The notes under the pieces are model-generated. The model saw only the letters and a list, made by a program, of their open reading frames with translations, ran no database searches and was not told the origin of the DNA. Below, one piece after another: positions 1 through 36,076 of a DNA stretch of 36,076 nucleotides. Location of the stretch: positions 1 through 36,076 of IMG/VR virus record IMGVR_UViG_3300042112_000429, one strand, 5' to 3'. The translations under genes were made by a program, and so were the position numbers. The DNA comes from a virus. Within the stretch, counting starts at the first letter, position 1. The number at the start of each line of letters is the position of its first letter.

Positions 1-185
1 GTGCCCCAACCCTGACGGTTGGCAACCTGTTCGATCAGCAATGCGTCACCCGGCTGCGGTTGGCAGCGACGGATCGCACCATGCAGACACATCTGCTGGT
101 CGTCACCCCAGTCGCCTTGCAGCCAGTGTTCACCGTTGGGGCCGAGCAGGTCTAGCAAATCGGCTTCGTTGATCTTGATGTTCAT
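1..185 (-). CDS. DUF6197-like repeat protein, copy 2, N-terminal part (cut by window end)
   Basis: The first 61 codons are nearly identical to residues 1-61 of the full copy at 35149-35856, with a few changes such as EAD for ETD. The pattern W-x-QG, CLHGAI and a following Trp/Asn region resembles the DUF6197 family of actinobacterial and phage proteins of unknown function. The ATG at 183-185 overlaps the SSB stop codon as TGATG, so translation is probably coupled to SSB. The gene runs off the window start. Its C-terminal part is most likely the fragment at 35873-36076, with the middle missing. Joining the two ends directly would break the frame (185 + 204 nt), so sequence is missing or the gene is broken. 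Confidence 0.7.
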   Translation of the reverse strand, partial: MNIKINEADLLDLLGPNGEHWLQGDWGDDQQMCLHGAIRRCQPQPGDALLIEQVANRQGWG

Positions 186-604
186 CAGAACGGCTCCTCG
201 TCCTCGACGGGGCGGCTGGCCTGGACTGTCCTGTTCTGTCCCCCATTGTCCCGTGTGATGCGGTCGACGGTGGCGGTGGCGAACTTCAGCGACGGGCCGA
301 AGTCGTCGACGATCACGTCGAACGCCTTGCGGTTGATGCCGTCCTTGTCGATGTACTCGCTCATCTCCGGTCGGCCGGTCAGCACGACCCTCATGCCCTT
401 GGCGCAGGAGGCGGCGATGTTCTCAGCGATCTGGCCGAACGCCTTGAAGTTGATGAACGACGTGGCTTCCTGCCATTCGCCGTTGGTCTGCCAGCGGCGG
501 TTGACAGCGATTCCGCCTGCCAGGCTGGCTCGTCCGCCTGCCGTGTAGCGGATGACCGGGTCGGTGGTCAGGTTGCCGGACATGGTGATGGTGGCGTCGC
601 TCAT
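185..604 (-). CDS. ssb: Single-stranded DNA-binding protein
   Basis: This 139-residue protein has the OB-fold pattern of bacterial and phage SSB: an N-terminal Ile-Thr-Met-Ser-Gly-Asn-Leu strand with DPVIRYT, a central strand set around residues 45-65 (ATSFINFKAFGQIAENIA) and VVLTGRPEMSEY. It ends in the acidic tip EDEEPF, equivalent to the DDDIPF tail by which SSB recruits partner enzymes. It should coat single-stranded DNA during phage replication and recombination. The frame stays open upstream through the pentamer array to 931, but homology starts at the ATG at 604. An AAGGAG lies 13 nt upstream, a rather long spacing. It sits at the end of the recombination genes, and its TGA overlaps the next start. 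Confidence 0.92.
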   Translation of the reverse strand: MSDATITMSGNLTTDPVIRYTAGGRASLAGGIAVNRRWQTNGEWQEATSFINFKAFGQIAENIAASCAKGMRVVLTGRPEMSEYIDKDGINRKAFDVIVDDFGPSLKFATATVDRITRDNGGQNRTVQASRPVEDEEPF

Positions 605-642
605 TTTTGTGTGTGTGCTCCTTGTGTTGATCTGACGTTCCA

Positions 643-930
643 TTGCTGCCGTGCCGTGCCGCGCCCTGCCGAGCCCTGCCGGGCCCTGCCGAGCCATGCC
701 AGTGCTGCCGTGCCTTGCCGCGCCACGCCGAGCCCGGCCAAGCCCTGCCGCGCCCCTGCTGCCGTGCCTAACCGTGCCTGGCCGAGCCTGGCCTAGCCGA
801 GCCCTGCCTGGCCTAACCATTGCTGCCGTGCCGTGCCATGTCTTTGCTGCCGAGCCAAGCCTCGCCATGCCACGCCAAGCCTTGCCTCGCCAAGCCACGC
901 CACGCCGGTGCTGCCACGCCGGTGCTGCCA
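643..930. repeat. Degenerate GCCNN pentamer array (288 bp)
   Basis: About fifty GCC triplets occur almost exactly every 5 bp on the plus strand (GGCNN on the transcribed minus strand). The two spacer bases vary freely (gt, gc, ct, ga, at, ac, aa, tt, tc, tg). Blocks of pentamers are broken by a recurring TGCT element (agtgct, cctgct, attgct, ggtgct), which shifts the phase. With 605-642, which holds only the SSB leader, this fills the gap between SSB and the gene at 933-1379. The array has no in-frame stop in several frames, so long ORFs across it carry little weight. No promoter or tRNA is visible. The function is unknown. Confidence 0.85.
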
Positions 931-932
931 TG

Positions 933-1379
933 TCAGGCCGACTCGTCCAGTTCGTCGAACAGATTGTCGAGTTCGATCTGAACAGTGCGACGGATGTCGG
1001 CGACGCTCAACAGCACTGAATGCTTCTTGACCCACGATCTGATGGTTCGAGTGATCTCGTCCAACAGTTCGTCTTTCTTCTCACTGATGATGACGGTGGT
1101 GGGGCGGTAGACGCCGACACCGTCCGACGGGACGTGCGAAAACGCCCGAATGGTCACCGTCTTCATCGGCTCGGCGTGACTGGTCACAGCCACCGTGACC
1201 CGCCGGATGTAGTAGCGGGCCTGATCGAGCCGGTAGCGGTTCGATGCAACAGTGTCGTCCCACTCGAACTGGCTGTGGAGCGCCGTGTCGGGGTTCTTAG
1301 CGTACTCAAGAACCTCAACGGGAGTGAGTCTGCCCAGCTGTTCGTTGAGACGGAACAGTTCGTCCTGCCAGGTCGTCAT
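933..1379 (-). CDS. Conserved phage protein of the recombination module
   Basis: This 148-residue protein contains an HSQFEWDD motif followed by YRLDQARYYIRRV (about residues 36-60). I associate this combination with a widespread phage family found next to annealing proteins and SSB; its biochemical role is not known to me. The C-terminal third (SEKKDELLDEITRTIRSWVKKH, then a leucine-rich end) looks helical and may form a coiled coil. The ATG at 1379 overlaps the TGA of the upstream gene (TGATG); a GTG one codon earlier is possible. The gene ends 3 bp before the pentamer array. Confidence 0.75.
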   Translation of the reverse strand: MTTWQDELFRLNEQLGRLTPVEVLEYAKNPDTALHSQFEWDDTVASNRYRLDQARYYIRRVTVAVTSHAEPMKTVTIRAFSHVPSDGVGVYRPTTVIISEKKDELLDEITRTIRSWVKKHSVLLSVADIRRTVQIELDNLFDELDESA

Positions 1380-1987
1380 CACTCAACCGCCGCAAAGGTT
1401 CCGTACGTGCCGGTCGCGGACTGCTTCGATGCCGGTCGCCATTCACCCACGCCGCCGATGCCCGCTGCATCAACGAGTGCGACCAACGAGTTCAGGTCGA
1501 TCTGACCGTTGATGGTCTGGATGATCAGTTCTGCGCTCCACGGCCAATACTCAGCCCGGTAGCGCAGGTCGGCGACACCGGTCGCGTTGCGAACCGTGTC
1601 CTCACGCATCCGCACCGTTCCGTACTCGATGGGCACCAGCTGGTCGACGCCGTTGCCGATGACAGTGATGACCTGGCGAAGCTTGGTCATCTGTACGCCG
1701 TCGAACAGCCGACCTGCGTGAACGATTGCGGCCTTGAACCCTGTTGCGGGAAAGCCATCCCGTCCGTCGGGCAGGCGGTACTTTGACGCCTCGTACAACG
1801 TTTCCGGGTCCTTCGGCGCCTTCTTCATGCGCGCCGTGGTCTGCTGGGCAGCCAGCATCATTTCCTTGGCCTTCTCGGACCAGCGGTTGACGATCAGCGG
1901 AGCGGTGCCTTCGATCCTGATGGCGTAGTTGACGCGCTCAAGTCTCTGCAGACTGATAGTCGGTTGTGTTGCTTCTGTGGTTTTCAC
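1379..1987 (-). CDS. Conserved phage protein of the recombination module (fold uncertain)
   Basis: This 202-residue protein has a pattern that recurs in many temperate phages beside annealing proteins: IEGTAPLIVNRWSEKA near the N-terminus, GFPATGFKAAIVHAG in the middle, REDTVRNATGVADLRYR, and a GIGGVGEWRPA stretch at the C-terminus. No enzymatic motif is evident. The mix of a 'P-x-TGFKAA' helix start and a late glycine-rich GVGEWRP loop faintly recalls RAMP/Cas7-like folds, but that is speculation. The GTG at 1987 is preferred over a TTG at 1999 because GGAGG lies 5 nt before it. It follows the annealing-protein candidate and overlaps the next gene. Confidence 0.75.
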   Translation of the reverse strand: MKTTEATQPTISLQRLERVNYAIRIEGTAPLIVNRWSEKAKEMMLAAQQTTARMKKAPKDPETLYEASKYRLPDGRDGFPATGFKAAIVHAGRLFDGVQMTKLRQVITVIGNGVDQLVPIEYGTVRMREDTVRNATGVADLRYRAEYWPWSAELIIQTINGQIDLNSLVALVDAAGIGGVGEWRPASKQSATGTYGTFAAVE

Positions 1988-2016
1988 TGTTTCCTCCAAA
2001 CAGTTTTGGGCTTTGC

Positions 2017-2643
2017 TTACGCAGCCACTTGGTTGTTGAGAACGTTGCGGACGAGGTCGGCGAAGTCGGGTGCCTCGAGGAACGAGGCGATGCCGATGCG
2101 GCGCCCGTGCTGTTCGGCCAGCGCACGCAGCTCGGCCTTCACGGCTTCGGGCGCGTTCTTGCAGTCGTCGAGCAGCTGGGCGGCGATGTCGTCGTCACGC
2201 TTGCGGCTGCTGCGCGCGTTGATAGTTGGGGCGACCGGCTCGGCATCGACGGCCTTCGACCACAACTTGGTGCCGATGCCAAACCGCATCGCACCGTTGC
2301 GGATCATGTCGCCGACCAGTTCCTTCTCCGGGTCCGACTTGCGGGCCTCGCAGGTGCCGACACACATGATCGACTTGCCGCAGACGATCAGCCGGCCCCA
2401 CATGACGAAGCGTGCGCCGTCCTTGACGATGACGGGTCCGCCGGTCGCCGGGTCGATCGCTGCCGGTTCCCACGTCCACAGCGGGTCGGCGTCGATCAGC
2501 GCCAGGGTGACTTCGGCGTGGCCCATGTAGAGCAGGTTCGCTCCGCCCTTGGGCAGGGTGGCGAGCGTTGACGGGTCGGGTTGGGCGTGTCGGGCTGGGA
2601 TGGCCCTCAGCCGGTCCTCAGCGGTTGCTGGGTTGTTTGCCAT
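2017..2643 (-). CDS. Candidate single-strand annealing protein (Rad52-superfamily-like)
   Basis: This 208-residue protein reads like phage annealing proteins of the Rad52/Sak group: LLYMGHAEVTLALIDADPLWTWEP, a strand with GARFVMWGRLIVCGKS, then CEARKSDPEKELVGDMIRNGAMRFGIGTKLW. The last element, an acidic E-x-x-GD-x-IRN-x-x-MRFGI helix, is the most telling. Such proteins pair complementary single strands during phage recombination. The C-terminal 70 residues look helical and more variable. An excellent GGAGG lies 6 nt before the ATG. It is followed by two conserved phage genes and SSB, a typical recombination set. A RecT-type assignment is possible; no exonuclease partner was seen. Confidence 0.6.
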   Translation of the reverse strand: MANNPATAEDRLRAIPARHAQPDPSTLATLPKGGANLLYMGHAEVTLALIDADPLWTWEPAAIDPATGGPVIVKDGARFVMWGRLIVCGKSIMCVGTCEARKSDPEKELVGDMIRNGAMRFGIGTKLWSKAVDAEPVAPTINARSSRKRDDDIAAQLLDDCKNAPEAVKAELRALAEQHGRRIGIASFLEAPDFADLVRNVLNNQVAA

Positions 2644-2782
2644 TGTTGTCCTCCAGGTTGAATGGCGTCGGGTAACGGGTGATGCCTCGGGCGATGTCTC
2701 GCTGGTCGAGGCGGCGGTGTGCGGCGAGCAGGATCTGCTCGAGGTCACGCAGATCGGCGGCGGTGGAACGGTTCAAAGGCAC
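2618..2782 (-). CDS. Small protein of unknown function (54 aa)
   Basis: This 54-residue frame starts at a GTG that overlaps the last ten bases of the upstream gene and ends 26 bp inside the annealing-protein gene. The first half (ADLRDLEQILLAAHRRLDQRD) should be one amphipathic helix; the end is polar and rich in Asn. It fills the only space between two well supported genes. No family is recognised. The Shine-Dalgarno match (GAGG directly next to the start) is poor, so the start or the gene itself is uncertain. Confidence 0.4.
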   Translation of the reverse strand: MPLNRSTAADLRDLEQILLAAHRRLDQRDIARGITRYPTPFNLEDNNGKQPSNR

Positions 2783-2988
2783 CTCGGCTTGACCGGACAC
2801 CAGTAGGGGCTGCGTTCGAGTTCGGCGCACACCACACAGCTCGTCGGTGCCATGTCGGACGTCAACGGGTGCTTGCTGACATCGAGGCTGCACAGGCTGA
2901 TGGAGTCGTATTCGCAGCAGACGACATGCACCAGGTTGGGGTCGGTCGGCTCCGGGCGACTGTTCAGCGTTGACGGGTGGCCAGTCAC
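2773..2988 (-). CDS. Small cysteine-rich (zinc-binding?) phage protein
   Basis: This 71-residue protein carries cysteines in a pattern I recognise from actinophage genomes: VHVVCCEYD, LCSLDVS, then SCVVCAELE and a C-terminal WCP. The spacing (CC, C, CxxC, C) suggests a structural zinc site of treble-clef or ribbon type, so nucleic-acid or protein contact is plausible. It has no catalytic motif. The GTG at 2988 overlaps the TGA of the upstream gene as GTGA; a start at 3027 would give a 43-nt overlap and is less likely. Confidence 0.65.
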   Translation of the reverse strand: MTGHPSTLNSRPEPTDPNLVHVVCCEYDSISLCSLDVSKHPLTSDMAPTSCVVCAELERSPYWCPVKPRCL

Positions 2989-3386
2989 GCGGCCACCGTC
3001 TGTCGGCCGGATTTGGTGATCTGCCATTTGATGCAGCGGGTGCCGGTGTCGGACAGTCCTTTGCGGCCCGAGTCGGCAACCAACCCGAGCCGCACCAGCT
3101 CGCCACGCCGCACACCGATCGAGGTTTGTTTGATCGGCAGCTCGAGAACGACGCGGTGTTCGGTGCGGACCTTGTCGACGGTCTGGCGGCTGGCAGCCTC
3201 GATCGACGTGTCAGGGTCGGTGTGGCGTGCTTGGGCGAGTTCTGTGACCAGGGTGCGTTGCACGAACTGGTGGGTGCGGCCACCGTCGGGCCGGTCGGTT
3301 TCGACACGCACCATCGGCCCGTACTGTCGTTCGGGCACCATGTACCAGATCCGGTTGGAGCCCCAGATGCGAACAGCGGCCGGCAT
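2985..3386 (-). CDS. Winged-helix-like DNA-binding protein
   Basis: This 133-residue protein has two parts. The first 50 residues (IWYMVPERQYGPMVRVETD) look like a short beta-rich region. The rest follows a common phage pattern: ARHTDPDTSIEAASRQTVDK, a helix-turn-helix around QTSIGVRRGELVRLGLVADSG, and a wing ending in TGTRCIKWQIT. The DPDTS-x-EAA opening and the final W strand are typical of small phage winged-helix proteins. It is probably a transcriptional or replication accessory factor. The ATG overlaps the preceding stop (TGATG). Confidence 0.7.
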   Translation of the reverse strand: MPAAVRIWGSNRIWYMVPERQYGPMVRVETDRPDGGRTHQFVQRTLVTELAQARHTDPDTSIEAASRQTVDKVRTEHRVVLELPIKQTSIGVRRGELVRLGLVADSGRKGLSDTGTRCIKWQITKSGRQTVAA

Positions 3387-3466
3387 CAGTTCACCAGCCC
3401 GTTAAACAGCAGGACGATGACCGACACGGTGGCGGCACCGATCCACATTCCCCACAGCACGTTCAT
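3386..3466 (-). CDS. Tiny membrane peptide (26 aa)
   Basis: This is a 26-residue peptide that is almost wholly one transmembrane helix (WGMWIGAATVSVIVLLFNGL). Its ATG overlaps the stop of the 40-residue gene before it (ATGA), and its own TGA overlaps the next ATG (TGATG). That tight packing is the main evidence that it is real. The function is unknown; small early membrane peptides in phages often act on host membrane processes or superinfection. Confidence 0.5.
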   Translation of the reverse strand: MNVLWGMWIGAATVSVIVLLFNGLVN

Positions 3467-3585
3467 CGGCCACCGCCGGTGAGGCCGGCCCACAGCAAGG
3501 TGAGTGCTTGGTTGATGGTGATGGCGGGTTGAACCGCGTTCCGCAGCATTTGTGCGGTCGCTTCGGTGGACACGATGCGGATCAT
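3463..3585 (-). CDS. Small protein of unknown function (40 aa)
   Basis: This 40-residue frame lies between two genes with 4-nt ATGA overlaps on both sides. The sequence has a helical N-terminal half (STEATAQMLRNAV) and a short hydrophobic C-terminal helix (LTLLWAGLTGG). No family is recognised. The two exact stop/start overlaps make a coding role likely despite its size. Confidence 0.55.
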   Translation of the reverse strand: MIRIVSTEATAQMLRNAVQPAITINQALTLLWAGLTGGGR

Positions 3586-3953
3586 GGGGTGACCCATCGG
3601 ACGACGTTGTCGGCTGCGGTGGCGGCGGTGATGTCGACCCAGCTGGTGAGTTGCAGGTAGCCGGGTTCGCCGTCGACCTCAAGGTGGCCTCGGGTGCGGT
3701 AGTGGTGGGCGGCGAACAGTGCGTCGATGATCACTGGCACCATGCCTTCGAGGAACTGTGCGTCCTGTTTGACGACCGAGGACCGGTCGTGGCGTGCGAA
3801 GTCGATGACGGCGTCGAGTGCGTATTCGATCTCGTCGAGGGTGCAGCGGCGAGGTCCGGCAGGGACCGGGGAGGCACTCCCGGTCCCTGCCTCGTCGACG
3901 GCGGCGGCATCACCTGTCGTGCGGACGGTGGCGGCGAACTCGTCGGCGGTCAC
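3582..3953 (-). CDS. Hypothetical protein, helical, acidic (123 aa)
   Basis: This 123-residue protein has a low-complexity first third (Ala/Gly/Pro-rich to about residue 35), then a helical part (CTLDEIEYALDAVIDFARHD, QFLEGMVPVIIDALFAAHHYRT), and a short beta-like end (GYLQLTSWVDITAA). The GTG start overlaps the upstream stop as GTGA. The first six residues, VTADEF, recur at the start of the gene at 5351-5518, as does the DNA around the start. No function can be assigned. Confidence 0.7.
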   Translation of the reverse strand: MTADEFAATVRTTGDAAAVDEAGTGSASPVPAGPRRCTLDEIEYALDAVIDFARHDRSSVVKQDAQFLEGMVPVIIDALFAAHHYRTRGHLEVDGEPGYLQLTSWVDITAATAADNVVRWVTP

Positions 3954-4123
3954 AGCGCACCTCGCCTGCGGATCGGCTCGACGTACAGGTCTCGGTACAG
4001 GTCGCAGGTTTCGACAGCGATGCGTGCCAAGTCAAGTGCCTTGCGCAGATCGGTCCATGTGGGCTGATGCGTCATGTACTCGACGACCTCGTGCGCAACC
4101 CAGTTGACGCATGAGCGGGGCAT
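3950..4123 (-). CDS. Small hypothetical protein (57 aa)
   Basis: This 57-residue protein has NWVAHEVVEYMTHQPTWTDLRKALDLARIAVETCDLYRDLY, largely helical. The ATG at 4123 overlaps the preceding TGA (TGATG), so it is preferred over an in-frame start at 4153. The last codons overlap the next gene as GTGA. No family is recognised. Confidence 0.6.
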   Translation of the reverse strand: MPRSCVNWVAHEVVEYMTHQPTWTDLRKALDLARIAVETCDLYRDLYVEPIRRRGAL

Positions 4124-4215
4124 CACGCCACCGCCCAGATGATGAGCGTCCACAGGGCAGCCGAGATCGGCAGCGACCAGCGCAGGCAGGTGATCATGTC
4201 GGTGTCTCGCTGCAT
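4123..4215 (-). CDS. Tiny membrane peptide (30 aa)
   Basis: This 30-residue peptide has one transmembrane helix (CLRWSLPISAALWTLIIWAVA) after a short charged start. The ATG lies 2 bp after the stop of the transglycosylase gene, and its stop overlaps the next ATG. There is no clear Shine-Dalgarno, so it probably depends on coupling to the gene before it. A possible partner of the exported protein upstream, but that is only positional. Confidence 0.45.
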   Translation of the reverse strand: MQRDTDMITCLRWSLPISAALWTLIIWAVA

Positions 4216-4217
4216 GG

Positions 4218-4601
4218 TCACAGCGCCCACGGCTGGTAGCAGGAACGGCCGGCGCCTCGCCAGAACGAGCAGAGCAGCGCGGCGGCTTGGACGTTGGTGG
4301 CGGGGTCTTTGAGTGCGTCGATGGTGATGGTGCGGCCCATCTTGCGAGTCAGGTAGGCCAGGTTGATGTCGTTGATCTGCAGGAGGCCGGTGTCTCGGGT
4401 GCGGCTGCGGACGTGCGGCGTGCAACGGCTCTCACGGAACATGTAGCGGGACATGCGGCTCACATCCCAGCCTCGGCGGGGTGCGTGTTCGATGAGGAGC
4501 TGCTCGAACTGGCGGCAGCGGCCTGTGGTGGCGTCGGCGTGCCCAGCGGGTGCGACGGTGCCGGCCCACAGTGCGAGGGTGAGAACGATGCGGCGTTTCA
4601 T
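4218..4601 (-). CDS. Secreted lytic transglycosylase-like protein (SLT fold)
   Basis: This 127-residue protein has a signal peptide: MKRR, a hydrophobic core, and an Ala-Gly-His-Ala-Asp-Ala cleavage region near residue 23. A compact lysozyme-like domain follows. The MFRESRC stretch places the probable catalytic Glu at residue 57, and DTGLLQINDIN is the second hallmark of the SLT/goose-lysozyme superfamily. Two later cysteines (CSFWRGAGRSC) may form a disulfide outside the membrane. It would cleave peptidoglycan glycan strands after export. It is encoded in the early operon beside single-helix membrane proteins, far from the lysis genes at 11.5-12.7 kb, so a role in lysis is not obvious. Its ATG overlaps the previous stop (ATGA). 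Confidence 0.8.
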   Translation of the reverse strand: MKRRIVLTLALWAGTVAPAGHADATTGRCRQFEQLLIEHAPRRGWDVSRMSRYMFRESRCTPHVRSRTRDTGLLQINDINLAYLTRKMGRTITIDALKDPATNVQAAALLCSFWRGAGRSCYQPWAL

Positions 4602-4765
4602 CGGAACATGCGCTCCAGGCCGGCGGCGATGCGGGCGTCGAGGCGTTCGTCGACTCGGTCGAACCAGTCGCTGATCCGTTGTGAGCCCTCGATGATGATG
4701 GTGACGGCGCAGAGGAAGAACAGCGGCGAGAACAGGATGAAGACGCCGAGGATGGTGTCGCTCAT
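4598..4765 (-). CDS. Small membrane protein (55 aa)
   Basis: This 55-residue protein has one long transmembrane segment (ILGVFILFSPLFFLCAVTIII) followed by a charged amphipathic helix (DWFDRVDERLDARIAAGLERMFR). It overlaps the previous stop and the next start as ATGA. It directly precedes the exported transglycosylase-like gene, so the two products may work together at the membrane. The function is unknown. Confidence 0.6.
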   Translation of the reverse strand: MSDTILGVFILFSPLFFLCAVTIIIEGSQRISDWFDRVDERLDARIAAGLERMFR

Positions 4766-5007
4766 GCTGCGACCTCGTTGATGTAGCGGTCGATGGCGAC
4801 GCGGGAGAACCGCCAGCGGTGGTTCGGTTCGGTCGGGTCGATCGGGCGGAGAATGCCCTTGTCGACCAGGTCGATGACGAGGGCCCGCTTTGGCTTGCCC
4901 TTCTTCGCTCCACGGCTGTACTCGAGGCGGAGGTACTCGGCAACTTCGGTGACGGTCATCACCGGCCGGGGCAACAGCTCCGCCGCTGTCTGCTTCGGTT
5001 GGTTCAT
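4762..5007 (-). CDS. Excisionase/MerR-like DNA-binding protein, first gene of the leftward operon
   Basis: This 81-residue protein has a winged helix-turn-helix: MTVTEVAEYLRLEYSRG (recognition-type helix start), then RALVIDLVDKGILRPIDPTEPNHRWRFSRVAIDRYI, the usual 'x-GxLxP-xx-x-x-x-RF-xx-D-xx-I' form of excisionase and HTH_17 proteins. It may serve as the excisionase for the integrase at 5687-6769 or as a Cro-like early regulator, since it is divergent from the repressor. There is no Shine-Dalgarno. The ATG sits 8 nt after a -10 element, so the mRNA is probably leaderless. Confidence 0.8.
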   Translation of the reverse strand: MNQPKQTAAELLPRPVMTVTEVAEYLRLEYSRGAKKGKPKRALVIDLVDKGILRPIDPTEPNHRWRFSRVAIDRYINEVAA

Positions 5008-5044
5008 GACCCGAGATACAAGCCGATGTTGTTTCGTCTGTCAA
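5008..5044 (-). promoter_or_regulatory. Early leftward promoter, probably leaderless
   Basis: On the minus strand a perfect -35 TTGACA (5039-5044) is followed, after 17 bp, by TTGTAT (5016-5021). The ATG of the excisionase-like gene lies only 8 nt further on, so transcription should start at or next to the start codon. This fits the absence of a ribosome binding site. It is the likely start of the long leftward operon. Confidence 0.65.
5018..5032. promoter_or_regulatory. Candidate operator in the divergent control region
   Basis: An ACAA-N7-TTGT inverted repeat overlaps the -10 end and the spacer of the early promoter, where a repressor would block RNA polymerase. A TGTACA palindrome lies nearby at 5064-5069. 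The arms are short, so this is only a candidate. Confidence 0.35.
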
Positions 5045-5112
5045 GCCTTTCGCGTAAAACCCTTGTACAGGTGGCTCCTACGCGTCGACGGTGCGGGAAG
5101 TAGGCTGATGGC

Positions 5113-5478
5113 GTGCGGATGGAGGACTTGCCGTTGCGTGGCGACGCGTTGCGTGCCCGGTTGAAACAACTGGGCATGACACAGACCGACCTCGCTGACG
5201 CGTTGGGGATCCGCCCGCAATCGGTGCAGCATTGGGTGGCCGGCCGGACCGGACCGAACTCGCATCTGCTGCCGAAGGTGATTGAGGCGTTGCAGTTGGA
5301 GCTTGAAACGTCACCGGTTGATCAACGGTTGACGGAGCTCGGTGACGAGGTCAGCCGACTTCGCGATTTGGTAACGGCGTTGGCTGAACGGGTTGACCGA
5401 CTATCAGACCAGCGGACGGGTGCGAACGAAGACGTTCCCGCCATTCGGCCTGCGAAAGCTTCACGTCGATTGAAGTGA
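5113..5478 (+). CDS. HTH (XRE-type) repressor, candidate immunity repressor
   Basis: The only supported plus-strand gene. This 121-residue protein has an N-terminal HTH: ALRARLKQLGMTQTDLADALGIRPQSVQHWVAGRTGPNSHLLPKVIEAL (about residues 12-61), the classic Cro/CI pattern. A predicted coiled coil follows (TELGDEVSRLRDLVTALAERVDRL), suited for dimer formation, then a basic tail. There is no peptidase domain, so induction would not be by LexA-type self-cleavage. The GTG at 5113 lies 6 nt after a TAGGCT element and may be leaderless; ATG at 5119 is an alternative. Its position opposite the early operon supports a lysogeny repressor. Confidence 0.8.
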   Translation: MRMEDLPLRGDALRARLKQLGMTQTDLADALGIRPQSVQHWVAGRTGPNSHLLPKVIEALQLELETSPVDQRLTELGDEVSRLRDLVTALAERVDRLSDQRTGANEDVPAIRPAKASRRLK

Positions 5479-5518
5479 GCAAGGCGGCCATGCGGGCCTC
5501 AAACTCGTCGGCAGTCAC
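5351..5518 (-). CDS. Small protein antisense to the repressor 3' end (55 aa)
   Basis: This 55-residue frame begins with a GTG preceded by a full AGGAGG at 5-nt spacing, one of the best ribosome binding sites in the window. The product starts VTADEFEARMAALLTSIDVKLSQAEWRERL, a plausible helical protein, and ends Pro-rich. It runs convergently into the repressor gene and overlaps its last 128 bp. The start region resembles that of the gene at 3582-3953 (VTADEF). No family is recognised. It may be a real gene, or its 5' part may be an inactive copy of that start module. Confidence 0.45.
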   Translation of the reverse strand: MTADEFEARMAALLTSIDVKLSQAEWRERLRSHPSAGLIVGQPVQPTPLPNREVG

Positions 5519-5576
5519 TGTTCCCTCCTGGCGGCTACGGCACCAGTGACCATAACTGGAGGGTGCGCGAAGGTTG

Positions 5577-5590
5577 CCCCCCCCCCCCCG
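5577..5590. repeat. C14 homopolymer tract
   Basis: Fourteen consecutive C (G on the minus strand) lie in the 168-bp gap between the integrase stop and the small antisense gene. Such tracts slip during replication. It may vary in length or be a sequencing miscall. The rest of the gap (5519-5686) holds only the AGGAGG of the small gene and a GTATAC palindrome near 5664. Confidence 0.8.
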
Positions 5591-5686
5591 GAGATGTGCT
5601 GCGGGCACGTCATGGGCGGCGACTATGACAGACCAACACCGATTTCGTCCACAGTTCCGGTTGTATACTTTTGGTTTCTTCCGCAA

Positions 5687-6769
5687 CTATCCCCGGCGGG
5701 CGTTGCGAAGGATGCCACCGATCGTGTCTGCTGCCGCCTTGTCCGCAGCCGGCACCCAATGCCCGTACCGGTCGGAGGTCGTCGACAACTGTCGATGCCC
5801 CAACCGTTCCGACACGGTCTTCAACGGGACACCGGCGGCAAGCAGCTGCGTGGCAACGAAGTGGCGGAGGTCGTGCAACCGGAACGACTGGTCGAGGCCG
5901 GCACGTTTGCGATGCCGCCGGAACTCGCGGCTGATGTAATCCGGTCGCCACGGTGTGACGCCGGCGTCGTGGGAGAACACCCAGACCGGTGCCGGGAGGC
6001 CGGCAGCGAGCGCCATTTCGACCTGGCTGACACGGTGCGCTCGCAATGCCTCGACGAGGTCGTTGGTGATGGCGACGACACGGTGTCCTTTGGCGCCGGT
6101 TTTGCCGGCGGTGACGACGAGCCCGCTGGTGGGGCTGTAGCCGATGGAGCGGCGGACTGCGATGGAGTCGCCGGTGATGTCGTGCCATTGGAGGCCGACG
6201 ACTTCGCCTCGGCGTGCACCGAGGACGGCCGACAGTTCGAGGTAGAGGGCGAGGCGTTCGGGTGCCGAGTCCAACAGTTCCAACACTTGTGCCGGTGTTG
6301 GTGGTGCGATCGCACGTTTCGGTGGTGCCGGTGCTTTGGCTGCGCTGAACGGGTTGGTGACCGCCCATTCGTAGCGGCGGGCCATTGTCCAGGCGGATGA
6401 CATGACGGCGTGGACGCGTCGGACACGGTGTGATGACCAGCCGGCTCGAGCGAGCTGGCGGTACAGGCCTTCGATGACGGATGGTGTGACTTCGACGATC
6501 GGTCGGTTGGTGAACTCGTCGGGGAGTCGTTCGATGACTCGTCGGGCGTCGGTTTCGTAGGTGACGGACAGGTCGGCCTGGAGGAACCATTGGGCCATGA
6601 GTTCGGTGACGTTCATGGCAGAAGTTTTTGTTGAGCCACCCAGTTCGAGGAGCAGTTCGGCGCCGACTTGTTGGGCCTCGATGCGTGTCGCTCCGCTGCC
6701 GGTGCGTTTGCGGCCGGCGTGTTGGACGATGACACGCCACCGTCCCGAAGGGAGTTGTTGCAGGTACAC
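5687..6769 (-). CDS. int: Tyrosine integrase
   Basis: This 360-residue protein is a phage tyrosine recombinase. It has a short N-terminal arm-binding strand region (YLQQLPSGRWRVIVQHAGRKRTGSG), a core-binding SAM-like domain (about 50-150) and a catalytic domain. The active residues are visible: Arg186 in GARRGE, Lys223 in AGKTGAKGHR, His299 and Arg302 in LHDLRH, His325 in RLGH and the nucleophile Tyr335 in SDRYGHW. It should recombine attP, which lies just upstream of it, with a host tRNA gene. The GTG at 6769 sits 7 nt after a -10 element, so a leaderless mRNA is likely; a TTG at 6805 would add 12 residues. Confidence 0.93.
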   Translation of the reverse strand: MYLQQLPSGRWRVIVQHAGRKRTGSGATRIEAQQVGAELLLELGGSTKTSAMNVTELMAQWFLQADLSVTYETDARRVIERLPDEFTNRPIVEVTPSVIEGLYRQLARAGWSSHRVRRVHAVMSSAWTMARRYEWAVTNPFSAAKAPAPPKRAIAPPTPAQVLELLDSAPERLALYLELSAVLGARRGEVVGLQWHDITGDSIAVRRSIGYSPTSGLVVTAGKTGAKGHRVVAITNDLVEALRAHRVSQVEMALAAGLPAPVWVFSHDAGVTPWRPDYISREFRRHRKRAGLDQSFRLHDLRHFVATQLLAAGVPLKTVSERLGHRQLSTTSDRYGHWVPAADKAAADTIGGILRNARRG

Positions 6770-6805
6770 AAAGGCGAGTTTGCATCGCTGCCGGAGGGCC
6801 GTCAA
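6770..6805 (-). promoter_or_regulatory. Integrase promoter, probably leaderless
   Basis: On the minus strand TTGACG (6800-6805) and CAAACT (6777-6782) are separated by exactly 17 bp, and the GTG start follows after 7 nt. Two GTTACACG repeats lie just upstream (6816-6832), so integrase binding there could regulate its own gene. Confidence 0.5.
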
Positions 6806-6815
6806 CCGTGCTGCC

Positions 6816-6832
6816 GTTACACGCGTTACACG
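6816..6832. repeat. Putative integrase arm-type sites, left pair
   Basis: Two direct copies of GTTACACG (6816-6823 and 6825-6832) lie between the integrase promoter and the att core. The second is followed by AAAC, exactly as in the right pair at 7023-7040. Paired direct repeats on both sides of an att core are the usual layout of arm-type integrase sites. Confidence 0.55.
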
Positions 6833-6846
6833 AAACAGGTTCCAGA

Positions 6847-6891
6847 AAAGTGAAACACCTGCTCAGTTATATGCTCTGAGCAGGTGTTTCG
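6847..6891 (-). terminator. Terminator hairpin next to attP
   Basis: A perfect 15-bp inverted repeat (6853-6867 with 6877-6891, 9-nt loop), followed on the minus strand by ACTTTT. It would stop leftward transcripts before the integrase gene. The stem also lies beside the att core, so a role in recombination is possible. Confidence 0.65.
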
Positions 6892-6897
6892 TGTTGC

Positions 6898-6942
6898 AGC
6901 CCGTACGGGATTCGAACCCGTGCCGCCACCTTGAGAGGGCGC
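6898..6942 (-). other. attP: attP core: 3' half of a tRNA gene (best fit tRNA-Glu, CTC)
   Basis: On the minus strand this reads as the 3' half of a tRNA: anticodon loop CTCTCAA, stem GGTGG, a 4-nt variable loop, T-arm ACGGG-TTCGAAT-CCCGT, and a 7-nt acceptor strand. The 4-nt variable loop and CTC anticodon fit tRNA-Glu. The 5' half is absent, and the anticodon stem would have a mismatch at its base, so it is not a working tRNA. Phages that integrate into tRNA genes carry just such a piece, which rebuilds the gene after integration. Confidence 0.75.
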
Positions 6943-7022
6943 GTATTCAGGGGTTTTTCTTTTCGGTAGATCGCGAAACCGCAGGTCAGCGTTGTGGTGG
7001 TTCACCACATTTCGTATCTGCC

Positions 7023-7040
7023 GTTACACGCCGTTACACG
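7023..7040. repeat. Putative integrase arm-type sites, right pair
   Basis: Two direct copies of CCGTTACACG in tandem (7021-7040), followed by AAAC. They mirror the left pair at 6816-6832 across the att core, at a similar distance (about 80 bp versus 65 bp). Confidence 0.55.
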
Positions 7041-7051
7041 AAACCGGTCGG

Positions 7052-7096
7052 AAAAAGCAGCAACACCCCTGGCCGTTGGGGCCCGGCGAGGGGTGT
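7052..7096 (-). terminator. Terminator hairpin 1 of the late operon
   Basis: The stem 7063-7075 pairs with 7084-7096 with a single mismatch, followed on the minus strand by TTTTTCC. The element is nearly identical to the hairpin at 7349-7394, so one is a duplicate of the other. Confidence 0.7.
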
Positions 7097-7151
7097 GCGC
7101 TCTTACAACCGCTCGTGCGGACTGATGTCAATACTTTCCGTGGTTGACCGG

Positions 7152-7193
7152 AAAAACGCATCAGCGCCACCCGTTTGCACGGGTGGCGCTGAT
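7152..7193 (-). terminator. Terminator hairpin 2 of the late operon
   Basis: A perfect 15-bp stem (7160-7174 with 7179-7193) with a 4-nt loop, followed on the minus strand by GCGTTTTTCCGG. It is the strongest of the series. Confidence 0.8.
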
Positions 7194-7348
7194 GGACAGG
7201 TAGCCACTTCTGTGATTCCAGGCACTCCCCTGCGGCTTTGGGTGCCAAGCCATGGTTCTGGCGCTGAGCGCCACGGCGTGTGTCACGGTCTTGCGAACCG
7301 ACGATTAGCGTATATCAACAACAATCAACGAAGTCAGACATTGACCGG

Positions 7349-7394
7349 AAAAAGCGTCAACACCCCTCGCCGTTGGGGGCCCGGCGAGGGGTGT
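7349..7394 (-). terminator. Terminator hairpin 3 of the late operon
   Basis: A perfect 13-bp stem (7360-7372 with 7382-7394), 9-nt loop, followed on the minus strand by GCTTTTTCCGG. It is the first hairpin after the last late gene. Confidence 0.8.
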
Positions 7395-7422
7395 GCGCTC
7401 TGCGGCAGGCGGATGTCGCGAT

Positions 7423-7656
7423 CTAGTCGGACAGTTCGCCCCAGCCCTCAACGGCGGTGCGAGGAATGCTGAACACGCCGGTGCAGTTGCCGGACGAATC
7501 GACCGAGTGTGCGACGACGAGATGTCGCTTCGTCTTGCGGACGAGAATCCCAACGGTGTGGACAGTCACGCCGGTGTCGGCCAGCTCGGTGAGCCACTCC
7601 CCTGGCGCCACATGCGCTGCATCGTGCCAGCGGATCCACACCGGCCTCCGTTTCAC
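7423..7656 (-). CDS. Small conserved phage protein (77 aa), last late gene
   Basis: This 77-residue protein has the pattern W-I-x-W-x-DA near the start, TVGILVRKTKRHLVVAHSVD in the middle and a final IPRTAV-x-GW. Small beta-rich proteins of this kind are frequent in temperate phages of many hosts and have no known role. The GTG start overlaps the previous stop (GTGA), and the gene ends just before the terminator series. Confidence 0.7.
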   Translation of the reverse strand: MKRRPVWIRWHDAAHVAPGEWLTELADTGVTVHTVGILVRKTKRHLVVAHSVDSSGNCTGVFSIPRTAVEGWGELSD

Positions 7657-7799
7657 TCTCGGCTGGCCTTCAACAGCCGACCCAGCCAGCGCTCAACGGC
7701 GGCCACCTCGTCAGCCGATCGAGGGCGGGCGACAGCTGCGATCAGCGACGCCAGCTGGTTGGCCTCGTTGCTCGTCAATTTCAACGGGTGCTTGCTCAT
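7653..7799 (-). CDS. Small helical protein (48 aa)
   Basis: This 48-residue protein lies between two genes with GTGA and ATGA overlaps. The sequence (LTSNEANQLASLIAAVARPRSADEVAAVERWLGRLLKA) should form two amphipathic helices. The overlaps on both sides make it very probably translated. No family is recognised. Confidence 0.6.
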   Translation of the reverse strand: MSKHPLKLTSNEANQLASLIAAVARPRSADEVAAVERWLGRLLKASRE

Positions 7800-8944
7800 G
7801 CCCTGAATTCCTTGCCGGCGTGCATCGCCCAGCCGTCGTGGATTGCGATGTTGTGGTAGGCGAACATGCCGTCGCCTTCTTGGTAGGTGACGACGCCGAT
7901 GCCTTGCTGCCAGTCCTCGACGCGTGTCATCGGCCTGCCGTCGAGGTCGAGGCCGCCCTTCGTGGAGGGCACGGCACCGTTGATTGTGGCGAGGCAGCCA
8001 GGTGACGCAGCCATGATCTCTTTCGGGCCATCCCGATCCTCGCGTGTCCGGGCTGCGTACTCACGGCGGTGGATGTGGCCGTAGATGACCGACACCTTCT
8101 CGTTGCCGAGGTACTTGTGGGCGGTGCTGCCACCGCTAGCGACCTTGTCGCCGTGAATCACTCGCAGCCGGTCGTTGATCCAGAACGCCGACGCCGGGTA
8201 GCCGGGCACGAACTCAATGTCGTGTTCGTCCATGCGTGCCAGGTACGGCAGCGACAGCACCGGCCATGATTCTGGTGCGTTGCCTTTGCGAAGCCCGAAC
8301 GCTGCGACGGCGTTGTCGAGCAGGTAACGAGGTAGGCGTTCCTCGTGGTTGCCTGCAAGCCAGACGATGCGTGCGTTCGGTGCGGCGTGACGCAGCTCGG
8401 CGCACAACGTGGCGAGTCGGTCGATTGCTGCCTGCGTCGTCTGCTGGTAGGCCGGGCTGGTCCGGTACTTGCCGAGTTCGGCGCCGTCCAGGTTGTCGCC
8501 GACAAGGATGACCAGCGCCGGGTTGATGTCGGCCGTGATCGCCAGCGCCACGGCAATGGCGTCTTCGTCGTGGATTGGCTCGAGGTCGCCGGCGCGTGAC
8601 CGGTAGAAACCGACTTGCATGTCCGGCAGGATGACGGCGTCGTGCCAGCCATCGGCTCGGGCCGGCTTGATCTTGCGGGGCTGCAGTCGAACCTGTGGGC
8701 CCGGTTGCACGACCGGCCACTGTGGGCCCTCTGCCCAATGCGGCGACAAAGTGATGCCGGCCATGTCGACCGTGTGCGCCTCACCGTCGGCGTCTTTGTA
8801 GAACCCTTGCCACAGGTTGATCTTGTTGACCCGGCCCACGTCGTCGACGTCGATGCCGTTCCGTTCGAGGAGGTCGGCGATCTTGCCGAGGGTTGCTACC
8901 CGGTTCGGTGTTTGCTCGTTGGCAAGTGCGTCACCGAGCGCCAC
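7796..8944 (-). CDS. Calcineurin-like metallophosphoesterase
   Basis: This 382-residue protein has the metal-binding motifs of the calcineurin-like phosphoesterase fold in order: PDMQVGF (Asp108), GDNLDG (149-154), GNHEER (198-203), HGDK (264-267) and GHIH (289-292). The first 70 residues are a separate region (TLGKIADLLERNGIDVDDVGRV, a helix-turn-helix-like stretch), so it may bind DNA or other phage proteins. The substrate is unknown; phage members cut phosphodiester bonds in DNA or nucleotides. The GTG at 8944 gives the start ALGDALANE, almost the same as the next gene's start. It overlaps the previous gene by 14 nt. Confidence 0.88.
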   Translation of the reverse strand: MALGDALANEQTPNRVATLGKIADLLERNGIDVDDVGRVNKINLWQGFYKDADGEAHTVDMAGITLSPHWAEGPQWPVVQPGPQVRLQPRKIKPARADGWHDAVILPDMQVGFYRSRAGDLEPIHDEDAIAVALAITADINPALVILVGDNLDGAELGKYRTSPAYQQTTQAAIDRLATLCAELRHAAPNARIVWLAGNHEERLPRYLLDNAVAAFGLRKGNAPESWPVLSLPYLARMDEHDIEFVPGYPASAFWINDRLRVIHGDKVASGGSTAHKYLGNEKVSVIYGHIHRREYAARTREDRDGPKEIMAASPGCLATINGAVPSTKGGLDLDGRPMTRVEDWQQGIGVVTYQEGDGMFAYHNIAIHDGWAMHAGKEFRA

Positions 8945-9176
8945 AACTGCAACTGCCGTTCCGGTGTCGCATGATCGTGTACGACTTGATGTGGCCGTGT
9001 CCTTCGGTGGCAAGGGCGCGTTCGATTTCGCCGTTGGTGTAGGCGTCTCGGGCGGCGAGTGCGTCGGTCAGCGCAGCGGCGTCGGCGTCGTCCAATCGTT
9101 CGATGAGGACGGCGATAGCGCAACGCATCCGATAGTTGCGTGCCGCCTCGTTGGCGAGTGCGTCCCCAAGCGCCAT
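8931..9176 (-). CDS. Hypothetical protein (81 aa)
   Basis: This 81-residue protein starts with ALGDALANEAARN and is helical in its first half (CAIAVLIERLDDADAAALTDALAARDAYTNGEIERAL). The C-terminal end (HGHIKSYTIMRHRNGSCSCG) has two cysteines and three histidines that could bind a metal. The ATG lies 2 bp after the stop of the holin-like gene. The first ten codons repeat at the start of the phosphoesterase gene. No family is recognised. Confidence 0.6.
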   Translation of the reverse strand: MALGDALANEAARNYRMRCAIAVLIERLDDADAAALTDALAARDAYTNGEIERALATEGHGHIKSYTIMRHRNGSCSCGAR

Positions 9177-9178
9177 CG

Positions 9179-9358
9179 TCAGACCGTCTTCGTGTACCAG
9201 GAGCGGCCGAACTGGAGGATGGCTTCGATGCCGAGCTGGATGGCGGCGACCTGTTGCGGGTCGAGGTCGAGGCCGAATGCGGTGGCGATGACGACGGCGG
9301 CGCGCAGCAGGGTGCGGAACGCCGAGGCGCGGGTGTCGGAGCCGAACAGGTGATGCAT
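9179..9358 (-). CDS. Small hydrophobic protein, holin-like candidate (59 aa)
   Basis: This 59-residue protein starts at an ATG with AAGGAG 5 nt upstream. It has two hydrophobic stretches (RTLLRAAVVIATAFGL and QQVAAIQLGIEAIL) joined by LDLDPQ. Short proteins with this 'hydrophobic helix, D/E-Q turn, second helix' shape are common near actinophage lysis genes. A holin or lysis regulator is possible, but the second helix is not fully hydrophobic. The gene at 11483-11752 is the better holin candidate. Confidence 0.55.
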   Translation of the reverse strand: MHHLFGSDTRASAFRTLLRAAVVIATAFGLDLDPQQVAAIQLGIEAILQFGRSWYTKTV

Positions 9359-9367
9359 GGTGTCTCC

Positions 9368-10774
9368 TTACGTGTAGCGGTTGACGATGGTGGCGATCTC
9401 GTTGGCGTTCAGCGCACGCCGCCACACGGCAGCAGCGACCAGTTCCATGTCGACGTACTGGGTTGACGCCCCGGACAGCCGACCGATCCGCATGACTTCA
9501 CTGTTGGCGTACGATCCGGCTTGGCGTGTCGTGGCGGCACTGGCCGTGCCGTTGTAGTACGCCGTGAGTTGGCTGGCTGATGCAACTCCAGTGAGGATGG
9601 CGAGCGTTCCTGATGTTTTGCTGGTGGGCATTGTGCGGTTGGTTGCTGTGGTGCCGTCGTAAGTGTCAAACACAGTGTCGGCTGGAGTACCAACGCCGTT
9701 GCGGATCAGCCAGCCCGTACCAGTCGATCCGTTGCCGGTTTTCTTGGCAATCGGCACGCCTTGCGACGTGATCGTTGCCCATTGGCGGGTTGCCACCATG
9801 GCGGTGAACGGTTCGCTGGCGCCGAAGTCGAGCAGGTTGTTGTCGGCCACCTCGAGGTAGTCGTCCGTACCGAACAGCAGGATCGGCCGAACCACCGCAA
9901 CGCTCTTGCGGCCCGATGTGGCTCGGTTGATCGTGACCGTGGCAGCGTTGGCTGACGACTCCGTGAACGTGGTCTGTGCGCCGCTGGTGATGCCGGTCGT
10001 GAAGTCGGCATCGAACACGGTGGTGCCGTCAATGCCGTTGCGGACGATGCAGCGGTACACCTTCCCAGCAAGCGAGTTGGCGCCAGAAACGATAGAGCCA
10101 ACCTCAAGTGCAGCCGAACCAGAATAGATTGAGGTTGTCGTCGTGGCGGGAACGGTCGTGGTGGTACTGGAAAGTGTCGTCCACGAACTGGGTTCGGTCG
10201 TTTGATCGGCGGCGTAAGAGAATGTGGCGAGATTGGTGTTGGACCCAGTATCAACGTCCAATGTGACTTTGATCCAGTAAGCGATTCCTGCCGACAAGCC
10301 GCTGACGGCGCTTTCTCGGTAGATGCCATTGATGCCGTCAACCGAGTTTCTTAGCGCCAGTCTGCCGGTCGTGGTCATAGACAAAGCAAAAGATCGCTGC
10401 GAAGTAGTCGTGAAATACTTACCGACCAAATACTGCTCGGCTGTCGGAGTCCACGAATCCGGCGCAACACGCATCACGATCTCAATGTCGCCGGTAACGT
10501 CAAGCGCCGCAGCATCGGGCGTCGACGAATAGTTGGTCGTAACTCCGGGCAGGTACAGGTAGTTGGTGCCCGTATGGGTCAGCAGCGCCGGGTCGAACGA
10601 GTCGGTGCCCGTCGTGTTACCGAACACAGCGTTCAGCGCCGAGCCGCCCGTACCCAAGTTGGTGAGCGCACCCGACGACACCGACGACCGGCCCGCATCC
10701 ACCCAGAACACGGCATCGTTCAGCACGTCCTCGCCAGAGGCCACGATCCCGACGGTGCTAGGCACTGAGGTCAC
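9368..10774 (-). CDS. Minor tail protein with concanavalin-like (LamG) domains
   Basis: This 468-residue protein contains two lectin-like jelly-roll regions. The first spans about 20-235 (VFWVDAGRSS, ALDVTGDIEIVMRVAPDSWTPTAEQYLVGKYF, GLSAGIAYWIKVTLD); the second about 300-460 (DDYLEVADNNLLDFGASEPFTAMVATRQW, RIGRLSGASTQYVDMELVAAAVWRRAL). These are typical carbohydrate-binding folds of tail tips, so receptor binding is likely. The GTG start overlaps the upstream gene by 17 nt. It is very Thr/Ser-rich, as usual for virion fibre proteins. Confidence 0.8.
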   Translation of the reverse strand: MTSVPSTVGIVASGEDVLNDAVFWVDAGRSSVSSGALTNLGTGGSALNAVFGNTTGTDSFDPALLTHTGTNYLYLPGVTTNYSSTPDAAALDVTGDIEIVMRVAPDSWTPTAEQYLVGKYFTTTSQRSFALSMTTTGRLALRNSVDGINGIYRESAVSGLSAGIAYWIKVTLDVDTGSNTNLATFSYAADQTTEPSSWTTLSSTTTTVPATTTTSIYSGSAALEVGSIVSGANSLAGKVYRCIVRNGIDGTTVFDADFTTGITSGAQTTFTESSANAATVTINRATSGRKSVAVVRPILLFGTDDYLEVADNNLLDFGASEPFTAMVATRQWATITSQGVPIAKKTGNGSTGTGWLIRNGVGTPADTVFDTYDGTTATNRTMPTSKTSGTLAILTGVASASQLTAYYNGTASAATTRQAGSYANSEVMRIGRLSGASTQYVDMELVAAAVWRRALNANEIATIVNRYT

Positions 10775-11483
10775 CCACCAGCAGGAACGTGTTGGTGCCG
10801 GTCACGATCAGCGACGCCGCCGAATACTGTGCCCGCAGCTTGAGTCCGGGCGTGGCGTTCACGGTGGTGCCCGACGCGTCGATTGTCACCTGGCCTGCAC
10901 CCAACTGGGCGAGGTCGATCCGCTGGCCGGTGGCGAGACCGAGGCCCGATGGCACCGTGAGCGTGATCGCTGAAGCGTTCGTGAGCGTGACCAACTTGCC
11001 GACATCCCCGGCCACAAGGCTGTAGGTGGTGCCGGTCTGCGCGTTGAATGTCTGCGCCGTGTCCCACTGGCCCTGTGCGCCGCCAGTCAACGACAACGAC
11101 AACGAGGCAGCCGTGATTGACAACGATGCCGACGATGACGACGTGCCGCCCCAGCCGGCCGCCATGATCGACAAAGCACCGGCCAGCCAGGTGCGGGTCG
11201 CCGATGCCTTCGTGACGTTCACCTGCCAGCGGTAAGTGCCGGGGCCGAGGGTCGTTGTGTTCGTGTCGGTCAGCGACAAGGTGAGGATGCCGCCGGCCGA
11301 AGTGGCGGTCGTGAAGTTAGTAACGACAGCCGCACCCGACTGGTCGGTGATCGAGGTCGACACCGTGGCACCCGTCCAGTCGTACGCAACCGAGTTTTCG
11401 GTCACCGTGACCGTCACCGAGAAGTCGTCGCCCTTGACGCCGACGAGATCAAGCACTGCGGGTGCCTGCGAGATGGTCGCCAT
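10758..11483 (-). CDS. Tail fibre/baseplate-type protein
   Basis: This 241-residue protein is beta-rich. The first 105 residues (KGDDFSVTVTVTENSVAYDWTGATVSTSITD ... GTYRWQVNVT) follow the Ig-like N-terminal domain of baseplate upper proteins (BppU-like). The Ser/Thr-rich linker near 112-135 leads to a second beta domain (TLTNASAITLTVPSGLGLATGQRIDLAQLGAGQVTIDASG), a repeat-like fold frequent in phage fibres. It should be part of the tail tip. The ATG overlaps the holin-candidate stop (TGATG). Confidence 0.75.
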   Translation of the reverse strand: MATISQAPAVLDLVGVKGDDFSVTVTVTENSVAYDWTGATVSTSITDQSGAAVVTNFTTATSAGGILTLSLTDTNTTTLGPGTYRWQVNVTKASATRTWLAGALSIMAAGWGGTSSSSASLSITAASLSLSLTGGAQGQWDTAQTFNAQTGTTYSLVAGDVGKLVTLTNASAITLTVPSGLGLATGQRIDLAQLGAGQVTIDASGTTVNATPGLKLRAQYSAASLIVTGTNTFLLVGDLSA

Positions 11484-11752
11484 CAGATGCTCCTCGGTTT
11501 GGTCACATGGTCTTCGATCAGCAGAATGCGGTCGGCGAGATGGTCGTGACGGTCGTGCAGCTTGTCCACCTTGTACTCGAGGCGGTCAACGGCGTCACGC
11601 AACGACGAACCGCCGTTCGGCTTGAACTGCTCCGCAGCCGCCTTGCCCTGCTGGCGTGCTTGATGGCCCTGCCACACCTGCACCGCCTGCACCACCAGCA
11701 CCGGCACCACAGCGGCAAGCACGGTGGCCTCAGCGGCGCCGAGGGCGATCAC
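11483..11752 (-). CDS. Membrane protein with coiled coil, probable holin
   Basis: This 89-residue protein has an N-terminal transmembrane helix (EATVLAAVVPVLVVQAVQVW) and a long charged coiled coil (LRDAVDRLEYKVDKLHDRHDHLADRILLIEDHV). This single-helix plus coiled-coil layout is seen in actinophage holin-type proteins of the DUF2746 kind. It follows the endolysin gene directly, with a GTGA overlap, which strongly supports a lysis role. Its own stop overlaps the fibre gene. Confidence 0.7.
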   Translation of the reverse strand: MIALGAAEATVLAAVVPVLVVQAVQVWQGHQARQQGKAAAEQFKPNGGSSLRDAVDRLEYKVDKLHDRHDHLADRILLIEDHVTKPRSI

Positions 11753-12654
11753 GGCCACACCGCCTGCACGTCGACGATCACCTGGCATCCGACCGTCGCC
11801 TGCAGCATGATCCCCCCAGCGACGACCGGAACGATCGCTGCGTTGCCTTCGGTGACGCCGGTCTGGAAGTTGACGTTGGCAGTGGCCGGCTTCGCACCGT
11901 CCCCCCACGCAACCAGGTTGCCGTTCCCTTGTGGCGCGACCACGGTCAGGTTGATCATCGCTGCACGGCCAGCGACGCCGAGCTGGATGCGGCGAGGTTC
12001 GTTCGCTGCCAACGGTTGGTCGCTGCGTGAGTCGTAGGCGCGTCGAGGAGGTGTCAGCGGGATCATGTTGTCTCCTTGATTGATGGCGTCCTGCACGGCG
12101 GCACGAAACCCGATCATGTCCCAGGACGCTGCGCCGACCGCCCACGGCGACGGGCCTGCCGGGTCGATCTTGCGTCCGGGCGCCCATTCCCAGTGAGCGC
12201 GCACGTGCTGCGTCGGGATGCCGTAGTGCGTGCACAACGCTGCGCACATCGCCACGTAGGCGTCGGTCTGCTTTTTCGGCCACGGTTCGCCGATGCCGTT
12301 GTTCGCCGCCTCAATCGAGATCGACCAGTGGTTCATCTCGTTGTCGGGAACGCCGCCGTTCCACGGTGCGCTCGAACCTTTGCCGTTCGTGACCGCTTGC
12401 CCTGCGGCGACCATCCAGACGATGCCGGTGCGGTCGAGGTAGAGGTTGCCGATTGGCGCGAGCGGCGACGTCGTGATGTACGCCAGGTCGTTGGCGACCG
12501 TGGTCTTGCTGGCGGTGTGGTGCACCATCACATGGGTTGGCGGCTGGGTGTAGCCACCCCATTTCGGGTAGGCCCGTTCCTTCCAGCCCGGTGTCTCCAT
12601 TACCCGAAGGCCGGCGGCACGCAGCACGTCGGCCATGTCATCCAGCCAGATCAC
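11749..12654 (-). CDS. Endolysin: N-acetylmuramoyl-L-alanine amidase with C-terminal beta domain
   Basis: This 301-residue protein has an amidase_2/PGRP catalytic domain at about 38-195: THVMVHHTAS (zinc ligand among His45-46), MNHWSISIEAAN, and VRAHWEWAPGRKIDPAG (His154 and Asp164 as further ligands). It cuts the bond between MurNAc and the stem peptide. The C-terminal 100 residues (RRAYDSRSDQPL, INLTVVAPQGNGNLVAWGDG, ANVNFQTGVTEGNAAIV, VIVDVQAVW) match a beta domain that is common in actinobacterial secreted proteins and may bind the wall. The GTG at 12654 is chosen for its GTGA overlap. There is no signal peptide, so a holin is needed. Confidence 0.9.
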   Translation of the reverse strand: MIWLDDMADVLRAAGLRVMETPGWKERAYPKWGGYTQPPTHVMVHHTASKTTVANDLAYITTSPLAPIGNLYLDRTGIVWMVAAGQAVTNGKGSSAPWNGGVPDNEMNHWSISIEAANNGIGEPWPKKQTDAYVAMCAALCTHYGIPTQHVRAHWEWAPGRKIDPAGPSPWAVGAASWDMIGFRAAVQDAINQGDNMIPLTPPRRAYDSRSDQPLAANEPRRIQLGVAGRAAMINLTVVAPQGNGNLVAWGDGAKPATANVNFQTGVTEGNAAIVPVVAGGIMLQATVGCQVIVDVQAVWP

Positions 12655-13268
12655 GGCGTCAACCGCCACACCTCACAGGTCGCAGTGATCGTCCTGCTCG
12701 TACCGGACGCCTGTGACAGACGGATCTGCAAACCGTCACCGGCTGCCGCCGGCACCACCGCCGCCAATGCCACCGACGTCAACTGCGAACCGCTACCGAT
12801 CGGGAACCGGTAGATACCGGTCGTCACTGTGTTGTACACCTCGATGCTCGAGTTCGTACCGGGCGACGCATCCCACGACACGGTCGCCAGCACCGAATAC
12901 AACCCGGCCAACCCGGACGGGATAGTGATCGTCGTGGCCGGCACTGTGATGAACGCGTCGGTGTCGGTCGTTTCGGTATCCCATGAGATCGCGGTGAACG
13001 TCACAGCACTGCTTGAGATGCTTTGCGACGTCGAGATGCGTGCCAACGCGACACCGGTACGGCCGGACGACGAATAGTTCCCGACCCGCACCCATGAGGT
13101 GCCGTCGTAGGCGACGATACGGTCGGTGTCGGTTTCGGTGATCAACCGGCCCTCGACGCCGGTAGGACGGGTGCCTGAGGTGACCTGGGCGACGACCTGC
13201 TGGCGCAGATACGTGTCGTAGTTGGCGCTCGTCAATACCGAGCCGTCTGCGAGCCCTGCGTCGGGCAT
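12651..13268 (-). CDS. Tail fibre tip-like protein
   Basis: This 205-residue protein starts with an N-terminal segment (LTSANYDTYLRQQVVAQVTSGTRPTGVEGRLITETDTDRIVAYDGTSWVRVGNY) that is usual in actinophage fibres. It ends in a beta-sandwich with the pattern of C1q/TNF-like head domains (FTAISWDTETTDTDAFITVPATTITIPSGLAGLYSVLATVSWD). Such domains form trimeric receptor-binding knobs. GGAGG lies 5 nt before the ATG. It is placed between the large minor tail protein and the endolysin. Confidence 0.75.
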   Translation of the reverse strand: MPDAGLADGSVLTSANYDTYLRQQVVAQVTSGTRPTGVEGRLITETDTDRIVAYDGTSWVRVGNYSSSGRTGVALARISTSQSISSSAVTFTAISWDTETTDTDAFITVPATTITIPSGLAGLYSVLATVSWDASPGTNSSIEVYNTVTTGIYRFPIGSGSQLTSVALAAVVPAAAGDGLQIRLSQASGTSRTITATCEVWRLTP

Positions 13269-13277
13269 GTCCGCCTC

Positions 13278-15191
13278 CTAGTAGGGGATCTTGTTGCCGG
13301 CCACGGTCCCGATCTTTCCGTAGGTGGCATCACCCAACGTCAGATACGGGCCGTCCGTGTAGGACGGTGTGGTCGGCGCGAGGTAGAGCTGCACGATCCA
13401 GTTGTCGGACGACACCCGATGACTGATGCCTTGGATGGTGCAGTCCTGTGAGAAGGTGCCGGTGCCGCCGGTCGGCCGCCGTTTCACGGTGACACGTTCC
13501 CCCAGCTCGAGGCCAAGCATCGTTGGCAGATGGGTGGACGTGGCGGTGCGTGGCTTGACCTTGATCGCCGGGATCCGGGTTTTGGCGTCCTTGCGGAGCC
13601 GCAACCGGTAGGCGGCCAACTGGCGGGCCACATAGCCGCCAAAGGTTGGGATCTGTGCGGCGTTGACGCTGTCGTCTTGTTCACCGTAGGCCGTTATCGA
13701 CGTTGAGTCTTTGACGGTGACGGTGCCGCCGTCATAGGTGACGGTCACGGCATTGCGGATCCAGTCCACATGGTTGCCGTCGATCTCGATGTCGTAGTAG
13801 GGCGTTTCGCTGCCCGAATCACCCAACGTTGCTTGTGCGGTGATCGCCGAACTGTTCGTCATCAACCATTGGCGGTCACGGAACACAATCTTGCCGTCGC
13901 CACCGATGAAAAACAGTCCTTGATCGGCGTCCGCTGCCGCCTGGCAGACCGACAGTGGGCTGCCGGTGCCGAGCCACGGACCCAGAACAGTGGAACCGGT
14001 TGATAGGTCACGGTCAGCGGCCGGCCAGCCGATGGCGTCCAAAATACGTCCGATGCGTGCGCCGGCACGGTCGCCGTACGGGTGCCCGTAACCGGTCAAG
14101 CCCGCCTGGTAGTGGTCAGCGACCGTGCCAGCAGCAAGGTTGCTGGTGTAGACGGCGAGCCCGTAGACGGCTGGGGTGATTGTTGCACCGACAGCTGGTT
14201 GACAGACCGCCACCACGGACGGCGCTGCGGGGGTGAACGTGACGCTTGAGGTGGCGGCGGTCAACGACCCGGACCATTGTTCCAACCCGTTGACATACAA
14301 GGTCAACGTGGTGGTCGAGGCGGTCAGCACCAGGTGGTGTGCGGATCCGGTTAGTTGGAAACCGGTGGAGGCCAACGCGTACGACTTGACGTCGGTTGAG
14401 TTGGAGTAGCCGACCGACAGGTAACCGGAAGCGTCGACGGTGATGCGGATCCAGTTTGTGGCGTCCAGCGCTGCACGCATTACCGATGTCGACCCGAGGT
14501 TGCCTTGCCGGAAGTTCCAGCACCAACCTTCGATCGTTTTCGGTGCGACGGTCGGCACGCCTGAGGCCACCCACGAACCGTTCGCGATTGCTATGTCGGC
14601 ACCGACCGGACGGGTGATCGCCAGCTCTGCCGGGGCGAACACACCGGGGTTGCCCCAATAGAAGTCGGTGACGTCGATGTTGCCGGTGGTGGCCGGCGAC
14701 GAGCCGCTGTCATCGACGCTTGCGAGCTGCCAGTAGGCGTGCGGGCTGTCGGCGGCGACCTCGGCGTCGTAGGCGGTGACTGGCTGTGCGTATTGGGCGA
14801 GCGGACGGAACGCGTCGACGCAGCCCAACGTGACGGTCGAGTCGATGAAATCGGGGTAGTCGATCGGCCAACCCAAAATGTAGCCACAAAACAGGGTGGC
14901 CGAGGTTGCGCCAGACGACGCCCGGATCCGCAACCGTTTCATCGGCAACAGCTGCCCGTAATAGGTGCCTGCCGTGTTTGACGGGTCGAACAGGCGGCTG
15001 CGGTTGTCCAACGTGACCTGGGCGGTGCCGGGACTGTAGTTCGAGAGTTCCGAGCTGCGTCCCCTTTTCGTTGACCAGTCGCGCACATAGTTGGTGACGT
15101 CCACCCAGGTGCATGACGCGATCGCGGTCAGCGGGTTGTCAGCGAACGCAATCTCGACGGTCACGGTTGCGTTGTCACGCCACGCAGCCAT
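13278..15191 (-). CDS. Large minor tail protein with LamG insertion
   Basis: This 637-residue protein has an N-terminal tail-tip part (VTNYVRDWSTKRGRSSELSNYSPGTAQVTLDNRSRLFDP, GYILGWPIDYPD) typical of actinophage minor tail proteins. A concanavalin-like lectin insertion spans about 145-345 (HAYWQLASVDD, GWCWNFRQGN, HHLVLTASTTTLTLYVNGLEQW). A C-terminal part follows (ADADQGLFFIGGDGKIVFRDRQW, SHRVSSDNWIVQLYLA). It follows the tape measure directly, where the distal tail/baseplate hub gene usually lies. The ATG overlaps the tape measure stop (TGATG). Confidence 0.85.
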   Translation of the reverse strand: MAAWRDNATVTVEIAFADNPLTAIASCTWVDVTNYVRDWSTKRGRSSELSNYSPGTAQVTLDNRSRLFDPSNTAGTYYGQLLPMKRLRIRASSGATSATLFCGYILGWPIDYPDFIDSTVTLGCVDAFRPLAQYAQPVTAYDAEVAADSPHAYWQLASVDDSGSSPATTGNIDVTDFYWGNPGVFAPAELAITRPVGADIAIANGSWVASGVPTVAPKTIEGWCWNFRQGNLGSTSVMRAALDATNWIRITVDASGYLSVGYSNSTDVKSYALASTGFQLTGSAHHLVLTASTTTLTLYVNGLEQWSGSLTAATSSVTFTPAAPSVVAVCQPAVGATITPAVYGLAVYTSNLAAGTVADHYQAGLTGYGHPYGDRAGARIGRILDAIGWPAADRDLSTGSTVLGPWLGTGSPLSVCQAAADADQGLFFIGGDGKIVFRDRQWLMTNSSAITAQATLGDSGSETPYYDIEIDGNHVDWIRNAVTVTYDGGTVTVKDSTSITAYGEQDDSVNAAQIPTFGGYVARQLAAYRLRLRKDAKTRIPAIKVKPRTATSTHLPTMLGLELGERVTVKRRPTGGTGTFSQDCTIQGISHRVSSDNWIVQLYLAPTTPSYTDGPYLTLGDATYGKIGTVAGNKIPY

Positions 15192-16789
15192 CAGACCGGC
15201 TCTCCACCGTTGCGGTAGTAGGCACGCAACGCATCAGCGATTTGGCGACCGGTTTCGGTCGGATTGGTCACGATGCCGTTCACGTTGACCGTGACGCTCG
15301 TTCCTCGACTAAACGATCCGATGGACTCAGCTTGGCCGGGAGTGCGGATGCCGCTGAGGCCGCCGGTGCCGCCGCTGACAGGAGTCGAAATGCCGCCGGT
15401 CAGCCTGCGTGTCTCCCGGCCGGTTTCGGTCGTGACCTGAATGGCGTGGGAGTCGAAGTAGGACTGGATCGCTTGCCAGGCTTTCTGGGGGTTCAACGGA
15501 TCAAACTCGGCGACGATGTCGGTCTTGACGGTGTCAGGGATCTCGTCGACCGTGGCCACGTAGTCGGCGAGCGAGCCTTGTGCGTCCAGCGACGCTGACG
15601 CCACGTCTTGGTAGTACTGCTCGGCGGTGATCTTGCCGGCCTTGTAATCGTCAGCGAGCTGCTGGAGGCGTTCGGCGTTGTTGCGCAGGGCGATCTGCAG
15701 GTCGATGAAACTCTTGCGACCGTCGATCTGATCCTGCAGCAGCTTCAGTTCGGCTCGAGCAAGACGGGCCTTGCCGGTCAGGTCCGCGGCGGAGTCGGCG
15801 GACTCGCGAGTGTGCTCGGCAAGCAGGCCGAGGTAACGCTGCGACTGCGCAGCAGCATCACCGAGATGTGTGACCGCTTCTCCGGTGTACTCGATTTCAT
15901 CCCCATTACCCCACAGGTCATCCCACCAACCGGCGACGCCATCACGAATCTTGTTGAACGCTTGAAGTCCGGAATCGCCGAGCGGACCCAATGCGTCTTT
16001 GACGTCTCCGACCACACCGAGGGTGTCCGCCAAGAGGTTTGAGATGTCGGACAACGCTGGCGCGAGTTCTTCGCCGAGCACGATCACGACTTTTTCGAAC
16101 GCGTCGTTGAGGTTGTCCATCGCGGCCCGATACTCACGAGCCTGCTTGACCTCCGACTGATCAAACACCTTCTCGTCGCCAACCGCAGCGAGCTGCTTGC
16201 GGATGTCTTGCGCCGACATGCCGACCAGTTCGGCGACGTCCGTCCAACCCTTACCGAGCAACTTGGACGCAGCCTGGGCGCGTTGCGCTGGGTCCGTCAT
16301 GCCGTTCAGCCGGTCGATGACGTTCAAAAATGTTTCTGAGGCATTGACGTTGCCGCTGCTGGTGCGTGCAATCTCAACTCCCAAGTCCTTGAAAACCTTG
16401 GGATCAATCGACTTGTTGAGCTTGTTGAAGACGCCGGTCAGAGTGTCGCTGCTGATGCCGATGTCGCCGGCGACCTCGACCCAGCGGCTGGCATCCTCGG
16501 TGGCAACGCCGGTTGCGTCTGCGAACTTGCCAATGGAGACACCGAGTTGCGAGAACTCGTCGGCTGCCTTAAGGGCGAACGTTCCTGCTGCGGCTGCGGC
16601 GGCGCCCAATGCAGCCGGTGACGCGGCTGCCGCCGTGAACGTGTCTTTCAGCGAACCGACGCCGGCCTTGAGTTTGCCGGTGAAGCCTTGTGCGTCAGCA
16701 ACCGACTTCTGGAAGTCCTTTAGCCCAGAGACGGCCTTGTTGCTGGTGACATCAATGAGAACACTGATGCGTTCCGTGAACCCGGCCAT
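15191..16789 (-). CDS. Tape measure protein
   Basis: This 532-residue protein starts with the usual tape measure opening (VLIDVTSNKAVSGLKDFQKSVADAQGF). It then has Ala-rich helical sequence, an ADEFSQLGVSIGKFADATGVATEDASRW motif and WTDVAELVGMSAQDIRKQL, long helical stretches, and a C-terminal tail (VNVNGIVTNPTETGRQIADALRAYYRNGG) often seen in this family. At about 1.5 angstrom per residue it predicts a tail near 80 nm, short for a siphovirus. No -1 frameshift pair of tail chaperones lies upstream, as would be usual. Confidence 0.88.
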   Translation of the reverse strand: MAGFTERISVLIDVTSNKAVSGLKDFQKSVADAQGFTGKLKAGVGSLKDTFTAAAASPAALGAAAAAAGTFALKAADEFSQLGVSIGKFADATGVATEDASRWVEVAGDIGISSDTLTGVFNKLNKSIDPKVFKDLGVEIARTSSGNVNASETFLNVIDRLNGMTDPAQRAQAASKLLGKGWTDVAELVGMSAQDIRKQLAAVGDEKVFDQSEVKQAREYRAAMDNLNDAFEKVVIVLGEELAPALSDISNLLADTLGVVGDVKDALGPLGDSGLQAFNKIRDGVAGWWDDLWGNGDEIEYTGEAVTHLGDAAAQSQRYLGLLAEHTRESADSAADLTGKARLARAELKLLQDQIDGRKSFIDLQIALRNNAERLQQLADDYKAGKITAEQYYQDVASASLDAQGSLADYVATVDEIPDTVKTDIVAEFDPLNPQKAWQAIQSYFDSHAIQVTTETGRETRRLTGGISTPVSGGTGGLSGIRTPGQAESIGSFSRGTSVTVNVNGIVTNPTETGRQIADALRAYYRNGGEPV

Positions 16790-16792
16790 GAC

Positions 16793-17254
16793 TCACCCCC
16801 CGAAGAACTTGCTGATTGATTGCTGAACCTGCTTGTCGACCCGACCGCCGACTCGGCGTTGCATCAACGTGACTGCTTCCGACCAGGTGTGCTTCGGTGC
16901 CGTGTGACCGTTCCAGCGCCGCAGCTTCAACTTGCGGCCCTTCTTGCCATAGCGCTGCACCGGGCCCGATTTGCCACGGTTGCGGCCTTGCTCGAGGACG
17001 ACCATCGGGCCGGACACGTTCGGCACGACTCGGAACGTGTGGTCGTCCACAATGTCGTAGCGGCCTTTGAGGTTGATCGGTTTGCGGCGACGCCATCCGG
17101 ACATCGACTGGTCGCCAAGATCGGCCTTGACTGCTTCGTCGACGTCTTTCTTGGTTTCGACGGCGACACGATTGAGGCGACGCCTGCCGGCCTCACCGGA
17201 GAACTCCCGCTGCAACAGCAGGATCTTCTTCTCCAGCGAGGCGAAGTCGCTCAA
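16793..17254 (-). CDS. HK97 gp10-like/tail completion-type protein
   Basis: This 153-residue basic protein has an N-terminal helix (LEKKILLLQREFSGEAGRRRLNRVAVETKKDVDEAV) and a C-terminal signature (NGHTAPKHTWSEAVTLMQRRVGGRVDKQV) that resembles minor capsid/tail-completion proteins. The position between tail-tube-like genes and the tape measure is unusual for that family; here tail chaperones would be expected. The start is a TTG one base after the previous stop with no Shine-Dalgarno, so translation is presumably coupled. Confidence 0.6.
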   Translation of the reverse strand: MSDFASLEKKILLLQREFSGEAGRRRLNRVAVETKKDVDEAVKADLGDQSMSGWRRRKPINLKGRYDIVDDHTFRVVPNVSGPMVVLEQGRNRGKSGPVQRYGKKGRKLKLRRWNGHTAPKHTWSEAVTLMQRRVGGRVDKQVQQSISKFFGG

Positions 17255-17255
17255 C

Positions 17256-17669
17256 TCAGAACGTGCCGTTCGACAGTGCGCCGGTCACCTGCAGCGAGGC
17301 CGAGTACTCGACACGGCCGCCGACAGCGGCCGACACGCTGTACTGGGCGACGTAGACGCTGCCTGCGATGCGGGGCTGCGACGCCACCGATCCCTGCGGG
17401 CCCCAGATGAAGCCGAGCAGCGAACCGGCCGACTTCGCCGTGGTCAGCTGCGTGTGTACGACGACGTCGTACGGGCCGGACATCGACAGGGTGTCGCCGT
17501 CCTGCAGCCCAGGGATGAACGCCTTGGCTGCGGTGCCGAAGGCGGTCACCTCAAGCTGCTCGACGCTCTGCGGCAGCGACAGGTTGTCGGCGTAGGGCGA
17601 CAGGTTCTGCAGCGCCTGGGCGGCGTTGGCGAGGTAGAAGGCGGTGGTGGTTCCGGCGCGGAAGGCCAT
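17256..17669 (-). CDS. Tail-tube-like protein 2 (shorter paralogue)
   Basis: This 137-residue beta-rich protein carries the stretch LEVTAFGTAAKAFIPGLQDGDTLSMSGPYD. This matches a stretch in the gene at 17706-18422 (LDVTVLTSTAKEFIPGIEMATFNVDMLLD), showing that the two are paralogues. Both fit the major tail protein fold. This copy lacks the C-terminal Ig-like domain. It may be the main tube subunit or a minor tube variant near the tip. Confidence 0.65.
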   Translation of the reverse strand: MAFRAGTTTAFYLANAAQALQNLSPYADNLSLPQSVEQLEVTAFGTAAKAFIPGLQDGDTLSMSGPYDVVVHTQLTTAKSAGSLLGFIWGPQGSVASQPRIAGSVYVAQYSVSAAVGGRVEYSASLQVTGALSNGTF

Positions 17670-17705
17670 GATGTCTCCTCAGGGGTGGGGGTTGTTGGAG
17701 AAGGG

Positions 17706-18422
17706 TTAGCGTCGTGCGAACGACACGAAACGGGTGCAGCTGCCGGTGCCGGTGACGTCGTCACGGATGCGCAGGTAGCGGTTGACGGTGGTGCCGGGTG
17801 CGATGACGAGGCGTTCGCTGCCGGTTCCGGTGACGAGCGTGAACGTCGCCAACGTGCTCCAGGTGGAGTTGTTGGTCGAGTGTTCGATGATCACCGAGTT
17901 GGAGGTCAGGCCGCTGTAGGCGGTGACGTGCAGGTGTGCGACGCCGCCGTTGGAGCTGGCGGCGCTGTTGTCGACCGATGTGCCGTTGGTGTCGATCGTG
18001 ATCGCCGTCTCGGGGTCGAGCACGACGCCGGCGTCGACGAGGCCGTCGGACTGGAACGCTGCGGTGACGCCGACGACGTCGGCGATTGCGGCGCTGGTGT
18101 TGAAGTTCAGCTCGTTTGACTGGATCTGCCATGTCTCGGCGCCCCGAGCGGTGCCCGACGGAGCGAGCGTGACGACCTGCGGCGTCGACTTGGCGGTGTA
18201 CAGGATGCCGAACTGGCTGCTGGCGGTGGCGGCGTTGTCGAGCAGCATGTCGACGTTGAAGGTCGCCATCTCGATGCCAGGAATGAACTCCTTGGCGGTT
18301 GACGTCAACACGGTGACGTCCAGCATTTCGGTCTGGTCATTTAGGTTGAAGCTGCGGGTGTAGCCCGAGAACTGGAGCAGTCCGACGTACAGCCGGCTGA
18401 CTTGTGCGGATGCGAACGCCAT
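17706..18422 (-). CDS. Tail-tube-like protein 1 with C-terminal beta domain
   Basis: This 238-residue protein has an N-terminal tube-type domain (FNLNDQTEMLDVTVLTSTAKEFIPGIEMATFNVDMLLDN, FGILYTAKSTPQVVTLAPSG). It has a C-terminal Ig/fibronectin-like domain (HLHVTAYSGLTSNSVIIEHSTNNSTWSTLATFTLVTG ... NRYLRIRDDVTGTGSCTRFVSF), as in tail proteins decorated on the outside. It precedes the shorter paralogue by 36 bp. The ATG is one base after the next gene's end. Confidence 0.7.
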   Translation of the reverse strand: MAFASAQVSRLYVGLLQFSGYTRSFNLNDQTEMLDVTVLTSTAKEFIPGIEMATFNVDMLLDNAATASSQFGILYTAKSTPQVVTLAPSGTARGAETWQIQSNELNFNTSAAIADVVGVTAAFQSDGLVDAGVVLDPETAITIDTNGTSVDNSAASSNGGVAHLHVTAYSGLTSNSVIIEHSTNNSTWSTLATFTLVTGTGSERLVIAPGTTVNRYLRIRDDVTGTGSCTRFVSFARR

Positions 18423-18833
18423 TTAGAAGCACACCTCGATCGTGAACTGGACGGCGAGGTAGTCGACGCCGTCGATCCATGTGATGACCTGAACTTCGCC
18501 GCAGTTCGTGACGACGGCGTAGTCGATGTCGGCGGTCCAGTTCGCCCCGTTCTGGACAGTGGCGATCAGCGACCCTGTGCCGGACAGTTCGCACAGTGCG
18601 TCTAGCGCCGCCTCGGACACCTCGGGGGTGGCGCGTGGTGCGTAGGCGGCGACGGTGAACTGGTGGACTGCTTTGGCTTGCTGGAACACCATGCGTGGAT
18701 CGAACGCTGGGCGGCCGATCTTGAGGCTGTAGGTGTTGACCATGTCGCCGATGTAGCCGGATGCGACCGACCAGCCTTCGAGGTTGCGCAGCACGTCGGC
18801 CATGTCGTCTCGGACTTCGGCGATCGTTGTCAC
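18423..18833 (-). CDS. Head-tail joining/tail terminator-like protein
   Basis: This 136-residue protein follows the connector gene with a GTGA overlap. It starts with a helix (TTIAEVRDDMADVLRNLEGW) and continues beta-rich (VHQFTVAAYAPRATPEVSEAALDALCELSGTGSLIATVQNG ... CGEVQVITWIDGVDYLAVQFTIEVCF). The alternation and the site between connector and tail tube agree with tail terminator proteins. No sequence motif proves it. Confidence 0.6.
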   Translation of the reverse strand: MTTIAEVRDDMADVLRNLEGWSVASGYIGDMVNTYSLKIGRPAFDPRMVFQQAKAVHQFTVAAYAPRATPEVSEAALDALCELSGTGSLIATVQNGANWTADIDYAVVTNCGEVQVITWIDGVDYLAVQFTIEVCF

Positions 18834-19447
18834 GCGACCCTCGGCTTGCAGTAGTACTCGACGAGCGCTGCGGCCATCGGGTTCAACGTTTCCCGAACAC
18901 GCAGGATGCCGGCGTCGAACGAAAGCCCGCCGAACACGGCGTCGGACGCCTTGAACAGTTGGGTGGCCTGGATGAGGCAGGCCTTGTTGACGTCGTCGGG
19001 GACGGTGGCAAACCCGAACTTGGCGGTCACTTGGACGCTTGGTCGACCGGAGGTCCACAGCGGGAACGTGGTGGTGTCGGCGTCGACGAGACGGATCATG
19101 TACCAGGGCAGTCCGTCGTCGCCGGCGTTGGTGGGCAGCACGATGAACTGGGTGTTGATCGTGAGGGTGGTGGCGTAGGTGCCGTCGTCGCCGGTGTCGA
19201 CCTTGACCACCAATCCGATGAGGGTGGAGATGTCGTCGGTGTGCACCAGGTACGTGGTGTCGGCGTAGTACTGGCGGTCGACGACGGCAGTGTCCTGCCA
19301 GAAGCGGCGGCCGCAGTGCCGGTCGATCTGGCGGGATGCCGAGTTCAGCGCTGTCTCCAGCTTGACGTCGTAGGAGGTGTCGGCCTGTCCGATGTTGAGT
19401 TCCGCTTTGAGGGCGGCCATCGAGGCGTATGCGTTGGTCAGCGTCAT
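18830..19447 (-). CDS. Head-tail connector (gp6-like adaptor)
   Basis: This 205-residue protein opens with a typical connector pattern (ASMAALKAELNIGQADTSYDVKLETALNSASRQIDRHCGRRFW). It has a central beta part and closes with a helix pair (DDVNKACLIQATQLFKASDAVFGG ... LNPMAAALVEYYC). Such adaptors sit under the portal and lead to the tail. In most related phages this gene directly follows the capsid gene; here a sugar/methyl-transfer cassette separates them. Its ATG overlaps the stop of that cassette. Confidence 0.75.
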   Translation of the reverse strand: MTLTNAYASMAALKAELNIGQADTSYDVKLETALNSASRQIDRHCGRRFWQDTAVVDRQYYADTTYLVHTDDISTLIGLVVKVDTGDDGTYATTLTINTQFIVLPTNAGDDGLPWYMIRLVDADTTTFPLWTSGRPSVQVTAKFGFATVPDDVNKACLIQATQLFKASDAVFGGLSFDAGILRVRETLNPMAAALVEYYCKPRVA

Positions 19448-20532
19448 GCGTTCACCTCAATGATTCCGAGCCCCCAGCAGTCGGGGATGTTGAGCCAGCG
19501 CCGACCGGTGGCGGCGACGAACTCCTCGATCGCTCGCTTGACCGGGTAGGTCGGGTCGCCAGCGGGTGCGCCTTCGGGGATCGGGAGTTCGGTGTCGTGG
19601 CACACGATCAGCCCACCCGGTCGCACCATGTGCTGGTAGCGGTCTAGTTCGGCTTTGGTGTGCTGGTAGTGGTGCGACGTGTCGAGGAAGACGATGTCGA
19701 ACGGGGCGGGCAGTTGTGTCTGGACCGTTTCGTCCATGTCGTCGCCTTGGATGAACGTCCAGTGCGGGAACTGGCCGATCGGCGGTTGGCTGTCGATGTC
19801 GACCGACCACAGGTGCCCGCCGGTCTGTTCCAGTGCGTGCAGCCATGCAATGGTGGAGACGCCGGTTCGGGTGCCCAGCTCGAGCACCTTGGTTGCCTTG
19901 GATCGGGTGGCGAGTTCGACGAACCGTGGCAGGTGCAGGTAGATGTCGGACGGTGTTGACGCGACCGTGCGGTACATGTCGGCGAGTGCCGGTTTGCGCC
20001 ACGACCAGACGTTGCCCTTCACGTAGACGTCTCGTTCGGGCAGCAGGTCAAGCACTGCTCGACGGACGGGCGGATGGCCGGCGTCGTCGCCGCACAGCAC
20101 GCCACCGGAGGCGAGTTTCGGCAGGACTGCTTGGATGTTGTCGTACACCTCGCGGTAGGTGTGTTCGGCGTCGATGAAGCACAGGGCGATCGGGTCGTCG
20201 ATCTGTGGGATGGCGTCACGCCAGCCGCTGCGCCATTCTCGGACGTTGCCGCCGGTGAGGGCTGCGACGTTGGTTGCGAAGGTGGCGTGGACGTCGCGTT
20301 CAGCGGCGAGGTCGTGGGAGATCTCGCCGGGCGAGCCATGCCAGGTGTCGATGGCGATCACTTCTCGAGGCCGGATGGCGTTGGCGAGGACGCAGGTGGA
20401 GCGTCCCTCCCATGATCCAATCTCGATGATGACGCCGGGGACGTTGTCGACCAGCCGGCCGAGTTCGGCAAGCCGGTCTTGTGATACCTGGTCAAACCAG
20501 TTCTCGGTGAAGGTGGCGGTGTGGGAGCTCAT
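19444..20532 (-). CDS. Double class I SAM-dependent methyltransferase
   Basis: This 362-residue protein contains two methyltransferase domains of the Methyltransf_24 type in tandem. Domain 1 has motif I at 37-43 (EIGSWEG), the acidic loop VIAIDTWHG and ALCFIDAEHTYREVYDNI with SGGVLCGDD. Domain 2 has LELGTRTG at 217-224, LWSVDID, IVFLDTSHHYQ (near 285) and PGGLIVCHD. Both keep the glycine-rich SAM loop and the D-x-x-H region, so both may be active. This type often methylates sugars, which fits the two glycosyltransferase genes before it. All three are joined by ATGA overlaps. Confidence 0.85.
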   Translation of the reverse strand: MSSHTATFTENWFDQVSQDRLAELGRLVDNVPGVIIEIGSWEGRSTCVLANAIRPREVIAIDTWHGSPGEISHDLAAERDVHATFATNVAALTGGNVREWRSGWRDAIPQIDDPIALCFIDAEHTYREVYDNIQAVLPKLASGGVLCGDDAGHPPVRRAVLDLLPERDVYVKGNVWSWRKPALADMYRTVASTPSDIYLHLPRFVELATRSKATKVLELGTRTGVSTIAWLHALEQTGGHLWSVDIDSQPPIGQFPHWTFIQGDDMDETVQTQLPAPFDIVFLDTSHHYQHTKAELDRYQHMVRPGGLIVCHDTELPIPEGAPAGDPTYPVKRAIEEFVAATGRRWLNIPDCWGLGIIEVNA

Positions 20533-21329
20533 CGGGGACGGAACCACACTTCCGGGCAGCGACGCTCGGCGATCATCTTCGGCCACGTGTCGTCGACGTC
20601 GACCGGTTTCATCCGGCGGCCGTCGACGTGGAACCCTTCTCGCAGGTACAGGTCGGAGCTGAGGCCGACGAGGGTGCGTTCGGCGATCTCGGGGTGGCAG
20701 AACGATCCCAACTTGGCGAGCGCTGCTTCTTTGCCACCCAGCCATGACAGATGCCATCCGGCGTCAGGCAAGGCGACGTTGGCGTTGCGGGTGTTGCGCA
20801 GTTTCTGGAACGGCCATTGGCCGAGCTGGCCGAGCTGACGGAACGTTGCGGCGACGGTGCCACCCCACGGGTCGGGATGGAGCCAATCGACTGCGAAGCA
20901 ATGCAACCGCTGCTCGAACGTGACGAACCCGGTGCGGGGCCGAACGTTGCGAACGTGCACGGCTCGGCAGATTTCGTCGACGTCGCCGTGCAGAACGATG
21001 TCGTCCGCTTGCAGTTCACGTTGGTTGTTGATCTGGCGGAGACCTTCGATGGCGTACTCGCGTTGCGCGAGTTCTCGGGCCCACGGGTCTGGGTCGTCGG
21101 CCAATGTCGGTAGTCCGGTCGCCCGGACGACGATCAGCTGATCGGACCATGCCGAGAACCGTTCGAGGTTGTCGGTCAGGTGGAACGGCTTTGGGTGGTC
21201 TTGGTGGTCGACGTCGGCTTCGATGGCGATGAACCAGTCGACCGCTGACGACATCTCCTCGAGCCGGCATTGCAGCATGTCCAGTTCGTTGTTGAACGGG
21301 AACACGTCGATGATGGTGGGGCGGCTCAT
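20529..21329 (-). CDS. GT17-like glycosyltransferase
   Basis: This 266-residue protein follows the family 17 (N-acetylglucosaminyltransferase-like) pattern. It has IIDVFPFNNELDMLQCRLEEMSSAVDWFIAIEADV, then AQREYAIEGLRQI, DDIVLHGDVDEICR (the metal-binding D-x-D type motif), GFVTFEQRLHCFAVDW, and GWHLSWLGGKEAALAKLGSFCH. It should transfer a sugar from a nucleotide donor in the cytoplasm. The acceptor could be the virion, DNA, or a host glycan; neighbours suggest a virion component. It overlaps both neighbours by ATGA. Confidence 0.85.
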   Translation of the reverse strand: MSRPTIIDVFPFNNELDMLQCRLEEMSSAVDWFIAIEADVDHQDHPKPFHLTDNLERFSAWSDQLIVVRATGLPTLADDPDPWARELAQREYAIEGLRQINNQRELQADDIVLHGDVDEICRAVHVRNVRPRTGFVTFEQRLHCFAVDWLHPDPWGGTVAATFRQLGQLGQWPFQKLRNTRNANVALPDAGWHLSWLGGKEAALAKLGSFCHPEIAERTLVGLSSDLYLREGFHVDGRRMKPVDVDDTWPKMIAERRCPEVWFRPR

Positions 21330-23233
21330 GACCAGATGTCCTTTCGGACGGTCTGGTGTTGTTCGATGAGCGGCGCCCTGCGACGGAACGCGATCTCGTC
21401 CATCTCGGAGAACTCGACGGCCTTCATGTAGGTCGGGTCGTTCGCCCGCAGGTCTTCGCGACCGTCGTAGCCGGGATGGTGATGGATGACCACCGACTCC
21501 AGGCATGGCGTGAAGACTCCTCGGGCCTTGGCGAGTTGGATCATTTCCTTGTCGGTGTACCAGTGGTAGTACGCCTCGGGGCAGAGGATGCCGGGCCCTT
21601 CGAGCGATGCGCCGTCGTCGTTGACGTAGGAGCGTCGGACGAAGAAGTGGTCGGCGTGTTTGCCGGCTGCGACGAGCGGGTTGCGAACACGGCCCGGTTC
21701 GGAGTCGTTGGTGCCGATCACGTCGAACCGATCCGACAGGGTGCGGGCCGCTTCGATCCAGCCGGTCGTGAACTCGACGTCGTCGCCAGCGAGGAACACC
21801 CAGTCGGTGTCGCAGCTGGTGAAACCTTCGTTCATCTTGGAGGCGTACGACGAGCCTCGGGTGGCGAAGATGTAGTCGGCTCCGGCGGCGTCAAGGGCGT
21901 CAAGTTGGTTGTGATACTGCGACTCCACCACGTACAGCAGTTGGGCGGTGCCGTCGTTGGTGGCGTTGAACGAATCGACGAGACGGGCCACGTTCTCGGG
22001 ACGGTTGACGGCCGGGACGAGAACGGTGACGTTGTCCATCGGCGGCTTGTCGGCTGCCGGTCGGGTGTCAAGCGTCTCAAGATAGGGACGCCAGTAGGTG
22101 CGGTAGACGGTGTCGGCGTCGTAGTTGAGGGCGAACTCGATCGCTGCGCGACCCAGCTCGTCGGCGTCGGCGTCGTACGCCTTGTCGAGCGCTCGTTCGA
22201 TCTCGAACACGTTGGCGGTCTGATACCAGGAGCGTGACGGGCCGTCCCACCAGAGTTGGCCGCCGACGGTCCAGCCGGCACCGACCAGTTCCGCCTGGGC
22301 GGTGAAGTTCGAGGCGATGACCGGAACACCGCACGCTTGTGCTTCGACCAGCGGCACACAGAACCCTTCGCCGCGTGACGGGGCGAGCAGCACGTCGAAT
22401 GCCGTGTACATGGCGGCCATCAGCTTCGGTGGGAAGCCGATCATGTAGGCGTACTGGTTGGTGAACCGGATGGCGTCCTTGGGGATGCCTGCGGCGGCGG
22501 CAAGTTCGGGCAGGTTGAGTCCGCCGCCGGTCCCCGACTTCTCGGTGTGCACGTGCAGGATGGCGTTCTTGCGGCGGGCTGCGAACCGGGCGAACGCTTG
22601 GAACGCTTCGGCGAAGCCCTTGCGGTCGTTCGGGTCTTTGTTCATGCCGACCATGCCGACGACGAACGCGTTGTCGGGCAGGTCAAGGAACTGGCGGGCC
22701 GACACGGTGCGACCGTCGACGTGGACGTTGAAGGTGGGGCGGTAGGTGGTGGTGTCCACGGCGAGCGGGATGTACGCCGGGTTGAGGCCGTGGCGGTCGA
22801 ACTCGGCGAACCCGTGGCGGGTCATCGCGATGCAGCGGGCCTGTGACCGTTCGAAGAAGTCGACGACCATCTTGGGGACCGGGTCATGGTCGACTGGCGC
22901 CCAGGCGGCGACGTTGAACTCGCGCAGCTGCGGCGACGTGAGCGACCAGACGTCGAGCAGTGGGATGATCCATCCTTCGTCGGCGCCGAAGAACTGCTTG
23001 GCGTGCGCTGCGATGACGTCGTCGCCGGACACCATGAACCACGACGGATAGACCGGGATCTCCACGCCGGACTGGGTGGTCCATGTGGTCATGCCGCAGC
23101 CGGCGGGTGCGCCGTACGTCGCGGAGATCGCCACCTGGTGGCCGTCGTTGACAAGGCGTTCGGCGAGCAGCGCCACTTGGACGCCGTAGCCGGTCTTCAC
23201 GTTGGCCGAGTTGGAGTGCAGCAGGATCTTCAT
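21326..23233 (-). CDS. Two-domain glycosyltransferase (GT4-type plus GT2-type)
   Basis: This 635-residue protein joins two enzymes. Residues 1 to about 390 form a GT-B, family 4-like transferase: HSNSANVKTGYGVQVALLAERL at the N-terminus, HVHTEKSG, and the donor site LLAPSRGEGFCVPLVEAQACGVPVIAS. From residue 399 a GT-A, family 2-like domain starts (NVTVLVPAVNRPENVARLVDSF), with ASKMNEGF and the metal site VFLAGDDVEF near 480, then a VVIHHHPGYDG end. Both active sites look intact. It probably builds a short glycan with the GT17-like and methyltransferase genes that follow. GAGGTGG precedes the ATG. Confidence 0.87.
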   Translation of the reverse strand: MKILLHSNSANVKTGYGVQVALLAERLVNDGHQVAISATYGAPAGCGMTTWTTQSGVEIPVYPSWFMVSGDDVIAAHAKQFFGADEGWIIPLLDVWSLTSPQLREFNVAAWAPVDHDPVPKMVVDFFERSQARCIAMTRHGFAEFDRHGLNPAYIPLAVDTTTYRPTFNVHVDGRTVSARQFLDLPDNAFVVGMVGMNKDPNDRKGFAEAFQAFARFAARRKNAILHVHTEKSGTGGGLNLPELAAAAGIPKDAIRFTNQYAYMIGFPPKLMAAMYTAFDVLLAPSRGEGFCVPLVEAQACGVPVIASNFTAQAELVGAGWTVGGQLWWDGPSRSWYQTANVFEIERALDKAYDADADELGRAAIEFALNYDADTVYRTYWRPYLETLDTRPAADKPPMDNVTVLVPAVNRPENVARLVDSFNATNDGTAQLLYVVESQYHNQLDALDAAGADYIFATRGSSYASKMNEGFTSCDTDWVFLAGDDVEFTTGWIEAARTLSDRFDVIGTNDSEPGRVRNPLVAAGKHADHFFVRRSYVNDDGASLEGPGILCPEAYYHWYTDKEMIQLAKARGVFTPCLESVVIHHHPGYDGREDLRANDPTYMKAVEFSEMDEIAFRRRAPLIEQHQTVRKDIWS

Positions 23234-23478
23234 TCGGCCACCTCGTCGACAACGATGTGATCGCCGAGGAACGAGTGCAGCAACGGGTCGCTGTCGGCAC
23301 CGAGGCGGGCTGCGTGGGTGACCGCCGCCAGCCTGGTGACGTTCGGGTTCACCAGTCGCGTGACGACCAAGAACTCGCCGGTCGTGACGGATGCGACGGT
23401 GACGATTTCTTCGCCGTTGCGTTCGAGGTGTCGCAGCCGGTCGATGAGGTCGACGGTTGGGACCATGTGTGCAGGCAC
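23230..23478 (-). CDS. Small protein heading the sugar cassette (82 aa)
   Basis: This 82-residue protein has a helix (TVDLIDRLRHLERNGEEI) and a beta part (VTVASVTTGEFLVVTRLVNPNVTRL), ending in an acidic tail. The GTG start has GGAG at 5-nt spacing. It follows a strong hairpin after the capsid gene and overlaps the glycosyltransferase start (ATGA). No family is recognised. Its place suggests it belongs to the cassette. Confidence 0.65.
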   Translation of the reverse strand: MPAHMVPTVDLIDRLRHLERNGEEIVTVASVTTGEFLVVTRLVNPNVTRLAAVTHAARLGADSDPLLHSFLGDHIVVDEVAE

Positions 23479-23517
23479 GTGGGCTCCTTGTGGGGTTGGC
23501 AGGTTGGGTGCAGGGGT

Positions 23518-23553
23518 GGGCCGGCCCGATGCTGGAGGTCATCGGGCCGGCCC
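23518..23553 (-). terminator. Strong hairpin after the capsid gene (attenuator?)
   Basis: A perfect 14-bp inverted repeat (23518-23531 with 23540-23553), 8-nt loop, lies in the 123-bp gap between the capsid gene and the sugar cassette. No T tract follows, so it may slow transcription or protect the capsid mRNA rather than end it. Such a structure could lower expression of the cassette relative to the capsid. Confidence 0.55.
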
Positions 23554-23601
23554 TGTCGCCCCCCTGCCGGGGCGATCATCCAGCCGCTAGGGCTGGGGAG
23601 G

Positions 23602-24885
23602 TCACACGTTCTGGACGAGCGTGTTGAGGTGGCCGACCTGGCGGTGGTTGCCGCCGACGCGCCACTTGCCCCGGTAGCCGACCTCGTCGGTGTCGAAGTA
23701 GCGGCTCTGGTCGGCCTCGATGGTCGGGTTGCCGACGGTGCGGATCACGTACTCCGAGAAGTCGCCGAAGGTGGCGAGGATCGCGTTCGAACCGGCCGAG
23801 GCGCAGTTCGTGTCCGTGAACACCGGGTTGCCGAGGAACCGGTCGGGCTGGCCGGACTGCAGACCGGCGGTCAGCGACGGCTCCCACAGGAACGCACCGA
23901 TGGTGCCGCCTGCGCCGTCACGCAGCTTGCGGATCGAACCGGCGGTCGAGTCGTTCATCAGCCACGAGCTGCGCTGACGGACGCTGTCCGCAACGCTGTA
24001 CTGCAGGTCGATGAACTTCTCCACGGTCGGAGCGATGAGCGAGCCACCGGTCCTGATCGGGGCGTTGGTGCCCGAACCGGCGAGGATCGTCATGCCGGTC
24101 GGCTCGTTGGTGCCGGTACCGACGACGAGGTCGGCGTCCACGACACGGCCGAGGGCGTAGCCGATGTCGCCGCCCAGCCACGAGGCGATGTCGAACGCTG
24201 CGTCGTTGACGAGTTCGTTCGAGACACGCACGAGCTGGCCGTACTTGTAGACGTTCAGGTTGACACGGTTCATCACCGGGTCGGAGCCGGCGAGCGTGGT
24301 GCCCTGACCGGACACCTGCGTGCCGATGGCGTGCGTCTGCAAGCGGGGCAGCTGCATGTTCTCACCGGTCGAGGTGTTCATCTGCGTGGCGCCGATGCGG
24401 AACGCTGCGATGTTGGCCTCGAGGAGGTCGAACAGGCTGCGGGCCATCGTGGTCGGCACGACCAGCGAGCCGGAGGTGGCGTCCCATGCGAGTGCACGGA
24501 TTTCCTCGGGCGATGCGCCCTGGCGGAGCAGCTGGCGCTCGCGCATGGCACGCTGGATGTCGACCTCGAACTCGCCGTGCGGGTTGGCGAGCCAGCTGCG
24601 GAACATGTCGCCCTGGCGGGCGTCGCGGTTGGCGGTGCGGGTCTCGCCGAACACCGACAGGGTCTGCTCGCGCAGGGTGGCGGCTTCGCGCTCGCGGGTC
24701 TCGCGGGCGACGAACTCGCGCACCTCGGCGTCGATCTCGTCGATGCGGGCGTCGAGGCGAGCGATCTTCTGGCTCTCCTCGGCGGTGCGCTCACGGCCGG
24801 CGGTGTAGTCCAGCTCGCTGCGGAGCTGCTCGACGACACGGGCCCGGTCTTCGTTGAGCGCGATCACGTGGGAACGGATGTCCAT
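23602..24885 (-). CDS. Major capsid protein (HK97 fold)
   Basis: This 427-residue protein has an N-terminal coiled-coil delta/scaffold domain (about 1-80: EDRARVVEQLRSELDY, ARLDARIDEIDAEVREFV), expected to be removed by the protease encoded upstream. The HK97-like capsid fold follows: SGSLVVPTTMARSLFDLLEANIAAFRIGA, LVRVSNELVNDAAFDI, GRVVDADLVVGTG-x-x-EPTGM, SSWLMNDSTAGSIRKLRDG, GQPDRFLGNPVFTD and FGDFSEYVIRTVG. The ATG at 24885 has AGGA 10 nt upstream; a GTG at 24894 lies too close to it. The gap of 118 bp upstream (24886-25003) shows only weak palindromes. Confidence 0.93.
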   Translation of the reverse strand: MDIRSHVIALNEDRARVVEQLRSELDYTAGRERTAEESQKIARLDARIDEIDAEVREFVARETREREAATLREQTLSVFGETRTANRDARQGDMFRSWLANPHGEFEVDIQRAMRERQLLRQGASPEEIRALAWDATSGSLVVPTTMARSLFDLLEANIAAFRIGATQMNTSTGENMQLPRLQTHAIGTQVSGQGTTLAGSDPVMNRVNLNVYKYGQLVRVSNELVNDAAFDIASWLGGDIGYALGRVVDADLVVGTGTNEPTGMTILAGSGTNAPIRTGGSLIAPTVEKFIDLQYSVADSVRQRSSWLMNDSTAGSIRKLRDGAGGTIGAFLWEPSLTAGLQSGQPDRFLGNPVFTDTNCASAGSNAILATFGDFSEYVIRTVGNPTIEADQSRYFDTDEVGYRGKWRVGGNHRQVGHLNTLVQNV

Positions 24886-25003
24886 GGTGGTCACGTCCTT
24901 TCGGGAAGTGGGTTGGGGGTGTGGTCATCGACGTGGTGGCAGCGCCCGTGGTGACCGCTGCTGCGGTTCCGGGTGGCGCGCTCCGGGTTCGATGCGGGGA
25001 CCG

Positions 25004-25939
25004 TCAGGCCAGCGGTGGCCGGGCGGCGATCTTTCGTTCCAGCGCTTCTCGTTCGGCGCGGTCACGCTGCTCGAACTGGTTGCTGGATCGGATGGGGACG
25101 TACGACACGACCTCGTTCACTTCGATCGGGTCGGCGTCGGACAGGGCGACGGCGTTGTTGTCGCCGAGGCTGTAGTCGAGTTGCCAGGTGCCGTCGGTTT
25201 CGGTGCCGTACAGGCAGAACACGACCTGGTTGTCGTTGAAGTCTTCGACCTCGACCATCGCCAGTGGCGTGGTGACGAAACGGGCCTTGAGGGCCAGTTC
25301 GAGCCACGACTCGACTTCCTCGTTCCACACGTCGGCGAAACGGCGCTGCAGGCTGCGTACCGCTCGGCGCATCTGGTCCTTGGTCATGTCGACGTCACGG
25401 ATGTTGGCGATGAACGCATCGAATGAGCGGAGGCTGGCCGTGGTGGTTGGCGACGCCGGATACGTCACGACCGACACGTCGAACAGTTCGATCTCCTTGA
25501 TCGACCGCTGCGTGTAATCCGACGACCATTCCTCGTCGCGGACACGGAACCCGATTGACATCTGGTCGAGGTCGCCACGGTTCATTGCCGACCGGATCTC
25601 CTGCACCGTCGGGTTGGACGGGTCCAAGGTGGCGGTTGCGCGCAGGTTCGGGTCGGCTGACAACTTGAGGGTGCCCGACTTGCTGCGAGCGAGCGGCACG
25701 CCCGAGTGGTTGACGAGCAGGCGGACGTCGGCCTTCTGCTTGAGGGTGCGGTTGAACGCTCCCGGCAGGATTGTTTCGGTGTACTCGCCCCACTGGTCGC
25801 GGACGTGGTAGCCGGTGTTGACGACGGAGGCGACGCCCTCGAACGTGAATCCGTCCTTCGCGTCGCGCAGCTCAAGGTCGGCAACGGTGAAGGATCTGGT
25901 CTCGCGGTCGGTCCGTGCGGCGCGTTCGGCGATGTTCAT
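25004..25939 (-). CDS. HK97-family prohead protease with C-terminal extension
   Basis: This 311-residue protein has the U35 prohead protease signature: GVASVVNTGYHVRDQWGEYTETILPGAF, RLLVNHSGVPLARS with catalytic His78, and DQMSIGFRV with Ser128, then IKEIELFDVSVVTYPA. It matures the capsid by cutting the scaffold domain. The last 130 residues are an extra part: a helix (RRAVRSLQRRFADVWNEEVESWLELALKA) and a beta domain (AMVEVEDFNDNQVVFCLYG, TWQLDYSLGDNNAVALSD). The second ATG (25939) fits GGGAG at 6-nt spacing better than 25945. Confidence 0.9.
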   Translation of the reverse strand: MNIAERAARTDRETRSFTVADLELRDAKDGFTFEGVASVVNTGYHVRDQWGEYTETILPGAFNRTLKQKADVRLLVNHSGVPLARSKSGTLKLSADPNLRATATLDPSNPTVQEIRSAMNRGDLDQMSIGFRVRDEEWSSDYTQRSIKEIELFDVSVVTYPASPTTTASLRSFDAFIANIRDVDMTKDQMRRAVRSLQRRFADVWNEEVESWLELALKARFVTTPLAMVEVEDFNDNQVVFCLYGTETDGTWQLDYSLGDNNAVALSDADPIEVNEVVSYVPIRSSNQFEQRDRAEREALERKIAARPPLA

Positions 25940-25953
25940 GGGCATCTCCCTGG

Positions 25954-26607
25954 TCAGACAAGCAGCAGGAGTTCTTCGTCCTCTGCCAGCAGGTTGAATG
26001 GGTCGACCTCGCCGTGAGCGGTGCAGGTGGCGTTCTGGAGGGCGATGTCGACCCGACCGCTGATCGCCGGCAGGGCGAAGGTGCGGACGGGTGGTGTTGG
26101 CGGTTGCGGCCGTCGACGTGGCAGCGGTCGTCCGCCGGTCGAGTGCGAGTAACCGTCGTCGGGCGCTGGTGGTGTGCCGGCGGTGCCTGAGGCGCTACCG
26201 GTGTCGTCGGCAAGGGTTGTGGCGCCGGCACCGGTGACCGACCCGCCGCCAACGGTTCCAGAGGCGCTACTGGTGTCGGCCGACGTGCTGGGCGTGCCGC
26301 TACCGACGATGGTGGTGGTGCCGGTGCCGGTGCTGGTGGCTGGCCCTGCTGATGGCGTGCCTGCGCCGACCACTGTGGTCGTGCCCGACGCCGTTGACGT
26401 ATCGCCGGCAAGAGTTCGAGATCCGCTACCGACGATGGTGGTGGTGCCAGTGGCAGCGCTGGTGGCTGCTGCCAGCGTTGACGAGCCGGTGCCGATGACG
26501 CCGGCCGAGGTGGTGGCGTTGCGTGACTCGACGAGCTGGGCGAGTTCGCTGCCCTCGACGAGTTGCCATTGGGAGTCGTCGCCGGGGACATCAATCCACT
26601 GCGGCAT
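25954..26607 (-). CDS. Ser/Thr/Gly-rich protein with 21-residue repeats
   Basis: This 217-residue protein has a 30-residue head (PQWIDVPGDDSQWQLVEGSELAQLVES). It then has about five repeats of 21 residues of the form GTTTIVGSGTPSTSADTSSAS, and a Pro/Arg linker. It ends with a small domain (VRTFALPAISGRVDIALQNATCTAHGEVDPFNLLAEDEELLLLV). The repeats are also visible in DNA as 63-bp units. It looks like a fibrous surface protein, but it lies between portal and protease instead of in the tail. No known family was recognised. Confidence 0.65.
   Translation of the reverse strand: MPQWIDVPGDDSQWQLVEGSELAQLVESRNATTSAGVIGTGSSTLAAATSAATGTTTIVGSGSRTLAGDTSTASGTTTVVGAGTPSAGPATSTGTGTTTIVGSGTPSTSADTSSASGTVGGGSVTGAGATTLADDTGSASGTAGTPPAPDDGYSHSTGGRPLPRRRPQPPTPPVRTFALPAISGRVDIALQNATCTAHGEVDPFNLLAEDEELLLLV
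26185..26505 (-). repeat. 63-bp coding repeats
   Basis: The repeats encode the 21-residue units of the gene above. An identical stretch beginning TACCGACGAT occurs at 26301 and 26427, exactly 126 bp apart (two units). Copies in between have diverged. Confidence 0.7.
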
Positions 26608-26614
26608 CGCTCAC

Positions 26615-27556
26615 CTACCAGAAGACTTGGATGAGAACGACGCCGTCGCCTCCGCGACCGCCGGAGCCGGACGTGCCGGTTGTGGTGATCGTTGCTCCAC
26701 CACCGCCACCGCCACCGCCGGGCCAGCCACCATTGCCGCCTCGTCCTGCTGCGCCAGCGTTGTTGCCACCGCCACCGCCACCGCCGATCCCGCAGGCGTT
26801 GCCGAATGGGGACGAGAAACCGTGGGTTGCGTTTGTTGCTGCTGCGCCTGCAGCTGATTGCCAGGTGATGCCGGTCGATGAGTGGGCGCCGCCTGCACCG
26901 CCTGCTTGGTTGGCGTTGCCGGACGTGATGCCGCCTCCGCCGCCGCCGCCGGTTGCTGCGCCGCCGGTTGCTTCAAGCGCTGTTGAGTTGGTGCCGGCCA
27001 CTGCTGCTGCTGTGGTTGACGATGCGCCGCCGGCCGTGCCGGGAATCGCTCCCGTGCCTGCTGTTCCGCCAGTTCCTGCTGCGTTTGTTCCGCCTGCGCC
27101 AGCGCCGCCACCTCCAGCGGTCAATACCACTTGCGTCAGCTGGTTGATTGCTTTGGGGAAGGTGATGGTGGTGTTTCCGCCAGCGGTGCCGGCGTTGCCG
27201 TTTGCTGCGGTTCCCGATGTTGCCGACGCACCGGGATGGCCGCCAACACCAACAACGATTTCCCACGGTTGACGCAGGAAGTCAAACGGGCCAGACAAGG
27301 ACGTCTCGAACCGTGCGGCTCCTCCGCCACCGCCGCCTGTGCCGCCACCTCGAGCAGTTGCCGCCGCATCAATGCGTCCGGACCCACCGCCACCGCCGCC
27401 GGCCACAGCAAGCACGACGACTCGCGTTGCACCTTGTGGCGGGGTCCATAGGTAGCGACCGGGAGTCAGAACGACTGAATCTTGATCGGGCGTGAGCAGC
27501 AATGAGCCTTGACGAAGCCGGGTGCCGTGCCCGTAGACGCTGCCGGGCGCCGACAC
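26615..27556 (-). CDS. Glycine-rich adhesin/fibre-tip-like protein
   Basis: This 313-residue protein starts with a beta part (SVVLTPGRYLWTPPQGATRVVVLAVAGGGGGG). It then has many runs of Gly (GGGTGGGGGGAARF, VGVGGHPGASA, GGGGAGAGGTN, GGGGGGGITSGN, GGWPGGGGGGGG) between short beta strands, ending in GGDGVVLIQVFW. This is the layout of glycine-rich receptor-binding tips, where poly-Gly II helices pack side by side. Here the gene lies in the head region. The GTG start follows the preceding TGA without a gap. Coding on the opposite strand is only its Pro-rich shadow. Confidence 0.75.
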   Translation of the reverse strand: MSAPGSVYGHGTRLRQGSLLLTPDQDSVVLTPGRYLWTPPQGATRVVVLAVAGGGGGGSGRIDAAATARGGGTGGGGGGAARFETSLSGPFDFLRQPWEIVVGVGGHPGASATSGTAANGNAGTAGGNTTITFPKAINQLTQVVLTAGGGGAGAGGTNAAGTGGTAGTGAIPGTAGGASSTTAAAVAGTNSTALEATGGAATGGGGGGGITSGNANQAGGAGGAHSSTGITWQSAAGAAATNATHGFSSPFGNACGIGGGGGGGNNAGAAGRGGNGGWPGGGGGGGGATITTTGTSGSGGRGGDGVVLIQVFW

Positions 27557-27976
27557 TCAGGCCGCCTGGCAAATGAGGATGACGTCGACGTTGCCTGCGG
27601 TCGGTGTTGCCGACACGGTGAACTCGGGCAGCACCGTGGACGGGAAGATCCACTCCGGGCCGAACGACACTTCCCACTGGCCGGCCGACGTGGTGGCCGA
27701 ACCTGTTGATTGGTTGCCAGCGTCAATCGTTCGGATCAGTCGGCCTGTCGTGCCGTCGTCCACAAAGAAGTGAAAGAGGCAGTCGGCCAAGTCGGCAGTA
27801 CCGAGGTTGTTGGTCGCCGAGATGATGGCCTTGACCCACATGTAGTCGCCGGACGGCGCAGTGTTGTACCACGTGAACGTCGACGCTGAGCCGGATCCGT
27901 CGGTGGCTGCCACACCGGTCGTGGCCCGGGCGTACGCGATCTTGGCGGTATCGAAGTACTTGATGCTGGCGGCCAT
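27557..27976 (-). CDS. Beta-rich structural protein (139 aa)
   Basis: This 139-residue protein has a beta-sandwich-like pattern (IKYFDTAKIAYARATTGVAATDGSGS, TFTWYNTAPSGDYMWVKAIISATNN, WEVSFGPEWIFPSTVLPEFTVSATPTAGNVDVILICQ). It may be a head fibre or decoration protein, given its place between the portal and the glycine-rich gene. The ATG overlaps the previous stop (TGATG). No family is recognised with certainty. Confidence 0.65.
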   Translation of the reverse strand: MAASIKYFDTAKIAYARATTGVAATDGSGSASTFTWYNTAPSGDYMWVKAIISATNNLGTADLADCLFHFFVDDGTTGRLIRTIDAGNQSTGSATTSAGQWEVSFGPEWIFPSTVLPEFTVSATPTAGNVDVILICQAA

Positions 27977-28374
27977 CAGGCATTGCCCTCGGTGATGGTG
28001 AACGACGAGATCGACACCGGCTGGGTGGCGACAATCGACACGGTTGTCAGGTTGAGGTCGGCGCCAGAGGTCGAGACGTCGCCGTCGACCACGGCGGTGC
28101 CGCCCGAGGTGACGATCCGGAACCAGGAGGCGGTGCCGGTGGCGTTCGCCGACGAGTCCTGCGTGATCGCCGACAACGTCAGGACGCCACCACTGGAGGT
28201 GCCGAACGTGGCTCCGCAGGTCAGTTCGGCGAGCAGCGCCTGGGTGCTGATTGCCGTGCCGGGACCGGCGGGGCGGGTGCCGTCGTAGATGCGCAGCAAA
28301 CCGGAAGCGCCGACCGCCGTCGAGATCGCATCCAGTCGACTGTTGCGGCAGGCGGTCGAGAACTTGAGCGCCAT
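27976..28374 (-). CDS. Conserved phage structural protein (132 aa)
   Basis: This 132-residue protein shows a pattern found in many phages: CRNSRLDAISTAVGASGLLRIYDGTRPAGPG, LLAELTCGATFG, ITQDSSANATGTASWFRIVTSGGTAVVDGDVSTSGADLNL, ending VSISSFTITEGNA. The motif LRIYDGT-x-PA is the anchor. Its molecular role is not known to me; it usually lies among virion genes. The ATG overlaps the portal stop (TGATG). Confidence 0.75.
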   Translation of the reverse strand: MALKFSTACRNSRLDAISTAVGASGLLRIYDGTRPAGPGTAISTQALLAELTCGATFGTSSGGVLTLSAITQDSSANATGTASWFRIVTSGGTAVVDGDVSTSGADLNLTTVSIVATQPVSISSFTITEGNA

Positions 28375-29828
28375 CAGATGACCTCGTCGATGATCGTTGC
28401 GATGCGGCCCAGCTCGTCGCGCTCAACGTTGCGGCGCACCAACCGTGGGGCAGCCGCCTCGACAACCTCGGGTTCTGGTGACCGTTCGATGAACACCTCC
28501 GGCGCAACATGCACCTGCGGTGCTTCCTGCCGGATCGTCACGTTGGGTGCCGGCTGCTCTGGCACGTGGATGTCGATGTCGGGGTTGACGTTCACCACGG
28601 TCGGCTCTTGCCGCTGTTCAGCCATGTTGACGGTGACGTTCACCGGTGGGGCCGAGTTCATCTGCGGATCAGCGGCGGGTGCAGGTGGTGGCTGCGGCAC
28701 ATCGGTCAACGCGTTCAAGTCCTCGAAGTCGCGCATCTCCTCGGTCAGCAGCACCGGAGGTTGGCCGTAGACGGCAGCCTGGGCGTTGATGTTGGAGGCG
28801 GTCTGATAGATCGACCAGCGGGTGGCCGAGTCGCCACGCAGCAACCCGTCGACGTTGAACTTCATGTACCGGGGCTGCGGCAGCAGACCGGAGATCGCTT
28901 TCTCGATGCGGATCATCCACGGCAGGAACGTGACCTGGACGCGTCGGATGTTGCGCTGCTCGAGGTTGGCGTAGGTGAGCGACGTGCCCGCGACCGGGAT
29001 ACCGAGGTCGGCCGGGTCGACCATGTAGACCTGTGCGGCGATCTCGGCGGCGGTCCACTGCCGCAGCTGCAGGAACTGGGCTTGCTCGTTGGTGACGCCG
29101 GTCGGCCGCCATGTCGCGCCGTCCTCAAGAACGCCCGGCAGGCCACGGTTGCGGCGGGTGCGGGCCCGACGCCACGCCTGCGCCATTGCCTGCATCTGCT
29201 CGGGCTGGGCACGCTTGGGGATCTCGATGACGCCGGGCATGTTGAGCGCCTGCTGGAACTGGTCGCTGCCGAACGACAGCGCTTCCAGCCCGAGGCCGAT
29301 TGACTGGCGGGCATACTCGAGCGGCGACAGGCCGACATCGGCTCCGGGCAGCATCATGCCCTTGATGTGGACGATCTCGCCGTTGTAGAGCTGGCCGTTG
29401 ATGCGGTACTTCTTCATGCCCCGATCTCGGATCACTTGAACCGAAAGCGGATCAATGACCGGGATCTCGGTGATCTGCGAACCGGTGCGCCGGACGTCGA
29501 TGAAGCAGTTGCCGTGCAGCAGCAGCGAGGTCAGCACCTGGGTGCACCACGCGGTGAAGTCGAGGTCGATGGTCGGGTACGCCAGCCAGCGAGGCGTCTC
29601 GACCTCAAACTGTTCGCCTTGGGCATCTCGACGGTAGACGTCGACGGGCAGGGTCGCGATCGAGTCGGTGATCAGCTTGACGCAACCAGCGACGGACAGC
29701 AGCTGGAGCGCTGACAGTTCGTTCACCTGGACAGCGGCGCCGGGCGGAAGATCGCCGGGCCACTCCCCCCACGTCGTTGCTTGGGCGCGCTGCTCAACGG
29801 GTGTTGATGCGAAGAAACCCTTGAGCAT
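28374..29828 (-). CDS. Portal protein (HK97 family) with long C-terminal tail
   Basis: This 484-residue protein fits the HK97 portal family: ALQLLSVAGCVKLITDSIATLPVDVYRR, a central QVLTSLLLHGNCFIDVRR and VIDPLSVQVIRD, EIVHIKGMMLPGADVGLSPLEYARQSIGLGL, AAQVYMVDPADLGI and LEQRNIRRVQVTFLPWMIRIEKAISGLL. The portal ring is the DNA gate and packaging motor dock. After about residue 375 a 100-residue tail follows, with valine-alternating strands (PVNVTVNMAEQ, TVVNVNPDIDIHVPEQPAPNVTIRQ), Pro-rich, ending ERDELGRIATIIDEV. The tail is not part of the portal core and may guide assembly. Confidence 0.92.
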   Translation of the reverse strand: MLKGFFASTPVEQRAQATTWGEWPGDLPPGAAVQVNELSALQLLSVAGCVKLITDSIATLPVDVYRRDAQGEQFEVETPRWLAYPTIDLDFTAWCTQVLTSLLLHGNCFIDVRRTGSQITEIPVIDPLSVQVIRDRGMKKYRINGQLYNGEIVHIKGMMLPGADVGLSPLEYARQSIGLGLEALSFGSDQFQQALNMPGVIEIPKRAQPEQMQAMAQAWRRARTRRNRGLPGVLEDGATWRPTGVTNEQAQFLQLRQWTAAEIAAQVYMVDPADLGIPVAGTSLTYANLEQRNIRRVQVTFLPWMIRIEKAISGLLPQPRYMKFNVDGLLRGDSATRWSIYQTASNINAQAAVYGQPPVLLTEEMRDFEDLNALTDVPQPPPAPAADPQMNSAPPVNVTVNMAEQRQEPTVVNVNPDIDIHVPEQPAPNVTIRQEAPQVHVAPEVFIERSPEPEVVEAAAPRLVRRNVERDELGRIATIIDEVI

Positions 29829-29962
29829 CAGTCACGCTCCGCAGCAAGGCCGACATAGACGGCGACGACGCCGACAGCAGCGACCGCAACCGGGATTGAC
29901 ACCAGCACGCCAGCCACGAGAATGAGGGCAAGCCCGACGACTTGCAGCAGTGTTGCGAACAT
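29828..29962 (-). CDS. Small membrane protein between terminase and portal (44 aa)
   Basis: This 44-residue protein has AGGAGG 4 nt before the ATG and overlaps the portal start (TGATG). It is hydrophobic throughout (TLLQVVGLALILVAGVLV and PVAVAAVGVVAVYVGLAA), so it likely forms a two-helix hairpin. Actinophages often carry such a gene at this site. The function is unknown. Confidence 0.7.
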   Translation of the reverse strand: MFATLLQVVGLALILVAGVLVSIPVAVAAVGVVAVYVGLAAERD

Positions 29963-29973
29963 CGAGCCTCCTC

Positions 29974-31407
29974 TCAATCGGTCAGGAAGTCGGACAGGTC
30001 ATGGAAACCGCCAGCGAAGTCGGCGGTGTTGCTGCCACGGGCGTTGATCGTGGCGACCACGACCGCCAGCAGCGGGGTGATGTCGATCTCGCTTGCTCGA
30101 GCAGAGAACACCCACGATTCACCGAACGTCCGGATCGCCACCTTTGACACGGCTGCGGTGAGGCGTTCCTGACCGAGATGGCGGATGCGTTCGTTGTGCA
30201 GGTCGTCCTGGAATGCGACGCAGGCGGTGGTGAACTCGGGGAAACTGATCTTGTGCAGCGGAATGCCGGCCGTTTCGAGGCGGTCGATCACGCCCGATGA
30301 CGGCGACTTCGGGTCGATGACGATCGGCTGGCCGGTGTCGGCATACGCCTTTTGACAAGCATCTAACACCCACGCAGTACCCTGCTCGTGTCGAGCCACC
30401 TCGACATGCATCAATCCGTCGGGTCGACGTGCTGCGTAGCCGAGCGCCGCCCACAACGAACCCGGACCGACCGACAGTGCGGCGATCCCGCCTTCAGCGG
30501 TTGAGTGCGGGTCGGTGCAAGTACGCCACTTGGCGAGCGGCAGGATCGTCGATGCGTCCGACGTCTGGACGACGCCGAGCCGTTCCCGCAGGAACTCCTC
30601 GGGGAACGATTGCATTGCTTCCAGTTCGGCTTCGATGAACGCTTCGTCGATGCGGATCCCGAGCGCAGGGTTGGCCCGATACCAGGCGTCCTTGTCGTGT
30701 CGGTCGACGTTTTCCTCGTTGCCCCACTCGGCGTAGAACAGACGGGGCGATCCACCTTGGCGGCCTCGCTGCACCAGATCGAACAGGACCGGCTGGGCGA
30801 ACGATGGTGCGCTTGACGTGTACACGAGCTGCGGGTTCGGGACCGCTGACATGGTCGGAAGCAGTGCGCCCATGATCGGGGCGGTCAAGGCGTACGCCTC
30901 GTCGAGGTAGACGGCATCGCCGGAGAAACCACGGCCCGATCCCGCAGAACGTGCCAAGAACCGAAGGCGCTCGCCGGACTTGAGTTCGACGGCTTGTTCG
31001 CCAGCGCCGCGTCGGATGCGTTGCACCTTGGCGTCGAGGTCGGGGGTGTTCTCGATCAGCGACACGATCCGAAGGAAGTGCTCGAAACAGGTTTTGAACT
31101 CGTGGGCGGTGTGCACCTGGAGGACTTCGCCGCCGAGGAACAAGCCCCAGAGTTGTCGGGCCTCGAGTAAACCGCCCTTGCCGTTCTGGCGTGGCACGAC
31201 CACTGCAACCTCAAACGCTGAGTGCAGGCCACGTACATCGCGTTGCAGCATCTCGGTGAGGCAGAACTGCTGCCAATCGTCGAGGGTCAGCCCGGCGAGC
31301 GCAGCAAGTTCGATCGCTTCGTCACCGTCGCTGCCGCGCCTGTCGGCGGGGAGCGTCAGGAACGCCGGCCGCTGCGAGCCGATCCTTGCGCTTGTCAGCA
31401 AGCTCAT
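29974..31407 (-). CDS. terL: Terminase large subunit
   Basis: This 477-residue protein has the ATPase motifs of packaging motors: a Walker A variant PRQNGKGG at 72-79 (typical of actinophage terminases), Walker B AVYLDEA at 165-171, and YTSSAPSF as coupling motif. The C-terminal nuclease domain holds IVIDPKSPSSGVIDRLE and further acidic residues near the end. The first 40 residues (PAFLTLPADRRGSDGDEAIELAALAGLTLDDWQ) match the family, so the start at 31407 is kept although it overlaps the small subunit gene by 86 bp and lacks a clear Shine-Dalgarno. Confidence 0.93.
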   Translation of the reverse strand: MSLLTSARIGSQRPAFLTLPADRRGSDGDEAIELAALAGLTLDDWQQFCLTEMLQRDVRGLHSAFEVAVVVPRQNGKGGLLEARQLWGLFLGGEVLQVHTAHEFKTCFEHFLRIVSLIENTPDLDAKVQRIRRGAGEQAVELKSGERLRFLARSAGSGRGFSGDAVYLDEAYALTAPIMGALLPTMSAVPNPQLVYTSSAPSFAQPVLFDLVQRGRQGGSPRLFYAEWGNEENVDRHDKDAWYRANPALGIRIDEAFIEAELEAMQSFPEEFLRERLGVVQTSDASTILPLAKWRTCTDPHSTAEGGIAALSVGPGSLWAALGYAARRPDGLMHVEVARHEQGTAWVLDACQKAYADTGQPIVIDPKSPSSGVIDRLETAGIPLHKISFPEFTTACVAFQDDLHNERIRHLGQERLTAAVSKVAIRTFGESWVFSARASEIDITPLLAVVVATINARGSNTADFAGGFHDLSDFLTD

Positions 31408-31588
31408 CGAGGCTTGACACCTTCTTCGGATCCCCCAGGTCGGCCAGTTCGGCCAACACCTTCACCAGCTGGCCGGCGAGCTGTGCGGAGACGGCGGCAG
31501 GTGCGTCATCCATGTCACGGGCCAACTTGTCTCGGATTGCTTCGAGCGTTTTGCGGCGATCGCCGGTCTGGGCGGCCTCAGAGATCAT
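31322..31588 (-). CDS. Small protein ahead of terL, probable terminase small subunit
   Basis: This 88-residue protein is helical (TGDRRKTLEAIRDKLARDMDDAPAAVSAQLAGQLVKVLAELADLG), followed by a charged tail (SSLDELADKRKDRLAAAG). Short helical proteins with the KLA-DMD-x-A-P-x-x-V-A-x-L pattern stand at this place in many actinophages and are taken as small terminase subunits, which bind the packaging site. A GGAGG lies 8 nt before the ATG at 31588. Starting at 31618 would add ten residues. It overlaps terL by 86 bp. Confidence 0.65.
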   Translation of the reverse strand: MISEAAQTGDRRKTLEAIRDKLARDMDDAPAAVSAQLAGQLVKVLAELADLGDPKKVSSLDELADKRKDRLAAAGVPDAPRRQARQRR

Positions 31589-31612
31589 TGAAACCGCCTC
31601 CACGCAGGCGAA

Positions 31613-31747
31613 ATGCATGAATATGCAGTGCTCGGGCCATCCCCCGGCCGGTTCGTAAGTAATCCGACTAGGGCGTGCGGTCCTGCGACCCCCTGCCCTC
31701 GAAAAACCGCCCTCCACCATGCATGATCATGCATAGCCCATGCATGA
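31613..31747. promoter_or_regulatory. ATGCATGA cluster with 16-bp palindrome, candidate packaging or control site
   Basis: The octamer ATGCATGA occurs at 31613-31620, 31719-31726 and 31740-31747, and inverted at 31727-31734. The middle pair forms the perfect palindrome ATGCATGATCATGCAT (31719-31734). It fills the 161-bp gap between the HNH gene and the small terminase gene, where cos or pac sites often lie. The rest of the gap shows no other signal. Confidence 0.45.
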
Positions 31748-31749
31748 CG

Positions 31750-32025
31750 TCACCAGCGGCGGGTCGACTCCAACCGGCGTTGGGCAGCGAGCTTGCCGCC
31801 CGCCTTGAAGTTGCAGGTCGACGCTTCGGGAAGCAGCGGTGACGCAGGGTCGGAATCAACCACATGACCAGCGGTCCAGAACGGTCGGCGTCCGTTCTTG
31901 TGTGGCTGATGCTCGACAAGCAGCAAGCCGCAACGCCAGCATCTGGTCAGCGGGTTTGCTCGAGCAGCGTTGACGACCTGTCGGCTCATGGCTTGGTAGG
32001 CGCCGCTTCGATGAGGTGCACCCAT
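31750..32025 (-). CDS. HNH endonuclease
   Basis: This 91-residue protein carries a compact His-Me (HNH) finger: CWRCG near residue 30, then WTAGHVVDSDPASPLLPEASTCNFKAGGK. The GHVV-D histidine and the N of TCN-x-x-x-G form the active site. HNH enzymes next to terminase genes are needed for cos cleavage and packaging in several phages. The ATG at 32025 has GGGAG at 5-nt spacing; an earlier ATG at 32037 lacks a site. Confidence 0.8.
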   Translation of the reverse strand: MGAPHRSGAYQAMSRQVVNAARANPLTRCWRCGLLLVEHQPHKNGRRPFWTAGHVVDSDPASPLLPEASTCNFKAGGKLAAQRRLESTRRW

Positions 32026-32048
32026 GCCTGCTCCCATCAACGCAACGA

Positions 32049-32110
32049 CCCGCAGGCCAGTGGCCCACGGGTCGCAACGTAACGGAATGTAACACGTGGG
32101 TGGTTACATT
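32049..32110. promoter_or_regulatory. Two inverted repeats upstream of the HNH/terminase genes
   Basis: A hairpin with GACCCG/CGGGTC outer and GGCC/GGCC inner arms (about 32047-32073) is followed by AATGTAAC-N9-GTTACATT (32086-32093 with 32103-32110), a perfect 8-bp inverted repeat. This 99-bp gap is one of the few in the operon and sits at the border from replication to packaging genes. It may hold a late promoter or an operator. Confidence 0.4.
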
Positions 32111-32124
32111 CTCCGGATGCTCGG

Positions 32125-32634
32125 TTACACGGGCTCGTGATCTTTGCTGACGTCGATGCCGTCCCGTGTTCGTGCACGCCACCACGCCATGTAGTGCGCC
32201 TGGCAAAGGCCGGCCTTGACGCCGGGCATCATGCACAAGGGGTCGCCCCACTCGATCACGGCGTGCTTGCCGGACTGGTGGCTGCAGCAGAGGTCACGCT
32301 TGGCGTCGTCGGGCTTCACCACAACCTTCGGTGCCCGCATGGACTGCACCTTGGTGCACAGCTCGGACAGGTGGCGGATCGACACCAGCACAGCGGCCTT
32401 GGCGTCTCGCAGGTCTTCCCGTGCGCTCGTCAGGCCCCAGCGGGCGTCGGCGTACCGTTCGGGCCCGGTGAGTTCCGCCGAGGCGTGCACAGACACCTCC
32501 GGAGCGCCGCTGCTGAACCCGTCAAGGGTGGCAAGTTCGCGATGGATGTGCTCAAGCGCTGCGGTGAGGTGGATGGCAACGACCTGCTGCAGTGACCAGC
32601 CGGCCACTTCGAGGTCACGGTTCGGTTTGCTCAT
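32125..32634 (-). CDS. Cysteine/histidine-containing hypothetical protein (169 aa)
   Basis: This 169-residue protein has a helical first half (LQQVVAIHLTAALEHIHRELATL, WGLTSAREDLRDAKAAVLVSIRHLSELCTKVQ). The C-terminal part is a likely zinc site (CCSHQSGKH, CMMPGVKAGLCQAHYMAWWRA). The end resembles small HNH-like or zinc-ribbon modules but lacks a clear catalytic set. It starts with ATG, overlapping the previous gene by 20 bp. The function is unknown. Confidence 0.65.
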   Translation of the reverse strand: MSKPNRDLEVAGWSLQQVVAIHLTAALEHIHRELATLDGFSSGAPEVSVHASAELTGPERYADARWGLTSAREDLRDAKAAVLVSIRHLSELCTKVQSMRAPKVVVKPDDAKRDLCCSHQSGKHAVIEWGDPLCMMPGVKAGLCQAHYMAWWRARTRDGIDVSKDHEPV

Positions 32635-32896
32635 GGCGGTCCTTCCGGCGATGGATCATTGCTTCGATGTTGTCGAGGTGGCAGTTGATGTCTCGGATGA
32701 TGTCGATCGCGGTGCCGACGCCGACGTCGACGGTGATGTCGGGCCGTCGTGGTGTCTGGCGCTGGGCAAGCAGTTCGGCGTTTCGGGCGCGCAGCCGTTC
32801 GATCTCGGCCCTCGCCAAACAGAACGTGCACAGTCCGCAACCGGTGGTGCCGTGGCGGTAGGCGCAGCCCAGCCGTTCCACAATGTCGTCAGCCAC
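32615..32896 (-). CDS. Small protein with Cys cluster and coiled coil (93 aa)
   Basis: This 93-residue protein starts within the repeated start module (GGAGG, 6 nt, GTG), giving Met-Ala-Asp. It has a cysteine cluster (GCAYRHGTTGCGLCTFC) followed by a coiled-coil helix (ARAEIERLRARNAELLAQR). Its C-terminal helix (TAIDIIRDINCHLDNIEAMIHRRKD) is a second possible coil. It resembles small zinc-binding phage regulators. The function is unknown. Confidence 0.65.
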   Translation of the reverse strand: MADDIVERLGCAYRHGTTGCGLCTFCLARAEIERLRARNAELLAQRQTPRRPDITVDVGVGTAIDIIRDINCHLDNIEAMIHRRKDRHEQTEP

Positions 32897-32907
32897 GGCG
32901 GGCCTCC
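32888..32907 (-). repeat. Start module copy 1 (GAGGCCCGCCGTGGCTGAC)
   Basis: On the minus strand this 19-bp sequence encodes the end of one ORF (EARRG, stop) and, in another frame, provides Shine-Dalgarno plus GTG-Ala-Asp of the next. Other copies lie at 33081, 35148 and 35872. Confidence 0.85.
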
Positions 32908-33089
32908 TCAACATGTGGCCCATTGGGGCAACGACGACTAGGCATCTCAATGAACCGAGGCCCATCGTCGCCAAACGTGGTTACCTCCAACAGGTCCATA
33001 CCGCTTTCAGCGCCGCACTCATCGCAGGTCGGGATCGGTCCTGTCCACCGAACGATCTTTTGTTTGTCGCTGAATGTGTTGTCAGCCAC
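32889..33089 (-). CDS. Small Cys-containing protein (66 aa) between start modules
   Basis: This 66-residue protein starts from one start module (GTG, Met-Ala-Asp) and ends in the next (EEARRG). It has PTCDECGAESGMDLL and RRCPNGPHVEE, a CxxC plus Cys that could bind zinc. The short size and modular ends suggest it came in by duplication of a whole gene unit. No family is recognised. Confidence 0.65.
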   Translation of the reverse strand: MADNTFSDKQKIVRWTGPIPTCDECGAESGMDLLEVTTFGDDGPRFIEMPSRRCPNGPHVEEARRG

Positions 33090-33100
33090 GGCGGGCCTCC
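33081..33100 (-). repeat. Start module copy 2
   Basis: Second copy of the 19-bp module, with three extra matching bases (GGAGG extended to GAGGAGG) in common with copy 1. It drives the 66-residue gene and ends a 15-codon mini-ORF. Confidence 0.85.
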
Positions 33101-33129
33101 TCGGGCCGGGTAACGCTGGAGCGGTTCAT
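33082..33129 (-). CDS. Mini-ORF of 15 codons, possible coupling peptide
   Basis: The ATG overlaps the stop of the replication initiator gene (ATGA), and the frame ends EEARRG in the start module, where the next gene begins. Such a short frame could carry ribosomes from one gene to the next. It may equally be the remnant of a larger gene after deletion. Confidence 0.3.
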   Translation of the reverse strand: MNRSSVTRPEEARRG

Positions 33130-33911
33130 GCCGGCCTCAGCTCGACGACGTCGGCCAGCTCGTCGGCACGTGGGTAGTACGCCAGGCTGTGCTTCTCGCC
33201 GTGCATGGCTGCGGCGATGGCATCTGGCGGCGCTGTCGGGAACATGGCGGCCAGATGCTTGAGCTGTGGGTGCAGGCGTGCTTTGTCGGTCAGCTTCTTG
33301 CGGTAGGCGGTTTCGTTCCGGATCGCTGATGTGCGCTTCGCCTGCTCGATCTGATGAGCGACGTACGCATTGATGATGAGTTCAATCCTCCCCCCTCCTC
33401 CTGCCGAGTTATCCACAGGAAGCACCTGTTGGGGGGTAGGGGGGGTTTTACTACGGGTCGGGTCGGGTCGGGGTTCCGGCGATGTCGCAACGTCAGCGCA
33501 ACGATCGTTCAACGACGTGGTCAACGATTCGTCAACGTCGTCGTTGGCAGATCGTTGACGAATCGTTGGCCGAATCGTTGACCGTGCCTTCGCAGATGCG
33601 GCGCCGGCCACCTTCGCAGCCTCGGATCGGCGGGCCTGTTCGGCCTTCACCGCCTGGGCGGACGGGTTGTAGTCGAGGAAGTCGGGGATGCGGTAGCCGC
33701 CCTCAACGGCGACCCACAGGCCGGCAACGATGAGGTTGGTGGCGTCCTTGTCGGTGCCGAGCATGTTGGCCACCGGCTCGGGGATGAAGCCGTCGGTCAA
33801 ATGGTTCGATGACCAGGCACCCGCCCGTACGAACAGGCCGACCGCTGCGTTGCCTGCAGCGATCACCTTAGGGTGCATGAAGAAGTTGTCGTCGATCTTG
33901 AACCAGGTCAT
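33126..33911 (-). CDS. Replication initiator/DnaD-like protein with internal origin
   Basis: This 261-residue protein begins TWFKIDDNFFMHPKVIAAGNAAVGLFVRAGAWSSNHLTDGFIPEPVANMLG, the winged-helix opening of phage replisome organisers. A low-complexity linker follows at about 95-165 (Arg/Thr/Pro/Gly-rich). The C-terminal part (ELIINAYVAHQIEQAKR, AYRKKLTDKARLHPQLKHLAAMFPTAPPDAIAAAMHG) is helical. It should load replication proteins at the origin. The linker DNA holds the DnaA box, G-rich and iteron-like elements, as in lambda O. GGAGG lies 6 nt before the ATG, which overlaps the next gene (ATGA). Confidence 0.75.
   Translation of the reverse strand: MTWFKIDDNFFMHPKVIAAGNAAVGLFVRAGAWSSNHLTDGFIPEPVANMLGTDKDATNLIVAGLWVAVEGGYRIPDFLDYNPSAQAVKAEQARRSEAAKVAGAASAKARSTIRPTIRQRSANDDVDESLTTSLNDRCADVATSPEPRPDPTRSKTPPTPQQVLPVDNSAGGGGRIELIINAYVAHQIEQAKRTSAIRNETAYRKKLTDKARLHPQLKHLAAMFPTAPPDAIAAAMHGEKHSLAYYPRADELADVVELRPA
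33409..33585. other. Likely replication origin (DnaA box, G4 motif, iterons)
   Basis: A perfect DnaA box TTATCCACA lies at 33409-33417. It is followed by two long G runs (33431-33445), a four-run G-quadruplex motif GGGTCGGGTCGGGTCGGGG (33455-33473), and at 33499-33582 eight copies of CAACGA/TCGTTG-type units. Two of the latter form a perfect 16-bp inverted repeat (33522-33537 with 33553-33568). All lie in the linker of the initiator gene, as expected for a phage origin. Confidence 0.65.
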
Positions 33912-34219
33912 TCGGTTCCTCCAAACACATATGCGATGCCGATGGCGACGGCGATGTCGGGGTTGGTCTGCAGCCATTCCCAATGGCGGTCGCAGAGCAG
34001 GGTGCAGTGCATGTCGTCGAGCGGCAGGTCGGGTCGGGTGTTCACCACGACGTGGGTGCCGCCGCAGCTGGTTGGTGTGCCGACGAGCGACACGACCTCT
34101 GATCCGGGCCACCGGTCCCAGACGTGGCCCCAGAACTGGCAGGTTTGGTCGCGTCGGGCGACCAGCTCGAGCACGGTCAGGTTGCGGAAACGTGCCCGCC
34201 ATTGTGCGAAGTAGCTCAT
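33908..34219 (-). CDS. Cys/His-containing hypothetical protein (103 aa)
   Basis: This 103-residue protein has an N-terminal helix (FAQWRARFRNLTVLELVARRD) and several cysteines and histidines (CQFWGHVW, SCGGTHVVV, DDMHCTLLCDRHWEWL), which could form a zinc site or HNH-like fold. It overlaps RusA and the initiator gene by ATGA. The function is unknown. Confidence 0.65.
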   Translation of the reverse strand: MSYFAQWRARFRNLTVLELVARRDQTCQFWGHVWDRWPGSEVVSLVGTPTSCGGTHVVVNTRPDLPLDDMHCTLLCDRHWEWLQTNPDIAVAIGIAYVFGGTE

Positions 34220-34665
34220 GGCAGTTCTGCGATCGTGATGGTGGCGCCGGTCCATTCGCCTGCGGGGACTTCGATCTTGCTGATCGTCCATTGCGAGATC
34301 AGTTCGTCGCGTTCGATGAGGCCGGCCTCGGCGAGCGAATCGCCGATTGAGCGGGCCAGTTTGTCCAGGTCGGGTTTGCTGGTCTTCCAGCCGGTGATCT
34401 CGCCGCTTGCGACTCGCCGCTTCAACGCTGCAGGCCGCGACGCAGGCATGGGGAAACGGAACACGACGGCGACGAACAGAGGGCCGCTGAAGCAGTGCTC
34501 GAGCAGTTGGCGCTGATGGTTGGCTTCGAGGGCGACGGCCTGCCGCCAGGTGCGGTGCTTGGCGCGTCCGGTGGCGCTTGAGCCTTCGACCATAGCGCCG
34601 TTCGGCATCCTCGTCTTGGAGCCCTGCGGGGCTGGAACGCCGATGACGTTGAAGCGGACGTTCAT
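34216..34665 (-). CDS. rusA: RusA-like Holliday junction resolvase
   Basis: This 149-residue protein follows the RusA family: GVPAPQGSKTRMPNG near the start, W-R-x-AV-x-x-E, then TSKPDLDKLARSIGDSLAEAGLIERDELIS, where Asp99, Asp101 and Asp109/Asp120 hold the metal of the active site. It cuts branched DNA during recombination and clears junctions before packaging. The length is normal. The ATG overlaps the WhiB stop (ATGA). Confidence 0.88.
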   Translation of the reverse strand: MNVRFNVIGVPAPQGSKTRMPNGAMVEGSSATGRAKHRTWRQAVALEANHQRQLLEHCFSGPLFVAVVFRFPMPASRPAALKRRVASGEITGWKTSKPDLDKLARSIGDSLAEAGLIERDELISQWTISKIEVPAGEWTGATITIAELP

Positions 34666-35156
34666 GCGATGTCCTTGACGCTGATGTAGCCGCTGCGGAT
34701 GAGGCGACGCTGACGTTCCGACGTGCCGCCCCAGATGCCGATCGTCTCGTTGTTGTTCACGGCGAACTGGAGGCACTGCAGACGTACGGTGCAGCCTCGG
34801 CAGACCTGCTTGGCGTACATGACGGTCGATCCGTCGCCTCGTTCGGGGAAGAACAGGTTGACGTCGACGTCCTTGCAGTTGGCGTCTGCCCGCCACGGCG
34901 CCGGGTCGAACAGGCGCACACGGCTTTCGAACTGGCCCATGATCATGCTGCGGCGTTGTTCGGGCGTGATCGCGGTCTGGTTACGTGCTCGAGGGTCGTG
35001 CTCGATGTCGTAGCCGGCCTTGCGTGCGGCGGTCAGCATCTTCCCGGCGGTCTTCAACGTGACGCCGAACGCCGCAACGATCGCCTGGTTGGCTTTCATG
35101 CCGTTGGCGTCGGCTGCGTTGGCGATCGCTGCGACGCGTGCGTTGCGGTCAGCCAC
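34662..35156 (-). CDS. WhiB-family iron-sulfur regulator with N-terminal HTH extension
   Basis: This 164-residue protein has a C-terminal WhiB domain: Cys94, then Cys119-x2-Cys122-x5-Cys128 binding a [4Fe-4S] cluster, and the GIWGG turn at 140-144 followed by basic residues. WhiB proteins are known only from Actinobacteria and their phages and bind the sigma factor. Here the domain follows about 85 extra residues with a helix-turn-helix-like part (NQAIVAAFGVTLKTAGKMLTAARKAGYDI), so it may bind DNA on its own. The GTG belongs to the start module at 35148. It may switch on later genes of the operon. Confidence 0.87.
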   Translation of the reverse strand: MADRNARVAAIANAADANGMKANQAIVAAFGVTLKTAGKMLTAARKAGYDIEHDPRARNQTAITPEQRRSMIMGQFESRVRLFDPAPWRADANCKDVDVNLFFPERGDGSTVMYAKQVCRGCTVRLQCLQFAVNNNETIGIWGGTSERQRRLIRSGYISVKDIA

Positions 35157-35167
35157 GGCGGGCCTCG
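35148..35167 (-). repeat. Start module copy 3
   Basis: The same 19-bp module ends the repeat protein (DEARRG) and starts WhiB (GTG, Met-Ala-Asp), with GAGG 6 nt before the GTG. Confidence 0.85.
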
Positions 35168-35856
35168 TCGTCGGGGTGGACGGGGCCGATGACGGTCGCC
35201 CACGGCTCGGTCAGCAGGTTGTAGTGCGCTTGGGTGAAACCGTGCTGGCCGATCAAGTCACGCACGGCCAACGCCCGAGCGGCGTCCCCAGCGGCGTTCC
35301 GAGCGGCGGCCCAATCGGCGTCCCGAGCGGCGTCCTGAGCGGCGTTCCAAGCGGCGTTCCAAGCGGCGTCCCGAGCGGCGTCCTCAGCGGCGACCCATGC
35401 GGCGACCCATGCGGCGTCCCGAGCGGCGTCCTGAGCGGCGTTCCAAGCGGCGACCCATGCGGCGACCCATGCGGCGTCCTGAGCGGCGTTCCAAGCGGCG
35501 TCGAGCCTTTGCACCTCATCGGCGGTCAACACGGCAACGCGCCGCACCAGCGCCACGATGTGTTCCCATTGCGGCCCGAACGTGTCTGCAAGATCGGCGT
35601 CGGTCACCTCAACGTGGGAGAGTCTTTCACGCACCTGCTGCCACGTGGTGGCCTCGTCGTCGTTCCAACTGGTGCCCCAGCCCTGACGGTTGGCAACCTG
35701 TTCGATCAGCAATGCGTCACCCGGCTGCGGTTGGCAGCGACGGATCGCACCATGCAGACACATCTGCTGGTCGTCACCCCAGTCGCCTTGCAGCCAGTAT
35801 TCGCCGTTGGGGCCGAGCAGGTTCAGCAGGTCCGTTTCGTTGATCTTGATGTTCAT
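35149..35856 (-). CDS. DUF6197-like protein with Ala-rich tetrapeptide repeats, copy 1
   Basis: This 235-residue protein has a DUF6197-like N-terminal part (about 1-90: [39 protein letters not shown]). A middle section is followed by 19 tetrapeptide units of type [16 protein letters not shown] (about 120-195). It ends [41 protein letters not shown]. The repeats would form a long helix with Trp on one face. AAGGAG is 6 nt before the ATG at 35856; a GTG at 35880 in the start module would add 8 residues. The function is unknown. Confidence 0.75.
35272..35499 (-). repeat. 12-bp tandem coding repeats (19 units)
   Basis: Nineteen units of GCCGCY plus six variable bases encode AAxx tetrapeptides. 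Neighbouring blocks are identical ([20 protein letters not shown] types recur), which points to recent slippage or unequal crossing-over. The other strand is also open across it, purely because of the repeat. Confidence 0.85.
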
Positions 35857-35871
35857 TCGGTTCTCCTTATC

Positions 35872-35891
35872 GTCAGCCACGGCGGGCCTCG
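35872..35891 (-). repeat. Start module copy 4
   Basis: The module ends the second paralogue (DEARRG) and offers a GTG upstream of copy 1, though the better start of copy 1 lies 24 nt further in. Confidence 0.8.
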
Positions 35892-36076
35892 TCGTCGGGG
35901 TGGACGGGGCCGATGACGGTCGCCCACGGCTCGGTCAGCAGGTTGTAGTGCGCTTGGGTGAAACCGTGCTGGCCGATCAAGTCACGCACGGCCAACGCCC
36001 GAGCGGCGGCCCAAGCGGCGTCCCGAGCGGCGGTCTGAGCGGCGGCCCCAGCGGCGGCCCCAGCGGCGGCCCAATC
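35873..36076 (-). CDS. DUF6197-like repeat protein, copy 2, C-terminal part (cut by window end)
   Basis: The last 67 codons of the second paralogue: a few AAAG/AARD/AAWA units, then the same C-terminal domain as copy 1 ([42 protein letters not shown]). The DNA of the C-terminal domain is identical to copy 1 for about 130 bp, so the duplication is recent. It runs off the window end inside the repeat. Its N-terminal half is most likely the fragment at 1-185. Confidence 0.75.
   Translation of the reverse strand, partial: DWAAAGAAAGAAAQTAARDAAWAAARALAVRDLIGQHGFTQAHYNLLTEPWATVIGPVHPDDEARRG

What the first reader, a model, noticed from the sequence alone, without database searches (positions are those of the whole stretch)
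643..930. 288-bp degenerate pentamer array (GGCNN)n between SSB and its upstream gene
GCC recurs every 5 bp about fifty times while the other two bases of each unit vary widely, and a TGCT element resets the phase. A plain slippage repeat would keep all five bases, so the strict GCC spacing with free spacers suggests selection for GG/CC every half helical turn, for an RNA fold, or for binding by a protein in register. On the transcribed strand it is a series of GG pairs that could form two-tier quadruplexes. It lies inside the recombination module, just before SSB, so it may be a recombination or replication signal or a translation-control leader for SSB.
Basis: partly seen in the sequence, partly recalled or inferred. 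Interest (0 to 1): 0.78.

Follow-up and report, generated by a model that had tools for sequence, protein, structure and literature searches.

The report
Phage VIPR guide-RNA array
The odd 5-base repeat is most likely the guide-RNA array of a VIPR system, a very recently described phage-encoded relative of CRISPR in which the two free bases of each 5-base unit together spell out the DNA target, so the array's 'fixed three, free two' pattern is a targeting code and not a recombination or SSB signal.

Summary
At 643-930 the minus (sense) strand carries (GGY NN)n: 41 GGC pairs lie exactly 5 nt apart, against 2.6 (maximum 8) in dinucleotide shuffles. The frame is reset repeatedly by GGCAGCA ('TGCT' on the plus strand).

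Two genes upstream lies a 202-aa protein (1379-1987, minus; phrog_4652). A profile of 70 relatives matches the solved 'SUSP1 Vipr protein' (E=8.7e-45), and its AlphaFold model (pLDDT 93) matches only Cas7-type CRISPR RAMPs among the 50 best PDB hits. The gene between (933-1379) is a Vipr partner: 36 of 99 Vipr loci, 0 of 111 others.

VIPR (PMC13142463, preprint, 2026) uses guide RNAs of alternating GGY/NN; the NN bases pair with DNA, skipping one base. Of 120 IMG/VR loci pulled only by the repeat, 84 encode Vipr, against 3 of 77 from a reversed-pattern control.

I add a grammar: across 92 loci the phase resets are mostly 4 mod 5 (247 of 319), constant within a locus and typically 8-13 units apart, so they look like guide boundaries. 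The window then holds four full guides of 10-12 NN.

SSB adjacency looks incidental. No target was found. Verdict: new member of a just-published kind.

The parts
643..930 (-). vrRNA (guide) array: GGY/NN pentamers in modules separated by GGCAGCA
   Evidence: shared by Vipr loci
849..908 (-). guide module 1, NN = CC GT GT TT GA AA TT GT AT GA TT TC (12)
   Evidence: parse between separators; guide role inferred
825..844 (-). short or decayed module 2, NN = AA AT AC AC (first GGY reads GAC)
   Evidence: inferred remnant
761..820 (-). guide module 3, NN = AT TA CA AG TC TA CA TC CA AC TA AC (12)
   Evidence: guide role inferred
707..756 (-). guide module 4, NN = GG GC AG TT CG TC GT GC AA AC (10)
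   Evidence: guide role inferred
648..702 (-). guide module 5, NN = CT AT TC AG CC AG TC AG GC AC AC (11)
   Evidence: guide role inferred
644..929 (-). seven GGCAGCA separators (644-650, 703-709, 757-763, 821-827, 845-851, 909-915, 923-929), each shifting the pentamer phase by 4 mod 5
933..1379 (-). vap: Vipr-accessory protein, 148 aa, phrog_15946, no enzyme fold recognised; start overlaps the vipr stop
1379..1987 (-). vipr: 202-aa RAMP (Cas7-like) protein, phrog_4652, GTG start after GGAGG
185..604 (-). SSB gene downstream of the array (own RBS AAGGAG 618-623); neighbour, not part of the system
2017..2748 (-). single-strand annealing protein (phrog_3290) upstream of vipr; neighbour, not part of the system

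Best explanation
The array is transcribed from the minus strand as part of the vipr-vap operon and yields several VIPR guide RNAs (vrRNAs). Copies of the Vipr RAMP protein line up along the RNA, one per pentamer, each holding the fixed GGY; the two free bases of each unit pair with double-stranded DNA, one target base being skipped between pairs, so 10-12 units specify a gapped target of about 30-36 bp. Binding most likely represses transcription of a rival phage, prophage or satellite in the same actinobacterial host, helped by the Vap protein. The GGCAGCA elements mark boundaries between successive guides. Shown here: the array, its grammar, the Vipr homology and RAMP fold, the vap association, and NN-biased variation in relatives. 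Inferred from the VIPR paper (PMC13142463): transcription, RNA-protein binding, the one-base-skip pairing and the anti-rival role. Inferred here alone: one Vipr copy per pentamer, and that GGCAGCA is the guide boundary.
For: Two genes upstream is a protein (1379-1987) in phrog_4652 (E=3.7e-32). A profile of 70 relatives hits PDB 36pp 'SUSP1 Vipr protein' at E=8.7e-45. Its model (pLDDT 93.3) returns only Csm, Cmr and type VII CRISPR RAMPs in the 50 best PDB matches. The reverse direction holds: 7 of 7 fetched Cheoctovirus mycobacteriophages chosen by Vipr similarity alone carry the array, and of 9 Vipr-selected IMG/VR loci 5 have GGY arrays and 2 GG-only arrays, one being cut off by the contig end. 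GGC sits on the sense strand between co-directional genes in 97 arrays against 5 antisense. Phase resets are 4 mod 5 in 247 of 319 cases, mostly 8-13 units apart, and fixed in sequence per locus. Between related phages, substitutions fall in NN and hardly in GGY (Saal versus Donkeykong: NN 17/94, GGY 0/139, tail 0/64). Vap relatives: 36/99 Vipr loci, 0/111 others. The published vrRNA definition (9-16 GGY/NN units) matches.
Against: No target was found. Exact gapped searches with three guides gave nothing in IMG/VR. A fourth gave 5 hits, all in 24-46% GC contigs. Module 5 gave 30 genome hits, none extending at the tenth NN. Module 3 gave 0 matches in 395 genomes with up to 3 mismatches. A local skip-rule test showed no excess. 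No conserved 3' tail like that of the published SUSP1 guides was recognised at the window array, although Cheoctovirus arrays end in a constant tail. The direct single-sequence match of the window protein to SUSP1 Vipr is weak (E=0.17); the link rests on the profile and the fold. Alignment of repeats favours GGY-on-GGY pairing, which inflates the NN/GGY contrast.
Confidence: 0.92

Rival explanations
1. The array is an autoregulatory mRNA element: Vipr binds its own polycistronic message at GGY repeats and controls translation or stability of downstream genes such as SSB, and the NN bases are simply unconstrained.
For: The array lies inside an operon on the sense strand, just before a gene with its own RBS; 97 arrays lie sense and 5 antisense between co-directional genes; a RAMP protein is encoded next to it.
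Against: The downstream gene differs between loci. Arrays are split into modules of guide-like length by fixed separators, and modules are gained or lost between sister phages. Published VIPR arrays act as guides (PMC13142463).
Confidence: 0.05
2. Recombination, replication or SSB-loading signal of the phage recombination module.
For: In this window the array sits in an operon between an annealing protein and SSB.
Against: SSB like the window's in 3 of 99 and the annealing protein in 1 of 99 Vipr loci (the homologue search starts from single sequences, so these are lower bounds); neighbours elsewhere include methyltransferases, ParB-like proteins, portal proteins and excisionase; strict strand bias with transcription.
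Confidence: 0.01
3. A degenerate coding repeat: an N-terminal extension of SSB (ORF 185-931) or a small repetitive protein.
For: The frame is open from 931 into SSB; Gordonia phage UmaThurman gp40 is annotated as a protein over such an array.
Against: Only TAG can be a stop in (GGCNN)n, so an open frame is expected; SSB has its own start and RBS; resets of 4 mod 5 change the reading frame.
Confidence: 0.01
4. Simple slippage or composition artefact, or an assembly artefact.
For: Pentamer tandem arrays can slip; the reversed control pattern also occurs in 82 stretches.
Against: The control matches are mostly single; the real arrays are long, multi-match, occur at 39-76% GC and co-occur with Vipr; the same array was assembled in a second contig.
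Confidence: 0.01

Closest known systems
VIPR (Viral Interference Programmable Repeat), Escherichia phage SUSP1 and Pseudomonas fulva prophage systems, PMC13142463
   Same: Small RAMP protein plus vap gene and intergenic RNA of alternating GGY/NN, 9-16 units per guide, in a phage genome.
   Different: The SUSP1 clade has separate ~100-nt guides, each with a structured 3' tail (GGY runs split by long constant stretches in the relative Alf5). The window has concatenated guides with a 7-nt separator and no recognised tail. The preprint mentions 'staggered arrays with overlapping vrRNAs' among its seven types; its supplement could not be read, so the type is not assigned.
Cheoctovirus mycobacteriophages (Saal gp51-52, Donkeykong, James and others)
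   Same: Vipr 54.5% identical to the window's; a small gene right behind it; GGY/NN array in modules of about 8-12 units.
   Different: Array upstream of vipr rather than downstream of vap; separator is the 4-nt unit GGCA; array ends in a constant tail; genes annotated only as hypothetical proteins.
Class 1 CRISPR-Cas (Cas7/Csm3 backbone)
   Same: Predicted Cas7-type RAMP fold; RAMPs oligomerise along a guide RNA with a fixed nucleotide step.
   Different: No CRISPR repeats or spacers and no other cas genes seen here; the code is gapped within each 5-nt unit.
TRAP binding sites (GAG/UAG repeats with 2-nt spacers), from memory
   Same: A fixed triplet repeated every 5 nt in RNA, read by protein subunits.
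   Different: TRAP sites are few and their spacers carry no information; TRAP itself was not tested here, and the protein found here has a RAMP fold instead.

Membership tests
VIPR | Vipr protein: RAMP homologue with a single RRM-type core | tested here: met
   Profile hit to SUSP1 Vipr (36pp) E=8.7e-45; AlphaFold model matches Cas7-type RAMPs
VIPR | Glycine-rich loop conserved | tested here: met
   Segment AGIGGVGEWRP: G179 invariant; G176, G181 and R184 at least 90% over 70 relatives
VIPR | Thumb domain that interrupts pairing | not tested
   No complex was modelled
VIPR | vrRNA of alternating GGY/NN, 9-16 units per guide | tested here: met
   Four modules of 12, 12, 10 and 11 NN between separators, plus one short remnant
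VIPR | Array in the intergenic region beside vipr/vap, in a phage genome | tested here: met
   virus record, terminase and portal genes
VIPR | vap accessory gene | tested here: met
   933-1379 relatives in 36/99 Vipr loci and 0/111 others; which of vap1-6 was not determined
VIPR | Invariable structured 3' tail after the repeats | tested here: inconclusive
   No Rfam hit, weak fold; constant tail seen in Cheoctovirus relatives but not identified here
VIPR | vrRNA expressed and bound by Vipr | not testable with these tools
   Needs small-RNA sequencing and pull-down
VIPR | NN bases match a DNA target with a one-base skip | tested here: inconclusive
   No convincing target in IMG/VR, GTDB genomes or 395 genomes of the class of an Aeromicrobium; no self target
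CRISPR-Cas class 1 | CRISPR repeat-spacer array and multi-gene cas operon | tested here: not met
   Array has 5-nt units, no CRISPR repeats; no cas genes among the window proteins scanned
SSB leader or recombination signal | Association with SSB or annealing genes across relatives | tested here: not met
   3/99 and 1/99 Vipr loci

The most novel reading that the evidence does not exclude
The phase-reset elements are a guide-boundary code: a locus-specific constant separator, 4 or 9 nt long but always 4 mod 5, delimits concatenated guides that lack individual tails, and whole modules are gained, lost or swapped between sister phages at these boundaries. This would be a distinct array architecture with its own processing or register-setting rule and a hint of how phages renew guides.
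Probability: 0.45. Interest if true: 0.72.

Novelty: new member of a known kind. Interest (0 to 1): 0.6.

Why it matters
VIPR was described only in April 2026 and is proposed as the ancestor of class 1 CRISPR effectors. This window adds an actinobacteriophage member and shows that the degenerate arrays are widespread, sense-strand-biased and largely diagnostic for Vipr, so they can be found by pattern alone. It also points to cultured Mycobacterium smegmatis phages (Cheoctovirus, for example Saal) that carry a related system and can be handled in any phage laboratory. The separator grammar gives a direct way to split long arrays into guides and hence to predict targets.

Tried and rejected
G-quadruplex or RNA-fold explanation: fold z-score only -2.3, no Rfam family. 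Coding repeat: rejected because stops are nearly impossible in the pattern and resets change frame. SSB or recombination signal: rejected by neighbour counts. Reversed-pattern control used to exclude composition. Target hunting: modules 3, 4 and 5 gave no exact hit in IMG/VR. Module 1 gave 5 hits in AT-rich phages; three of them put the skip base at the codon third position, but none fits the host's GC. Module 5 gave 30 genome hits, mostly common peptides or related Micrococcaceae, none extending at unit 10. Decoding 327 guide runs against 1.8 Mb of fetched loci showed no excess for a one-base skip over other skips or shuffles once the module-1 hits selected by search were set aside (an earlier run was confounded by simple repeats). 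Cheoctovirus modules had no target in the fetched loci. The vap fold search gave no confident match, only weak winged-helix-like ones; the apparent TAL-repeat hits have no stretch passing on its own and were discarded. A search of genome contigs with the window Vipr found none.

Full report
Observation. The window is an IMG/VR virus record whose terminase is closest to those of actinobacteriophages, while the portal gives only distant matches in many hosts. On the minus strand, between the gene at 933-1379 and SSB (185-604), 288 bp read GGY NN GGY NN and so on. 41 GGC pairs are exactly 5 nt apart against a shuffle mean of 2.6 and maximum of 8, and nothing else in the window exceeds 2. The same stretch occurs without a difference in a second contig from another IMG metagenome record, so it is real.

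The repeat is a recurrent kind of element. The reversed pattern gave 82 stretches, nearly all a single match. In the repeat loci GGC lies on the sense strand between co-directional genes in 97 arrays and on the antisense strand in 5. The gene just upstream belongs to phrog_4652, of unknown function, in 32 of 80 cases. The window gene at 1379-1987 is in the same family. An iterated profile search finds this family in 84 of 120 repeat loci and in 3 of 77 control loci, and those three also have GGY arrays.

What the protein is. A profile from 70 relatives matches one solved sequence strongly: PDB 36pp, 'SUSP1 Vipr protein', E=8.7e-45. The single window sequence matches it only weakly (E=0.17). 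AlphaFold2 gives a confident model (mean pLDDT 93.3), and the 50 best Foldseek matches in the PDB are Cas7-type CRISPR RAMPs (Csm, Cmr, type VII). The paper behind the name (PMC13142463) describes VIPR: a phage RAMP protein, an accessory vap gene, and guide RNAs made of alternating GGY/NN, where NN pairs with double-stranded DNA with one base skipped between pairs. It reports transcriptional repression of competing phages and a programmable defence in E. coli.

The partner gene. Relatives of 933-1379 (phrog_15946) occur in 36 of 99 Vipr loci and in none of 111 other loci. Its model is confident (pLDDT 94) but has no confident PDB match, only weak winged-helix ones. It is therefore most likely a vap gene, probably DNA-binding rather than enzymatic (inference).

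Grammar of the array. Over 160 arrays in 92 Vipr loci, gaps between GGY that are not multiples of 5 are 4 mod 5 in 247 of 319 cases. The distance between such resets peaks at 8-13 units. The separator is largely constant within a locus and differs between loci: GGCA in most, GGCT in L231, GGCGTTCAN in L029, GGCACCGCA in L052, GGCATCGCA in L140, GGCAGCANN in the window. In the window it yields modules of 12, 12, 10 and 11 NN plus a short remnant, inside the published 9-16 units per guide. My reading is that resets are guide boundaries. The preprint names 'staggered arrays with overlapping vrRNAs', but its supplement was not readable here, so I cannot say whether this rule is already described.

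Evolution in cultured relatives. Cheoctovirus mycobacteriophages carry a Vipr 54.5% identical to the window's. All seven fetched have a GGY/NN array upstream of vipr, modules split by GGCA, and a constant tail. Between Saal and Donkeykong the aligned array differs at 17 of 94 NN positions, 0 of 139 GGY positions and 0 of 64 flanking or tail positions; ByChance lacks a 54-59-nt block, about one module, that Saal and James have. Alignment in register inflates this contrast, but the module loss does not depend on it.

Why not the other readings. SSB like the window's is near only 3 of 99 Vipr loci and the annealing protein near 1 of 99, so the recombination-module setting looks incidental. The fold is only mildly better than shuffles and no RNA family matches. 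The open frame into SSB is expected because only TAG can stop (GGCNN)n.

What is missing. No target could be named. Exact gapped searches of IMG/VR and of GTDB genomes, a mismatch-tolerant search of 395 genomes, and a search of all fetched loci found nothing convincing. The guides do not match the phage's own genome above shuffles. Expression, binding and repression are untested here. The filing as VIPR rests on protein homology, fold, vap association, guide format and locus layout; the function is inferred from the published systems.

Noticed in passing
Mycobacterium phage Saal gp51-gp52 (L267:2580-4049) and other Cheoctovirus phages (L268-L272, L274): Cultured M. smegmatis phages carry an unannotated Vipr, a small neighbour gene and a GGY/NN array ending in a constant tail (GGCAGGAATGGCGGGGCTTGGCTGGGCAACCAGCC); a ready laboratory system.
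   Followed up: partly
L221:4925-5248 (Gordonia phage UmaThurman gp40): A VIPR array is annotated as a protein-coding gene; ORFs over such arrays translate as W/R/G/A-rich peptides and are probably common false genes.
   Followed up: partly
window 35149-35880 (-), 35997-36072 and 1-182: A gene with a degenerate 12-bp repeat (19 copies) coding for DAAW/NAAQ-type 4-residue repeats; its N-terminus is nearly the same as that of the gene cut at window position 1, so both ends of the contig hold copies of one gene family and may mark a tandem duplication or the genome junction.
   Followed up: partly
L222:3930-4100 (Gordonia phage Trine): Beside a GGC array, a tRNA-3'-end-like sequence (GGGGTTCGACTCCCCGGGGGAGCACGCT) occurs in two slightly different copies flanking the array.
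   Followed up: no
L084 between sub-arrays: Six GGY arrays are separated by a recurring constant stretch (GGGAGCAGCAGCATCCGGCGYAAAGGGATGGAC), perhaps a tail or promoter unit of this Vipr locus.
   Followed up: no
L228 and L229 downstream of Vipr: Vipr loci with arrays that keep GG every 5 nt but not GGY, suggesting a variant consensus.
   Followed up: no
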